From positions 4,340,001 to 4,404,000 of the forward strand of contig OY725489.1 in assembly GCA_963281255.1 (NCBI GenBank): DNA of 64,000 nucleotides. The letters are read 5' to 3'. Source of the stretch: Aphrocallistes beatrix (Eukaryota > Porifera > Hexactinellida > Sceptrulophora > Aphrocallistidae). Both the position numbers and the translations under genes were made by a program. Below the pieces are notes generated by a model. The model saw only the letters and a program-made list of their open reading frames with translations. It was not told the DNA's origin and ran no database searches. This document shows positions 1-64,000 of this stretch, one piece after another; position 1 is the first letter of the stretch, and each line of letters begins with the position of its first letter.

Positions 1-9
1 TACAAGTAT

Positions 10-134
10 CAGTGTTTCATACAGGATTTGCATGCAAGGGGGCAATCTTGGATTTCTAAATTTGAAATGGGGCAGGCACTTTAATGAGTAGGAGGTCAAG
101 TGCCCCCCCCTACCACCGCCTGTATGAAACCCTG
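10..134. mobile_element. 125-bp MITE with 5-bp target duplication
   Basis: The sequence begins CAGTGTTTCATACAGG and ends with the inverse CCTGTATGAAACCCTG, so it has 16-bp terminal inverted repeats with one mismatch. It is flanked by AGTAT at 5-9 and 135-139. A paralogous locus at 32217-32230 reads straight through (tacaAGTATggtatg), which is the uninterrupted target and supports a 5-bp duplication. It has no coding capacity. The interior is rich in G and C runs. The superfamily is not clear: CAG ends recall hAT, but hAT makes 8-bp duplications. Confidence 0.75.
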
Positions 135-475
135 AGTATGGTATGTAAATCTGAAGGCACTCACATCTGTCGCACAGGACTGCCAGAAGCCGAAGAACTA
201 AACAAAATAATTATCACAACACGCGCTGAAATGAGAGAGACCCAAGAAATATTATATCTGGGAGGTCAGGGCCCACGTGTCTATAGAACACGATGCCACT
301 GCATGGCATTTCCTTGGAGGCACAATTGTACATTTATAAAGGAATTAAACATTTGAAGTTGAAGAGTATTTTTAACAGAATATACTTAGTAAAATAACTA
401 GTTACAGAATGTAATAATCCAAAATCGATCAAGCTATGCTCATGATTTTTAAGGTACACTGACACTGATGCAATC
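135..475 (+). repeat. Dispersed repeat D1, copy 1 (coding-like)
   Basis: This stretch resembles 32221-32575 over about 340 bp in direct orientation. Both copies can be read in the plus direction as the end of a protein, sharing the peptides RAEMRETQEILYLGG and FPWRHNCTF and ending KELNI followed by TGA. Copy 1 is open in this part. Copy 2 has a TGA near 32400 in the same phase. The similarity continues past the stop into the 3' flank. This looks like the 3' end of an unidentified mobile or repeated gene. I do not recognise the protein family. Confidence 0.5.
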
Positions 476-1195
476 ATCAGCAGTTTTTTCTTGAGAAATA
501 CTGGGCTTCAATGCCTAAGAGGAGATGCCAACTCTTAATAGATAGTAGTGGTTCAAAAATAAATTAGTGATCTTTTCTATTCATACTTCGATAAAAAACA
601 TTAACTTGACATTTAGTACGTTACTAGGTACACTAAATTCTCATTTAATTTGTGAAATGAGTTATCTGACACACTTGTATAATCATGTGCAACCTAACAT
701 CGGTGGCTATTGACTATAATTGGCGCTTTTAAGATCGTGGCGAATGACACAAAGTTAATAATGTCGCATCTAACAATAATTATTCAGGTGCAAAGATTCA
801 AAAGTGAGAAATTTCAAAGTGTAACAAATGAATTTGAGATCGGATAAAATATTATTATGCTTGATTACAAATTATGTCTAAATAGGGTCATTTTACAAAT
901 AATTGAATTGATATGGAATATTTCTTGATTTAAAAATACATTTGTTTCAGTATTAAACGTAATGGATCTTGATGAAGATCAGCAGGAAATATCCTTTACT
1001 CAAACACTCGGTATAGACCGCTAGTGCAACCGAAGAGTGGAATCAGAAATATAAACATGATGAAAGATAATTGGATTTAGCAAACAATTATAACGTTAAA
1101 TTGGGAAATAAGAAATCTACAAATTTAAAATATACATGGGAACACATGCCATATTAGCATTGATTCTTATTTCAAAATAAAATGAATTAAGGAAA
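476..1195. other. Non-coding AT-rich stretch
   Basis: No reading frame, repeat or RNA that I can support was seen here. The stretch is AT-rich with stops in all frames. Confidence 0.5.
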
Positions 1196-1200
1196 CTTAC

Positions 1201-1319
1201 TCCGAGGAAACTGAGTCTTCCAAAGCATCTTTCATATTGATCAATATCTGGATCGCCTGGGTGAGCAGAGGGATGAGAGCATCCCTCTGCTTTCTTTTTC
1301 TTTTTGGATCCGTCATCAT
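1201..1319 (-). CDS. Candidate first exon of an unidentified gene
   Basis: Read on the minus strand from tandem ATG codons at 1319, 39 codons are open. The peptide starts MMTDPKRKRKQRDALIPLL, very basic at first and then amphipathic, and ends EDSVSS. The exon would end at 1201 directly before GTAAGT (1200-1195), a textbook 5' splice donor. Read without splicing it stops one codon later, giving a 40-residue peptide. The KRKRKQR run could serve as a nuclear localisation signal. No downstream exon could be identified. It is either the first exon of a host or transposon gene, or chance. The codon usage is more balanced than the AT-rich surroundings. Confidence 0.35.
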
Positions 1320-2655
1320 GCTAATTGTATGCGGATAATTAATTAAACTACATTGGTTTAAGGTATTGGTGCCAAGTGGATACTCAGACCATTGGGTAGG
1401 ACAGCCTAGACCCCTGGAAAATTAGAGGGCTCCAAAGAAAAATTGAGCACCAGTTTTTTCTTTTCGCTAAGCTATATCGATATTATACAGTAACCAGTGA
1501 GAGCATCGTTGTTTTCCATATTTTGATCTATTTAACCTATTTAACAATGTTTGATTGGAAAGGTGAGAAAAATGGACTTTTTTGGTAGACATTGGAAAAG
1601 AAAGAAAATGAAATAAAAAAGATTCACACGTATCAAGATATCAAGATGACATAATACAACACAAAAAAATGACTTACATTGTATTTTTCATTTGTAGGCG
1701 TGATATCATGGATATTGTACTAGAAGAGAGAGAGCAAGTAGCGATCAGATGTGAGGAAAATAATAATTTGGCTCAACAAATATAATTGAAATACAAAATA
1801 TACTTTTCGAGAATATGGTAGCTAGTCCGTAGCATATCTTTCAAAATTCATCAAAAGGTATGAAATACATAAAGGTGTAGAAATATACACAATCTTTTTA
1901 TTGCTGACAATACAAGGGATATGTATATGAGATATTGCTTAAATGATTATTGACAACGACAGGAATGTATTGTGGCGTCGTACAATGATTTATATTGTGA
2001 ATTAAGGTAATATTTAATGTATAGAAAAAGTGATATTTTTCCGAAGATGGCTATTTCTAACAATAAAACCCTGTAATTTCTTGGTCAGCAGACCAATAAA
2101 TTGCTTGTATTATAGCTATTTTTAACTTTTCAATTTTTCAAAAATTGCTTAAATTAAAAAATATAATATAGATTTTGCTCGAAGCATAAAATGTTACCAG
2201 TTTAGCATTTGTTCCTAGAGACAAAGTTGTACGATTTTTCTCAGAAGTAATCAGCAGACTACTTAAAAAATGACTGAGGCTGCTTCTCTAAACTCCATTG
2301 TGTACTTCTTAATATCTCCGTTGAAGTTGTATTTAGATTTACATCATTATTTACGTATTTCATTGTTTTATCACTATTCAAAGCTTTTCCATGGTAAAAA
2401 AAATATCGCCTTCACTATCTAGAATTAAAAAATATTAATACTTTATTCGGAGCACATTTTAGTATACGATTTGCTATTCTACGAAATTATTTATTTTTAA
2501 TCTTAAAAAATAACAAAAAAAAAAATTTTTAATCCTTAAAAGATACACCGGTGTCAAGATATACCTATGATGGCGTGAAGATTAAAATTTATTTTTATTC
2601 AACTCGTAGTATTTCAATTCTCGATAATAATTTACATTACTGAAATAACTAATGC
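1320..2655. other. Non-coding stretch
   Basis: AT-rich sequence without supported genes. I saw no clear inverted or tandem repeats beyond short A and T runs. Confidence 0.5.
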
Positions 2656-2659
2656 AATA

Positions 2660-2890
2660 AATAAGATAATTCCCAACCTGTGATTGCGTATACCATCTGG
2701 CAATCGTGTAAAACACGTGGCTGTCTTAGGATGGCTTTTGTCTTGCTACAGGTTTTGTTGGTTCTCTTGCATTTGCTCACTGCCAGAGTAAAGTCATGAA
2801 CTAGATATTTTACTGGACATAAGATTATGCGCTCAGGGGGAATGGAATGTGAATGTAATACATATAATGTGGCAGTCGAATTTAGCAAAT
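2660..2890. repeat. Direct repeat unit, copy 1 (copy 2 at 4298-4555)
   Basis: The block opens with cccaacctgtgattgcgtat and closes with ggcagtcgaatttagcaaa. The same two landmarks, slightly changed, bracket 4298-4555. The interior is more diverged than the edges. It is non-coding and its nature is unknown. Confidence 0.45.
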
Positions 2891-3044
2891 TAAAATTAAA
2901 ACAGCTGTGTTATAGGATCAAAATTAAGCGAGCATGTAAACGATAATAAAAAGAACCCCAATTTGCCTCCACCTTTATCAAGCAGTCGCCAGGCAGAGAT
3001 CCCACCATTTTGTGCAATATAATTTGTGTAATATAAACTCCTGG

Positions 3045-3135
3045 CACGTCCTGGAATGTTGAAGTGAAAGTGGAAGTGAATTGAAAGTGAATTGAAAGCG
3101 AAAATAAAAGTGGGTCATTTCTATTTATACTTTTG
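3045..3135 (+). repeat. GAAAGTGAAA-rich repeat, copy 1
   Basis: About 85 bp reading ggaatgttgaagtgaaagtg, then several GAAAGTGAA-type words, then tttctatttatacttttgac. The same arrangement occurs at 41205-41310 (inverted) and inside the 111-bp MITE at 62986-63096. The MITE ends are not preserved here, so this is an older or truncated relative. Confidence 0.55.
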
Positions 3136-3814
3136 ACCAAAGTATTCTCAAGGATTATAATTATATAATTGAGATCTATACAAATAGTTAGTACCTAGTC
3201 TAAACTGAATCTAAATCGTTGTGAACTAGAATTAATTAAAATGAATAGTTAAATATTAAAATTAAGCTCTCTCATGGTTTCAAATCTCACGCTAGCTTCT
3301 GGAAACGGGTGTTAAATCAAGAACAAGATTCACATTACATAGTGTGAAATGAATAATTAACTTTTAAATCAAGATTATACAAAAATGGCTAGTCATTGAA
3401 AAATCTACAACTGTAGAAGGTGTGTTAAAATTGTCTTATGTATACCTTATGCGTAAAAAAATGATAGGGTTTTTGCATTCAGGAATTCTGAGTTATTGTT
3501 CGTCTAGACGTGTCTCAATGTTCGCAAAATATCAGATCCAAAAATCGTACAGTATCCGATCTTATCTACCGGTAAACAGCACACCTTTTGTCAAAACTTC
3601 ATTCTTCTTGCACTTTGATATTCCCGTAAAAGCCGCTATGGAGGAAAATAAATATAGGGAGACAGTCATCTCAAAAGTTGGCCACTATACATAGTATAGT
3701 CGGCAAACTAAAATGAAACAATTCAAAATAAAACACTACTTTAACCATCTTTTTTCATGTTATTGACAGTATAAGAATAAATAAAAGTAAGTATAATATA
3801 AGTAATATAAAGAT

Positions 3815-3950
3815 TCCAGAGTTCCGGAACTAGTCACGTAAAGAAAGTAAAATAGTATGCAAGAACACGAATCTTGAAGATGATGATGATGATGATGATG
3901 GCATTGTTATGACTGGTAATCATGGAAACAAGCATGAGAAAAACGTTTGA
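3815..3950. repeat. Direct repeat with GAT microsatellite, copy 1 (copy 2 at 4622-4735)
   Basis: Both blocks begin tccagagtt, share cacgaatcttga and end with atcatggaaacaa. Copy 1 contains seven or more GAT triplets (3876-3900), whereas copy 2 has only two or three. Together with the 2660/4298 pair this suggests a larger duplicated segment of about 1 kb between 2660 and 4735. Confidence 0.5.
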
Positions 3951-4297
3951 TCGCATTGTGCAACAATTGTGCACAGGCATTCGTGAGGCGACTAGTTCAT
4001 CACCGGAGTCAACAAATAGACCGCTCAACTCGGGGACCATAAATCAGCTTTGTGGGTTGTTCCCGACCTACAAAAAAATCCTGCCGAGCCCTTATTTGAG
4101 AACTGAACTCCCTTTTTGACCCTTGAGGTATGCCACTGTAGAATACAACAAACATTTCGGTTGTGTTCATGTATTAGGCTCATAAATATAATTACAGAAA
4201 GGAATCCATCTGATTTAGCAGTATCTATATACCATATTATACGGATATGGTCGTGTAATACTTCTACATTACAAAAATAATTGAAAAATAAAGAGGA

Positions 4298-4555
4298 ATT
4301 TCCAACCTGTGATTGTGTATATCTTATCCGAGTTTATTCTCCTAATTGATAGATTTCAGCTTCATCACATGCCTCGTAACAGGATTGGGCCCCGTGTGAT
4401 CTTTCCTACCTTGCAGTCTTTCCCACCACCAGTTTCGTATTTCTACCGATCTTCGCTTCGGTCATAAGAATATTTACTTGGGAGCGAGTGGAAAGTAAAT
4501 ATGTTAGGATAACGTCTGGAACTGGAAATATTTGGCAGTCGAATCTAGCAAACCT
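4298..4555. repeat. Direct repeat unit, copy 2
   Basis: Counterpart of 2660-2890, in the same orientation, with the shared edge words ccaacctgtgattg and ggcagtcgaat. Non-coding. Confidence 0.45.
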
Positions 4556-4621
4556 TTTTAGTGAAATTGTTGAGCCTATTCAATAAACTTGCATTTATAT
4601 ATTGCTGCCTATTCGCACATT

Positions 4622-4735
4622 CCAGAGTTTTGAAACTAGTTACGTAAACAAAGTAAAATATGCATGAACACGAATCTTGATGATGATATACATTGTCATG
4701 ACAACTCAAATCATGGAAACAAATATGATACTTGA
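4622..4735. repeat. Direct repeat, copy 2 of 3815-3950
   Basis: Shares tccagagtt, cgaatcttgatgatgat and atcatggaaacaaatatga with the earlier copy, in the same orientation. The microsatellite is contracted. Confidence 0.5.
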
Positions 4736-5135
4736 GTAGAGCAATTTACGAAGTAAGCTGTGTAGATTATTTACACTCACTTAATTAATTAAAACGCCAC
4801 TGCTTTAATTGGATGTCTGTCTGGATGGAGATTGCATGATAAAGCTGGAAGCAAACTGGGATAATCAATTAATTAATTAATAGTTGCAAATATAGATTCG
4901 TGTAACCGGTTGCTACGTATTAGGCATTAAAATTAATAACAAAAAAGCTAGTTTAGTCTAAAAATAGATATATTACATCTATAGAACATGTCTAAATTTA
5001 GCAATACTCATACACAGACACACAACGTACAATTACAACTGCAAATGGATAGCTATTAAATAGAGACAAATACGATAAATGTGCTCAAATTACGAAGTAA
5101 AATAATAAAAGTCATTCTACAAAATAAATCTGAAA

Positions 5136-5645
5136 ATGTCTAATAAAATGTTGGGGAAAATGAGTACATATCAACGTGCATGTAACTTCCTCCCTAGTGA
5201 TGATATCCAGTTTGTGCCAGGAAAGTTACGAATTGGGGAGTGCAATCAGAACATAATAATTGAGAAGAGAGCCGGCCAAAAGAATATTCACTTGTGCAGA
5301 GACGTCATCGAACACATCTGGAGTGGAGGCGAGAGTAAACAGCTCCAGCTTACATTCCGAACAGAACGAAATACATTGACTACTCATGTCCGTCGTAGAC
5401 GCCATCATTCTGATTATTGGCTAGACACCTTCGCGTCCTACACTGATGAACAATTCATGCAAGAATTTGGATGTGACCAGTTTCATGCATACAAAGAGCA
5501 TGTTAAACGATATGGTAAAGCTTTCCGGTGGAATCCACCGAAGCTAACATTCGAGCAAAGGGAAGAAAAATTCAAGCAACAGTATCTGCCAGCAGATAAA
5601 ATGCTCGACTATCCACAATTAGAGATACTCACTTACTTGGAGTAG
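5136..5645 (+). CDS. Orphan reading frame, 169 residues, function unknown
   Basis: An uninterrupted frame from ATG to TAG in otherwise stop-rich DNA. The codon choice is mixed rather than AT-driven, which argues for a real protein. It is basic with acidic patches. It has no signal peptide, no membrane segment and no cysteine or histidine cluster large enough for a zinc finger. The middle contains an arginine-histidine run (VRRRRHHSDYWLDTF). The C-terminal third is charged and aromatic (FRWNPPKLTFEQREEKFKQQ). There is an ATG at codon 1 and another at codon 5, and the start is not certain. A polyadenylation-type AATAAA occurs shortly after the stop, around 5722. I do not recognise a family. It may be a small host gene or an accessory gene of an unrecognised mobile element, since no clear element ends were found around it. 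Confidence 0.5.
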   Translation: MSNKMLGKMSTYQRACNFLPSDDIQFVPGKLRIGECNQNIIIEKRAGQKNIHLCRDVIEHIWSGGESKQLQLTFRTERNTLTTHVRRRRHHSDYWLDTFASYTDEQFMQEFGCDQFHAYKEHVKRYGKAFRWNPPKLTFEQREEKFKQQYLPADKMLDYPQLEILTYLE

Positions 5646-6723
5646 ATTTTGTATGTATATAACAATCATGTGATTTATTGCTATTACTTTACAACTATTA
5701 GTACATAGTATAACTATTATAATAATAAAGTACTTGTTGATAAATTAGTAATAATATCTCTAGACGTACATAATACCATTTGTCTGCTTCATATATTATT
5801 ATATTGGATCTATGATCCTATGTAATATTGTAGCAGTTCTAAAATGAGTGCTGGAGTCCGGCCTGGTGCAAGTGGCATGCACAGACCTGAGTATAAAATA
5901 CATCACTAATTTTCCATGGAATAAGCATTTTAAATCTAGAACATTTTTGAGAGGAGCTTGTAAGTATACTCGAGTGGTTATACGGGAGGGTTGATTTGAA
6001 ATTAGTTGATGTATCACACAGTAATACTCAACATATTATCTAGAATAAGAAATAACTATTCTATTGATTGCAGATAGAAGATAATTGATCAAATACTACA
6101 TGCGATAAAACCATTTTTGGGTAAAACTTTCAAAGTCAATTTACGAGATTTAATAAACGGGGGAGGGGGGCTAGAAAAAATAACATTAATTAATAAGCGG
6201 GTGTCAGTTTATTCGGACACCTAGAGTAGACCCATCAGATATTTGCAGCCACAAATGCGACAAATGACTTTGAATACAAGTCGTCTTATTCGGCAAACAT
6301 AGCCCTCTAGCAACATCATAGCAGCATAGGAATGTAACAACATTCCATTCTTAAAACTTTTTTGAACCCTATCGACGAGTGATCCTTCTTGCGACCTGCT
6401 CGGTCTAAATTTGACAATGATTTGTGAATAGGGTATTTCGTCCAAATTGCAAGATTGCAATAATTTGTTTTTTGATCCACAGGCACAGGGTCGAGAGACT
6501 TTCTCAGAATAAATGTCGTCTATTTCAAATTCATCCCTTTTGGTCTACATAATCACCACAAAATGCATGCTGAACATGTCCAACCGTGCTGATTTCCCCA
6601 AACAATTATCAAAAGTCACTAGACCACAAATGGCTACAAATTTAGGCGTTTACAAATATAATCAACAAAAATAGATAGATAAATATCCTTGATGGTGTTT
6701 GGATTAACAGTACATTCAACATA
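5646..6723. other. Non-coding stretch
   Basis: No supported gene. Short polypurine runs occur (gggggaggggggc near 6160). Nothing else stands out. Confidence 0.45.
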
Positions 6724-6731
6724 TTTTATGC

Positions 6732-6932
6732 CAGCGGTTCCCAAACTAGGGTGCATGAACCCCCTAGCGGTGCACGGGACAAAGATTAGAAGTGAATTTT
6801 GAGCATTTTTAACAGAATTGTTTTTGAAATTATATGCATATTACTCCTAGATCCTGGCATAGGTCCTGGGGTGCACAAAATAATTTGTAGGTGTCAGGAG
6901 GTGCACGAGGTAAAAGGGGTTGGGAACCACTG
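6732..6932. mobile_element. hAT-type MITE, 201 bp
   Basis: The ends are CAGCGGTTCCCAAAC and the inverse GGTTGGGAACCACTG, the CAG-type termini common in hAT MITEs. An exact 8-bp duplication TTTTATGC flanks it at 6724-6731 and 6933-6940. Eight base pairs is the hAT target duplication. The interior is short and non-coding. The intact duplication suggests a fairly recent insertion. Confidence 0.88.
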
Positions 6933-7353
6933 TTTTATGCGAACAAAAAGGTTCTTTACAGACCACATAAGGGTGCGCGTTATTGGGAGGTGCCCCATTC
7001 AAGGTTCCATTTTCCCTCCCAGACAACAATATGTCACAATAGTAATGCACACATAACAGTAGATATGTAGCACGTTAGAACCAAGTGTAATTGGAATTTG
7101 GGTTAGTAAGAAATTGAGAAATGCAAACACTATCCATAATTGGCAAAATTCTAAAAATATCAACATGTGCATGTGTACTGTACATGGCTAGCTATATTTA
7201 GAATTCTGTCACCACAATACAAGAAACTACATAGTTCTATTATTAGCATGTGAGGTGGAACAATTATGGGCACTACAACTGTAGTTAATTTTAAAGAGTT
7301 ACACCAAATCAATATAAGTATGGAAATAATTAATGTCATAACTAATTCAAAAA

Positions 7354-9022
7354 ATGTCTTCTTCAGAACAAGGAACTATTTCTACATTTCGCAGCGCAGA
7401 TCTCCCGAAGGTTTGCATTCCGACTGAATTTGAATCTAGCATGGAGTCAAGTAGGTCTGACAATGAAGGTGATTTCATATTCAAAGTCCCAAAAACCTCA
7501 ACTGATTTAACACCAGCTACATCCACGCCTACTGAGCTCGGATCTACTCTCTTTCAAGTAGCCCTCTCTTCGCAGACATCCGAAGAATCGGATAACACGG
7601 CACCAGCTACCCGAGTGAGCTTTGACGGATCTTGGCACAGGCGCGGCATCAAGGACACGCCGGGGCTATTGAAGTCAAAACGGGGAAAGTCCTTGACTAC
7701 GTCCTTGACTACGTCCTTCACGAACGCGTGTGTAACAAATGTATCAGATGGACGGAAGAACGTATGAAAGAAAACCCAGACGAATACAGCGAAACTGGGA
7801 GAAACATTCGAGCGAATGCCCGGCTAACTTCTTTGGAACAAGTCAGGCGATGGAATCTTCTGCTGCAATAGAAATCTGGGGTAGATCAGTTGACAAGCAT
7901 TCTCTAGCCTATACTACATATGTAGGGGATGGAGACTCAAGCTCTTTCAAAAGGTTGGAACGAAATAATCCTTACAAAGGAATGGAAGTTATCCGGAAAG
8001 AGGAATGTCTTGGGCACACGCAAAAACGATTATAGAAACACGTCAAAAAGAAGACAACTACGAAAACAATGCCCTCCAAGCCAATACTCGCATCAAAAGT
8101 CGAGAGAATTGCTCATCTATACGCTCTTGTTATTGGCAAGAACAGAGGCAGAAGACCACTAGACTCTCAAAACGCCCTTTACACACTGATGAATCATTTG
8201 TTCGAGGAGCACGATCGTTGCCCACACTCAAAAGAATCCTGGTGTTACTTTCAAAAGGGCCTCGCAATTTCAGCTGAGAATACCTCTCATCCACCTCCCA
8301 TACTTCAACAACCCTATCTGAATAAAGACGAGTATTCGCGCCTGGAAGATGTTTTCAAGAAATTTGGAAGCATTGAAATGTGTTCCGCTCTGACAATGGG
8401 ATTAACACGGAACTGTAATGAGTCGCTACATTCAGTTGTATGGCATAATGTTCCAATGACAAAACGTGTAGGACAAAAGTCACTTCAAGCCGCTGCTGCT
8501 ATTGCTGTTTGCACTTTCAATGAAGGTTCAATGGTGCTCGCTGCTAATCTGTCATATCAACATGTACAATGTAGCCGTATAATATCTCTTGAACACCTAG
8601 CATCGATGGATAAAGAAAGGAACCGCTGTAAACTTAAAGCCGTTATGGCTACTCAAAAGAGGCGTCGGAGAGTTCTCAAATCCCAATTCATTGCAGCAGA
8701 ATCCTCCAGGCGTAGACGTGAAAAGGATACTACGACCTATAAATCTGGAGGTTTTGGTACTGAGCTCTCATCTGTTGCCATGAAAGAATTACATTCCACG
8801 AGTGTTAACCCTGATGAGTCTGAAACAGTTTGCGAGGAATGTGAACAACACGACTGCCCAACCGGGGGAAAGAGGGCGAATGATGACTGGTTAGGTTGTG
8901 AGTTCTGCCTGAGATGGTTTCACTGTGGATGCGTCAATACCAGTCTAAAGGACGTGGGAGATGATCCTTATATCTGTAGGAAATGTGACTTGGAATTCGA
9001 GTCCTGTGTAGAAGCTGTATAA
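7354..9022 (+). pseudogene. Mutator-like transposase with C-terminal PHD finger (copy M1)
   Basis: A DDE transposase of the invertebrate Mutator-like type, broken by frameshifts. The N-terminus begins MSSSEQGTISTFRSADLP. The first catalytic aspartate lies in SFDGSWHRRG near 7625, the second in VGDGDSSSFKRL near 7925, and the glutamate in CNESLHSVVWH near 8415. The frame changes near 7640, 7740, 7870 and 8040. From 8069 to the stop the frame is open (317 codons). Residues about 255-310 of that part form a PHD-like zinc finger, with the Cys/His series CEECEQHDC, CEFCLRWFHCGC and CRKCDLEF. Compared with M2 at 18921-19943, about 185 codons between the serine-rich N-terminus and SFDGSW are missing. 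That region in M2 carries CxxC pairs, so M1 has lost a putative zinc-binding domain. Non-functional as it stands. Confidence 0.85.
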
Positions 9023-9267
9023 CTATCGTTTCTGTAGTAGCATGCCACCATTAGAATAGTATGATATGCTTGTTTGCTCATTTATACTACAATAAATATC
9101 TATGCATTAATCTAGCCCAGGGAATTTGAAACTGCGTCACTAATATTAAAAATATCGGACATACCGGTAGAAAAACAGTCAATAATAGTTTCGAAATTTT
9201 GAAAAGTACGTATATCATTATTAACCCCATGGGGATCCAAAATATTCTCACAATAGAGAGAGAGTCA
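9023..9267 (+). repeat. 3' flank of Mutator-like copy M1 (left of the mariner)
   Basis: Non-coding DNA following the transposase stop. Its reverse complement is found in pieces at 41080-40919 and 38281-38241, then at 36126-36010. The shared words include gacgcagtttcaaattccct (as the complement) and tattgactgttttt. It therefore belongs to the transposon, not to the host. The mariner at 9270-10599 interrupts it. Confidence 0.7.
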
Positions 9268-9269
9268 TA

Positions 9270-10599
9270 CTTAGGTCATTTCAAAAGTACTGATCACCCC
9301 CACCAATTTGATATTAAGCAATGACTGATGTGTTATTTAATTACATATTCTCGAAATAGTGTCCCTTGACGCGAATACACTCAATTAGACGGTCTACCCA
9401 GCAGCGGAATGTCTTTTTATACTCCATCTGTGGGATCGATTTCAGGTACTTATGAATGGCGAATCCGATCTCCATTCGACTAGTGAACTCCTTGCCAGAG
9501 AGATTACTTTTCAGCTTTGAAAACAACCAGAAGTCACAAGGACTTAGGTCAGAGGAATAGGGAGGGTGATTCAGTGTTTGCATCTCTATATCCTCGATGT
9601 ATGCGGCGACTTGTTTAGTTTTATGGCTACTGGCATTATCATGTAGAAGTTTTATTCTACGAGGACCAGTTCTCGGCCGACGCTCTGTGTAGTGTTTACT
9701 GACTTCTGCGAGCACCTGAGTGCAATAAAAGTCTCCAGTAACATTCTGGCCCTTCGGAACGCAAACTTGAGCAACTGGGCCGTAGGCGTCAAATGCAATT
9801 GCGTACATCACCTTCTTGGCACGGAAATCTGGACGCGGTTTTTTAGGTCGGGGTTCGCCCAGATGCAGCCAACACTTAGATTTTCCTTGGATTTAGGTTG
9901 TGAATAGCAAATCCAAGTTTCATCTATGGTTACTATCTCATAGAGTCGCCTTGCATCAAATTTTTCATAATGTAGAAGAAGATTTTACAACATTCTACCC
10001 TCTGTTTCATCTGGGCCTCTGACAGCAAATACGGCACCCACCGAGCGCAAACCTTCCTTACTCCGAGATATTCCTTCAGAATGCGGTAAATACTTCCCGT
10101 TGAGATATCCGTGTACTTAGAAATCTCTTCAATAGAGCAGCAAGGGTCATTTCGAAGAAATTCACCAACTAACTCAATTGAGGGTCACATGTTGCAGATT
10201 TAGGCTTACCAGTCCGAGGCTCATCTTCAATGCTGTCTCTTCCCTCTCTGAATAGTTGAGCCCATCTTCTAACCGTGGAATAAGCAAGTGCTTGATCGCC
10301 ACAAACTTCCACGAGATCATTGTGGATGTTCCTGTCCAAATCTTTTAGCAGTGAACGAAACTTGATATACGCCCTTTGCTCTTGCTCAATAACTGAAGAT
10401 TGAAGCCATAAATGTATAAGTAGCCAAAACTGACAAGATTGAAATGATGATTATAAGAAAAATACTTAGGCTATCTTAAAATTTCTTTTAGATATTAGGA
10501 GATAATGGGTAATACTATCTGGGTTTTATTAATGGGTGCATTCGATATACACTAGCTGTCAAAAATCAATAGTGATCAGTACTTTTGAAATGACCTAAG
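9270..10599 (-). mobile_element. mariner element, 1330 bp, complete ends
   Basis: Perfect 27-bp terminal inverted repeats begin CTTAGGTCATTTCAAAAGTA at 9270 and end with the inverse at 10599. A TA lies on each side (9268-9269 and 10600-10601). The locus at 35889-36110 (inverted) carries the flanks joined without the element, apart from divergence. Despite the perfect ends the transposase is broken. Terminal repeats this well preserved suggest either recent mobilisation in trans by a related transposase or a young insertion. Confidence 0.92.
9341..10400 (-). pseudogene. mariner transposase, DD34D, broken
   Basis: Cut-and-paste transposase read on the minus strand. The N-terminal helix-turn-helix region starts near 10400, with recognisable pieces such as STVRRWAQLFREGRDSIEDE. 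The first catalytic aspartate is in TIDETWICY near 9930. The second and third are in LLHDNASSHKTKQ and YSSDLSPCDFWLF, with 34 residues between them, the mariner spacing. The last 156 codons (9811-9344) are open and end GHYFENM. Frameshifts and at least one stop break the upstream part near 10175 and 9820. It cannot encode a working enzyme. Confidence 0.88.
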
Positions 10600-10601
10600 T
10601 A

Positions 10602-10930
10602 CATAGTAAGCGAAATCGAAATAATAGAAATTCTATAGAACCGGTCAAATTGGGACCTTGAGGATTTGTTTATAATAAGCGACTCTGAATGTACATATTG
10701 ATATATGTATGTTATTACACCATTGAATTTTGATATCAACATTTTACAAGTGCGAATATCGAAATCTACTTTTACTAAATTACAATACAGGCTTATTAGC
10801 CCGTTGATATTTCATTTCTCTGGCAGAAAATACACGTCTACATAAAAAGGTGTGAAAATATGATTAAATTTTATGATATGATAAGCAGACGTGCGTTCAA
10901 CACCGTCCATACAATAAATAATCTCCTATA
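10602..10930 (+). repeat. Continuation of the M1 3' flank to the right of the mariner
   Basis: The reverse complement is present at 35889-36008 (gaccggttctatagaatttc in the 35-kb copy) and at 35485-35720 (gacggtgttgaacgcac). This extends the repeat shared by M1 and M3 to about 10930 here. The true end of the Mutator-like element lies in this neighbourhood, but I could not identify a terminal inverted repeat or a 9-bp duplication. Confidence 0.6.
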
Positions 10931-11725
10931 ATAGGAGCTGCACTAGAAATGAGAATTCTCAAAACAATACAAATGCATCACAACAGCAGGAGGCCGCAGG
11001 GGGGAGGGGAAGATTGTGATTTTTTTGATTTTCCTGTACAGAATTCAATCTTTTTAGAAAGTAGCATCAGAATGCATTTGTGGAAACGAATATCTCTAAG
11101 ATTGGAATTTGTCCTAACATTGGAATTTGGGATTTTTTCAGTACACATAGCAATAGTTTTATTAATAAATTAAACTTACGTTCTTGCTAGTAGGTGAAGT
11201 AGGCAAGTCACAGGTGTCCAAGACATAAAGTGATCGCTTTCATTTAGTTGTCAGGATCATGGCAAATTGATACAGCGAATTAGCTAATTGTTGAATCTTG
11301 GTGACAGAGAAAGATTATATCTATATACTATCTACATATCTATTTATGTGAATATACAGAAAATATTTAATTTTAAGTTACGCACATATGTTAAAAATAG
11401 GCATTGAAGTGGCGTAAACCAAGTTCAAATGGGAGAATTTACATTCTGGATCAATAGTTAAGTTTTCAAATTTTCAACCTCAATTCGGAAATTTGGAAAA
11501 ACATGGAACCAGGAGCACATGGTTGTGAAACAAGACTCCCCAATAAAGCCCATTTCGAATGAATACAGTAGACATTGGATCCTTGTATAAATGTAATGCC
11601 GATTTTTGGTAAAACTCGATCTGGTATATACTTTTTATCCTCAAATTGTATGTGCGTATGTGCGTTTACTTTCAATGCGATCTTATTACCAGAGGTTTCT
11701 GTATAATATATTAATTAGAAAAATT
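10931..11725. other. Non-coding stretch
   Basis: AT-rich, no supported gene or repeat. Confidence 0.4.
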
Positions 11726-11876
11726 AATCTGTGACTAATTTGAATGCGTATTATTCGAATCTGTAATCCAATTAGTTATATTCCATACCGTTTAGAAGTA
11801 ACCGTCTTCATGAATAGACACATTTTAGCATTATTTGTATGGGAAAGAATCAAGTGTTACTTTTGTCCACTTAGTG
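11726..11876 (-). repeat. Dispersed repeat R1, copy 1
   Basis: Reverse complement of about 33808-33960, and related to 60515-60680 (direct with the 33-kb copy). One edge reads cttttgtccacttagtgTA, which in the other orientation is CACTAAGCGGACAAAAGTAT, a Tc1-like terminal sequence. R1 is therefore probably a non-autonomous Tc1-type relic. The DD37E element at 11879 inserted at the TA beside this edge. R1 neighbour sequence continues at 13229-13284 on the other side. Confidence 0.6.
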
Positions 11877-11878
11877 TA

Positions 11879-13226
11879 CAGGGTGTCTCAAAATTATTGC
11901 GGTGTTGTATTAGATCAAATATGATGGAATAAGAACAGTGTAATTGGATACAGCTTCAATTTACTATTGCGAATTTTATAAGCCAACCTTGGTTAATGAA
12001 TATTTTGAATTATTCCATAGAAAGTTGTAGTTATTTTTACAATTTTTAGTTTAGCTTAGAATATTGGCGAATTATTAGCAGATGAGTGTGCGATTGGACA
12101 AAGTTGAAGTCCGTAGCAGGGCTATTGGGATGCTGCTTAGTGGAAAAACACAAAAAAACGTTGCTCTCTCTCTTGGGAAAGATGTTTCAACCATACAAAG
12201 ATGGTGGTACAAACATAAAGCACATAAGAGCCTACAACATAGGAGGGGTGCTGGACGTCCGAAAAAGTTATCCAGAGTCTCCAAAATTGTTATCGCGAAA
12301 TCATTGGGTAAAAGACACAAGTCTACAAGATCTATGGCTAAGAAACTTACAAACATGGGAAATGCTGTTTCAAAAGACACGGTACACCGGTATTTGACCA
12401 AGGATTTAAAAGTTCACCCTTATAAAAGACCAAAAACCCCCAAATTAACAGAATTTCATAAGAAAAACAGGCTAACCTTCTGCATGGATAAGGTGAATTG
12501 GACAGTTGACGATTGGAAACGCATACTCTGGTCAGACGAGTCTCCCTATGAGTTATTTCACCCATCGAATGCACAGAACGATCGAATATGGGCAAAAGAC
12601 AATGCACAAGTAACTCCCCGCCAAACTGTTAAATTTCCCGCAAAAGTGATGGTTTGGGGCATGGTGAGCTATCAAGCGCTTTCTACACTCCATATATTGC
12701 CTCAAAAACAGACAATAAATGCGAAATATTATATAGACGAGATTCTAGAAGGGCCATGTATTCATGCGTTGCGTAGAACAGATGAAATCGGAGGGATATT
12801 AGAAAGGAAAATGATGCCAGACATGTCCAAGGCAATTTTTATGCAGGATGGAGCTCCGGCTCACACAGCTAGAAGGACTCAAGATTGGTGCAGACAGAAC
12901 TTACCTGGGTTCTGGGAGAAACAGAAGTGGCCAGGCAACTCTCCGGATCTCAATCCAATTGAGAATATTTGGTCAATCGTTCAGGATAAGATTGACAGGA
13001 TGAAGCCTGCTGTCAACGTTGATGGTTTGGAAAAAATGCTAGAAAATGCTTGGGCATCAATCGACCCTGATATTTTAGAAAGATTGTATTTAGGGATGCC
13101 AATGCGCATTCAGAAATGTATAGAATTGTCAGGGGATTATATTGGTAAATAGAACGTTATTCTAAGTGTATTAATTCTAAAGTTATTAAGTATTTCACAA
13201 CCCCGCAATAATTTTGAGACACCCTG
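11879..13226 (+). mobile_element. Tc1-like DD37E transposon with intact gene, 1348 bp
   Basis: Terminal inverted repeats of 24 bp are exact, starting CAGGGTGTCTCAAAATTATT. TA precedes the left end (11877-11878). The expected TA on the right reads TT. The uninterrupted site is visible in inverse orientation around 33795 (cttagtgtatatagccaaaa), so TT is a later mutation of the duplicated TA. The element carries one complete transposase gene and short flanks. Intact ends and an intact frame make it a candidate for an active or recently active copy. Confidence 0.93.
12082..13152 (+). CDS. Tc1-like transposase, DD37E type, intact
   Basis: A 356-residue DNA transposase that would bind the element ends and catalyse cut-and-paste at TA sites. 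Residues 1-60 form a helix-turn-helix (GKTQKNVALSLGKDVSTIQR), followed by a basic linker GRPKKLSRVSK and a second helix-turn-helix around residues 75-105. Catalytic residues are D152 (LWSDESPYELF), D256 (FMQDGAPAHTA) and E294 (NSPDLNPIENIW). There are 37 residues between the second and third, so the triad is DD37E rather than the DD34E of classical Tc1. The C-terminus is ELSGDYIGK. The ATG at 12082 follows a short leader and the frame has no interruptions. The related copies at 22341-23405 and 23501-25570 are broken. This is the only DD37E copy here that could make enzyme. Confidence 0.93.
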   Translation: MSVRLDKVEVRSRAIGMLLSGKTQKNVALSLGKDVSTIQRWWYKHKAHKSLQHRRGAGRPKKLSRVSKIVIAKSLGKRHKSTRSMAKKLTNMGNAVSKDTVHRYLTKDLKVHPYKRPKTPKLTEFHKKNRLTFCMDKVNWTVDDWKRILWSDESPYELFHPSNAQNDRIWAKDNAQVTPRQTVKFPAKVMVWGMVSYQALSTLHILPQKQTINAKYYIDEILEGPCIHALRRTDEIGGILERKMMPDMSKAIFMQDGAPAHTARRTQDWCRQNLPGFWEKQKWPGNSPDLNPIENIWSIVQDKIDRMKPAVNVDGLEKMLENAWASIDPDILERLYLGMPMRIQKCIELSGDYIGK

Positions 13227-13284
13227 TTTATGACCCAAATTGGTCCAAATTAGTTCAATATAATTTCCAACAACGAGTCAAGTA

Positions 13285-13484
13285 NNNNNNNNNNNNNNNN
13301 NNNNNNNNNNNNNNNNNNNNNNNNNNNNNNNNNNNNNNNNNNNNNNNNNNNNNNNNNNNNNNNNNNNNNNNNNNNNNNNNNNNNNNNNNNNNNNNNNNNN
13401 NNNNNNNNNNNNNNNNNNNNNNNNNNNNNNNNNNNNNNNNNNNNNNNNNNNNNNNNNNNNNNNNNNNNNNNNNNNNNNNNNNNN
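13285..13484. other. Assembly gap, 200 N
   Basis: Exactly 200 undetermined bases, a common placeholder length. Sequence to the right is Mutator-like coding DNA on the minus strand and to the left is R1 flank, so part of M2 probably lies in the gap. Confidence 0.98.
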
Positions 13485-13790
13485 GTAACCGCTTAAAAGA
13501 GCTTGAGTCTCCATCGCCTACATATGTAGTATAAGCAAGAGAATGTTTGGTGACAGATCTAGCCCTAATTTCAAGTGAATCTGAAGATTTTCCTTGGCTA
13601 GTCCCGGAATAATTTGCCGGAAACTAGCCGGAATGTTTCTTCCAGTATTCGCAATAATAATCTGGATTGTCTTTCTTCCTCTCTTCAGTCCATTTGAGAC
13701 ATTTCCTGCACACGGGTTCATAGAGGACGTAGTCCATACGTAGGTCATCCTCAAAGTTTCCGGATTAGGTACTTTATAGTACTCCCATAA
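13485..13790 (-). pseudogene. Mutator-like transposase fragment (middle of copy M2)
   Basis: Read on the minus strand this matches the centre of the M1 transposase. Readable pieces are DYVLYEPVCRKC, KHSLAYTTYVGDGDSS and FKRL, the last running into the gap. The catalytic aspartate of VGDGDSS is kept. The frame changes at least twice (near 13680 and 13600). It continues the N-terminal part found at 18921-19943. The two are separated by about 5.1 kb of inserted elements. Confidence 0.75.
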
Positions 13791-13924
13791 TGTTAATGTT
13801 AACATATAATACTTTATAGTAAAGAATGAGCTTAAGTTTCAAATTCTATTAGAATCGCACTGTTTGATCACATTTTATACGCATTTTAATAACTCGCACT
13901 TTCAATTTTGAGATTTTATTATTA

Positions 13925-14968
13925 ACAAGCGCGCTTCACTTGAATGCACAGCGCGGCTGGCGGACACTTTGTGTCCGCCAGAGGCTCCCTTCGGTCGCCT
14001 GGTGTCACATTGGTTAGCTATAAGTGAGCTAACGTTCTAAATACGCCTGTACTACTGCTATAATCCATATCGCACGAAAAATCACCAAATTTATCAATTT
14101 TTAAAATTTTGATTAGTAATGATGACGTCATAACAAAGTGATGAGTAGTCATTTTTGGAAGATAGTTGCATCATATGTGAGGTATGTTATTATACAGATT
14201 CTATTAAAATTTCAGCTACTATCTCCAACAATAGCTGAGTTATGCTCGAATAACTGTATTGCTTAACTTTTAAAAATGTGACAATGACGTCATAATTCCA
14301 TGATGAGTAGACATTTTGCTCTGAGCTTAGAAATTAGTGGAGCCATAGCCAAAAGACTTCGACAAGCCAAAAATCAGCTTTCTACGCCCGGCAGTTTCTT
14401 CAATCAATTCGATACAGATATCCTTACTATTAAAACTCGATTATTGTTTGTTTGTTTGCGTATATATATATATATCTGTAAGGAAATGATTGAAGAAACT
14501 GCCAAGCCCAGAAAGCTGATTTTTAGCACGTTGGAGTCTTTTGGCTATGGCTCCAGTAAGTTCTGAGCTCAGAGGAAAATGTCGACTCATCATGGAATTA
14601 TGACGTCATTGTCACATTTTTAAAGGTTAAGCAACAGAGTTATTCAAGCATAACTCAGCCATTATAGGAAATAGAAGGCTGAAATTTTAATAGAACCTAT
14701 ATACTAACATATCTCAAATATGCTACAACTATAATTAAAAATGATGACTCATCACTTTGCTATGACGTCATCATTACTCGTCAAAATTTTGAAAAACGTT
14801 AAATTTGGTGATTTTTCGTGCGATATAGATTAAAACAGTAGCACAGACGTATTTAGAGATGCTATCTCCCTTATAATTAACCAATGTGACCCTAGGCGCC
14901 CGAAGGGAGCCTCCGGCGGACACTAAGTGTCCGCCAGCCGCGCAGCGCAAGCAAGCGAAGCGCGCTTG
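13925..14968. mobile_element. Head-to-head foldback of Helitron-like units (H1a)
   Basis: Two roughly 500-bp arms are inverse complements. Their outer ends carry GC-rich palindromes (ggcggacac-ttt-gtgtccgcc) followed by CGCGCAGCGCAAGCAAGCGA and an aagcgcgctt end. The centre at about 14420-14460 reads ccttactattaaaactcgat followed by a gtttgtttg run. A TTAAAAC-GTTTGTTTG beginning and a GC-rich hairpin near the other end recall Helitron or Helentron-derived elements of arthropods, but no replication or helicase protein is present. Each arm holds two TGACGTCA octamers. The arms are diverged, not identical. Helitron-like identity is an inference. Confidence 0.65.
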
Positions 14969-15017
14969 TATATGTATATAACCTTACTATTAAAACTCGA
15001 TTAATGTATATTTATTT

Positions 15018-16790
15018 ATATACAAGAGCGCTTCGCTTGCATGCGCTGCGCTGCTGGCGGACACTTTGTGTCCGTCGGAGACTCCCTTCGGTCGCCTGGA
15101 GGTGACTTTGGTTAATTATAAGGGAGATATCATCTCTAAATATGTCCATCTTAGATTTAAAATCGATATCACTCGAAAACACCAAACTTGTCAATTTTTA
15201 AAATTTTGATGCGTAACGATGACGTCATAAAAAAGTGATGAGTCATCATTTTTGATGATAGTTGCATCATATGCGAGGTATGTTAGTACACATATTCTAT
15301 TAAAATTTCAGCCTTCTATCTCCTATAATGGCTGAGTTATGCTTGAATAACTCTGTTGCTTAACTTTTAAAAATGTGACAATGACGTCATAATTCCATGA
15401 TGAGTCGACATTTTGCTCTGAACTCAGAACTTACTGGAGCCATAGCCAAAAGACTCCCACATGCAAAAAATCAGCTTTCTGCGCCTGGCAGTTTCTCCAA
15501 TCAGTTCGTTACAGAGATATATATCCTTACTATTAAAACTCGATTAATGTGTATATGTTACGACAAATTTGCGAAATCAACAATTATGCATAATTCTCGA
15601 CAATTTTGCAAAATTGTTGATTTCGCAACAATTATGCATAATTGTTCATTTCTCAACAATTATACATAATTGTTCATCTAATGCGACAATTATGCAAAAT
15701 TGTTCATCTAATGCGACAATTGTGCATATTTTTACAATTTCGTAGATATTTACTGCACTTTTCGAGCCATTCGTTTTAATTTATTATGCCATCCCTTAGT
15801 TTATTATTAGTTCTAGGACAGTGTGTGTGTTCGTCGAATACATTCCACAAAATGAGTGAAAACTGCCCTACCAACCAAGTCTCTTCAAATTATTTTATAA
15901 ATCCTTATAGGAAGATTCAGGTCTAAATGCTATGATTAAAATTCATTTAGATCCAAAACTTCTGGGTGTAGATGTTACCAGTAATATCGAAAATCAGCAG
16001 AATGTTTATTCTGAGTTTCTCATTGACTATCTAATTAGAATTCTAATTAGATATACTACATGTTTAGCTTATCAAATTTTTTGATAAAATACATACATCC
16101 TCAATTGGAGAAATCGGGTTAACTGTGAAAAAATGGTCCCACGGACCAATATTCCATGGAAAATTTGTCTATGCAGGATGAAAACATTCAGCATAGGACC
16201 TTGTCGCATTTAGATGAACAATTATGCATAATTGTTGATTTCGCAAATTTGTCCTAACATATATATATATATGTAACGAATTGATTGAAGAAACTGCTCG
16301 GCGCAGAAAGCTGATTTTTTGGTATGTGGGAGTATTTTGGCTATGGCTCCAGTAAGTTCTGAGTTCAGATCAAAATGTCGACTCATCATGGAATTATGAC
16401 GTCATTGTCACATTTTTAAAAGTTAAGCAACAGCGTTATTCCAGCATAACTCAATCATTATAGGAAATAGAAGACTGAAATTTTAATAGAATCTGTATAC
16501 TAACATGCCTCACATATGATGTAACTATCACCAAAAAACGATGACTCATCACTTTGTTATGACGTCATCATTACTCATCAAAATTTTAAAAATTGACAAA
16601 TTTGGTGATTTTTCGAGTGATATCGATTTTAAAACTAAGATGCACATATTTAGAGATGATTTGTCACCTTGAGGCGACTGAAGGGAGCCTCAGGCGGACA
16701 CAAAGTGTCCGCCATCCGCACAGCACAAGCAAGCGAAGCACGCTTGTATAAATAAATAAATATCATTAATCGAGTTTTAATAGTAAGGAT
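15018..16790. mobile_element. Second head-to-head foldback of the same family (H1b), interrupted
   Basis: The left arm (15018-15525) and the right arm (16262-16755) are inverse complements and resemble the arms of H1a. The centre motif ccttactattaaaactcgat is at 15527. The same motif occurs at 14985 between the two foldbacks, and inverted at 16765-16790. A 704-bp MITE has inserted in the centre (15556-16259). TGACGTCA octamers are again present in both arms. The two foldbacks are separated by only about 50 bp, as expected if copies insert next to or into each other. Confidence 0.65.
15556..16259. mobile_element. 704-bp MITE with internal AATTATGCATAATT repeats
   Basis: The left end is TGTTACGACAAATTTGCGAA and the right end is its inverse with one change, continuing for about 40 bp through caacaattatgcataatt. 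Inside the left half a unit of about 27 bp (ttgttcatctaatgcgacaa) is repeated in tandem around 15655-15725. It sits in the TA-rich centre of foldback H1b, and flanking TATA on each side may be the target duplication. No reading frame. Superfamily unknown. Confidence 0.65.
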
Positions 16791-16797
16791 TTCTTAA

Positions 16798-17815
16798 TGG
16801 AACTAACTCGCGAACATTTCAGAGCAATGATATATTATGATTTTAAAGATGGTTTAAGCTAGCAAAACTGCTTCGAAAGGCTCAAAATATTTTTTGATGA
16901 TAATGCACCTTCAAGAGCAACTGTCTATGAATGGTATGCTAGCGGGAGGCCTTTAACGACGACTTTGCCTGAAAAAGTTGATAAAGTACGTCTGATGTTT
17001 GTGGAAAATCCAAGGGTTACAATTGAGGACATAGAAGGGTATATCGGCATTGGATCGGCAGCTGTACAATCAATTATTCACGAACATTTGGGTCTAAGAA
17101 CATTAACTTCGCGTTGGGTCCCACATTTTCTAACAGATATTCAAAAAAAAGCTCGAGTGGATTGGTGCAACTTCATGCTCAGGAAATTCAACGGAGGTGG
17201 TTCAAAGCGAGTTTGGAATATAATAACTGCTGATGAAAGCTGGATATACAATTACGATCCCGAATCTAAGAGGCAATCGATGGTATGGTGTGCACAAGAT
17301 GACGCACCCCCCCCCCACCAAGATTCGGCGGTCTAGGAGTGCTGGTAAGAAGATGGTTGCGTCATTTTTAACAAAAGTGGTCATATAAAGACTGTTCCAC
17401 TTGATGATCGCAAGACTGTAAACGCGCAATGGTTTTGCGAGGTTTGAATTCCTGGCGTGCTCCAAGCATTGCGTGAACGACGTCCAAAGTGTGGAACTTG
17501 GGGACTACTCTGGCATCATGATAATACACCAGCCCACACAGCCGTCCGAACTTTGGACTTTCTGGAGGCGGAAGGGGTTCAATACTGCCTCACCCTCCAT
17601 ATTCCCCTGATTTGGCCCCCTGTGAGTACTTTTTGTTTCCAAAAGTCAAGTCTATGTTAAAAGGAAGACGATTTTCTTGCGACGAAGAGGCCGTCGACGC
17701 CTATTTTGAAGCGGTCTCGACCATCGACAAGGAAGAGTGGGGTGAAGTATTTAAAAAATGGTTTGAGAGAATGCAAAAGTGTATTGATTGCGATGGAATA
17801 TACTTTGAAAAGTAG
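16798..17815 (+). pseudogene. mariner transposase relic
   Basis: A mariner-family transposase starting MELTREHFRAMIYYDFKDG, with an in-frame TAG after GLS near 16861. The SANT/HTH part follows (NAPSRATVYEWYASGRP), with about a dozen residues missing before the hinge. The first aspartate is in ITADESWIYNYDPESK and the second in HHDNTPAHTAVRTLDF. The third position reads LAPCEYFLFPK, giving glutamate where mariner has aspartate. Frameshifts occur near 17320, 17455 and 17600. It ends DCDGIYFEK. The 5' untranslated part and both terminal repeats are absent. The left side abuts the Helitron-like end and the right side abuts the foldback at 17843. Confidence 0.85.
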
Positions 17816-17842
17816 AATAACTTAATTAGACATATAGCTATT

Positions 17843-18913
17843 CATAGCCTACTATATATAAGGCTTAAGAGTAACTTAACCAGGGATGCGGATAGAAGAT
17901 GGATGAAGAAATACATGAGCTGCCTTAAATCATTAACAAAGCTCAATAGAGCTTAATAATGTATTACCAGCATATATAAATATGGTGTCAATGCACCCAT
18001 ATCCGTTGTTAAAATTTAGATTAGACATCAAATGATTCCGCAACAGGTTATATTTGGGTCAAATTTAGTGATTTTCAAAGGCCGTTTAAGGGCACTTCTA
18101 AGTGTTTTTATTACAAGATTTTTCGCATAGAACTGAGAAGTGAATGTGTTAATACGAAAAATTTGGAATTTTTTCATGGAATGTTCCTACATTCCAGTGT
18201 TGCTATGAAAACGTGTTTTGGTCAGTTGGGGCTATATCTTAAAAACAGCGATAGCTAGACATTCAAATATAATCCCATTTGATTGCAAATAGGCTACTTC
18301 CTATTTAGCTATAATACAATTTCTGTGTCTAAATTCAATGGTTTACGAGAGATTCGACAAATTACTAAATGTGACCAATATGATAAATTGTCTAATACCT
18401 CGTAAATTATCGAATTAAGACATAGAAATTGTATTACAGCTTAATAGGAAGTAGCCTATTCGCTATCAAATAGGATTAAATTTGAATATCTAGCTATCGC
18501 TGTTTTCAAGATATAGCCCCAACTGACCAAAACACGTTTCCATAGCAACACTGGAATGTAAGAACATTCCATGAGAAAATTCCAAATTTTTCGTATTAAC
18601 ACATTCACTTCTCAGGTCTATGCGAAAAACTTTATAATAAAAACACTTAGAAGTGCCCTTAAACAACCTCTGAAAATCACTAAATTTGACACAAATATAG
18701 CCTGTTGCGGAATCATTTGATGACTAATCTAAATTTTAACAACGGATATGGGTGCTTTGACACCATATTTATATATGCTGGTAATACAATTCTAAGCTCT
18801 ATTGTGCTTTGTTAATGATTTAAGGCAGCTCATGTATTTCTTCATCCATCTTCTACTGCATCCCTAGTGCCAAATTCGCAAATTACTCTGAGGCCTTATT
18901 ATAGTAGGCTATG
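17843..18913. mobile_element. Foldback element FB1, 1071 bp, 7-bp target duplication
   Basis: Almost the whole element is an inverted repeat with arms of about 500 bp. It starts CATAGCCTACTATATATAAG and ends with the inverse of a close variant. The turn is near 18370 (acaaattactaaatgtgacc). The flanks are AGCTATT (17836-17842) and AGCTATC (18914-18920). FB1 shares arm sequence with 26320-26700 and organisation with FB2. No coding capacity. Its termini resemble those of the THAP-encoding element at 28082-30476. Confidence 0.8.
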
Positions 18914-18920
18914 AGCTATC

Positions 18921-19943
18921 TTATCTTTCATAAATCCGGAAACTTTTGGCATGGCCCTTGTATACCTCAATTGCAGCCGCGAACCCTTGATTCGAATAAT
19001 GGCCTCTTTGATACCAAAAACCGTCGTAACTTACGGTACAACTCTTACAGTCTGGGATATTTGACGTGTCGGCTGTGTCGCGTTCAAGTTTTGCTGACAT
19101 AGACATGGATTGCTGACAGATTGTATTTGCTGATTCGACCAATTTCAAGAGGGAAACTTTGTCCATGCGCTTCCAGGTATTCTGTATCCCAAGGAGATTG
19201 CACGAGAGTAAGAAATCATTCCAACTGAGAGAGGTGCAGTGCATTGCTAATAAAGCCCTCACGTTCACTTCCGACCTTTTCCGGGATAGCATTTGAGGGT
19301 CATTCACGGCTTCCGTGGGTTGCATGCCAATAGGCAGAGAAGTTGGGAGTTCGGCAATCACAAGATAGCAATAGCTACACTTTAATAATAAATATGACTG
19401 TAAGCCATCTCGAAAGGCGTATTGGTATCGTTTGAGTGAACCTGTGCATTTTGGTTCTGTGCATCTTAAAAGTGAAAATACCATGCTAAGGAAGTCCATG
19501 TCGATAATTTGTGATCCATCGGGAATTAATAGATTACAGAATGAGTGAGTTTCCTTTTTACGCAATATGATGCTCATGAATTTAGTTGGATGAGGGATCT
19601 TAACTTGTTTAAATAGTTCGGATGTCCGTTTCGATGGTAGTCTCTTTGCAGGTAATGGTGTGGAGTTATCCGAACCCTCGTAAGTCAGTGAAGACAAGGC
19701 AAATTGTGAGAAAGTAGATCTGAGCTCAGTAGGAGAGATTGAAGAAGGGATAACATCAATTGGAGCATTTGGAACTTTGAATACGCGATCATATTTATTG
19801 ACTGTTAGGCACAAGCCAGAGTCACTTGATTCTATACTAGAAGCAAAGTGAGATGGAATTCTGACCAAAGGGACGTCGGCGCTTCTAAATGTTGGAACAG
19901 TTTCTCGCTCCGAAGAAGACATTTCTTGTTCCGAAGAAGTCAT
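18921..19943 (-). pseudogene. Mutator-like transposase N-terminal half (copy M2)
   Basis: Minus-strand frame of 340 codons with a clean ATG (19943) after a serine/glutamate-rich start, MTSSEQEMSSSERETVPTFR. Residues 140-260 contain CTEPKCTGSL, CSYCYLVIAE and an NVRALLAMHC segment, a cysteine-rich region that precedes the catalytic core in this family. The first catalytic aspartate is in VSYDGFWYQRGHYSNQG near the end. The frame runs into foreign DNA at about 18921, where FB1 and other elements begin. The central part resumes at 13790. This half is uninterrupted, so the copy was probably disabled by the insertions rather than by slow decay. Confidence 0.85.
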
Positions 19944-20034
19944 TTTATTTTTGTGTTTCTATATATTTATCAATAAATTTCAATATTCGTTTCCCTATTT
20001 ATACCAACTGTATTTCCTTAAACACATCTGATGT

Positions 20035-20162
20035 TCTTTATAATGTCTAATTTTAGACTCTATTTAGTCCAGAAGGAATTGTATTCTTTCACCATGTTTC
20101 GATTTGAAATAAAGAAATTAAGTATGCAATATTGTTTATTTTTAGACTCTCGTTTCCATTTA
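20035..20162. repeat. Roughly 95-bp tandem repeat, left part
   Basis: Contains the words ctatttagtccagaaggaat and taagtatgcaatattgttta, which recur with a period near 95 bp at 25585-25655 and 25911-26140. Tc1-B inserted at a TA within this array (20161-20162). Confidence 0.65.
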
Positions 20163-20407
20163 CAGGGTGTCCCATAAGTATTGGCCGGTAGTAGAAGTTG
20201 CTAAAATTTTTTTTAAGCAAATAATACAGGGTGTAACAAAAGTATTGGCCGGTTACGATTCTTATTAGTATTCAGTATTTACAAGTAACTATAGCATCCA
20301 GTATAACTACTACACCATAGTTAGCAACCATATATGTAAGTTATTAATACTGTAGGCATATTGTCTGTTTATCACACTTCTTTGCGATTTTACCTCATTT
20401 TTCTTAA

Positions 20408-22317
20408 GAATACCGCCCTCGAAAAACATCACCTGACATTAAAAAAAAATTTTTATTGTTAATTCCATCGGATTATTGAGTAGTCTACCATCTAATCGTA
20501 CTTGTTGGGTGGTATTTATTTTGGTTTTTATGAACTGAGCATCTAAAGCTCAGTCGTACTAATAAACGGAAAGTTATTCGCGGTTTTGCAGCGCATTCAT
20601 CAATTATTTTCTAGCTTATCTGATATTTTTTCAAATATATGAACCTCAAAATGGTTTTAGCCCTTTAAATATTTTAAAACAGATGAATTTAGAAAAAGAG
20701 GCACTTAAAATCCGATCAAAAATATCTTTATGAGGGACTTCAGTTCTAAAATGCTCGGGAAATGGCCGTTGTGATATTAGCTATTGTGTATAGAAAAGAA
20801 TTCAGAACATTTTAGAAAAGAATTTGTTCAGATCCGACCATTAGTTCGTAAGTTATAGTATATTATAGGTAAAGTTCGGACATCAAACTTCTCTATGGCC
20901 CCGAAAATGCTCGATGTCAATGCTTAAAAACTATTGAAGATATATAATATATTATAATCTTAAATGAAAGGATATATATGATAATATATAGGTTCCTCAA
21001 ACATCTCTTTGTCAAAAAGTAAATATTTCTTGAATTATCATCGATTTTATTGTAATAAAAATTCTATGGAGAACTTTGAATAGATAAAATGGTGAATCTT
21101 GTCATGAATAAAGTTCCTAAAAGTAGCTATTATACTCAAAAAACATTTCAAAAGTCACCAGCAATGTGTGCAGAAATTTTGAAGCACTCAACATGATTAT
21201 TTTGGAAGTTCAGAGCACTTATCTCCAAAATTCGGTCAAAGCCCCCCATTTATGGTCCAAAAACAGATTCCTCCATTATTCGAGAAATATACACCCAAAT
21301 TCTTAGCTCTCAATTCCTATTATACGTTTCATGACGGTATATTTCTAATTCTTTAATCATTATTGTACTACATCGTATGGAATGCTAAGTATTAAATTTT
21401 TATCACGTGATTACGTAGCATTTTTCGAAAATCATAACTTTAAAACTAAAAGTCGTAGACTCTCGCTCTAACTTCTTAATATACTTTTTAGAAGTTCGTT
21501 ATTCATTCTAAACCGATGGATTATATTTTACAGTGCTAGGAGAATGAATTATATTTCTCAATTGGTTCAAAATATTCGGGGTTAGAGGCCTCAAGGTCAT
21601 TTGTGAATATTCAGTATAATTTTGCTATTTTCACCAAAATCTGTGGGAATATATCTAATTCATCAGTATAAATGAGATTAAATGCCCATGGATGCTTATA
21701 TTTATCGTTATTAGCTCATTTAAATCGTTATTAACATTAAAACTTCAAATCCCTATATCTCGGGACTTTAAAATTACAAAATTTACCGTCTTTCAAAAAT
21801 TTTAACTCAAAATTGCATTGAGATAGAGGTTTGAAAATTTCAGTTGTTCCATATCATTAGGCGATGAGTGTAGGACCACTCGATTTTCGATATCTTATAA
21901 ATTTGTGATTTTATTGCTGATTTCCAAAGAAAATCGGGCTTTTTTCGCCGTTTTTTGGTAATTTTTTTCAAAACCCTATAAAATTAACAATTTTGGTTAT
22001 TTTAACTTTCTCTGGTCCTATGCGATAGCGAATTTGATAGACTATATATGAATAAATTTTTGAAGCATTTGATCCAAACATGTGTTTCAAAAATATCACA
22101 GAGTGGAAGAGGACTTACCATTAAGATGTGCTAGGGAAAAACGGAAAAAAACGACTTTGAGACGCTGTAACTCAAAAACTAGAAATGCGAACCAAAAACT
22201 GTTTGGCATGTCTCAATATTTTTAATTGCACTACCTGCCCATGCTTAACATCTTGTATATTTCTATTCTTGATATATGCTGTAAGCCAAACCTATGGATT
22301 TTTCACTGGCGGTATCC
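20408..22317 (+). mobile_element. T1-A, 1910-bp non-autonomous TTAA element
   Basis: The ends are GAATACCGCCCTCGAAAAA and the inverse of GGATACCGCCAGTGAAAAA. TTAA flanks both sides (20404-20407 and 22318-22321). No long reading frame is present. The sequence is AT-rich with many short repeats of the type seen in T1-B and T1-C (46377-49727). TTAA is the target of both piggyBac and Kolobok elements. The GG start fits Kolobok better than the CC start of piggyBac, but no transposase is available to decide. Confidence 0.85.
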
Positions 22318-22340
22318 TTAACATCACTTTTTACTTACAA

Positions 22341-23405
22341 AATGAATGTCGGCGATCATGGGATTGAACTCCGTTCTAAAGCAATTGGAATGGTTGAAGG
22401 AAGTCTGACGCAAAAGCAAACTGCTGATAGGCTTGGGATTGGAGAAAGATCAGTAAGGAGATGGTGGAGCCTGCATAAATCTGGAGAAACTATGGCAACT
22501 AAGCTTCGTTCTGGGCGGCCAAAAATCTTAAACCGGGTTTCCCGGATTGTGATCAAGAAATCCTTGGGGAAGAGAAGGCAGTCAACCAGAAATTTGGCGA
22601 AAAGATTAACTATCAAAGGCAACCCCATCTCTCACATGACATTCCAACGTCACTAACCCAAAATCTTGATGCCAGAGCTTATAAACGCCCAAAATGGCCA
22701 AGAATAACGGATCGTATCCGAGAAAATCGTCTGACATTCGCTCGAAATCATGAGGATTGGTCTTCTGATGACTGGAAAAGGGTGTTCTGGTCTGATGAAT
22801 CTCCCTTTGAGTTATTCCATTCGCCAAACCCGCCGAATGACAGAGTCTGGGCCATTGGATCTCAGAATATTGAGCCCGTGTATCAGGTGAAATTTCCGGC
22901 GAAAGTTATGGTCTGGGGAATGATGTCGCATAGGGCTCTGTCGCAACTGCATATTGTACCTCAAAAACAGACTAAATGGAGCCTACTACAGAGATAATAT
23001 TTTGGAGAAAACCTGTTTAGATGCCATCAAGCGGACTAAAAGAAATAGGCCAGTTACTGAAAGGAAAATGTTGCTAAACATGTCCGATTTCATTTTCATG
23101 CAGGATGGCGCTACCGCCAATACAGCCAAAGCCTCTCAGGAATGGTGTTCAAAAAGGTTCCCTCGGTTTTGGAGGAAAGGAGAGTGGCCAGCGAACTCAC
23201 CTGACCTGAATCCGATTGAAAATCTCTGGGTTTTTTGTCCGAACGACTTGATGAAATGGGTCAGATTTTGAGGCTTGATGATCTAATTTATAACCTCAAA
23301 AAAGCATGGACTGAGATCCAATCAAGCCTGCTTGAAAACTTAGTCAATAGTATGCCTAGTAGGATGAAATTAGTAATACAAAATAGTGGATAATATATTG
23401 GTAAA
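22341..23405 (+). pseudogene. Tc1-A transposase, DD37E, frameshifted
   Basis: Begins MNVGDHGIELRSKAIGMVEG at 22341, just right of the T1-A insertion. The helix-turn-helix regions are readable to about codon 105. Frameshifts follow near 22650, 22970 and 23230. Catalytic motifs remain: FWSDESPFELF, FMQDGATANTA and NSPDLNPIENLW, again with 37 residues between the last two. In the second motif the usual PAHTA is TANTA. The C-terminus ends NSG, stop, YIGK, so one more stop lies in the last codons. It is closely related to the intact gene at 12082-13152. Confidence 0.88.
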
Positions 23406-24203
23406 TAATTAAAGACAGTACACACTGATTGAGTTATTGAAATATACCATAATACAACCGGCCAAGACTTTTGTTACACCCTACCCTGTATAAGTAAATT
23501 TTATTTTCCAATGTAATCCCCATCCTTTTCTATAACTAGTTTAACACGATTCGGCATGCTACAGATTAAATTTGCTAAAAAATCTGGAGGGATTGATCTC
23601 CATGCTTCTATAAGATTTTTTTCCAGGCCCTTTAGAGTATTTGAATCTCCCATTTCGCTGATCTTCTCTTTCATATATGCCCACACGTTTTCAATTGGGT
23701 TAAGGTCAGCCGAGTTACCTGGCCATTCCGCTTTACACCAGAAGTTTGGGAACTTCTTTGAACACCATTCTTGGGTCGAAATGGCGGTGTGAGCTGGCGC
23801 ACCATCCTGCATAAAAAATAACTCGGACATGTTTGGTAGCATTGACCGCTCTAAAATTGAGCCTCTCTTCGTTTAAGTTTAATCGCATCCAAACAAGTTT
23901 TGACTAATATCGAGTCTCTATAATAAGCTCCATTAACCATCTGCCCTTTCGGTATTAAATGCAATTCCGACACTGCTTGAAAGGAAATCATCCCCCACAC
24001 TTGAATTTTCTGTAGAAATTTAATACGGAGACATGGCTCAATGTTTCTTGAAGATTTTGACCAAACTCTGTTGTTCTGGCGATTTGGAAGAGAAAATAGT
24101 TCAAAGGAGGATTCGTCGCTCCACAGGACCTTTTTCCATTGCTCGATTGTCCATTTTTCTGTTTTACGGGCGAATTTTAGTCGATTTTCATTTTTTCCGT
24201 TAA

Positions 24204-25418
24204 GGTTGGTGTTTCCCATGCGAAACTTGTTTTTTATTATAAATGTGCTCAAATTGCTTTTTTATCATTTTTAGATCCTTATAGGGGTTCTAAAAATAAT
24301 CCCGATATTTATAACTCCAGCCCCAATATTTCGCCACTTTGAGCCACTTGTATCACCTGGTGTCGCTCTAAAAACGACACATTTTAAATGCGAAATGTCC
24401 CACAGCTATAACTTCTTTCAACAGTGTCAGATCATCTTTTTAATGCTGAATTCATGCTCAGAACTAGATTTCCAGCAATTTGATATATATATTGGCCATA
24501 TTTGGAAACATTTTGTTTGACCGTGCCTAGCAACGGCCAGGAATTTTTTAACATTCCTGGCCGTTACTAGGAAAAGGCAACCAAAAATATTTCCAAATAT
24601 GGTCAATATATATATCAAATTGCTGGAAATTTAGTGCTGAGTACGAATTCAGTATTCAAATAACGACCTGGCATAGTCAAATAAAGTTATAGGTATGGGA
24701 TTTCGGCGGAAACTGTCGGACATGGTCATTTTTGGGCCCCCAGTGATAACTGTCAACTTTTTCACACTTTTGAAGGTGACATGATGTTAAAATATTTGAT
24801 ATGTCATATTTTGAAGTTAAGTACTACTATAAGTTGTTGATTTAGGATGTTTTGATGTTATTTATTATCAGAATACAGTAAAAACTAATGGAAATCAAGC
24901 CTTTCTGAAGAAAATTGCTTTGAAGCCAGTTTTTAGCACTTAAAAAAATCAATTTACAATGGAGGAATCTCTAGTTACAAAGGTCGTAGAGTTAAAAACT
25001 CGACGGTTTTAGAAAGATCTCGTCACGTAGAACAAAATGATAGAGACAGATTTTTGATATTCTACTTTAGAAAAAAGTTAAAATATTTTTCCTTACGAAA
25101 ATCTGCCTCTAAATTTGTATAAACGAAATTTGAAAGAAAAAATTATTTGGGTTAAAATTTAAAATTCTATTCCTATTATTTTCTTAATTTAACCATTTCG
25201 TGCAAGAATAATTGAGTAAAAGAGGCATAAGGCATTGAAGTTTCTTTGAATATCCTCTATAAATTAGGTCATTTGGGAAAAAAATAATTTTTCTCTTACT
25301 TCTTGGGCTCTCGAAAAGTGTATTTTTGCAGATAACTCATCGAGAATAGTTTCCACCAAAAATTTCAGGATAAAATAATGAAAACTTTTAAAGTTAGTTC
25401 TGGAAGGAAACACCAACC
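24204..25418 (+). mobile_element. T2-a, 1215-bp TTAA element inside a transposase gene
   Basis: The 13-bp ends GGTTGGTGTTTCC are exact inverse repeats, flanked by TTAA (24200-24203 and 25419-25422). Joining the flanks with a single TTAA restores the order of conserved transposase segments on both sides, which proves the insertion. A central hairpin lies at about 24472-24635. The region left of the right end, read on the minus strand, resembles the small reading frame kept in T2-b and T2-c (LDELSAKIHFS). Either Kolobok or piggyBac could mobilise it. Confidence 0.87.
24472..24635. repeat. Central hairpin of T2-a
   Basis: An inverted repeat with arms of about 75 bp: ccagcaatttgatatatata on the left and its inverse on the right, with a GC-richer core tagcaacggccaggaattt / attcctggccgttactagg and a very short loop. 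The same structure is present at about 55155-55318 in T2-c and, split by a transposon, at 44535-46005 in T2-b. Confidence 0.85.
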
Positions 25419-25584
25419 TTAATCGGGGCTTTTTGGTCTTTTGTAAGATTTTAGGCCAAGAGTACCCTTTAGATAACGGTATACTGTTGATTTTGAGATG
25501 GTTATTCCGCTATTGGATAATCTAGTAGCAATTCTCCGCGTTGATTGTCTCCTTTTCCCCACAGATTTCGAAATTCAATTTATT

Positions 25585-26140
25585 CAAATTAATTCAAATT
25601 AAGTATGCAATATTGTTTATTTTTAGATTCTCATTTCTATTTAGTCGAGAAGGAATTGGGAACGCGGAATTTGACCTAAAATCAAATCGGAATTTCACCC
25701 AAAGAAATTTAGGAAGTAGGAATATGACCTAAAATTGAAGTAGAGAGAAAGTTGGTATTTTAGGTTTGAAATAGTGTTCAATTGAGTGTGAAAGTGGCAT
25801 TTTTATTCGTAAGAGGGGATACTGTGTTGCATTTTAGGTTTTATTCCTACTTAGTACGTTTCAGATAATTTTCCTACTTCCCGAATTTATTAAGGTCAAT
25901 TCCTGCGTCCCAAGGAATTCCATTCTTACCATGTTTCGATTTGAAATAAAGAAATTAAGTATACAATATTGTTTATTTTTAGACACTCGTTTCCATTTAG
26001 TCCAAAAGAAATTCTATTTTGCCATGCTTATTTGAGAGAAATTAAGTATACAATATTATTTATTTTCAGACTCTCGTTTCTATTTAGTCGAGAAGGAATT
26101 ATATTCCTTCCATGCTTTTTTGAGAGAAATTAAGTTACCT
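25585..26140. repeat. Roughly 95-bp tandem repeat, right part
   Basis: Units contain ttaagtatgcaatattgttt, tttagactctcgtttc and tatttagtcgagaaggaatt. At least three partial or complete units are visible (25585, 25955 and 26040). A 253-bp MITE interrupts the array at 25658-25910. Confidence 0.65.
25658..25910. mobile_element. 253-bp MITE with 8-bp target duplication
   Basis: The left end is GGGAACGCGGAATTTGACCT and the right end is the inverse of GGGACGCAGGAATTGACCT. AAGGAATT is duplicated exactly at 25650-25657 and 25911-25918. The surrounding tandem repeat provides uninterrupted copies of the target (gagaaggaattat). Eight base pairs suits hAT or P-type transposases, but the GGG ends are not typical of hAT. 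Confidence 0.82.
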
Positions 26141-26319
26141 TTAATGGATAACACGAGGCACTCGTGAAACTAAACTCAATCGAAGAGTTAATAAAGCGGG
26201 ATATCCGAATAAAAACGAGACAGTTGGCATGTATACTATGATTTCTTGTGAATTTAATTTATGGGCATTCGTATTCAAAAGGAATAAACATGTTTAATCA
26301 ACCTAGAACTCTTAAATAC

Positions 26320-26700
26320 GTTTATTTTCAAATGGAGTGCAGTTAAGGGCACTTCTAAGTGGTTGTTTTATTATAGTTTTTTTATATAGAACTGAGCTGT
26401 GAATAGGTTGATTCGAAAAGTGAATATTTTCATGGAATGTTACTACATTCCAGCGTTGCTATGGAAACGCATTTTGATCAGTTGAGGTCATGTCTTGCAA
26501 ACCGCAATAACTATGCATTCAAAGTTGATCTTATTTGATGGCCAATAGACTATTTCCTATAAAGCCACAACATAATTACCACGTCTAGATTCAATGGTTT
26601 ACGAGTTATTAGACAAATGATCACTTTGGTCACAATTGGTAATTTGTCTAATAACTCGTAAACCATTGAATCTAGACGTGGAAATTATGTTAAAGTCTTA
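26320..26700. mobile_element. Truncated foldback related to FB1
   Basis: The left part (gggcacttctaagtg, tggaatgttactacattcca, tgctatggaaacgc) matches the FB1 arm at 18095-18230. A central inverted repeat (tctaataactcgtaaaccat and inverse) lies around 26590-26690. The right arm is lost after about 26700. Confidence 0.7.
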
Positions 26701-26737
26701 TATAAGAATAAAGTCTGTGGTTAACTATACAACAGAC

Positions 26738-27794
26738 CATAGCCTCCTCTAATAATGCCTCACAGTAGACTGAAAATCATGGACTAGGGATGAAGTAGTA
26801 GCCGAATGGATTAATACACGATTGGCCTAAAATCGTTAACCATGCTGAATAGGCATTAAGAATGTATTACCAGCATATATAAACATGGTATCAAAGTACA
26901 TATATCTGTTGGAAAAATTTCGATTAGTCATCATATCATTGCGTAACAGGTCATTCTAAAGACAATTTTAGCGATCTTCTAAGCTGTTTTAACCCTATTT
27001 CTAAATGATATTATGTGTGATTTTTGTGCTGAACCAAGATTAGTACGAGTTGATTTGAAAAATTTAGAATTTTTTATAAAATGTTGTTAAATTCCTACGT
27101 TGCTATGGTAAAGCATTTTGTTCAGAGCCATATCCTGCAAATTGTAAGAACTAGGTCTTCAAATCTGATCGTATTTGATAGGCAATGTCTGCTTCCTATC
27201 AGGTAATAATACAACTTGAACTTCTAAATTCAACGAGTTTTGAGTTATGGGTTGATTTTAAGAATGTGACCAAAACACTAAATTGTCGCATGACTCTATA
27301 ATCTGTGAATTTAGAAGTTTAAATTGTATTATTACCTAATAGGAAGTAGCCAATTGCCTATCAAATATGATCATATTTGAAGACCTAGTTCATACAGCTT
27401 GCAGGATATGGCTCAATTGATCAAAATGCTTTATCATAGCAACGTAGGAATGTAACAAAATTTCATTAAAAATTCTAAATTTTTCAAATCAACTCGTACA
27501 AATCTTATTTCTACAAAAAAATTCTACCTTAATAACATTTAGAAGTAGGATTTAAACAGCTTAGAAAATTGGCAAAATAGTGCTTAAAAGGACCTATTGC
27601 GCAATGATATGATGACTAATCGAAATTTTGACAACGGATATATATACTTGATGCCTTGTTTATATACTCTGGTAATACATTCTTAATGCATATTCTGCAT
27701 GGTTAACGATTTTAGGCTAATCGTGTATTAATTCATTCTGCTATTACCGCATCCATAGTTATTTTACTTTGAGGCATTATTAGAGTAGGATATG
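26738..27794. mobile_element. Foldback element FB2, 1057 bp, 7-bp target duplication
   Basis: Long inverted arms with the turn near 27260. The left end is CATAGCCTCCTCTAATAATG and the right end is the inverse of CATATCCTACTCTAATAATG. AACAGAC is exactly duplicated at 26731-26737 and 27795-27801. Arm sequences such as gattagtcatcatatcattg and attaccagcatatataaaca are shared with FB1. No reading frame. Confidence 0.85.
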
Positions 27795-28333
27795 AACAGA
27801 CTTATAATTCCGAATGAACATATCAATAGCAGAATGCGGTAAGAATGAGTGATATTATAGAGGAAGACATAAAAGCATTTTCAAAATTGTAGAAATTGAG
27901 AGCTGTCAGGTCAATTTTATATTTTTACAAAAGGCATAAAATTTTTAGTTAATTATAGAATGCGTTTACAGGTACAAAAATGTAAACAACTCAAAGAGAA
28001 CATATGGAAACCAAATCAATTTTTTTATACAATGAATTATGAATATGAACAGTAAATACCGAAAAATAAAACAGCTTCGAGCATGGCCTACTTAACTCAG
28101 GCCTCACAGTAGAATGGAAATATTGTACCAGGGATACAGTCGAAGCCGGTAATTGTTAATTAACCACAATATTTTATTCATGTTTATCTATTCACAATTA
28201 CCCATAACATTTTCATACAATCATGTTCGTATATACTTTAATTTGTAAAAATAGCAGTCATATATAATTTATTCATAATAATAAATATTTACATACATTT
28301 CTTTTTTGCACTAGCTACGTACTTACATTTGAA

Positions 28334-28781
28334 ATGTCGACCAGTTGCTCGGCACCTGGTTGCAAGAGTAACTACAAGTCTGAAGATCGCGTGACTCTTT
28401 TCAAGATGCCGCAGAAACCAGATCAACTTAAACACGCTTTGGTTCTGGCACTCCGTAGAGATGATATAGACGAGTTAAAGGCTGTTTACGTCTGCGTGAA
28501 GCACTTTAGGACTGAAGATATCGAGTACTCGCACAAGGTTCCCAACGGAGAAAATACTTTTCGCGAAATCCCTAGAGTGAACCCAAAGCTGAAGGATGAT
28601 GCTGTACCAGTCTTTCTACCAAGATGTCCCTCACACTACTCCCAATCTGCAGCTAAGCGAAGTCGTCGGTCTCTCGACTCAAAAGATGACGAGTTCCTCA
28701 ATCAAGCATTGACACTTAGCCTGAGATCTGATGCAGAAGAAAAAGAGGGATTCAAGGTTAGCTGCTTCCAGGAAATGCAAG
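28334..28781 (+). CDS. THAP-domain protein, first exon
   Basis: DNA-binding N-terminus of a P-like transposase. Starting at ATG 28334, residues 1-90 form a C2CH THAP zinc finger: C5 and C10 in SCSAPGCKSNY, then VYVCVKHFRTEDIEYS with the second Cys and His, and the closing AVPVFLP. The next 60 residues are serine and charge rich with a KRSRR run. The frame reaches CAAG|GTGAGT at 28782, a consensus splice donor. Without splicing it runs on to 29005 with a hydrophobic, unconvincing tail. An acceptor at 29018 (tttctag) would keep the phase and add about 70 codons to 29230. This is the expected reading for a spliced P-type gene, but the second exon is uncertain. Confidence 0.75.
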
Positions 28782-29018
28782 GTGAGTTATCACTTATTTC
28801 TTTACCTAAAACCTGGTCATTATGGTACCCAGATGAACATAGCTTGATTTTTATGCGTCCTAGTTTAGAGAATTATAGTTTACTAGTTGTTTATTTGGTA
28901 CTAGTAACGTTCGATCTTCTATCAATGCCTTTTGTAAAAATGTGTTTTAAACATTTACTCAGTTGCCTAAGTGATATCATATTCGACAGCTTGAATCACT
29001 TGTGAATGAAATTTCTAG

Positions 29019-29230
29019 TGCGCCTTATCGATGTGAGCCATCTAAGAATTCTGAATCTACTGCTTCCCAAATATCATCAGCGAATGTTCATTATCCAACA
29101 AGCCATTGATATTATGCATACCAGTTCGGATGTGGAAACATCTGAGCATCCAGAAATTTGTCGACTCCAATTCATTCAATGCCAATTAGAAAACAGTCTT
29201 GTTCCCAAAATAGACGTAGATACAGCATAA
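29019..29230 (+). CDS. Possible second exon of the THAP gene
   Basis: From an acceptor-like tttctag at 29012-29018, the phase left by the donor at 28782 is open to a stop at 29230, giving VRLIDVSHLRILNLL and later SEHPEICRLQF. Another frame in the same DNA gives a serine-rich peptide (SSAPYRCEPSKNSESTAS) that looks at least as protein-like, so a frameshift may be involved. Low certainty. Confidence 0.3.
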
Positions 29231-29451
29231 ACAAGTATTATCTCTTATAACACATCCAGCTTGTTATACTAAGTATCTCCAGCACATGCCTTGCCTATCA
29301 CTTCCTCACTTCAATACTTTATAAAAATTGTACTATTCATTTGGGCTAGAAAATGAATTCTTTCCATTCCTGAGGCAAGCAACGTGTTCTTTTTCGAATT
29401 AACAAAAACATGTCATCCTTCAAATGGATGAATTTCACGTAAAACCCGGTA

Positions 29452-29635
29452 CAGTAGAACTCAGTTAGTACGTACTCGGGATACAACGTACTTCGGTTTA
29501 GTACATACTTATTTCTCTGAACCACATTTATTAAATAGATTCCTATGTAATATCAACTCGGTTAGTACGTACTTACGGATAGCACGTGTTTTTTTTCCGC
29601 TTCCTGGAGGGGTACGTACTAACCGAGTTCTACTG
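29452..29635. mobile_element. Tigger/pogo-type MITE, 184 bp
   Basis: The ends are CAGTAGAACTCAGTTAGTAC and the inverse of CAGTAGAACTCGGTTAGTAC, the CAGTAGAAC start being typical of Tigger elements. TA lies on each side (29450-29451 and 29636-29637). Non-coding. It is inserted in the P-like element. Confidence 0.85.
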
Positions 29636-29681
29636 TATATCATACAAGGGAAGCAAAATTATAGGATCCAATATATGTCCA

Positions 29682-29845
29682 GATAATCCTACGAAAACTG
29701 TAATTGTTATCATGGTCTCTAGCCTTCAGAAAAAATGGTCCTGCATTGTTCGTCTGTTACCATGAAGGACCACCGAGGAAAATTCTAGTCGAGCTTGCTT
29801 TAAACTCAATAGTAGATAGCAATGATTGTGATGTCTGGGAAAATA
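29682..29845 (+). pseudogene. P-type transposase RNase H fragment
   Basis: Two short frames in succession read TVIVIMVSSLQKKWSCIVRL and then ILVELALNSIVDSNDCDVW. The pattern of a hydrophobic strand, a KKW motif and a later EL-ALNS helix is that of the RNase H-like catalytic domain of P/THAP9-type transposases. A stop and a frameshift near 29765 separate the pieces. The second catalytic region is not found, so the element has lost most of its transposase. Confidence 0.5.
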
Positions 29846-30483
29846 CATGTCCTTCCTGCAATATTCCTCGTTTTTCGATTCTACGTAGGTTATTATTTGT
29901 TTCAGGAAATTGTACAAGTATGATAGCTACTTAGTAATAAAGTAAAAATTATAACTCCATGGTAGTATGTAGAGGAATTGAAAAACGTAAATTGGAAAAA
30001 TTTAACTCTTAATATCCTTATATTTTAATATAGTATGTGTTTAACTTTTTTCTTTATTTAGTTCAGCTGTAAGCGCAGCCAACCTTTCTCACATGCCAGT
30101 AACTCAACCCTCAATTTGTTAATCGGAGACAACAACAGCGCTAAAATGATCGAAATAAAGTTTATGTATTGTAAAACTGTTTTAATACATTATTAATTGT
30201 GATTGTAATAGTATTGTCTTGTTTATTTCAATTATTTAAATGAAATATATGATATTATCACTTCAATACTCAATATAGTATAGTATGATGGAGACATTTA
30301 AAATAGAAATTAATGAGGGTTAGATCAAATGTGAACGCTCAAGGCTATCACTCAAATCATTATGTACTAAAATTAGAACGAAATATTGAAAAGTTGGTAT
30401 TTCATTGTTCGGCTTCGATCGCATCCCTGGTCCAAATTTAACATTCTACTGTGAGGCCTGAGTTAAGTAGGCCATGCTTCGAG

Positions 30484-30700
30484 ATATTCATTTTTGTTAC
30501 GCCATAGTTCCGGTTTTCTTCGGGAGTTGGTATCAGTTCCAGTTTTCACAAAGAAAAGGAACTCAAAACTTAATTTACTAAAGTTTTTCGTATTTTCCAT
30601 ATGTAAAAACATAAGTATTGCAATTTATGAAAGAATTTGATGAATAATTTTCGAGTTATTCGAGTTTAAAATGGGATGGTGATTTTAGCAAAGTGAAAAT
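30484..30700. other. Non-coding stretch
   Basis: No supported gene or repeat. Confidence 0.4.
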
Positions 30701-30729
30701 CCTTGCTAAAACAGTAAAAAATTCAAAGA

Positions 30730-30965
30730 TTTGTGACGTCATAACTCAAAAACCACATGACCGATTGATCTGAAATTTTCACAAAAGTAGAGACATATCA
30801 GTGCCTTGTTGCACAGCAAATTTCAGACCAATCGGTTGATGGTGGTGAAATTATTGGTTTTTTGACATGGAATTCCCCATTACTGTATATTATTATAAAA
30901 TAGGAATTATGCGGCGCGGTTTGCGGACACTGCGTGTCTGCAGAGTCGTCATGCGGGCACCGGGG
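30730..30965. mobile_element. Fragment related to the Helitron-like H1 family
   Basis: Contains a TGACGTCA octamer (about 30734), a weak inverted pair accgattgatctgaaatttt / aaatttcagaccaatcggt, and the GC-rich hairpin word gcggacactgcgtgtctgc near 30920. That hairpin word resembles the H1 end ggcggacactttgtgtccgcc. Diverged, no ends. Confidence 0.45.
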
Positions 30966-31158
30966 ATCAATCAATAATTTAATATTGATCACTCTCACTA
31001 ATTAATGGCCAAATTAAGTAGGTGAAATTGAACTGTCATGTTAGATTATATTTTTGTTCCATACCTTAATCCCATTTAAATGATCTATAAATCTACAAGT
31101 ACCATTTTCATAAACATTATATTCTGCTTAGGGTAATAGTTATAAAATGGATCTATTT

Positions 31159-31195
31159 GATAATCCGGTCCCCATAATTATGGGACCGGATTATC
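31159..31195. repeat. Near-perfect 37-nt palindrome
   Basis: gataatccggtcccc-ataatta-tgggaccggattatc folds into a hairpin with one unpaired C. Isolated, and no flanking duplication was identified. Confidence 0.75.
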
Positions 31196-31199
31196 AACT

Positions 31200-32216
31200 A
31201 TTTACTTTTTCGTTACATTGTTCCTCAAGTAAACATGGTTTTCAGTATAAATAATAAATTGCAAAGTAATATCTCAATATAATAAGTACTTATATTGTTT
31301 TCAATAAATTCACCCCAAGTAGACTAGAAAATTAAAAAAAAGAAGAGTAAAATTTGCAAGTAAAAGAAATTTATAGTACAGTGTATCTTAGAATAGTAGC
31401 CGGGATGTTTAGCCCCATCTACCACCAGATTAAAATTGATATTTCAGGTAGAAGAGACTTACAGTCAATGATACAACACGAGTGATTCAATAAATAGTAG
31501 AAGTGAAGATGTTGCTGTCAGATAGTCAATAATTTGAGTGCCCTTTTGGCGGGACAGAAATCTCAAATATGTGGTATTATGTAAAGAAATAATAAAACAA
31601 ACCAATCCCCTTAATTTCAGGCTTTATAAAGATCCGTGCCATATGCTCTCATGGCAGAGAGAATCAACTATTACCAATTCCGAATCAAATTCCGTTCAAA
31701 AACATGAATATTTGTAAACATGTTCCAGAACTAAAATATACGACAGGTTTAAAAGAGAGGCTATTAAAGAACTTTCCTGTTCTCCATGCAAGTATAAAAG
31801 GTTCAAAATACGACATTCAAAATCTACACCCCTAAATCATATTTTTCAATCTGTTGAAACTAGTCTCTTGTATATTTTTCAAAATTTATCAAATGCCACC
31901 ACGCACATAAAGGTGTGAAAAAACACATTTTTTATCGTTTTTTATCGCAGGTAACTTCTTTCTCGCAAGTATACTACAATGATTTCAGAATGATTTCTAT
32001 TTCGAGGTAAAGCTATATATACTATATATATATAGTATACTATATATTGTATCGGAAAGGAGTGAAATTTTTTTCGATTTTTTGGAGTCAAATTTAGTTT
32101 AGATCTTAATCGTAGACAATTTTCTGTCCGAAATAGGCTAGATCAATGGCACCTTGTTCAAAAATTTATCATGTCTCTTCTTATCATACAAACATTACAT
32201 CAATTATTTGGATTCC
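31200..32216. other. Non-coding stretch
   Basis: AT-rich sequence with a short TATA-rich palindrome near 32010-32050. No supported gene. Confidence 0.4.
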
Positions 32217-32220
32217 TACA

Positions 32221-32575
32221 AGTATGGTATGTAAATCTGAAGGCACTCACATTCGGCGAGCAGGAGTCGACGCGTCGCAGATGATGTCGTTGATGAACTA
32301 ATCAAACAAATTGTAACAATACGCGCTGAAATGAGAGAGACCCAAGAAATATTATATCTGGGAGGCCATACCCCACGTGTTTATAGAACACGACGCCACT
32401 GATTAGCATTTCCTTGGAGGCACAATTGTACTTTTAGAAAGGAATTAAACATTTGAAGTTGAAGGCTAATTGTATGATAGTATTTTGTAACAGAATATAA
32501 AATAACCGGTTACAGAATGTAATAATCCTAAAATTGATCAAGCTATCCTCATGATTTAAGGTACACTGATGCATT
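32221..32575 (+). repeat. Dispersed repeat D1, copy 2
   Basis: Matches 135-475 in direct orientation. It lacks the MITE found at 10-134, so it shows the uninterrupted site. The shared coding-like frame has a TGA near 32400. Other changes in the first 100 bp (gtcgacgcgtcgcagatgat) differ from copy 1. Confidence 0.55.
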
Positions 32576-32579
32576 CCCT

Positions 32580-33417
32580 TGTACACACAACACTACATCA
32601 TACAAAATTACGCATTGACAAGTATTTATTTGTATTACATAACGGGTTCAACGTTCCCGTATACTACTATTATTTGTATAGAAAGATATCTTTTCAAATT
32701 TTCAAGTTTATTTTATTCTTGCTGGAAGGTTAGAAAAGGAGTCCTTAAGGCTTTACAAGGGGTTTGGTGTTAAATCTTCATTATATTTATACTAATAATG
32801 AATGAAAAGATCATTCAGATACAGAAGCGGGAAATATATTCTAAGTCATTTATCCATGGTCCAATGACGGATGATGATAAAATAAAATACTTTCCAAAGC
32901 CAATTGTTTTTATCCATGGTCCAAAATGCTTCACATGTGCGAGATCAATATTATTTACCAATTGATTGTAGATTATTTGGCTTTGAGACGGCAATGATAT
33001 ATGTAGATCATTTATTTATACATCTGATATCTGCATTTTGGATGAATCGGAGCTCCCTGTACTGTTTCTAGGTAAACTGTACTCCAAGCCTGGTCTAGTA
33101 ACGAACATTGATACCGTAATTGAAATGTATGTTCCTTTCATTTGGAATTACAGTGGGACTGAGAAAATGAGACTGCAGCACGTCCCCCTCTGTCTGCAGG
33201 ACGCACTCCAGCCTTGCGAAACTCTCCGGCCAAACCGGCCAGATACACAACCAGCCACTTGGGGTATTCACAGCCCCCGGTGTCTATAACCCCACACCTT
33301 CAATTCCACAAGGGGATTTCCTCCACCAAAATTATTCTCCTCCCCATGGACCTTCTCACACCCTCCCAATGGTCAAGTGATTAATTACTTTTGATAGAAA
33401 TTTTTTGCCTAATAACA
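32580..33417. other. Mostly non-coding stretch
   Basis: A duplicated word ttttatccatggtccaa occurs at about 32850 and 32910. An 83-codon frame near 33038-33289 has no recognisable features and I do not call it a gene. Confidence 0.4.
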
Positions 33418-33510
33418 AATGGAGAAACCAGTCCACCGCCTAGAGAAACCAGTTCACCGCCTGGAGAAACCACTATACCACCTAGAAAATACCCTAGAAA
33501 ATACTGTCCA
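33418..33510 (+). repeat. Short minisatellite, 21-24 bp unit
   Basis: ggagaaaccagttcaccgcct is repeated three to four times with small changes, then tagaaaatac twice. In one frame it spells GETSPPPRETSSPPGETT, but the frame has no other protein features. Confidence 0.65.
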
Positions 33511-33739
33511 ACTCAGTTGAGAGAAATCTTTTCTTATCCGGATGTATATTCTCAAACACTTCAGATAGTGAAATCACATCTCCTACCTACACCAATAATA
33601 TCATACGTTACCTTAGAGAAGTTGAAAATATTCTTTCAGCTCACAAATTCCGCTGAAAAACTCAATGTATTAAGCAGTAAATTTTATATTTTACTGCAAC
33701 TCCTAGTATAGTAGATGTCATGATCAATTTGGAACGTCG

Positions 33740-34060
33740 TACTTACACTCGCTATTAGAAATTATATTGAACTAATTGGGACCAATTTTGGCTATATACA
33801 CTAAGCGGACAAAAGTATTTCAACACTTGATTCTTTCCCATACAAATACTACTACTAAATGTGTCTATTCATGAAGACGGCTACTTTTAAACGATATGGG
33901 ATGCAGCTAATTGGATTCCAGATTCGAATAATTTTTCTAATTAATCATTCAGTAATTCCTAACTTTTGTAATTATCAAACCGTGCCACCTTATGCCACAT
34001 AAACCCATTTTGACCACTATACATGATGGCAATGAATTAACTATGGTGACTGAGGCTGAA
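33740..34060 (+). repeat. Dispersed repeat R1, copy 2
   Basis: Inverse of 11726-11876 plus 13229-13284, joined without the Tc1 element, and direct relative of 60500-60760. Contains TACACTAAGCGGACAAAAGT at about 33799, which looks like a Tc1-type end. Shared words with the third copy are tctattcatgaaga and actatacatgatgg. Confidence 0.65.
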
Positions 34061-34763
34061 AAGATTGCGAATATATTGATGCTTTAATGATATTTTGTTA
34101 TGTTATTGGTGATCTACGTATGATCTTATAGAGAAGTATAAAAGCACAATTATTAAGTCGGATCGTAATTTTCTCGCCAGGTTAATATCTAGCCAATAGG
34201 AAAAGAGAAGTAAACTTCTGATTCATCAACTGTTGTTGAGTACGATGGGTGAGTCTACGATATAATGCTACATATTATTATATTGTGAATTTTTAATAAA
34301 TGGTTTGTACTAAGTAATTAGATGATGAAATAACAAAGGTAGCTACCATTAATCCAACCCTGATACTACCAAAGTCAACAAAATAAGAAGTTAGAAGCAG
34401 ATCCATTATGAGTAAACAATGCAAAGAAATACCTCTATCCATATTCAGTTGATAAAGTGCCAAGCCATGTATTGCACGCACACTATCTACTAACTGCAAC
34501 AAGACATCCAATATACCAATTAACCTTCCTCAAATTTCTCACAAACACTACTTGCTGTGCAGTAAGGCTATCACATCACAATTGAATGTACACCACCACT
34601 TCGTAGCTCTATTTTGCATGGAGAGGAACAGGGGGATGGCTATTAGGGGAGGAGGAGGCCATCATAGTAAATCCACTTCTCCTGGAGAGGAACGAGAGGC
34701 TGGAAGGAAGATTACGACTCTGCATAGCTTTATTTATATATTCACCTTTGTATGTATTTTATG

Positions 34764-35455
34764 GTATAAAATTTCTTAAACTCAAACAATCTTAGTTATT
34801 AAGTTCTTAAGAGATTGTAATTCGAATATTCTCAATGATTTTATAAGATTTTTCGAGTCTAAGAACTGGAACTGTGTTTTGTATGGTGAGTTATGTGAAA
34901 AAAATATGTGTTCTGGCACGCAGCGAAAATCGAGAATCAGGCCCACTACTTCTGTAAAAAATATCTCGATAATCGATGTTCCATGACGATTTAGCACTAG
35001 ATACCTTTCATTCACCATTGAAATATTTCACAAATCCATTGAATTCATTATCAGAAACGAGATAAATATTATTTCACGACTTCAAATTAGGTACATTTTG
35101 TAAAATGACCCAAAATGGCACTTTTTTCACATCACCAAAAAATCTGTTCCAAAAGGTTCTCAATACATACTGAGCTAAACATTCTATATTTTTACAAATT
35201 TAGATAGAGGAAAATGTGAGAGCAAATTTTTTCTGAAATTTGAAAACTCTAGAAAGATAATTTGTAAAGCAGTGGTCCCTAATTCTCGATTTTCGCTGCG
35301 TGCCAGGACACATAATTTTTTCACAAAACTCACCTTCCAAACACAACTTCAGTTCTTAAACTCGAAAAATCTTATAAAATCATTGAGAATATTCGAATTA
35401 CAATCTCTTAAGACCATAATAACTAAGATTGTTTGAATTTGAGAAATTTTATACC
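34764..35455. mobile_element. Foldback element, arms about 200 bp
   Basis: The left arm (34764-34965) and right arm (35245-35455) are inverse copies. Landmarks are tataaaatttcttaaactca and cgaaaatcgagaat on the left, and attctcgattttcgctgcg and gagaaattttata on the right. The spacer of about 280 bp is non-coding. No target duplication could be fixed. Confidence 0.7.
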
Positions 35456-35479
35456 TAATAAAGCTTGGGACAGAACTTA

Positions 35480-36126
35480 GAATACCTTCATTGTATGACG
35501 GTGTTGAACGCACGTCTGCGTGATCTTGGAAAACTAGTAAAACTATTATCATAAAATTTAATCATATTTTCACACCTTTTTATGTAAACTTGTATTTTCT
35601 GCTAGAAAAGAAGTCTCAACGGCTAATAAGCCTTTATTGCAATTTAGTAAAAGTAATTTCGATATTCGCACTTGTAAAATGTTGATAACAAAATTCAAAG
35701 GCGAAATAGCCAAGGAATTATCTAAGAGCGCCATACGCTCCTTTAGGCGTATTATTTTAAGCCTCAGTGTTTATGAGCGTAAAAATTCAGAAAAATATCC
35801 AATTTACCCAATATTATAATGTTAATTAGTGATTTAGGCGTATGAAAATTTAGAAATTTTAGATCTGGAAGGCTGTATAATACCTTGGTAATAGCATACA
35901 TATATCAATATGTACAGTCATGGTCGCTTATTATGAACAAAACCTCTGGGTCCAAATTTGACCGGTTCTATAGAATTTCGATTATTTCGATTTCGCTTAC
36001 TATGTATGTCTCTATCTCTCTCTCCCTCTATTGTCTCTCTATTGTGAAAAGATTTTGGATCCCCTTGGGGTTCATATTGATATGCGACCCTGACTGTATT
36101 TTCCAATTTCGATACTACGCGTATTA
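35480..36126 (-). repeat. Mutator-like 3' flank, copy M3, first part
   Basis: Reverse complement of the M1 flank. It matches 10930-10602 and then 9267-9195, continuous here where M1 has the mariner. Landmarks are gacggtgttgaacgcacgtc, gaccggttctatagaatttc and ttttggatccccttggggtt. It breaks at TTA (36124-36126) where the CACWG element begins. Confidence 0.75.
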
Positions 36127-38240
36127 CACAGGCCAACAAAACATATTTTTGTCTCTTGGCTCAGATTGTTGGAGCGTTTTTGGGGTATATTGGGGTTGCT
36201 GAATCCGAAAATATTATTAGTTTACTGAATTGGCTCTAGTTTTATAGATATTACACAACCTTAAATTTTGAGATAAGATACAAATATATGCGATTTGTAT
36301 GTTTATTACAACCTTTACATCTATTTGTTCACTCTATTTCCAGCATATTAGAACCTTCCATGGATTCAAAACGCATTAGACGTTGTTGCCTCAATGATCC
36401 TGATGTCTTTTGCTATATTTGTGGTGAATATATGGCAAATGAACATCGTTTTAATGTTAGAGATGTCACCAAAAAAGCTTATCAAGCTTACTTTGGTATG
36501 AAGTTAGGCGATCAGGATAAGTCATGGAGCCCTCACAAAGTGTGCAAGTATTGCACAGAAACCCTCCGCTTATGGACACAAGGAAAAGCCAAATCCATGA
36601 AGTTTGGGATACCAATGGTTTAGCGAGAGCCCAAGAACCATCACGATGACTGTTACTTCTGCATGGTTAACATGTCTGGATGGAACCGAAAGAAGAATAA
36701 TTCGTGGCAATATCCTGACATAGATTCTGCAAGACGGACAATTCCACACTGCAGCGAAATTCAGGTGCCTGTTTTTACGTCCTTACTTGATCTAGTTCCT
36801 GATACTGCGTTTACTCAGGCTATTGATGAATCGTCGGACAGCACTTACAGCAGCAATAGCTGTATTGAGCCTTTCACACAAAGGCAGCTCAATGACTTAG
36901 TGAACACCATGTTCTCCACAGTGAAGCTATGATAACTTACTACCGACGCAGAGACGAAGAACTTATCCGCTATTTCAGTAAAGAAGGCGATTTCGTGTTT
37001 TGTATTAACATCCCAGGACTTCTCTCAGCGATGGGACTTTCCCAATACAATCCGAATGAGTGGCGTTTATTTATCGACAGCTCTAAACGGAGTTTGAAGT
37101 GTGTGTTGCTGCATAATGGTAACAAGTTTGCCTGTGTTCCGATCGGCCATTCAGTAATCTTGAAAGAGCACTACGCAACTGTAAAGATGGTCCTACAAAA
37201 GCTGTGTTATGATGAACATAACTGGATCGCGTGTGTGGACTTGAAAATGGTTAACATTCTGTTAGGACAGCAAAGTGGTTACACTAAATACCCATGCTTT
37301 GTTTGTTTGTGGGACAGCAGAGCGGTTGAGGTGCACTGGGAAAAGAAGAACTGGCCCGTTCGTCAAGAGCTCGCCGTGGGGGAAAAGAATATCGTTAACG
37401 AGCCACTAGTTAGCCGTGACCGTATCATCCTACCCCCACTACATATCAAGTTGGGACTGATGAAACAATTCGTAAAGGCATTGAACAAAGATGGTACCTG
37501 TTTCAGCTACCTCTGCTCAGTATATCCTGGTCTGAGTAGCGAAAAACTTAAGGCAGGAATTTTTGATGGGCCACAAATCAGAAAACTGATAAAAGATGAA
37601 GATTTCGCCTCACACATGACTGGGGTAGAAGCTGCCGCGTGGTATTCCGTTGTCGATGTTGTAAAGGGATTTCTAGGCAACACCAAAGTAGCTAACTACC
37701 AGAATCTGGTCGAAGGCATGCTCAAGAACTTCCACAGTCTGGGAACCAGAATGAGCATAAAACTTCACTACCTCTATAGCCATTTAGAGAGATTCCATGA
37801 AAATCTTGGTGATTTAAGCGAAGAACAGGGCGAGCGATTCCACCAAGACATCAGGACTATGGAGGAACGGTACCAAGGACGATGGGACGCTCACATGCTG
37901 TCAGATTACTGCTGGAGCCTTATGCGTGATTGCGCCCTGGAACCTCACAAGAGGAAATCGTATAAGAGAACGTTTGTTCATGATTGATAAGTATTCAGAT
38001 CATATTAATCTCAAATTATCTGCTTATTATGTACGTTCAATTCTAATTATAAGGTAATACATACATGCATATATACTATCAGTGAACACGATTCACGGAT
38101 ACTGAAAAACACATAATTTTACAATATCACAAAAAGTAGAGCCAATTGACCAGAACTAGTGCCATTTTCGAACTCAGTGACCCCGATATACCCTAGAAAT
38201 AGTCTCAACTTATCAGCCAAGAAAATGTTGTTGGCCAGTG
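36127..38240 (+). mobile_element. CACWG-ended DNA transposon, 2114 bp, TTA target duplication
   Basis: The left end is CACAGGCCAACA and the right end is the inverse of CACTGGCCAACA. The similarity of the two ends continues, with gaps, for about 120 bp (gggtatattggggttgctga and inverse). TTA flanks both sides (36124-36126 and 38241-38243). The M1 copy carries the empty site, with a single TTA in ctaTTAttgactg (complement of 9173-9186). Termini starting CACTG/CACAG with a 3-bp duplication are the EnSpm/CACTA signature. The encoded protein, however, belongs to a widespread but unclassified family, so the superfamily is open. Confidence 0.85.
36360..37987 (+). pseudogene. Transposase-like protein of unclassified family, broken
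   Basis: Begins MDSKRIRRCCLNDPDVFCYI. Residues 10-90 hold a cysteine-rich zinc-binding region (CCLNDPDVFCYICGEY, then KVCKYCTETL). A TAG at 36619 stands where tryptophan would give MVWREPKNH. The same frame then continues with a second pair, CYFC. At about 36925 the frame changes and a short segment seems missing. From 36929 a 352-codon open frame follows: GDFVFCINIPGLL, FIDSSKRSLKCVLLHNG, CVDLKMVNILLGQQSG with CFVCLWDSR, LPPLHIKLGLMKQFVKAL, and EEQGERFHQDIRTMEERYQG. This order of conserved acidic residues suggests an RNase H-like DDE/DDD core. I recall the family as abundant uncharacterised proteins of many invertebrates. The element ends found here are the best clue to its role. Confidence 0.7.
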
Positions 38241-38281
38241 TTATTGACTGTTTTTGTGGTGCTTTTCTATCGGTATGTCGA
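38241..38281 (-). repeat. Mutator-like 3' flank, copy M3, second part
   Basis: ttattgactgtttttgtgg...cggtatgtcga corresponds to the complement of about 9160-9190. It is bounded on the left by the CACWG element and on the right by the hAT element. The last 8 bp are the hAT target duplication. Confidence 0.7.
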
Positions 38282-40918
38282 CATGGGCGTAGCCATGGGG
38301 GCCTGAGGGGGCCTTGCCCCCCCAAAACTTTCACTCGGCCTCCCCAAAATTTCTACCTTAAACATTGTAATGACTAATGTCCTTCGTTGAGAACAAAGAG
38401 ACACGTTATTCCATCACTTACCAATCTTCGAGGATGAAAATCCTTACCATTCAATGTTGATAACATACGTATTGATTTACATATATAATTATTACTTGTA
38501 TAGCTTATTTATGATGGAGAGAAAACGAGAGAGTGATAATTCGAAAACGATGAGCGTCATAGTGATGTGACAGGTTCTATGAATAAAACTAGTGCGAAAG
38601 GATGTCAACCTTTATTTAGCTCAAATTTGAGTGGAAGTGATGCCTCACTACCGAGCGATTTGTCTGGTAAAGATGAAAGCAAAGTTGTACCAGATAAAGC
38701 GTTCCAGTTTCCAATGAAAGCTATCAGAGGGAAACTTCGCTCTTGTGCTCATCATTGGTTTCAGGACTATACTTGGTTGGAGTACAGCGTAGAGAGGGAT
38801 GCAGTGTTCTGTAAGCCTTGTCGCCACTTTAGCAGTACTTCAAAGTCTGGAGATCACGATGGTGTCTTTACACTTGCTGGATTCTCGAATTGGAAGAAAA
38901 TGAATGAGAAATTGGAGAAACATCAAGGATCAAATGTTCATCGGAACAGTGTGGTGAAATCAATGTCATATAGTATAACACCACTAAACTTGTTATATCT
39001 GGCACAATCTCTGAACAGCTCACATGTGAAACAAACATTGAGCTACGAAAGCTAATTACTGGTGATCAAGGGCATTTGGAGTTCGTCATTGATCTTATTC
39101 TCCTTCATGTACGGCAAGATCTTCCCCTACGTGGACATTATGAAGGACTTCCAGATGAGGATTCAAAGAGTAACCGTGGGAACTTCCTTGAGCTCCATGA
39201 CTTTCTATTAAAGTATTCTCCCCTCGTAAAGTCTGCATATGACAGAGCTACATATAAAATGCTATCTCCTACAGTACAGAACAAAATCCTTATGGCTGCT
39301 GAAAATGTGGGACTTCAAATGATTAAAGATGAGTTAGGTGATGGTAAGTACGCAATCCTCTCAGATGCTACAAGGAATGGGGCCCACAAAGAAGTTGAAG
39401 CAGTGGTACTCCGTTATCTACATAACAAGTGTTTATACGAAAGGACAGTAGGTATGGTTGACATATCTAAAGATCAGACTGCTCAGGGGATAGCAATAGC
39501 GATACAGGAAATTATATCACCAATTGAACTGAACCCGTCCCAATGTGTTGGTTTTTCTTTCGATGGAGCATCAGTAATGTCGGGTCCTAAGGGGGGCGTG
39601 CAGGCGATCTTGAAAAAGTATTACCAAAATGCTATATTTGTTCATTGCCATTCACATCGGCTAAATCTAGTCTTGCAAGAGGTTTCATCACTCTGTACTG
39701 AAGTTGGCGACTGTCTTGCTATGTGTAATAAAATGTCTGTTTTCTTCAGTCATCCAAAACGTTTGTCTTTACTTAAGCAGAAACAAGCTGAGTATAGGCC
39801 AGATAAACAACCAGTTGGACTCACAAACGCAGGTGATACACGTTGGTCATCATACGCAGTGTCTGTAACTAAAGTGTACTTGTTACTTGAACCTATATTT
39901 GCAGCGCTTGAAGACCTGAGCGATATGATGCAGGCGAGAGTAGAGGCAGAAGGCATCCTCCATCTGATGCGATGTAAAAAGTTCATATTTGTGTTGTTTA
40001 TGCTCTCTAAAGTATTAGATTCCTGTGAAATAACGACCAAAGCTCTACAGGCCCCATCCCAAACCATAGGTAATGTGAGTGACCATGTATTTGCATTGAA
40101 AGATACCCTAAAACTGTTTCATTCTGAAGAACATTTTCAAAGTGTTCTTGCACTGAGTATCCAAGTTTGTACAGCCTACGAAATCGATTTGTATGATTCA
40201 TGTTCCAAGCGAGTTAAAAGAACCCCTCAAATATTAGTAGACACTCATATTACTTCGACCAAAGGGCAAAGGAGGAGAGTGAGCTGTGACGAGGACTTAC
40301 AACGAATATACTATGAAGCGATCGATATCATAATGGGAGAGCTTAACCTACGATTCCAGCCCGAAGCTCTTGACCTCTACAACGTTTCTAGGCAAATTAC
40401 TCAGATGCAAGACTTCTCGGGTGCGAATTTCGCAATTAGGGTAGGAATATCGATATCAGATTCAGAACAGATGTTATTTCAAGGACTGTGCAAGAGGAAA
40501 CTACCAGAAAGTTCTGATCTCACGATGTACTTAGATATATGCAACCCAGATATCTTTCCAAGTGTCTATCAGTTGTTAACTAGTATTATAGTCTGTCCGA
40601 TATCTTCAGTATCAGTTGAGCGTCTATTCTCCACACTGAAGCGAATTCATGCACCAATTCGTCGATCAATGGGGACAGAGAGACTAAACCAGTTGTGTTT
40701 TCTATCATTAGAGACTGATCTTACAAGGAGAATGCAGACTGCCCCAGGTCTAGTGGTCACCGCACTAAAGAAACTTTATTCGTCATAGATTTTCAGATTT
40801 GCAAAAATTCTATAATTTAGTAAATAAATCACTTTAAAACTTGAAATTTGATCTAAATAATGGCCCCCCCTAAAATATATCCAGCCCCCCCAAATAATAT
40901 TTGTTCGCTACGCCCATG
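38282..40918 (+). mobile_element. hAT element, 2637 bp, complete ends
   Basis: The ends are CATGGGCGTAGC and its inverse GCTACGCCCATG, with C-rich tracts just inside (tgcccccccaaaac and ccagcccccccaaa). TATGTCGA is duplicated exactly at 38274-38281 and 40919-40926, the 8 bp expected of hAT. The insertion is in Mutator-like copy M3. The gene inside is nearly intact, so the insertion is young compared with its host repeat. Confidence 0.95.
38567..40788 (+). pseudogene. hAT transposase with ZMYM/TTF-type finger, one frameshift
   Basis: A transposase of the DUF4371/hAT type. The first part (38567-39055) contains a TTF-type zinc finger (DYTWLEYSVERDAVFCKPCRHF) and the following HRNSVVKSM segment. 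The frame shifts by one base near 39050. The rest (about 39055-40788) is open for more than 570 codons. It begins around GDQGHLEFVIDL, then QDLPLRGHYEG, catalytic YAILSDATRNGAH and FSFDGASVMSG, HCHSHRLNLVLQ, and ends with the hAT dimerisation region SVSVERLFSTLKRIHAPIR. The start is uncertain: an upstream ATG at 38513 reads MERKRESDNSKT in another frame, suggesting a second small indel before 38567. Close to functional. Confidence 0.87.
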
Positions 40919-41120
40919 TATGTCGACCGACATTTTTAATATATTGGTGACGCAGTTTCAAATTCCCTGGGGTAGATTGATGCATAGATATTTAATATAA
41001 TATAAATTAACTAACAAGTACATCTATCATACATTATAATGGAAGCATGCTACAAAATAAACTATAGTTATAAATGTTCTACTCAGGACTCGAATTCCAA
41101 GTCACATTTCCTACAGACAA
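40919..41120 (-). pseudogene. Mutator-like copy M3: last codons and 3' flank
   Basis: On the minus strand 41120-41082 reads VCRKCDLEFES and a stop, the end of the PHD finger of the family. Beyond it the 3' flank matches 9023-9165. The copy is truncated at about 41122, where a gtta/accgg-rich sequence begins. Only about 15 codons of the gene remain. Confidence 0.7.
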
Positions 41121-41124
41121 GGCA

Positions 41125-41200
41125 GGATTCGGTTAACCGGTTAACCGGCTAACCGCCGTCAAACTCGGTTAACGGTTAAGGAAATCCTCGACCGGTTATA
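41125..41200. repeat. GGTTAACC-rich palindromic block
   Basis: cggttaaccggttaaccggc followed by further gttaac words, self-complementary over short distances. Possibly the end of an unidentified element. No partner end was found. Confidence 0.4.
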
Positions 41201-41204
41201 ACCC

Positions 41205-41310
41205 TACGTTTACTTAGGGTCAAAGGTAAAAATAGAAAAACCACACTTTCATTTTCAATTTCAAATCACTTTCAATTAACTTTCACTTTCAATTCAACAA
41301 TCCTGGGAAA
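41205..41310 (-). repeat. GAAAGTGAAA-rich repeat, copy 2
   Basis: Inverse orientation of the repeat at 3045-3135: caatcctggg at the right edge, actttcattttcaatttcaa inside and ggtcaaaggtaaaaatagaa on the left. Diverged from the 111-bp MITE at 62986. Confidence 0.5.
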
Positions 41311-41394
41311 AGTAGTGTTAACCGATCGGCTTTATTTTATAAATATTTACACGAATTTCATTGTTTTTCTACGGAGATCCATGAATATTGCTTC

Positions 41395-42850
41395 TAAAAA
41401 ATTGATAATCTTATATATTAAAATGCTAGGATTTTTTTGTTTGTCCGAATTGATTGAAGAATTGGCAAGTCGTAGAGATATGAAAATTTGCATGTAGGTG
41501 TCAAATGATATTACTACGATTAAGTTCTAAGATCTAAGCGAAATTTTCACACCTCTGCAAATAATTGGAAAACAATTTTTCACACCTTTTCTATACAAAA
41601 TTAATGACTACACTATCACAATGGAAATTATTGTACGACACTCCAATAGATCGTCATTATTAATAATATTTCAAAGCTACAACTTATGTTTAATATCTTA
41701 AATGTATTATAGTGTATAGCAATAAATAAATTATGTGCATATTTTCACACCTATATATACATATTTTCACACCATTTGATAAATTTAAAAAAATAATGCT
41801 AAAGACTAGCTTCCAACGGTTGATATGGTGTTTTCAGGGGTGTAGATTTTGAATATAATATTTTCTAATCTATATGCTAAATTATTTGTTTACTTTTGTT
41901 TACATTAGATACATAAAGTAAATAAGTCACAAAAATATGCTAGAAATCTGCTTTAAACGGTTGACATGAGGGTTTCAGGGGTGTAGATTTCGAATATCAT
42001 ATTTTCGAGTAAATTTGATAATTAATTTGTTTACTTTTGTTTACAATAGATACATAAAGTAAACTAACTACAAAAATAGGCTAGAACCTGGCTTCCAACG
42101 AGTATCAGATCAATATGATAAATTATTTGTTTACTTTTGATTAATGATCACACTCATCATTAGTATTACATGTTGGTAACATAAGGTGAGGAATATCTTC
42201 TATTAAAACGCTAGGATTTTTTTGTCCGAATTGATTGAAGAAATGGGAATTCGTATAGATATGAGAATTGGCATGTAGGTGTCAAATGATGAGTCTACGG
42301 TTAAGTTCTAAGATCTAAGTGAAATTTTCACACTTCCGCAAAGAAATTGATAACAAATTTTCAGAAATTTTTTAAAACTTGTATGGATATCTGAATTTGA
42401 TCATAGTGTATAGCAATAAAAGAGGTTATGTGTATATTTTCACGCCTTATTTCCATATTTTCACATCTTTTGTGGAATTTAGAAAAACTGTGATTGAGAC
42501 ATGCACACAATAGTTGGCATGGGGTTATAGGGTTGTAGATTCCGAATATCGTGTTTATTCTAATCTATATGATAACTTTTCGTTCCTTCTGTTTACATTA
42601 GATACATAAAGCGAGGATACATAAAGCAACGGTTAAAATGGGGGGTGTAGATATCAAATACGTGTTTAGAATCTATATGATAACTTGTTTGTTCACTTCT
42701 GAATACATTAATTAATTAGACGAATCCCAAAATATTGCTTTTTTGTAGAGAAACTCAATTATTTCTTTGATATCCTCATACGCCCGCAGAGCGACTCTGC
42801 TGACACACAGTGTCCGCAAGCCGCGCAGCCCAAGCGCGCTTGTATTATAA
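41395..42850 (+). mobile_element. Two tandem Helitron-like (H1-related) copies
   Basis: Two beginnings are seen, at about 41400 and 42195: attaaaatgctaggattttt with gtttgtccgaattgattgaa, then ggcatgtaggtgtcaaatga. They share interior words such as ttttcacaccttttctata, gatacataaagtaaa and ggggtgtagatt. The right end near 42780-42845 has the hairpin-type gcagagcgactctgctgaca, gtgtccgcaagccgcgcagc and aagcgcgcttgtatta. Tandem arrangement is common for Helitron-derived elements. No helicase is encoded. A related copy is at 63165-63740. Confidence 0.55.
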
Positions 42851-43299
42851 TATATCGAGTCGAAAAGATGATTATTCTATTATTGGGTTAAAAAATATTA
42901 TACGCATCCCTTGCCTTACGCCAAGAAGTGTACAGTACCATCAAAGTTGCTTTCCTACAATCTAAATTGAATTGGGTTATGATTCCATAGATATGAGGAC
43001 TAATACTTGGCAACTTGAAAATTAGTATCCTGGTAACAATCCATAGTTAATTGTAATTAGAAATTGTGTGCGTTTGAAAGAGAGAATTCTTATAATGGAA
43101 TAATTCTTATAATGGATGCAGTGCATTATTATATGCACTGTTGATATATCATTTCAATAATAAAATATGGATCACACGGACGCCCTACACGGTCCTTCCT
43201 GAAAAGGCAGCTCCTATAATACAAGCTTTCTTTAAAAATACCAAAAATTTAACTATTTATTAAAAATAATAGAAACGAGCGTGTACGATTGATGTGAAT
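42851..43299. other. Non-coding stretch
   Basis: No supported gene. A small palindrome tgcattattatatgcact lies near 43130. Confidence 0.4.
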
Positions 43300-44673
43300 T
43301 TAAAGGTGGTGTTTCCTTCCAGAACTAACTTTAAAAGTTTTCATTATTTTCTCCTAAAATTTTGTGGAAACAGTTCTCGAAGAGTTATCTGCAAAAATAC
43401 ACTTTTCGGAAGCTCAAGAAGCAAGAAAAGTTTTTTTCCAAAATCACCTAATTTATAGTGGACATTCAAGGAAATTTCAATTGCTTATGTCTCTTTTATT
43501 CAATTATTATTGCACGAAATGGTTGAATAAAGAAAATAATAGGAATATAATTTTCAATTTTAACCCAATTAAATTTTTCTATCCAATTTAGTTGCTACAA
43601 AATTTAGAAGCAGAATTTCGTAAGGAAAAATAATTTAACATTTTTCTGAAGTAGAATATCGAAAATCTATCTCTATCATTTTGTTCCACGTGACAAGATC
43701 TTTCCAAAAGCGTTGAGTTTTTTACTCTACGACGTTTGTAACTAAAGATTCCTCCGTTGTAAAATTGATATTTTAAAAGTTGGCCTTTCGTATAATTGCT
43801 AACTTTTGACTTTTTCAACCGATTCATTTAATTTTTTCAGTGCAGATTTGAATCGCAGAGTTATCTGCAAAACTGCATTAATAATTGAAATAATGCAACA
43901 GATAAAAATTTTACAATGAAAAAATATGAAACAATATTCTTACAATCTTTTAGAAACTTTTCAAATTCATTCATAAATCGATAATCTAACTAATGAACAG
44001 AGATTTTTGAAATTTTGAAAATTGTTAAAAATTCACACCAAACACCCGAGGTATTTTATTTTTAGTAATGTTGACACTATTTTTTTTATAATTCTCTTTT
44101 TAGTTCTAATATCAAAATTCTGTCTGTTCATTATGTTCTACTCTTTGAGATCTATCAGAAACCGTTGAGTTTTCGTCCCTAGGTTGAATTTTCAAAAAGT
44201 TATCAACTTTATAATTGCTGAAAAAAAAGTCCCAGAAAATAGGTTTTAAAAAATATTTATATATGCCCCTCAATATCCATCCGTATATAACTGCTTTAGA
44301 TTATTAAATAGCATACAAATATCCATATTCGACAACTTATAGCTGTACTAAACTTCAAAATATGGCATATGGAAAATTTTTACCGTCAAAAGTGTGAATA
44401 AGTGGTCATTGATGGCTAGGCCCCCAAAAATAGCCACATACAATAGTGTCCGCCGGAATCAAAGATCAATAACTTTTTTTAACCGTGTCAAATCATTATT
44501 TGAATCCTCAATTCGTGTTCCTCATTGAATTTCCAGCAATTTGATATGTATATTGACCATAGTTAGAGAATCTTTTGGATGTCCGTGCATAGCAACGGTC
44601 AGGAAATTTTTCACATTCCTGGTCGTTGCTAGGGACCCGCAGTAAAAAAATTTCTCCGAATGTGTCCAATATA

Positions 44674-45974
44674 CAGGGTGACCCATAAATACTGTTACCA
44701 AATATTATCTAACCATATTCAATATCTACTGTGTTTATAGTCGTCAATTTAAAATACGATTACTAGTGTACATCTATTGAACTGATTTAGATCATTTTAG
44801 CGTTGTTTTACAGAATTTTTTAAAAAATGCCCATGCTGTCCAGAAGAGCTGCTATAATTAGATTATTTGAGTCTGGAAAGACGAGACCAGAAATCGAACA
44901 TTTGCTCAGGGAAGGCAAAATGTTTATATCTCGCACCCTGAAACGTTACGCCGAAACAGGGGGCATTGCTGATAAACAACGCCCTGGACGGCAACGTACT
45001 GTAAGGACTGCTGCTATGCGGAAGAATGTGATACGCCGGATTAAGCGAAATCCCGCCAGGAGTATGCGGAAACTAGCTAAACAAATGAACACCAGCAGAG
45101 AATCATTGAGACGCCTCGTTCATAACGATCTAGGAATGAAGTCTTATAAATTACACAAGCACCAGCTTCTCACAGCCCAGACAAAGCAGAAGAGGTTGGA
45201 AAGATCTAAGGCGATGCTTTTACGGTTCACCGGTGGACTGCATCATCAAATCGTCTTTTCGGATGAAAAATTATTCACTGTTGAACAGTCCCTGAATCAA
45301 CAAAACCATAGGATTCTAGCAACTAGTAAAGACTCATTACCCCAGGAACAGTTTCATGTTTATAGAACCCAAAAACCAATGTCAGTGATGGTTTGGGCTG
45401 GGGTAACCTCGACAAGTCGGACACCTTTAGTTTTCGTCCCCCAAGGCGTCAAAATAAATCAGTCCGTATATCGTAATGATATTCTTGAGAAGGTTTTGAA
45501 GCCTTGGGCACGGAAACATTTCAAAAAAGACATGTGGATATTCCAGCAAGATTCCGCACCAGCTCACAGGGCAACGGCCACTCAAGAGTGGTGTAAGGCT
45601 AATTTTCCAGGTCTAATTTCATCGGAACAGTGGCCACCATGTTCGCCAGATTTGAACCCACTTGACTTCTCCATATGGTCTATTTTGGAGGACAGGGTAA
45701 ACTGCCAAAAATACCAAAATCTGGCAGATCTGAAAAGAGCCCTAACGCGAGAGTGGGAGAAAATACCTCAGGAACACATACGGTCCAGCGTAGAGTCCTT
45801 TCTTGTCAGACTACAGATGTGTGTTCAGGCTAAGGGTGGTATTTTCGAGTAATGATACTGTAATTGTGTACTTACCTATATTGTTGTAAATTACCAGAAC
45901 TTTCGAAGCTAGTTGAAATGAAGTATTGAAGTTAGAGTTTACGATGTGGGTAACAGTATTTATGGGTCACCCTG
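44674..45974 (+). mobile_element. Tc1/mariner DD37D (maT-like) transposon, intact, 1301 bp
   Basis: 26-bp terminal inverted repeats starting CAGGGTGACCCATAAATACT are exact. TA lies on both sides (44672-44673 and 45975-45976). The other T2 copies show the joined target (gtcaatatatatatcaaatt). It inserted inside the right arm of the T2-b hairpin. The gene, the ends and the target duplication are all intact. Confidence 0.94.
44827..45852 (+). CDS. DD37D Tc1/mariner transposase, intact
   Basis: A 341-residue cut-and-paste transposase. Residues 1-110 carry two helix-turn-helix units (LFESGKTRPEIEHLLREGK and RSMRKLAKQMNTSRESLRR) linked by a basic GRQRT hinge. Catalytic residues are D146 (VFSDEKLFTVE), D242 (FQQDSAPAHRA) and D280 (SPDLNPLDFSIWS). 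There are 37 residues between the last two, giving DD37D, the triad of the maT group. The C-terminus is QAKGGIFE. The start ATG at 44827 follows aaaa, and a second ATG three codons later is an alternative. No stops or shifts, so this copy could be active. A relic of a relative is at 50662-51359. Confidence 0.94.
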   Translation: MPMLSRRAAIIRLFESGKTRPEIEHLLREGKMFISRTLKRYAETGGIADKQRPGRQRTVRTAAMRKNVIRRIKRNPARSMRKLAKQMNTSRESLRRLVHNDLGMKSYKLHKHQLLTAQTKQKRLERSKAMLLRFTGGLHHQIVFSDEKLFTVEQSLNQQNHRILATSKDSLPQEQFHVYRTQKPMSVMVWAGVTSTSRTPLVFVPQGVKINQSVYRNDILEKVLKPWARKHFKKDMWIFQQDSAPAHRATATQEWCKANFPGLISSEQWPPCSPDLNPLDFSIWSILEDRVNCQKYQNLADLKRALTREWEKIPQEHIRSSVESFLVRLQMCVQAKGGIFE

Positions 45975-46254
45975 TATATATCAAATTGTTGGAAATTTAA
46001 TGCTGATCATGAATTTAGCATCAAAATTATGATCTGACATTGTTTAAAGAAGTTATTGATATGATACAAAAATGTGTCCTTCTTTGGGCGACACCAGGTG
46101 GTTCAAGTGGCTCTAAGTGGAAAAATATTGGCTTTGAAATTCTGAAATCGAAATTGAGGTTTAGAACCCCTTTAGGTCTCTAAAAATGGTTAAAAAGGTC
46201 TTTTGGTTGATTTTTGATTAAAAACAATATTCCCATAGGAAAGGCCAACCTTAA

Positions 46255-46372
46255 GTGCTAAAAACAAGCTACCAAGCATTTTTCTTTGGAAAGGCTTGAT
46301 ATCTATTAGTTTTTACTGTGTCCTAGTATTAAAAAACATCCAAACATCCTAAACAATAACTTATAGTAGTAC
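46255..46372 (-). mobile_element. Fragment of another T2 copy (T2-d)
   Basis: gtgctaaaaacaagctacca through acaataacttatagtagtac matches the complement of 24945-24828 in T2-a. It starts at the TTAA after T2-b and stops at the TTAA before T1-B. T2-b and T1-B both appear to have inserted at TTAA sites native to this copy. The left continuation beyond T2-b is not convincingly recognisable. Confidence 0.6.
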
Positions 46373-46376
46373 TTAA

Positions 46377-49300
46377 GGATACCGCCCGTGAAAAATCCAT
46401 AGGTTTGGCTTACAGCATATATCAAGAATAGAGATATATGAGATGTTAAGCGTGGGCAGGTAGTGCAATTTAAAAATATTGAGACATGCCAAACAGTGTT
46501 TGCAAAGTCGTTTTTTTTACGTTTTTCCCTAGCACATCTTAAGGATACCGCCCTTGAAAAATCTTGCCTGGCGTAAAAAAAAACTGCAAAATGTTTTATT
46601 GCTAATTTCATTGTATTACTGATCGGTCTACCATCTGATAGCACTATTTAGACGGCTTTTTTTTAATTATTTGCGAAATAACCCCCTAAAGTTTAGCGTT
46701 AATAAAAGTTGAAAAATTATTAGAGGATTTTAACTCATTTACCAATTAGTTTTTAACTTATTTGATATTTTTTTAATGATATGAACCTTAACATTGTTTT
46801 AGCACCTTTGGAGATTATAAAACACAAAGATTTAAAAGAATGGGCAAATAAAATCCAAACAAAATAGCTCTATAAGGGAGTTCATTTATATAATCCACGG
46901 GAAATCGCAAGTTTGATCTCAGATATTTAGCGATCACTGGGTCAGAAATAAAATTCTGATCGTTTCAAAAAAAAATTTGTTCGGATCCGACCATTTGTTC
47001 TTGAGATATCGCATATTATAGGTAAAGTTCGGCCATAATATCCTTCTAAAGTCCCGAAAGAGGCTGATGTCATATCTTAAAAACTATTGTAGATATACAA
47101 TATATTATATCCTTAAATAAAAGGATATATGCGAAAATATATAGGTTCCTCGACCATTCCTTTGTCAAAAAATAAATAATTCTCGACTTATCATTGATTT
47201 AATTGTAATACAAATTCTATGGAGAACTTTGAATCTATTAGAAAATGGCGAATCTAATCATTAAATATGTGTCCAAATTTAGCTATTATGCTAAATAGTG
47301 AATACAATTGCCGTTAATAATATGTACAGAAAAATTGGAGAACTTTTGATAATTATTTTGAAAGTTCTGGCCTTGGACCTCGTAGATTCGGTCAAAAACC
47401 CCCATTTAGGGTTCAAAAAGAGAAATCTCTCTATCTTTGTAAATACATGTCCAAATTCTTAGTTCTCACTTCCTAATATACTTTTTATGAGTGCACATAT
47501 ATGATTCTTTGATAATAATTGCACTACACCCTATGGAATGTTAAGTTTTATATTTTTGTCATATGATGACGTAGCATTTTTCGAAAATCTTAACTTCGAA
47601 ACTAAAAGTCGTAGACTTTCGCTCTAACTTCCTAATATACTTTTTGGAAGCTTTTTATTCATTCTAAACTGATAGATTATACTTCGCAGTGCCAAGAATA
47701 TGAAATATTATCTACAATTATCTCAAAATATTCGGAGTTAGAGGCCTCAAGGAAATTTGTGGATTTTCAGGGTACTTTTGCTATTTTTAGTAAATATTTG
47801 GTTTTAATATACCTAAATCAGCAGTATGGATGCGAATAAATGTCTGTGGATACTTATGTGCATTATTAATAACTCATTTTACATTCTTCTTAACACCTAA
47901 ACTTAAAATCTCTATATCTCGGGACTTTAAAATTTCAAAATTTACCATCTCTTTACAGAATTATTTCTCAAATTTGGTTTGAGATAGAAGTTTGAAAATT
48001 TCAAGAGTTGTTTCATATCATTAGGCGATGAACGTAGGACCACCATTTTTTGGATATATTCTAACTCGGTGATTTTATTCTTGATTTCCCCCAAAAAACA
48101 GACATTTTTGGCCCTTTTTTTTCGGATACCGATAAAATTTACAATATTTGTCATTTTAACTTTCTTCTGGTCCTATGAAGTTGCAAATATGGTAGACTAT
48201 CTATGATTCGATTTTGGAAGCGTTTGATTCCTTGGTATGTCCTAAACAATTCATTGAGTGCCTAAATCTCTACCATTAAGATGTGCTAGCGGAAAATTGA
48301 AAAAACAGACTTTGAGACACTGTATCTCAAAATCTAGAAATGAGAATCAAAAACGGTTTGGAATGTGCCAGTATTTCTTGATGGAGATACCTCCCCACGC
48401 TTAACATCTCTTATAGCTCTACTTTCATCGTATGCTGTAATGCAAATCATATGTTTTTTCGAGGGCGGTATCCTTAATGGTAAGCCCTCCTCCACTCTGT
48501 GATTTTTTTGAAACACATGTTTGGATCAAATGCTTCGAAAATTTATTCATATATAGTCTATAAAATTTGCAATTGCATAGAACCAAAAGAAAGTTAAAAT
48601 AACCAAAATTGTTAATTTTATAGGGGTTTGAAAAAATATTGCCAAAAAACGGCGAAAAAAGCCCGATTTTCTTTGGAAATCAGCAATAAAATCACAAATT
48701 TATAAGATATCGAAAATCGAGTGGTCCTACGCTCATCGCTTAATGATATGGAACAACTCCCGAAATTTTCAAACCTCTATCTCAAAGCAATTTTTGAGTT
48801 AAAATTTTTGAAAGACGGTCAATTTTGGAATTTTAAAGTCCCGAGATATAGGGATTTGAAGTTTTGATGTTAAGAACGATGTAAAATGAGCTATTAATGC
48901 TAAATAAATGCATTCATGGGCATTTAATCGCATGTATACTATTGAATTAGATGTATTCCAACAGATTTTGGTGAAAATAGCAAAATTATACACAACATTC
49001 ACAAATAACCTTGAGGCCTCTAACCCCGAATATTTTGAACCAATTTGGGAATATAATTCATATTCCTAGCACTACAAAGTATAATTCATCGGTTTAGAAT
49101 GAATAAAGAGCTTCTAAAAAGTATATTAGGAAGTTAGAGCGAGAGTCTACGACTTTTAGTTTACAAGTTAGGATTTTCGAAAAATGCTACGTCATCACGT
49201 GATAAAAATTTAAAACTTAGCATTCCATTCCATTCCATGTAGTACACTTATTATTTAAGAATCAGAAATATACCGTCTTGAAAAGTATATTAGGAATTGA

Positions 49301-49727
49301 GAGCTAAGAATTTGGGTGTATATTTCCCGAGATATGGAGGAATCTGTTTTTGGACCATAAATGGGGGGCTTTGACCGAATTTTGGAGATAAATGATTTGA
49401 ACTTCCAAAATAATCATGTTGAGTGCTTCAAAATTTCAGTATACATTGCTAGGAACTATTGCATTGTTTTTTGAGTATAATAGCTACTTTTGAGAACTTA
49501 TTTCATGACAAGATTCGCCATTTTCTAATATATTCAAAGTTCTCCATAGAATTTGTATTACAATAAAATCGATGATTAGTCAAGAAATATTTACTTTTTG
49601 ACAAAGAGATGTTTGAGGAACCTATATATTATCATATATATCCTTTCATTTAAGATTATAATATATTATATATCTTCAATAGTTTTTAAGCATTGACATC
49701 GAGCACTTTTGGGGCCATAGAGAGGGT
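46377..49727 (-). mobile_element. T1-B, TTAA element interrupted by T1-C, right end truncated
   Basis: Starts GGATACCGCCCGTGAAAAAT after TTAA (46373-46376) and runs opposite to T1-A. It is interrupted at 46542 by T1-C and resumes at 48478 (tggtaagccctcctccactc). It stays closely similar to the complement of T1-A down to about position 20885, then ends abruptly near 49727. The remaining 480 bp and the second end are missing. No reading frame. Confidence 0.82.
46543..48473 (+). mobile_element. T1-C, 1931-bp TTAA element inserted in T1-B
   Basis: The ends are GGATACCGCCCTTGAAAAAT and the inverse of GGATACCGCCCTCGAAAAA. TTAA flanks both sides (46539-46542 and 48474-48477). T1-A has the uninterrupted target ccaTTAAgatgtgctaggg at about 22116-22134. 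T1-C is more diverged from T1-A than T1-B is. Non-coding. Confidence 0.87.
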
Positions 49728-50660
49728 TGAAATGGGTCTACGAAGCTGCAGTCTCCATTCAATTGTAATTTGCTGACCTTACTGTTGCAATATTGTGCTT
49801 GTGCTAAATCTTAGAAAGGTCAATTGTAGTCTCGGATGTTCTTTAATGTTAGATAGTGTGCGTGCAATTAGAAGGTTGTATCGATTGAAAATAGACCGGG
49901 TATTCCGTTACACCTATAGTTCCTGGCAGATGTTGAAACTTTACCTTTTCATGGATTTTCGGCTCTTTCCCTTTTTTTCGTTCATACGGATCTGTTTAAT
50001 CAAGGGCTATTGGTACTAGATCAAGCTGAGGAGATCCTGGATCCGAGGTAGAATGACATTTACTTGGATCTGAAGGCTTCGACCGATCCAGTTTGACGAT
50101 AGTAAGCGGTGGTCCTTTTCAGGTCATCTTCCAATTTTACGTGGCATTCTTCAATACCTAAAACTATATACCCTTTAATCCCTTGTGTTTAAAAAGATAT
50201 CTGGCTAGCTCCCAGGACACAGGCATGCACAATAAGACTGACTACGTATAATTAGCCATAGGCGTAGAGTTTCCATATTTTCCCAAAAAGTAGGGGATCC
50301 AATGATCCACATCCTCGCCATCAGCCCCGCGATAAAGCAATATAATTTTATTGATACTCCTTGTATTTGTTAATTTTAAAAATACACAACTCACAATTAA
50401 ATTCTAGTGGCAGTGGGGGCCTGGGTGTGCTGTGTCGGTGTCTCATGCTACGGCTCCGTCTCCTGTTACGGCCCCAACAGGACAGCTAAATAGGTTACAT
50501 AATATGCATATGACGGGAAAATCATATAATAATGGGCATTTTTTGTAAATTGTTTTTTAATATGATTTTAGCATAGTTTCTATTCAATATGTGAAACTTG
50601 ATATGCACAGAATAATAGGGAATGATTGCATTGCTCAGCTAAGGGAAATGATTGCTGTAT
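49728..50660. other. Non-coding stretch
   Basis: No supported gene. The words agatagtgtgcgtgcaatta (near 49853) and their inverse near 34478 hint at another low-copy repeat. A GC-richer patch is at 50405-50480. Confidence 0.4.
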
Positions 50661-50661
50661 A

Positions 50662-51359
50662 CAGGGTGGGGAATAAGTTCTGTCCCATAGATAAACAGTA
50701 ATAACTTACCCAAAAGATGTTCTATTGATTTGAAATTTTACTCTTATCTATGTAGTAAAGACTATATAATATCGTTTTATTAATACCTATTCAATATAAC
50801 CGCCTTTCTGTTTCACTACCTCCCTCAGACGTTTAGGAACGGCTTCAACAGCGGCACGAAGGACTTCTTGCGGAATTTTCGCCCATTCTCTCTTCAAGCA
50901 CTTTTTTATCCCATCAATACTGTTGTGGGAGTTAACACAAGCCTTTGACTGTAATATGGACCAAATGGAAAAGTCCAAAGGATTGAGGTCCGGACTGGAT
51001 GGGGGCCATTCCAATTTGGAGATAAAAAACCTGGAATTTCGTTATGTAGCCATTCTTGGGTGACTTTAGCAGTATGAGCAGTTGCACCGTCTTGCTGGAA
51101 GATAAAGGGCTTGTTGTTAAACATAGTCCTGCTAAGATCTTTGACAACGGACTTTAAGATAAGCTCTTGGTAGGTCGTTGCGTTAATTTTCACTCCAGAG
51201 GGGACAACTACTAGTGGTGTCCGACCTACAGCGGAGATATCTGCCCATACCATGACTGACAGGTTTTTGAACGCGGTCGATGTATTATAAGTGGTTCGGT
51301 ATAGTAGAAAGGGATCTGGACTATACTAAGCTAAACTTAAGCAAAAACTAAGTATTTGC
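50662..51359 (-). pseudogene. DD37D (maT-like) transposon relic
   Basis: The left end CAGGGTGGGGAATAAGTTCT follows TA (50660-50661). On the minus strand the second half of a transposase is readable: YRTTYNTSTAFKNLSVMVW, FQQDGATAHTAKVTQEW, a frameshift near 51010, then WPPSSPDLNPLDFSIWSILQ, ending KQKGGYIE. The third catalytic residue is D in a DD37D arrangement. The N-terminal half is absent. The relic stops at TTAA (51360-51363), where the piggyBac end begins, so piggyBac probably inserted into it. Confidence 0.85.
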
Positions 51360-51550
51360 TTAACCCGTGGATGACATAGTGTTATTTTCCACGTGGTTGC
51401 CAAAGTGGGGTCAATAAAAACCCCAAATTCAAAATGGAATAATTGGCATAATATAGGGAATATTGGAAAAAGGAGAACATATAATGCATACAAATTAGAT
51501 ATTCTATCGAGTTGACAATCTAAAAGAACATTTGAATCGGGAACCAAAAG

Positions 51551-51835
51551 ACCCCACTATGTCGTTTGAGGAAAAGGCTCACTGGGGTATCAAAATACCC
51601 CACTATGTCGTTTGTGCAATAAGTTCACTGGGGTATCAAAAGACCCCACTATGTCGTTTGTGCAATAAGTTCACTGGGGTACCAAAATACCCCACTATGT
51701 CGTTTGTGCAATAAGTTAACTGGGGTATCAAAAGACCCCACTATGTCGTTTGTGCAATAAGTTAACTGGGCTATCAAAAGACCCCACTATGTCGTTTGTG
51801 CAATAAGTTCACTGGGGGTATCAAAAGATCCACAT
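51551..51835. repeat. Six 46-bp tandem repeats next to the piggyBac end
   Basis: The unit is ccccactatgtcgtttgtgc followed by aataagttcactggggtatc and aaaaga. Units start near 51551, 51597, 51643, 51689, 51735 and 51781. The first is the most different (gaggaaaaggctc). The complement of each unit contains GACATAGTGGGGT, resembling GACATAGTG just inside the terminal repeat at 51364. The units are therefore candidate subterminal transposase-binding repeats. Confidence 0.85.
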
Positions 51836-52160
51836 GTCGTTTATGCACGAAGTGTTCGTCCAAGCCGCGAAGCGCAAGCAAGCGAAGCGCCTTGTTATTT
51901 AAGAACAGTGATCAAAGTATTATTGTCAAATTTTGTACCAGTCTGGTAAAGCGACAAGATTAACTATTAATGCATGAATTATCAATGCAATCTACATGTT
52001 TATAGTGTTAAGTAGAAGAAAATAAATAGTATTCGTTATGTAGTAATTTTCAAATTCTAAAAAACGAGAATACAATGTTAAAATTAATAGATAATTTATA
52101 AAAATATAACGAATAAATGGAAGAAAAGAATAAAAGTACTCAATGGTGGCATACTTTTAT

Positions 52161-53840
52161 TCACTTAAGAGAGACTAGATCTTCACACTGTAAGCATACC
52201 GGCGAGTTCTTTGAATGATTCTGGCACACTAAAGTATCGCACATGAAGCAACATCTTTTACTTTTTTATCCTTTGATCTTTTACAGAAAAAACATCTCCC
52301 CCTAGGTAAATCTTTTCGCTTGTACATCGAAGTATTCTATTGCTAAATCTGAGGAACTATGTACTGGAATTGGAATTACAGGAGTTGTTAGGTCAGAATG
52401 AATCCCAGTCCCAGACTCAGATTGAATAGATTGAGGGGTTTCATATATTGGTAAACCAATATCTTCTGACCGAGATTCAGGAGGCACTTCTTGTGTAGGG
52501 GTAGGTGTACAAAGCTGAGCTACATGGGGAAGAATACTACCTGAGCCAGATACAACCAATTGCGAATCACCTACTCTATCTAATAAGGATATCGTATGCA
52601 AATACGAATCCTCGCATAATTTTATCATGAAGTCCATTGATAGTTTCACGTCCCTATGGAGATATCTATAGTCAGGGGATGACTTTCTGCGTTTGATGAG
52701 AGGAGTGACGAGTTGGTGTCCCAATTGATAGAGGAATTCTTTTCGATTCTTTTGCTTAACTAATGGTGAATTAGGATACTTTAGCTGATAAATGACCCAC
52801 GCTGCATGAATGGCAAATGCAATTAAGTCAGAGAATATGACGCATGGCCATCGTCTGGTCGAACGGCAAGGTCTAAATGCGGTTATTTGTTGATCTACAG
52901 AGTCAACCCCGGACTTTTGTTTATTATAATCTTGTATAACTTTACTTGGTTTTATTTTAATATCATCTGCTGTTTCAGTAGTGTGATGAAAATTTGATAA
53001 TAAAAGGACATATAGATTTTTCTTCCTGATATAAGAAATCATTGTATTTCCCTTATACGAAATAAATTTGGATGAAAATTCAGGAATTCCCTTTACGATT
53101 TTCATGATTTTTGGAATCTCTTTCCTATTTGATCTCATTGTTCTAAAATATAGAATTTTCTTTTTCTGCAAATAATCTCTGACTTAGAGGTAAAGAGGTG
53201 AAATAGTTGTCTCCAACCAATATTTGTCCTGGGCGAAGATTTTCTGCCAATCGACAAACCAAATCTTCAGTTTTATTAGAAAACCGTGCTTTACCTAAGT
53301 AAACTTCAATAACTAATGGATAATATGTTTTCGAGTCGGCTATAATCCACAACTTTAACCCGTATTTCCCAGGCTTGGATGGGATATTGGCGAAACGAAC
53401 ACATTCCACGATAACGAGCAAGAAGTTCGTCGATTGTTAAGAACGTACCAGGTGAATAATATTTGAAAAGTGATGATTTTACACTTTCAAAAACCCAACG
53501 AATTGGAGCCAGTTTATCAGTTTTCAGCCTCTCCATTCGAGTGCTGTAATCGTCAAATCGTAGGTATCGAGAAAAACTTTTTAAACGTTCCCTTGGCATT
53601 GTAGCTTTGAATATTGTGCGTGATTTATTCGGGTCCTCCGAGTATAACTCGTTGATTGGTTCCTTGTTAGCCCGAAACACCCCAGTAAGAATAAGAAGCC
53701 CCAAATACGCATCTAATTCCATCAAAGAAAATGTATTTAAGTGTGATTTATTTCCAACAGCGGTAGCAGGGTTTTCACTCAAAATATCATTTAACTTCTT
53801 GTTGGTCATATCCAGGATATGTTGGCACAGCTCTTTATGA
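52161..53840 (-). pseudogene. piggyBac transposase (PGBD family), frameshifted
   Basis: Minus strand. The N-terminal part (53840-53420) includes LMELDAYLGLLILTGVFR and FDDYSTRMERLKTDKLAPI. The first catalytic aspartate is in FLTIDELLARYRG. A frameshift at about 53420 leads to KPGKYGLKLWIIADSKT and the second aspartate in LVGDNYFTSLPLSQ. Another shift near 53165 leads to the part with VIQDYNKQKSGVDSVDQQ, carrying the third aspartate. The C-terminal zinc finger follows after a further shift at about 52320, with CFFCKRSK, CDTLVCQNHS and CLQCEDL, ending at 52161. At least four frame changes exclude function. The order of domains is otherwise complete. Confidence 0.9.
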
Positions 53841-53860
53841 AAAACAACTTGAAAATATCT

Positions 53861-54270
53861 ATACCAAGGATAAAAAGGATAGAGTTAAAACATATTCCGA
53901 CAGGAAACATACAGAGCCGCTCCCAGGAATAAATACTGGGGGTATGCAGCCGAAGCGAGCCAAAAAAGGTGTTTGGGGCTTTGCCACCCAGCGATTTTTT
54001 GGAAATATTGTGACAAAATGATCGATATATATAAATATGCCGAATGATATCTGAAATTTGCCCACTGTGCAAAAATTTGAGGTACGGCCCTTGTAGGGGT
54101 TCATTAGGGGGCGCACCCTCAAATTTGGGGGAATGCGAAACTGCCGACTGTTAAAAAAGTGGGATGGGAGGGGCTGTCACCACCCCCACACCCCTCCATA
54201 GGACAGATCCTGGCAACAGACAGTTAAAATACAAATGAATCTAAATAGTACTGTTGTATGACGGTTCAAC
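53861..54270. other. Unclassified sequence, GC-rich blocks
   Basis: Contains caaaaaaggtgtttggggct, tagggggcgcaccctcaaat and gggatgggaggggctgtcac. This is unlike the AT-rich surroundings and is probably a non-autonomous element, but neither ends nor duplications could be fixed. Confidence 0.35.
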
Positions 54271-54272
54271 TA

Positions 54273-54935
54273 CAGTATGTTTCATAATTATTGCCACTAA
54301 TTTAATATTGTCATAAAGTAAATTTGTGTTGATACATAAGAAAGGCAATTATAGGTTACATTTTGTAATATATAAGTATTATGATATCAATAAAATCAGT
54401 ACTTTATCTTCTTTCCTTTTAGTTTGATACACTGTCGTATCCGCTTGGGCATTGAATTTAAAAATTCACAAGGAAATCGGGGGTAAAAGTGCACCACTCT
54501 TTAACAATTGCAGTTTCTAATTCAGCTATGTTTGAAAAGTGACTGATTGAGAGACGATGCTTTAATACCCCCAGATGTTTTCTATTGGGTTTAGATCCGG
54601 GAAATATGGTGGCCAAGGCAAAACTTGCAAATTTTCACTATCTTTCCAAGCTCTACTGACTTTGGATGAGTGTATTGGAGAGTTGTCCTCTTGCAGTATC
54701 CTTCCTTCTGGATACAAAACGTGAGCTGATTCAAGCAAACATTCATTTAGTGTTTCGATATACAACTATGAATTAAAATTCTGTTTGAAAACCTTTAGTA
54801 CAGTAGCTCCTCTAGCAGAAATACCACCCCAAATGTGAAGTTTCGGTACATGACGGGATATCTGTGAAATTGGATTTTCATCTCCTTTAGTCCACACCCG
54901 CAGACGGTGTCTATTTAGTAATTATTTCTATTTAA
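54273..54935 (-). pseudogene. Tc1-like DD34E transposon relic
   Basis: CAGTATGTTTCATAATTATT after TA (54271-54272) is the remaining terminal repeat. On the minus strand the catalytic end is readable: HIWGGISARGATV, ILQEDNSPIHSSKV and YFPDLNPIENIWGY, with 34 residues between D and E. This makes it a classical DD34E Tc1 lineage, different from the DD37E and DD37D copies. The N-terminal half is missing, cut by T2-c near 54940. Confidence 0.82.
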
Positions 54936-54939
54936 ATTG

Positions 54940-56089
54940 CTTTTTTATCATTTTTAGATCCTTATAGGGGTTCTAAACAATAATTCCGATTTTTATAACT
55001 CCAGCCCCAATATTTCGCCACTTTGAGCCACTTGTATCACCTGGTGTCGCTCTAAAAACGACACATTTTAAATGCGAAATGTCCCACACCTATAACTTCT
55101 TTTAACAGTGCCAGATCATCTTTTTAATGCTGAATTCATGCTCAGCACTAGATTTCCAGCAATTTGATATATATATTGACCATATTTTGAAACATTTTTG
55201 CTTGACCGTGCCTAGCAACGGCCAGGAATTTTTTCCACATTCCTGACCGTTGCTCGGAAAAGGCAACCAAAATATTCTCCAAATATGGTCAATATATATA
55301 TCAAATTGCTGGAAATCTAGTGCTGAGCACGAATTCAGTATTAAAATAACGACCTGGCATAGTCAAATAAAGTTATAGATGTGGGATTTCGGCGGATACT
55401 AGGTCATTTTTGGGTCCCCAGTCATAACTGACAACTTTTTTACACTTTTGAAGGTGTCATGATGTGAAAATATTTGATATGCCATATTTTGAAGTTAAGT
55501 ACTACTATAAGTTGTTGATTTAGGATTTTTAGATGTAATTTAATACTAGGACACAGTAAAAAATAATGGAAATCAAGCCTTTCCGAAGAAAATTGCTTTG
55601 TAGCCTGTTTTTAGCACTCAAAAAGATCAATTTTACAACGGAGGAATCTCTAGTTGCAAAAGTCGTAGATTAAAAAACTCGACGGTTTTGGAAAGATCTC
55701 GTCACGTAGAACAAAATGATAGAGACAGATTTTCGATATTCTACTTTAGAAAAAAGTTAAAATATTTTCCCTTATGAAAATCTGCCTCTAAAAATTGTAG
55801 CAACGAAATTTGAAAGAAAAAATTATTTGGGTTAAAATTGAAAATTCTATTCCTATTATTTTCTTTATTCAACCATTTCGTGCAGGAATAATTGAGTAAA
55901 AGAGACATAAGCCATTGAAGTTTCCTTGAATGTCCTCTATAAATTAGGTGATTTGTAGAAAATATTTTTCTTGCTTCTTGAGCTTCCGAAAAGTCTATTT
56001 TTGCAGATAACTCGTCGAGAATAGTTTCCACAAAAAGTTTCAGGAGAAAATAATGAAAAAAAAGTTAGTTCTGGAAGGAAACACCACCC
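54940..56089 (+). mobile_element. T2-c, TTAA element, left end truncated
   Basis: Close relative of T2-a over nearly its whole length (aaattgcttttttatcattt on the left). The right end ggaaggaaacaccaccc stops at 56089 before TTAA (56090-56093). The first about 50 bp with the left terminal repeat are missing. The central hairpin is at 55155-55318. The minus-strand frame 56031-55741, starting from GTG with ETILDELSAKIDFSEAQ, is open for 96 codons. Confidence 0.82.
55741..56031 (-). CDS. Small reading frame conserved between T2 copies
   Basis: Read from a GTG codon, 96 residues: ETILDELSAKIDFSEAQEAR, NHLIYRGHSRK, then a hydrophobic MSLLLNYSCTKWLNKENN. T2-b has the same frame at 43364-43591 (ETVLEELSAKIHFSEAQ) with mostly conservative differences. 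T2-a has the same sequence with shifts and stops. There is no ATG and no recognised domain. It may be a remnant of a coding exon of the autonomous ancestor or a coincidence of a short sequence under no selection. Confidence 0.3.
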   Translation of the reverse strand: METILDELSAKIDFSEAQEARKIFSTNHLIYRGHSRKLQWLMSLLLNYSCTKWLNKENNRNRIFNFNPNNFFFQISLLQFLEADFHKGKYFNFFLK

Positions 56090-56403
56090 TTAATCTACAC
56101 TAGTCAATATCAAAGGAAGAGCTATCAAAGAGCATAAGTTGTATCTCATGAATTCATAGTACATATTATATTAAACAATACATATAAACGACGAGTGTCT
56201 TTATATATTATAACATGAAAACCTCTCAAAAACAAAATATAAAAACTGGATATGAGAAGAACAATAAATTGAACTCTATCAATGTTAAAATTTCTGCGTC
56301 ATTTGGTGTTACGAAAATAATTGGTGACATTAGTAGTTATGGTAAGTCGGCGTCCTCCCGTGCATATAAATTGCTGGTACTTGCATTAACAATACCAAAC
56401 CAA

Positions 56404-57111
56404 ATGGACAAATCTCATAAAGCAAATTGGACCAGAGAAGAAGAGTACAGTTTCATTAATGAAATTGAGTCAGCAGGTGAGATTTTGAGAGGGTCAGGAA
56501 ATTCTGCTGACAAATACAAAAGGTGGAAACAAATCTTGAGAGACATTGTAGCCAAACTAAACTCATTGCATGGCAATGGCAGAGCTGTAGAGGATATTAG
56601 AAAAATCGACCAACCTAAAGCTAAATGCAAAGTCCAAAGTTGATGCAAGCTTTAAGGAAGCCAGAAAGACTGGATGGGGTACAAACACTGCAGGTAGAGG
56701 ATGAAGATATGTCTAATTATTTTTGCTGACTCTGCAGATCGGGTAACAGAGATGTTCCAAAACACCCCTGCTTTTAGAGAAATTTCAGGTCTTTTTCAAG
56801 CACCAGCAATAGCATCAGCAGTATCGGCTGCAGGTCCCGATGAATTTGAAGATACTCCAATTTTAGAGTCTCCAGCAGAAATTGAAATCCCGACAACATA
56901 TAAGGCATCAAAGAAAAGTCAGAAGAAAAGGCGAACTGTTGATGAGCAAGATGATTCGGTCGAACTCTTGAAGGCTGCAGACTTACTTCCGTTACAGCAG
57001 GAAGTTTTGTTCCAACAGATGGCTGTATTCTCAGAACAGCTGCAGTTAATAGAAGAACAGAGGGACTATTATCGATTGAAACGTCAGATACTGCTGGAAA
57101 AATCATTGTAA
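56404..57111 (+). pseudogene. Myb/SANT-like DNA-binding protein, Harbinger accessory type
   Basis: From ATG 56404 (an in-frame ATG exists upstream at 56215), residues 10-75 form a myb/SANT-like domain: ANWTREEEYSFINEIESAG, then RWKQILRDIVAKLNSL and GRAVEDIRK. A frameshift near 56605 and another near 56690 follow, with KVDASFKEARKTGWG readable between them. The second half (56701-57111) has an acidic linker, a basic KKSQKKRR stretch and a coiled-coil-like C-terminus (LQQEVLFQQMAVFSEQLQLI). Such proteins accompany the DDE nuclease of Harbinger/PIF elements and help bring it to DNA. No nuclease gene is present. The sequence at 57475-57531 looks like a Harbinger end. Confidence 0.65.
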
Positions 57112-57474
57112 ATAGGAAAATAGGATCAAAGTGATTATTATCAGTCATTTGAATCAATATAAAGCCTGTCTCTATAACTATGCATGTTAGAATAAGTGTA
57201 AGGTTATATAATCAAAGAATGTATGCTAGTTTATTCATATAAACCAAAGAAGAATTTGCCACGAATTATAGCATGTAATACATGTTGCGATGTTATACAC
57301 AATAAGAGAAATGATTCTAAAATATTTAAATTTTATTTGAAGTCTTATATCAATCAAGTAGATTCAATGTTCGATAGAAGTAATTTTGAACAACATTTAT
57401 GGAATTATTAGTGAAAATCGAATCAATTACAATACTTAAGACATCTCCCTAGGTTGCTTAAAGTTCGTTCTTAA

Positions 57475-57531
57475 GATCGAACTTAAGACTTAAGTACTAA
57501 GATCGATCTTAAGTTCTTAGTGAATACGGCC
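57475..57531. mobile_element. Putative Harbinger terminal sequence
   Basis: The complement reads GGCCGTATTCACTAAGAACT followed by TAAGATCGATCTTAGTACTT and more taag words. A ggccgtattcac start with repeated CTTAAG is common at Harbinger ends. The opposite end was not found to the left of 56215 and no TAA/TTA duplication could be paired. Confidence 0.45.
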
Positions 57532-57608
57532 GCTGTCCTCGTAAATCAACAGAATGTTTTTCTGATACCTAATCCATTTTCGTCAACTTACTTATGTAAG
57601 GCCTGGTT

Positions 57609-57857
57609 TTAGTCTCTGATTGGCATAAAAACCAAGCAACGTAACAGATTAGAATGCAAGGAGATTTGAGATGAACATTCAGGAAACAGACCGAGCAGGT
57701 GCTTGTAGCCTACCGGACTAGGAGAAAAATAATAGATAAGGTCAAACCCGATATGCTTCCATGGTGTCTCAGGAGTGGGAATCAGATGCAACTTTCTCTG
57801 AGGTTTAGGTAACATTGACTTGTTGTGCTGGCAAGTATCACACGATTTCACTTTCAA
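57609..57857 (-). pseudogene. Gypsy-type integrase fragment
   Basis: On the minus strand SCDTCQHNKSMLPKPQRKL is the end of the integrase zinc-binding region, followed by IPTPETPWKHIGFDLIYYFS, the beginning of the catalytic core of Ty3/gypsy-type integrases. The core then degenerates. No LTRs, reverse transcriptase or other retroelement parts were found nearby. This is the only retroelement trace I can support in the window. Confidence 0.7.
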
Positions 57858-58860
57858 TATAGAATTGAATATACATAATAAAGGTTAATTCAATAGAAAT
57901 TGTAATTGATAACTAATGAACTAAGCTCAAGTAGTTGACGATCTCTGAATACATCCCCAACAAATAATAACACTGCTGGATTGATTGAACGGGAGAATTC
58001 ATTCCCAAATGCAGTATAATATAATGGTACTTTTCCAATATACCGGATACATCTGAGCAGCATGGAACCTGGAAGTCTTTCTCTTCCCCGTTTCAATCTC
58101 TCTCTGTGATTAATTTAAACATATGTAATGATATATTAGTCGTCACAAAACAAATATGCGACCCTCTCGGGGTTTGATTATGGCACGAGAGAGGCCAATC
58201 TCTATTCTCTCTCTTGGATAGTCTCGTGTCCCTATCATGCAGCCTCAAGCGATTATCTTTTGGTCAGGCCAAAGCAAATTTGTACGTTATGAAAATTAAT
58301 CGATAATTAAAAAATGTTCCTGCCATGCGAACGTCGCAGGTTTAGAAACAAACTAATAAGAATTTGTGCGCATTGTGTGTTTACATTGTAGAGCATCTGC
58401 GATTCAGAAATAAAAAAATGTCTGTCGACAGACCAATAGTGCAGCTCCAGGAATTGACTCGAAGGAATATGAAATGTAAATATCGGAATACGTCGAGAAA
58501 TACCCATTTTAGGGCATTCTAAGTGTGAAATTTGGGATCTACATATTCAAATATCCTATATTAGCCGTTGAGAACTCGCTTTTAGCTCAAAATAAGATTT
58601 TTTCCAAAAGGTGTGAAAATATGTATATATTAATATGTTAAAAACTCGTAAAATATTCATATTATTACTTTCAAAATGCGAAAATCGGATCCTACGTGGT
58701 ACATTAGTCGTTGAGATCTTACTTATATCTTTAAGCAAAGCTTCGCGGTTGGAGGTGTTAAAATATGAATATATACTCATAAAAACCGGAAGTGATGTTG
58801 CGAAAAAATGTTGACGGTGCACATCCATACCATAATGAGATTATACATGCGAAATTCACG
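57858..58860. other. Non-coding stretch
   Basis: No supported gene. A ctctcttggatagtctcgtg region near 58195-58230 contains short CT repeats. Confidence 0.4.
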
Positions 58861-58862
58861 AA

Positions 58863-58871
58863 ATACATACA

Positions 58872-58902
<31 letters not shown>

Positions 58903-59357
58903 CATACATACATACATACATACATACATACATACCTACATACCTACATACCTACATACCTACATACCTACCTACCTACCTACCTACCTACATACATACA
59001 TATCTACATATCTACATATCTACATATCTACATATCATCTACATATCTACATATCATCTACATATCTACATATCTACATATCTACATATCTACATATCTA
59101 TACATATCTATACATATATATACATATATATACATATATACATATATACATATATATACATATATATACATATATACATATATATACATATATATACATA
59201 TATACATATATACATTGATACATATATACATATATACATATATACATATATACATATATACATATATACATATATATATATATACATATATATACATATA
59301 TATACATATATACATATATACATATATACATATATACATATATACATATATACATAC
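58863..59357. repeat. Compound microsatellite, about 500 bp
   Basis: (TACA)n, then (TACC/TACA)n, (TATCTACA)n, and finally (TACATATA)n. Units change gradually from left to right, suggesting successive expansion of mutated units. It is open in several frames on both strands only because the unit lacks stops. These frames are not genes. Confidence 0.97.
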
Positions 59358-59412
59358 GGACGGACGGACGAGATAGTCCGTCCATGCTATAAGGGAATCT
59401 CCCTATAGGAGC

Positions 59413-59870
59413 TTTTGTGCATCGTTTTAGGGCACTGCCTTTGAACGTGATTTTTGGGGTTCCCTTTGATATATTTCAGTCCTGAGCAGATTTAGATAAA
59501 AACTGATCCCGCCATCCAATTCTACGCATCAACTAACATATAGATTGAATTATCTGAAGTATTATTGTTTGAGGCTAAAGGAATAATAGTGTTTTGAAGT
59601 GGGTTTACAACCATTTTTGTCCCACTATTTGAGTTGCGAAAATTGACAAAAAATCCACTAAAAGTGCATAATATTTTTTCAACACGAGCAATAATGTTGA
59701 ACACCTCCCGATTACTTCTTCACATTGGTTCTTAATTATTTCACCTTTTAATGACCTTATTCTACGATTTTAACAATTTTTATTCTCCAAATTTAGTTTT
59801 AAGCCATTTTCATTGGGAAGATTCCAAATTTTTGACACTGCCCTAAACCGATGCACAAAAATCTACATAA
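59413..59870. mobile_element. Candidate MITE, about 458 bp
   Basis: The left edge ttttgtgcatcgttttaggg and the right edge ccctaaaccgatgcacaaaa are inverse copies, continuing as cactg...tttttggggttcc against ggaagattccaaattttt..cactg. The interior is non-coding. A target duplication could not be fixed. Both outer sides have a tataggag/tataggaa word. Confidence 0.6.
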
Positions 59871-60350
59871 TATAGGAACCAAAATAATTGCCCTTTTAAA
59901 ATAAACCAATATATAAATTGGAAGGTGATCCCTTAATGAATACAATGGGTAAATTGAAAATATCCTATTTTCACTCTCATTTGAGATACAGATTTAGAAC
60001 GAGAACTTTTGGAATGCCCTATGTATTATATATACAAATTGTAAATACAATTTCCCGCATTTTATAACGCGGGAATTATATGAATTCTCAATTCTTTGAG
60101 AATACATTCACGAATTCAGTCAACGGTGTCATAAAATAAACAAATTTCGTAAATAACGGGCTGGGGGGAATCATAAGCGGGCCACGGGCCACGGGCTTAA
60201 CGGGTAGCACCCTAGATAATGGTTGATTAGTAATTAGATCCTGGTTTATTTGAGGACTGATTAAAATATACCATCATTTTCGCCATAAGCCATTTTGGGT
60301 GGTGAAGCCATACAAATGTGGGGTCTTATTATTATTAATTATTATTAAAT

Positions 60351-60390
60351 TTCGCTACTTAATGTTTGGGTTCAAACATTTAGTAGCGAA
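60351..60390. repeat. 18-bp stem hairpin
   Basis: ttcgctacttaatgtttg, loop ggtt, caaacatttagtagcgaa: 17 of 18 positions pair. It lies beside an ATT microsatellite. Confidence 0.75.
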
Positions 60391-60499
60391 CTTTTTGCTG
60401 GTGGAAGTCAAGTCTAAACCGACAAAATTCCAGCGAATATTGCCCCGCATTCCTTTGAGGAAACCCTATTTGACGCAATCCTATCAAATTCTAAGTGCA

Positions 60500-60760
60500 G
60501 TATCCGGACTTTTATACTAAAATGGGTCTATTCATGAAGATTAAAACTCCGAATCGGTAAGTGATACAACTATTCGAGTTTCAGATTCGAAATCTTCGCA
60601 TTCGAATTAGTTATTGTAAGATATTTCTAATCAATTATTAATTCCTAATGTTTTCAAATTATCAATCACTGCTACCTTGTGCCACATATGTCCCTTTTTA
60701 TCACTATACATGATGGTGATGTACAACCCCTTGTGGCACAAGTTGATAATCTTTGCTCAT
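60500..60760 (+). repeat. Dispersed repeat R1, copy 3
   Basis: Direct relative of 33850-34060: tgggtctattcatgaagatt, attaattcctaatgttttca, ttgtgccacatatgtccc and actatacatgatggtgat correspond. Diverged, and the Tc1-like edge is not preserved. Confidence 0.55.
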
Positions 60761-61946
60761 TGAGTTGAGTAATTTATTAGAGAAATTTGATTGTATTTGA
60801 ATGTAGTATTTGAAATTTTTAATTACTTTCTGTAAGTATTTTATTACAATTTCAAATACATTCATCTTGAAATAGTGCAATTACGATTACTAATACAAAT
60901 GATTTTTAAATGATTTTCCAAACAGTAATTTGATTTAAAAATTATTTTAGAAATGATTCGCCACAATGCATTCGATTTACGACAGATTTTACAATGATTC
61001 AAGTCATATTAATTGATTCAACACAGTTTGTTTCAATGTAAAATCACTTGCAAAAGTCAGATATTGATTTTGATTTTAGATCAGTATTAATTATATTTGT
61101 ATATTTTGCCTTGTTTGAACACACCCTGGTTAGGGAGGGTATAAGGGAGAGATAGTTTTTGTTAATCATGTCATTCCACCATTATTATCCAGCCCAGGCG
61201 CTACACTCCCCTTGACTTAAGACAGTTTCCCTGTATACCTCTTTTATCCGACACCGAATGACAAAATGAAACCCATTTACAGTCCAGACAATGATACAAC
61301 TCAGAATTCATGAATGGAACCCATCAAACTTGGACACATAAGATGTATTAGCCCAATTTAACACCTGCAGTTGCAGACTCGTACCATTTTTCCAAATCTT
61401 GATTTGAACGTCGAATTTTCATTTCACACCATTTACTGCCATTCTATTTCCAGTTTTTCAAAATTTAGCAGTAATTATCAGAAGCTGGTGTGAGAGTACT
61501 AATAGTTCCGTGCTGAAATGTGTACAATACATGAGAACAGTTTTAGATTGGCAGCAACTAGCCCTATCTAAAATACATTGTACCATAATTACTGATCTAA
61601 TGTGATCACGCACCACCAGCTCACCATCACAAGTTATATCTTGGCTAGGCCACTCGTTATTAACGCCAAAAATATTCGCTTTATGAGTTCGAAATTGGCA
61701 AAATCGGATTCTATATAGTGGAATCATAGATCCTAATAATAGTATAGGAAGCACACTCAAAAGTACATCAACTTCGTGGTCACATCTAACTTTCACATCT
61801 TGGAGTTGAGTACAATTGATTTTATATTATCATTAATTTAATATTAAATTTTCCTCAAACACGAGTAAGGGGAGTGATCTCGATATAGAGTACACTCACC
61901 TAACAAAAGTATTCCTACATTCCAAACCTTTCCATTAAAAAATTAT
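60761..61946. other. Non-coding stretch
   Basis: No supported gene. A Tc1-end-like word tacactcacctaacaaaagt is at about 61890. Confidence 0.4.
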
Positions 61947-62038
61947 AAAATGAGTATATTTATGGGGAGAATAGCATCTGATTGCAAATGGGTGCATTTG
62001 CAATCAGATGCTATTCTCCCCATAAATATACTCATTTT
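61947..62038. repeat. Perfect 44-bp inverted repeat with 4-nt loop
   Basis: The left arm runs aaaatgagtatatttatggg to ttgcaaatg, the loop is ggtg, and the right arm is the exact inverse. All 44 positions pair. Immediately after it, caattgattatttactattt is repeated in tandem (62040-62075). Confidence 0.95.
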
Positions 62039-62639
62039 TCAATTGATTATTTACTATTTTCAATTGATTATTTACTAAGTAGTATAATAGAGATAGTGTA
62101 GTTTATCTTTGAATTTTGATATAATTTCTATTCTATTATGACGATATTAGTATTAATAATGTATGTAATATTATCCTTGTATGCATTTTAAATTCATGTT
62201 TTAATATGATACAGAATCCTTCAAAAATCATTTAGATTCTTTGCCTTCCCTGTAATGAGCAAATATAGTCTCTTGCTACAAAATAAATATTCAAGTAATT
62301 CATCAAAAGATTTTATTACTTGTTGAATAAGATGGATTCCTAACCTCATATTATTACTACATTTCTCCACGAAACAGAACAGAAATATTCAAATTTTATC
62401 AAGATACTTTTCGTTAAATATTCACTCTGTGACATCATATGGTAATTGCAGTACCAACTGATTTTGCATAATTAATGCGTCTTTCAGAAAGCATAGTTTG
62501 CTATGCTATATGTGATGGGTTCGTAATAAATATATAGCATCAATTTATTGCCCATTAGTAAAAAGCTAAAAGACAAAGATTACCTTTACAATGTCATTTT
62601 AAAATAAACAAAAAATGTTACTGCAATTATTATTATTAT

Positions 62640-63120
62640 TACAACCGTGCTTTGCTTGCTTGCACTGCGGGGCTGGCGGAAACTATGTATCTACCAGAGG
62701 CTCCCTTCGGTCGCCTGGAAATGAGATTGGTTAATTATAAGGAAGATATCATCATTAAATATGTTCATCTTATTTTTAAAATCGATAACACTCCAAAAAT
62801 TACCAAATTTGTCAATATTTAAAATTTTGATGAGTAATGATGACGTCATAGTAAAGTGATGAGTCATCATTTTTTGATGAAAGTTGCATCATATGTGAGG
62901 CGTTTTAGTATACAGATTCTGTTAAAACTTCAGCCTTCCATCTCCTATAATGGCTGAGTTATTCCCGAATAACTGTGTTGCTTAACCCTCGGTTGGCTAG
63001 GAATGTTGAAAGTGAAAATGAAAGTACATTGAAAGTGAAAATGAAAGTGGGGTTTTCTCTATTTATATATACTTTTGAGACGTAGCCAGGCGAGGGTTAA
63101 CTTTTAAAAATGTGACGATA
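62640..63120 (-). mobile_element. Helitron-like H1 copy (H1d), carrying a MITE
   Basis: Reads cttgcttgcactgcggggct, ggctcccttcggtcgcctgg, then tgatgacgtcatag and gtgatgagtcatcat as in the arms of H1a and H1b, and stops at cttttaaaaatgtgacgataacgtcat. About 480 bp, one arm only. A 111-bp piggyBac-type MITE is inserted at a TTAA that is uninterrupted in H1a (14266) and H1b (15358). Confidence 0.65.
62986..63096. mobile_element. piggyBac-type MITE, 111 bp, TTAA duplication
   Basis: The ends are CCCTCGGTTGGCTA and the inverse of CCCTCGCCTGGCTA, 12 of 14 positions matching. TTAA flanks both sides (62982-62985 and 63097-63100). The H1 arms elsewhere show gttgcTTAActtttaaaaat without the element. 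The interior is two blocks of gaaagtgaaaatgaaagt separated by acatt. CCC start plus TTAA is the piggyBac signature. Confidence 0.9.
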
Positions 63121-63121
63121 A

Positions 63122-63165
63122 CGTCATAATAATAATTATTATTATAATTATTATTATTATTATTA
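63122..63165. repeat. ATT/AAT microsatellite
   Basis: Runs of att and aat over about 45 bp, lying at the junction of two Helitron-like copies. Confidence 0.9.
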
Positions 63166-63740
63166 TTATTTGTTTGTGCAAGTTGATTGTGGAACTGGGA
63201 GGTGCTAGAATCATGAAATTTGGTACACAAGTAAATACTAGTAGTAATGAGATTTAGATTGAGTTCGAAGATCAATTCAAAATTTTCACACCTCTGTAAG
63301 AAAATGGAAAACATTTTAACATCTTTTCTATAGAATATATATGGCTTCATTCTAAAGTAATAAACATATTTTGTACCTTTTTATACATATTTTCACACCT
63401 TTTCGCAAATTTTGAAAGATATGCTAGACTAGCTTTCAACGGCTGATATAGAATTTTTAGCGGAGAGTAGATCCCGAAAAATCGCATCTACGAAAGTATT
63501 ATGGTGATAATTTTGTTAATTTTTTTACAATAGATACATAAAGTAAAAATTTTAAATATAGGCTAGAGACTAGCTTTCTAGGGTTGATATAGGGATTTTG
63601 GGGGTATGGATCCCGAATATCAGACTTTCCAAACTATATGGCAAGTATTTTGTTCAAAATAATCTACAGTTGATATTTCAAGGCGCCGCGAGGACGATTC
63701 TGCGGACACAAAGTGTTCGCTAGGCAAGTGCTCAATGCGA
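63165..63740 (+). mobile_element. Helitron-like copy related to 41395-42850
   Basis: Begins atttgtttgtgcaagttgat, then tcacacctctgtaagaaaat, ttttcacacctttt and gatacataaagtaaa, as in the tandem copies at 41-42 kb. Near the right side gcgccgcgaggacgattctg and gcggacacaaagtgttcgct form the GC-rich hairpin. Diverged, no protein. Confidence 0.5.
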
Positions 63741-64000
63741 CCTTGGAAATATTATATCTATGTACCCACTGCTTTATTTATGGGGGCGACTTCCTATGAA
63801 GTTAAGGTTAATCTCTCAATAATAACATATGTATGATAAAGAATCACGAGAGTGCAACAAAATTATAGCAAAGTCATGATACCATGATAACTATCACTAA
63901 ACTACATGTCCCTCTAAACTGTAGGAATGTGTGAGCATTCCGTTGAAAATTTCCACACATTTCTAAACAATCGGTGCATAGTGAGAATTCTTATGTGAAT

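Follow-up and report, generated by a model that had tools for sequence, protein, structure and literature searches.

A decayed copy of a DNA transposon, very probably of the Chapaev3 group, in the hexactinellid sponge Aphrocallistes beatrix

The window analysed here is a 64,000-nucleotide stretch of Aphrocallistes beatrix contig OY725489.1 (assembly GCA_963281255.1, positions 4,340,001 to 4,404,000). At 36127..38240 (+), the window holds a DNA transposon of the cut-and-paste type, a worn copy of an element of 2.2 kb whose single gene encodes a transposase of about 570 aa, and, based on the published description of Chapaev3, the element very probably belongs to that group. Since the ends, target site duplication and protein motifs agree with published Chapaev3, the window family is a new family of an already named group and not a new superfamily. 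The original prediction of a CACTA-related (CMC) transposon of the DDE type with CAC ends and a 3-bp TWA duplication is supported; its view of the family as unclassified, either a distinct lineage or a new superfamily, is not, as the features that could be compared match Chapaev3. The group was first described in Repbase Reports in 2008, as cited in passages of PMC4411706, and is treated as a sublineage of Chapaev in the relevant part of PMC12730594.

Structure of the Window Element

The element is 2,114 bp long, has CAC...GTG inverted ends, starts with CACAGGCCAACA, ends with the inverse of CACTGGCCAACA, and is flanked by TTA on both sides (36124..36126 and 38241..38243). The ends and the flanking TTA had been predicted at exactly these positions. 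The 5′ terminal inverted repeat extends over 36127..36260 (+) and the 3′ one over 38116..38240 (−), the inner limits of both being approximate. The two ends, for which a similarity of about 120 bp had been proposed, form a gapped pairing of about 130 bp, and the local score of this pairing is 53 as compared with a maximum of 25 in 300 shuffles. Frames of a hAT-type transposase adjoin the element at 38579-40788 of the window, with a Dimer_Tnp_hAT match (E-value, 2.5 × 10−8) in the frame at 39259-40788.

The gene previously placed at 36360-37987 turned out not to be one open frame in the window, as it contains a stop codon in frame and then shifts to another frame, with a loss of about 13 residues. 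Residues 1-192 of an unbroken relative are found in one frame of the window (with the stop), and residues 206-568 in another. Frame comparison and alignment assign the N-terminal transposase remains, including CxxC pairs and the stop, to 36360..36911 (+), and the catalytic part to a 352-aa open frame at 36929..37987 (+). In the unbroken copies, the transposase is encoded in one uninterrupted frame. A complete frame (568/592 aa) is present in two of the 16 compared elements, L018 and L019, and L022, which misses the 5′ tip, has a frame of 592 aa.

Two N-terminal CxxC pairs align in all five of the sequences that reach this region, and L018, L033 and L047 have a further CxxC near the start, the one in L047 not being in register. 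This part of the protein is perhaps the Chapa zinc region; the corresponding passages of PMC4411706 report Chapa as a complex zinc finger that occurs in Chapaev and Chapaev3 as well as N-terminally in RAG1.

Genomic Copies and Target Sites

The genome (100.5 Mb) was searched with the first 234 bp and the last 256 bp of the element, as well as with the 352-aa frame. The first 234 bp gave 29 matches: 22 copies at 87–100% identity (the window included), two distant ones at 72–77%, and five inner pieces of copies already counted. The last 256 bp yielded 37 matches, of which 19 are to the 3′ end of copies and 18, in inverted orientation, to 5′ ends, and the 352-aa frame matched 122 pieces, many of which are fragments. 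In total, 24 copies were examined, the window copy and 23 fetched ones (L009-L031). Both ends were in reach in 17 of them; in L009, L010, L022, L023, L026, L030 and L031 they were not.

The tabulated flanks reveal a perfect 3-bp duplication in 16 of the 17 two-ended copies (TAA in 10, TTA in five and CTA in one), so that 15 of the 17 carry TWA. The next 3 bp outward, which served as a control, agree in only one copy out of 17. The single copy without a perfect duplication is L027, with flanks ATT/TTA. The base before the duplication is A in 14 copies and the base after it is T in 16, both holding in 14 of the 17. The same 30 bases precede the CTA insertion in L023 (contig C27) and L025 (contig C2), and, therefore, C27, a short contig, is probably a duplicate of part of C2.

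The full-length copies measure 2.18–2.20 kb. The length-wide comparison, which took 16 of the 17 two-ended elements (L029/L032 left out), gave identities of 88.1–99.9%. L018 and L019, both full-length and 99.9% identical, are located at separate sites and have perfect duplications, which suggests recent movement.

The window insertion sits inside a host repeat, other copies of which show the empty site. When the joined flanks were used as a query, at least 41 genomic matches were obtained, at least 37 of them crossing the junction (a lower bound, the best candidates alone having been scored); among the remaining scored matches, two are the window's own flanks and two cover one part. In the two empty sites that were aligned, TTA occurs once, within TATTATTGACTG; 6 bases found beside the window insertion are absent from both of them. 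The window itself contains a repeat copy with an empty site and one TTA, noticed in the original prediction and now aligned at 9171..9261 (−) with 76% identity and gaps.

Conserved Motifs of the Transposase

The order of motifs in the window protein is D, D, C(2)C, LH, H(4)H, E, and it is identical in a second, divergent family of the same genome described below. Across the two-family alignment, 45 columns are identical (columns with letters in at least five rows), including D50, D104, C123, C126, H172, H280, H285 and E302 in the numbering of the 352-aa frame. D50 (FIDSS; 37076..37078, +), D104 (CVDLK; 37238..37240, +) and E302 (GERFH; 37832..37834, +), which had been put forward as an acidic triad, are identical in both families, and remain the candidate first, second and third catalytic acids, respectively. 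Between the second and third of these residues lie the C(2)C motif (C123 and C126; 37295..37306, +), the LH motif (H172; 37439..37444, +) and the H(4)H motif (H280 and H285; 37766..37783, +). All three are listed for Chapaev in passages of PMC4079192, and C(2)C also in those of PMC12730594.

The spacing from D104 is +19 to C123 and +22 to C126, whereas H280 and H285 are +5 apart and E302 follows H285 at +17. The CMC/CMCT branch that holds Chapaev also holds Transib and RAG1, the latter being the antibody-gene recombinase and a distant cousin of Chapaev3. Based on the residues listed for mouse RAG1 in part of PMC4914335 (D708, C727, C730, H937 and H942), the D-to-C (+19/+22) and H-to-H (+5) distances are equal in RAG1 and the window protein, whereas the distance from the last H to E is +20 in RAG1. 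A C(2)C and an H(3-4)H located between the second D and E are shared with Transib and RAG1 and, according to the relevant passage of PMC12730594, are common to CMCT as a whole; the 5-bp duplication of Transib/RAG1 (PMC8355894) differs from the 3 bp observed here.

Single-sequence AlphaFold2 modelling of the 352-aa frame gave a mean pLDDT of 37.8, which is too poor for fold assignment. In this low-confidence model, a strand (46-49) directly precedes D50, followed by strands 58-63 and 66-71, a helix (82-92), and a strand (100-102) directly before D104, after which helices prevail; its RNase H-like look was given no weight. PDB profile searches with E-values up to 10 found no RAG1 or Transib chain. 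One profile had no matches, and the four matches of another (E-values, 0.39–2.3) were all to unrelated proteins. No relatives were found in viral contigs, prokaryote genome contigs (GTDB), plasmids or phages.

Related Families and Look-Alike Repeats

The second family (L040-L047) shares only 21–25% identity with the window protein (three members aligned), and the profile match between the two families has a probability of 98.6 and an E-value of 5.1 × 10−16 over 329 columns. Homology between its copies stops at CACGGGTG...CACCCGTG, giving CAC/GTG ends. A 4-bp duplication is present in three of the four two-ended copies (ATCC in L043, AAGT in L044 and GATC in L046, where the reading takes the first base of the element as changed), whereas no duplication is seen in L041, the fourth; the reading covered just the 3′ end in L042 and L045, and L040 and L047 were left out. 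A 4-bp duplication is typical of Chapaev proper. For Chapaev as a whole, passages of PMC4079192 give duplications of 3 to 4 bp. The L040-L047 family fits Chapaev proper: like the window family, it has CAC/GTG ends, the catalytic and zinc motifs, and the N-terminal CxxC pairs, whereas it differs in its larger elements (about 3.9 kb; 4.6 kb in L046), in frames of up to 769 aa and in the 4-bp duplications. In two of these Chapaev-type genes, L042:1-990 and L045:942-1711, the N-terminal part is enlarged by an in-frame 24-bp tandem array (TQLVVERA repeated), which counts about 41 copies in the former, where it runs to the edge of the locus, and 32 in the latter; the unit is single in L041, L044 and L046, and present as a variant in L047.

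In a more distant subfamily, the two ends are not alike, one being CACAACACAACAAGAT and the other the inverse of CACAGGTCAACAAA. Four of its seven two-ended copies are flanked by TTA/TTA, and three (L033, L038, L056) have mismatched flanks. Short relatives with the ends CACAACACAACAAGAT / CACAGGTCAACAAA, namely, L065 and L067 (309-310 bp, TTA duplication) and L056 (260 bp, mismatch), are likely non-autonomous.

With up to two mismatches allowed, the end pattern occurs at 107 places in the genome, as compared with 26 for the reversed control. Among the matches listed, those reading TAACACAGGCCCAGAAAA were not accepted as relatives, since the four inspected have a longer common flank GCATGCACTAA, and, for this reason, the TAA beside them is not a duplication. 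A dispersed repeat that contains GCATGCACTAACACAGGCCCAGAAAA (L052-L055 and others among the matches listed) mimics the transposon end but is a different repeat, with constant flanks in the four copies inspected.

Classification and Alternative Assignments

According to the relevant passages of PMC4079192, Chapaev3 elements have TWA duplications always between A and T and contain C(2)C, LH and H(4)H, and most families consist of a single exon; for Chapaev as a whole, CAC/GTG ends are stated there, and Garfield, a Chapaev3 element of 2,289 bp, has a transposase of 556 aa. The window family shows CAC...GTG termini with inverted repeats, a TWA duplication that in most copies is preceded by A and followed by T, and the same three motifs together with DDE. 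With Merrow, Garfield and Conan as described in those passages, it also shares a size of about 2.2–2.3 kb, 556-592 aa and, with most families, the single exon. The observed exceptions are that A and T flank the duplication as a strong preference and not always, and that there is one CTA copy and one copy without a matching duplication. In addition, Merrow and Garfield have two exons in that account, unlike the one uninterrupted frame found here, and the likeness as a whole was judged by description. The 17 residues from H(4)H to E (20 in RAG1), the PDB profile searches without a RAG1 or Transib chain and the poor structure model also count against the assignment.

That the family instead split off deeply as a sister to the known Chapaev3, present beside Chapaev proper in one compact genome and including a subfamily with unlike ends (CACAACACAACAAG, CACAGGTCAACAAA), is considered improbable. 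Still less credit is given to the assignment originally envisaged, to an animal lineage of EnSpm/CACTA proper or to a CMC lineage that is new and stands beside Chapaev3. Such an assignment would draw on the CAC ends, the shortness of the duplications and C(2)C/H(3-4)H, all common to the whole of CMC in the literature passages cited above, and on the fact that the fit to Chapaev3 was judged from descriptions; it is opposed by the TWA duplication in ATWAT, the size, the single frame and the motifs, which fit the Chapaev3 description as given in those passages. Furthermore, no match to Transposase_21 (PF02992), the EnSpm/CACTA Tnp2 type, was found in the scanned proteins. The genome-wide Transposase_21 search, in which the control was without a match as well, says nothing on absence. 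In the Pfam scans, no family exceeded the cut-off for the transposase, and the weak matches to FYVE (E-value, 0.0098; below cut-off), zf-AD (4.2 and 0.74) and STI1-HOP_DP (0.18) are not claimed.

The TWA duplication is found in many PIF/Harbinger elements. The canonical 3-bp Harbinger duplications (passage in PMC12730594) likewise agree with the TWA observed here, but the C(2)C/LH/H(4)H motifs and CAC ends indicate CMC and no Harbinger-type Pfam match was obtained in the proteins scanned, which makes this affiliation exceedingly unlikely. Kyakuja-Dileera-Zisupton (KDZ), to which nothing points beyond general DDE resemblance, is just as implausible, given the 8-bp duplications stated for Zisupton in part of PMC12730594, as opposed to 3 bp here, and the absence of a Pfam match above the cut-off.

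For an element of the Chapaev3 group, the N-terminal zinc region would presumably help to bind the inverted ends of about 130 bp, and the DDE core, in which C(2)C and H(4)H would form a zinc site, would presumably cut at CAC/GTG. The same core would presumably insert the element into ATWAT targets, the two strands being staggered by 3 bp, and so give rise to the TWA duplication. Zinc binding, catalysis and the order of cuts are proposed by analogy with relatives; the ends, duplication, target preference, empty sites, unbroken-frame copies and conserved motifs that form the basis of this scheme are observed.

Thus, a family that could be read as an uncharacterised repeated protein, with no matching Pfam model, is placeable by its ends, duplication and motifs. 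If it were, after all, a deeply branching sister of the known Chapaev3, it would help to order the origin of the 3-bp versus 4-bp stagger and of the RAG1-type zinc region.
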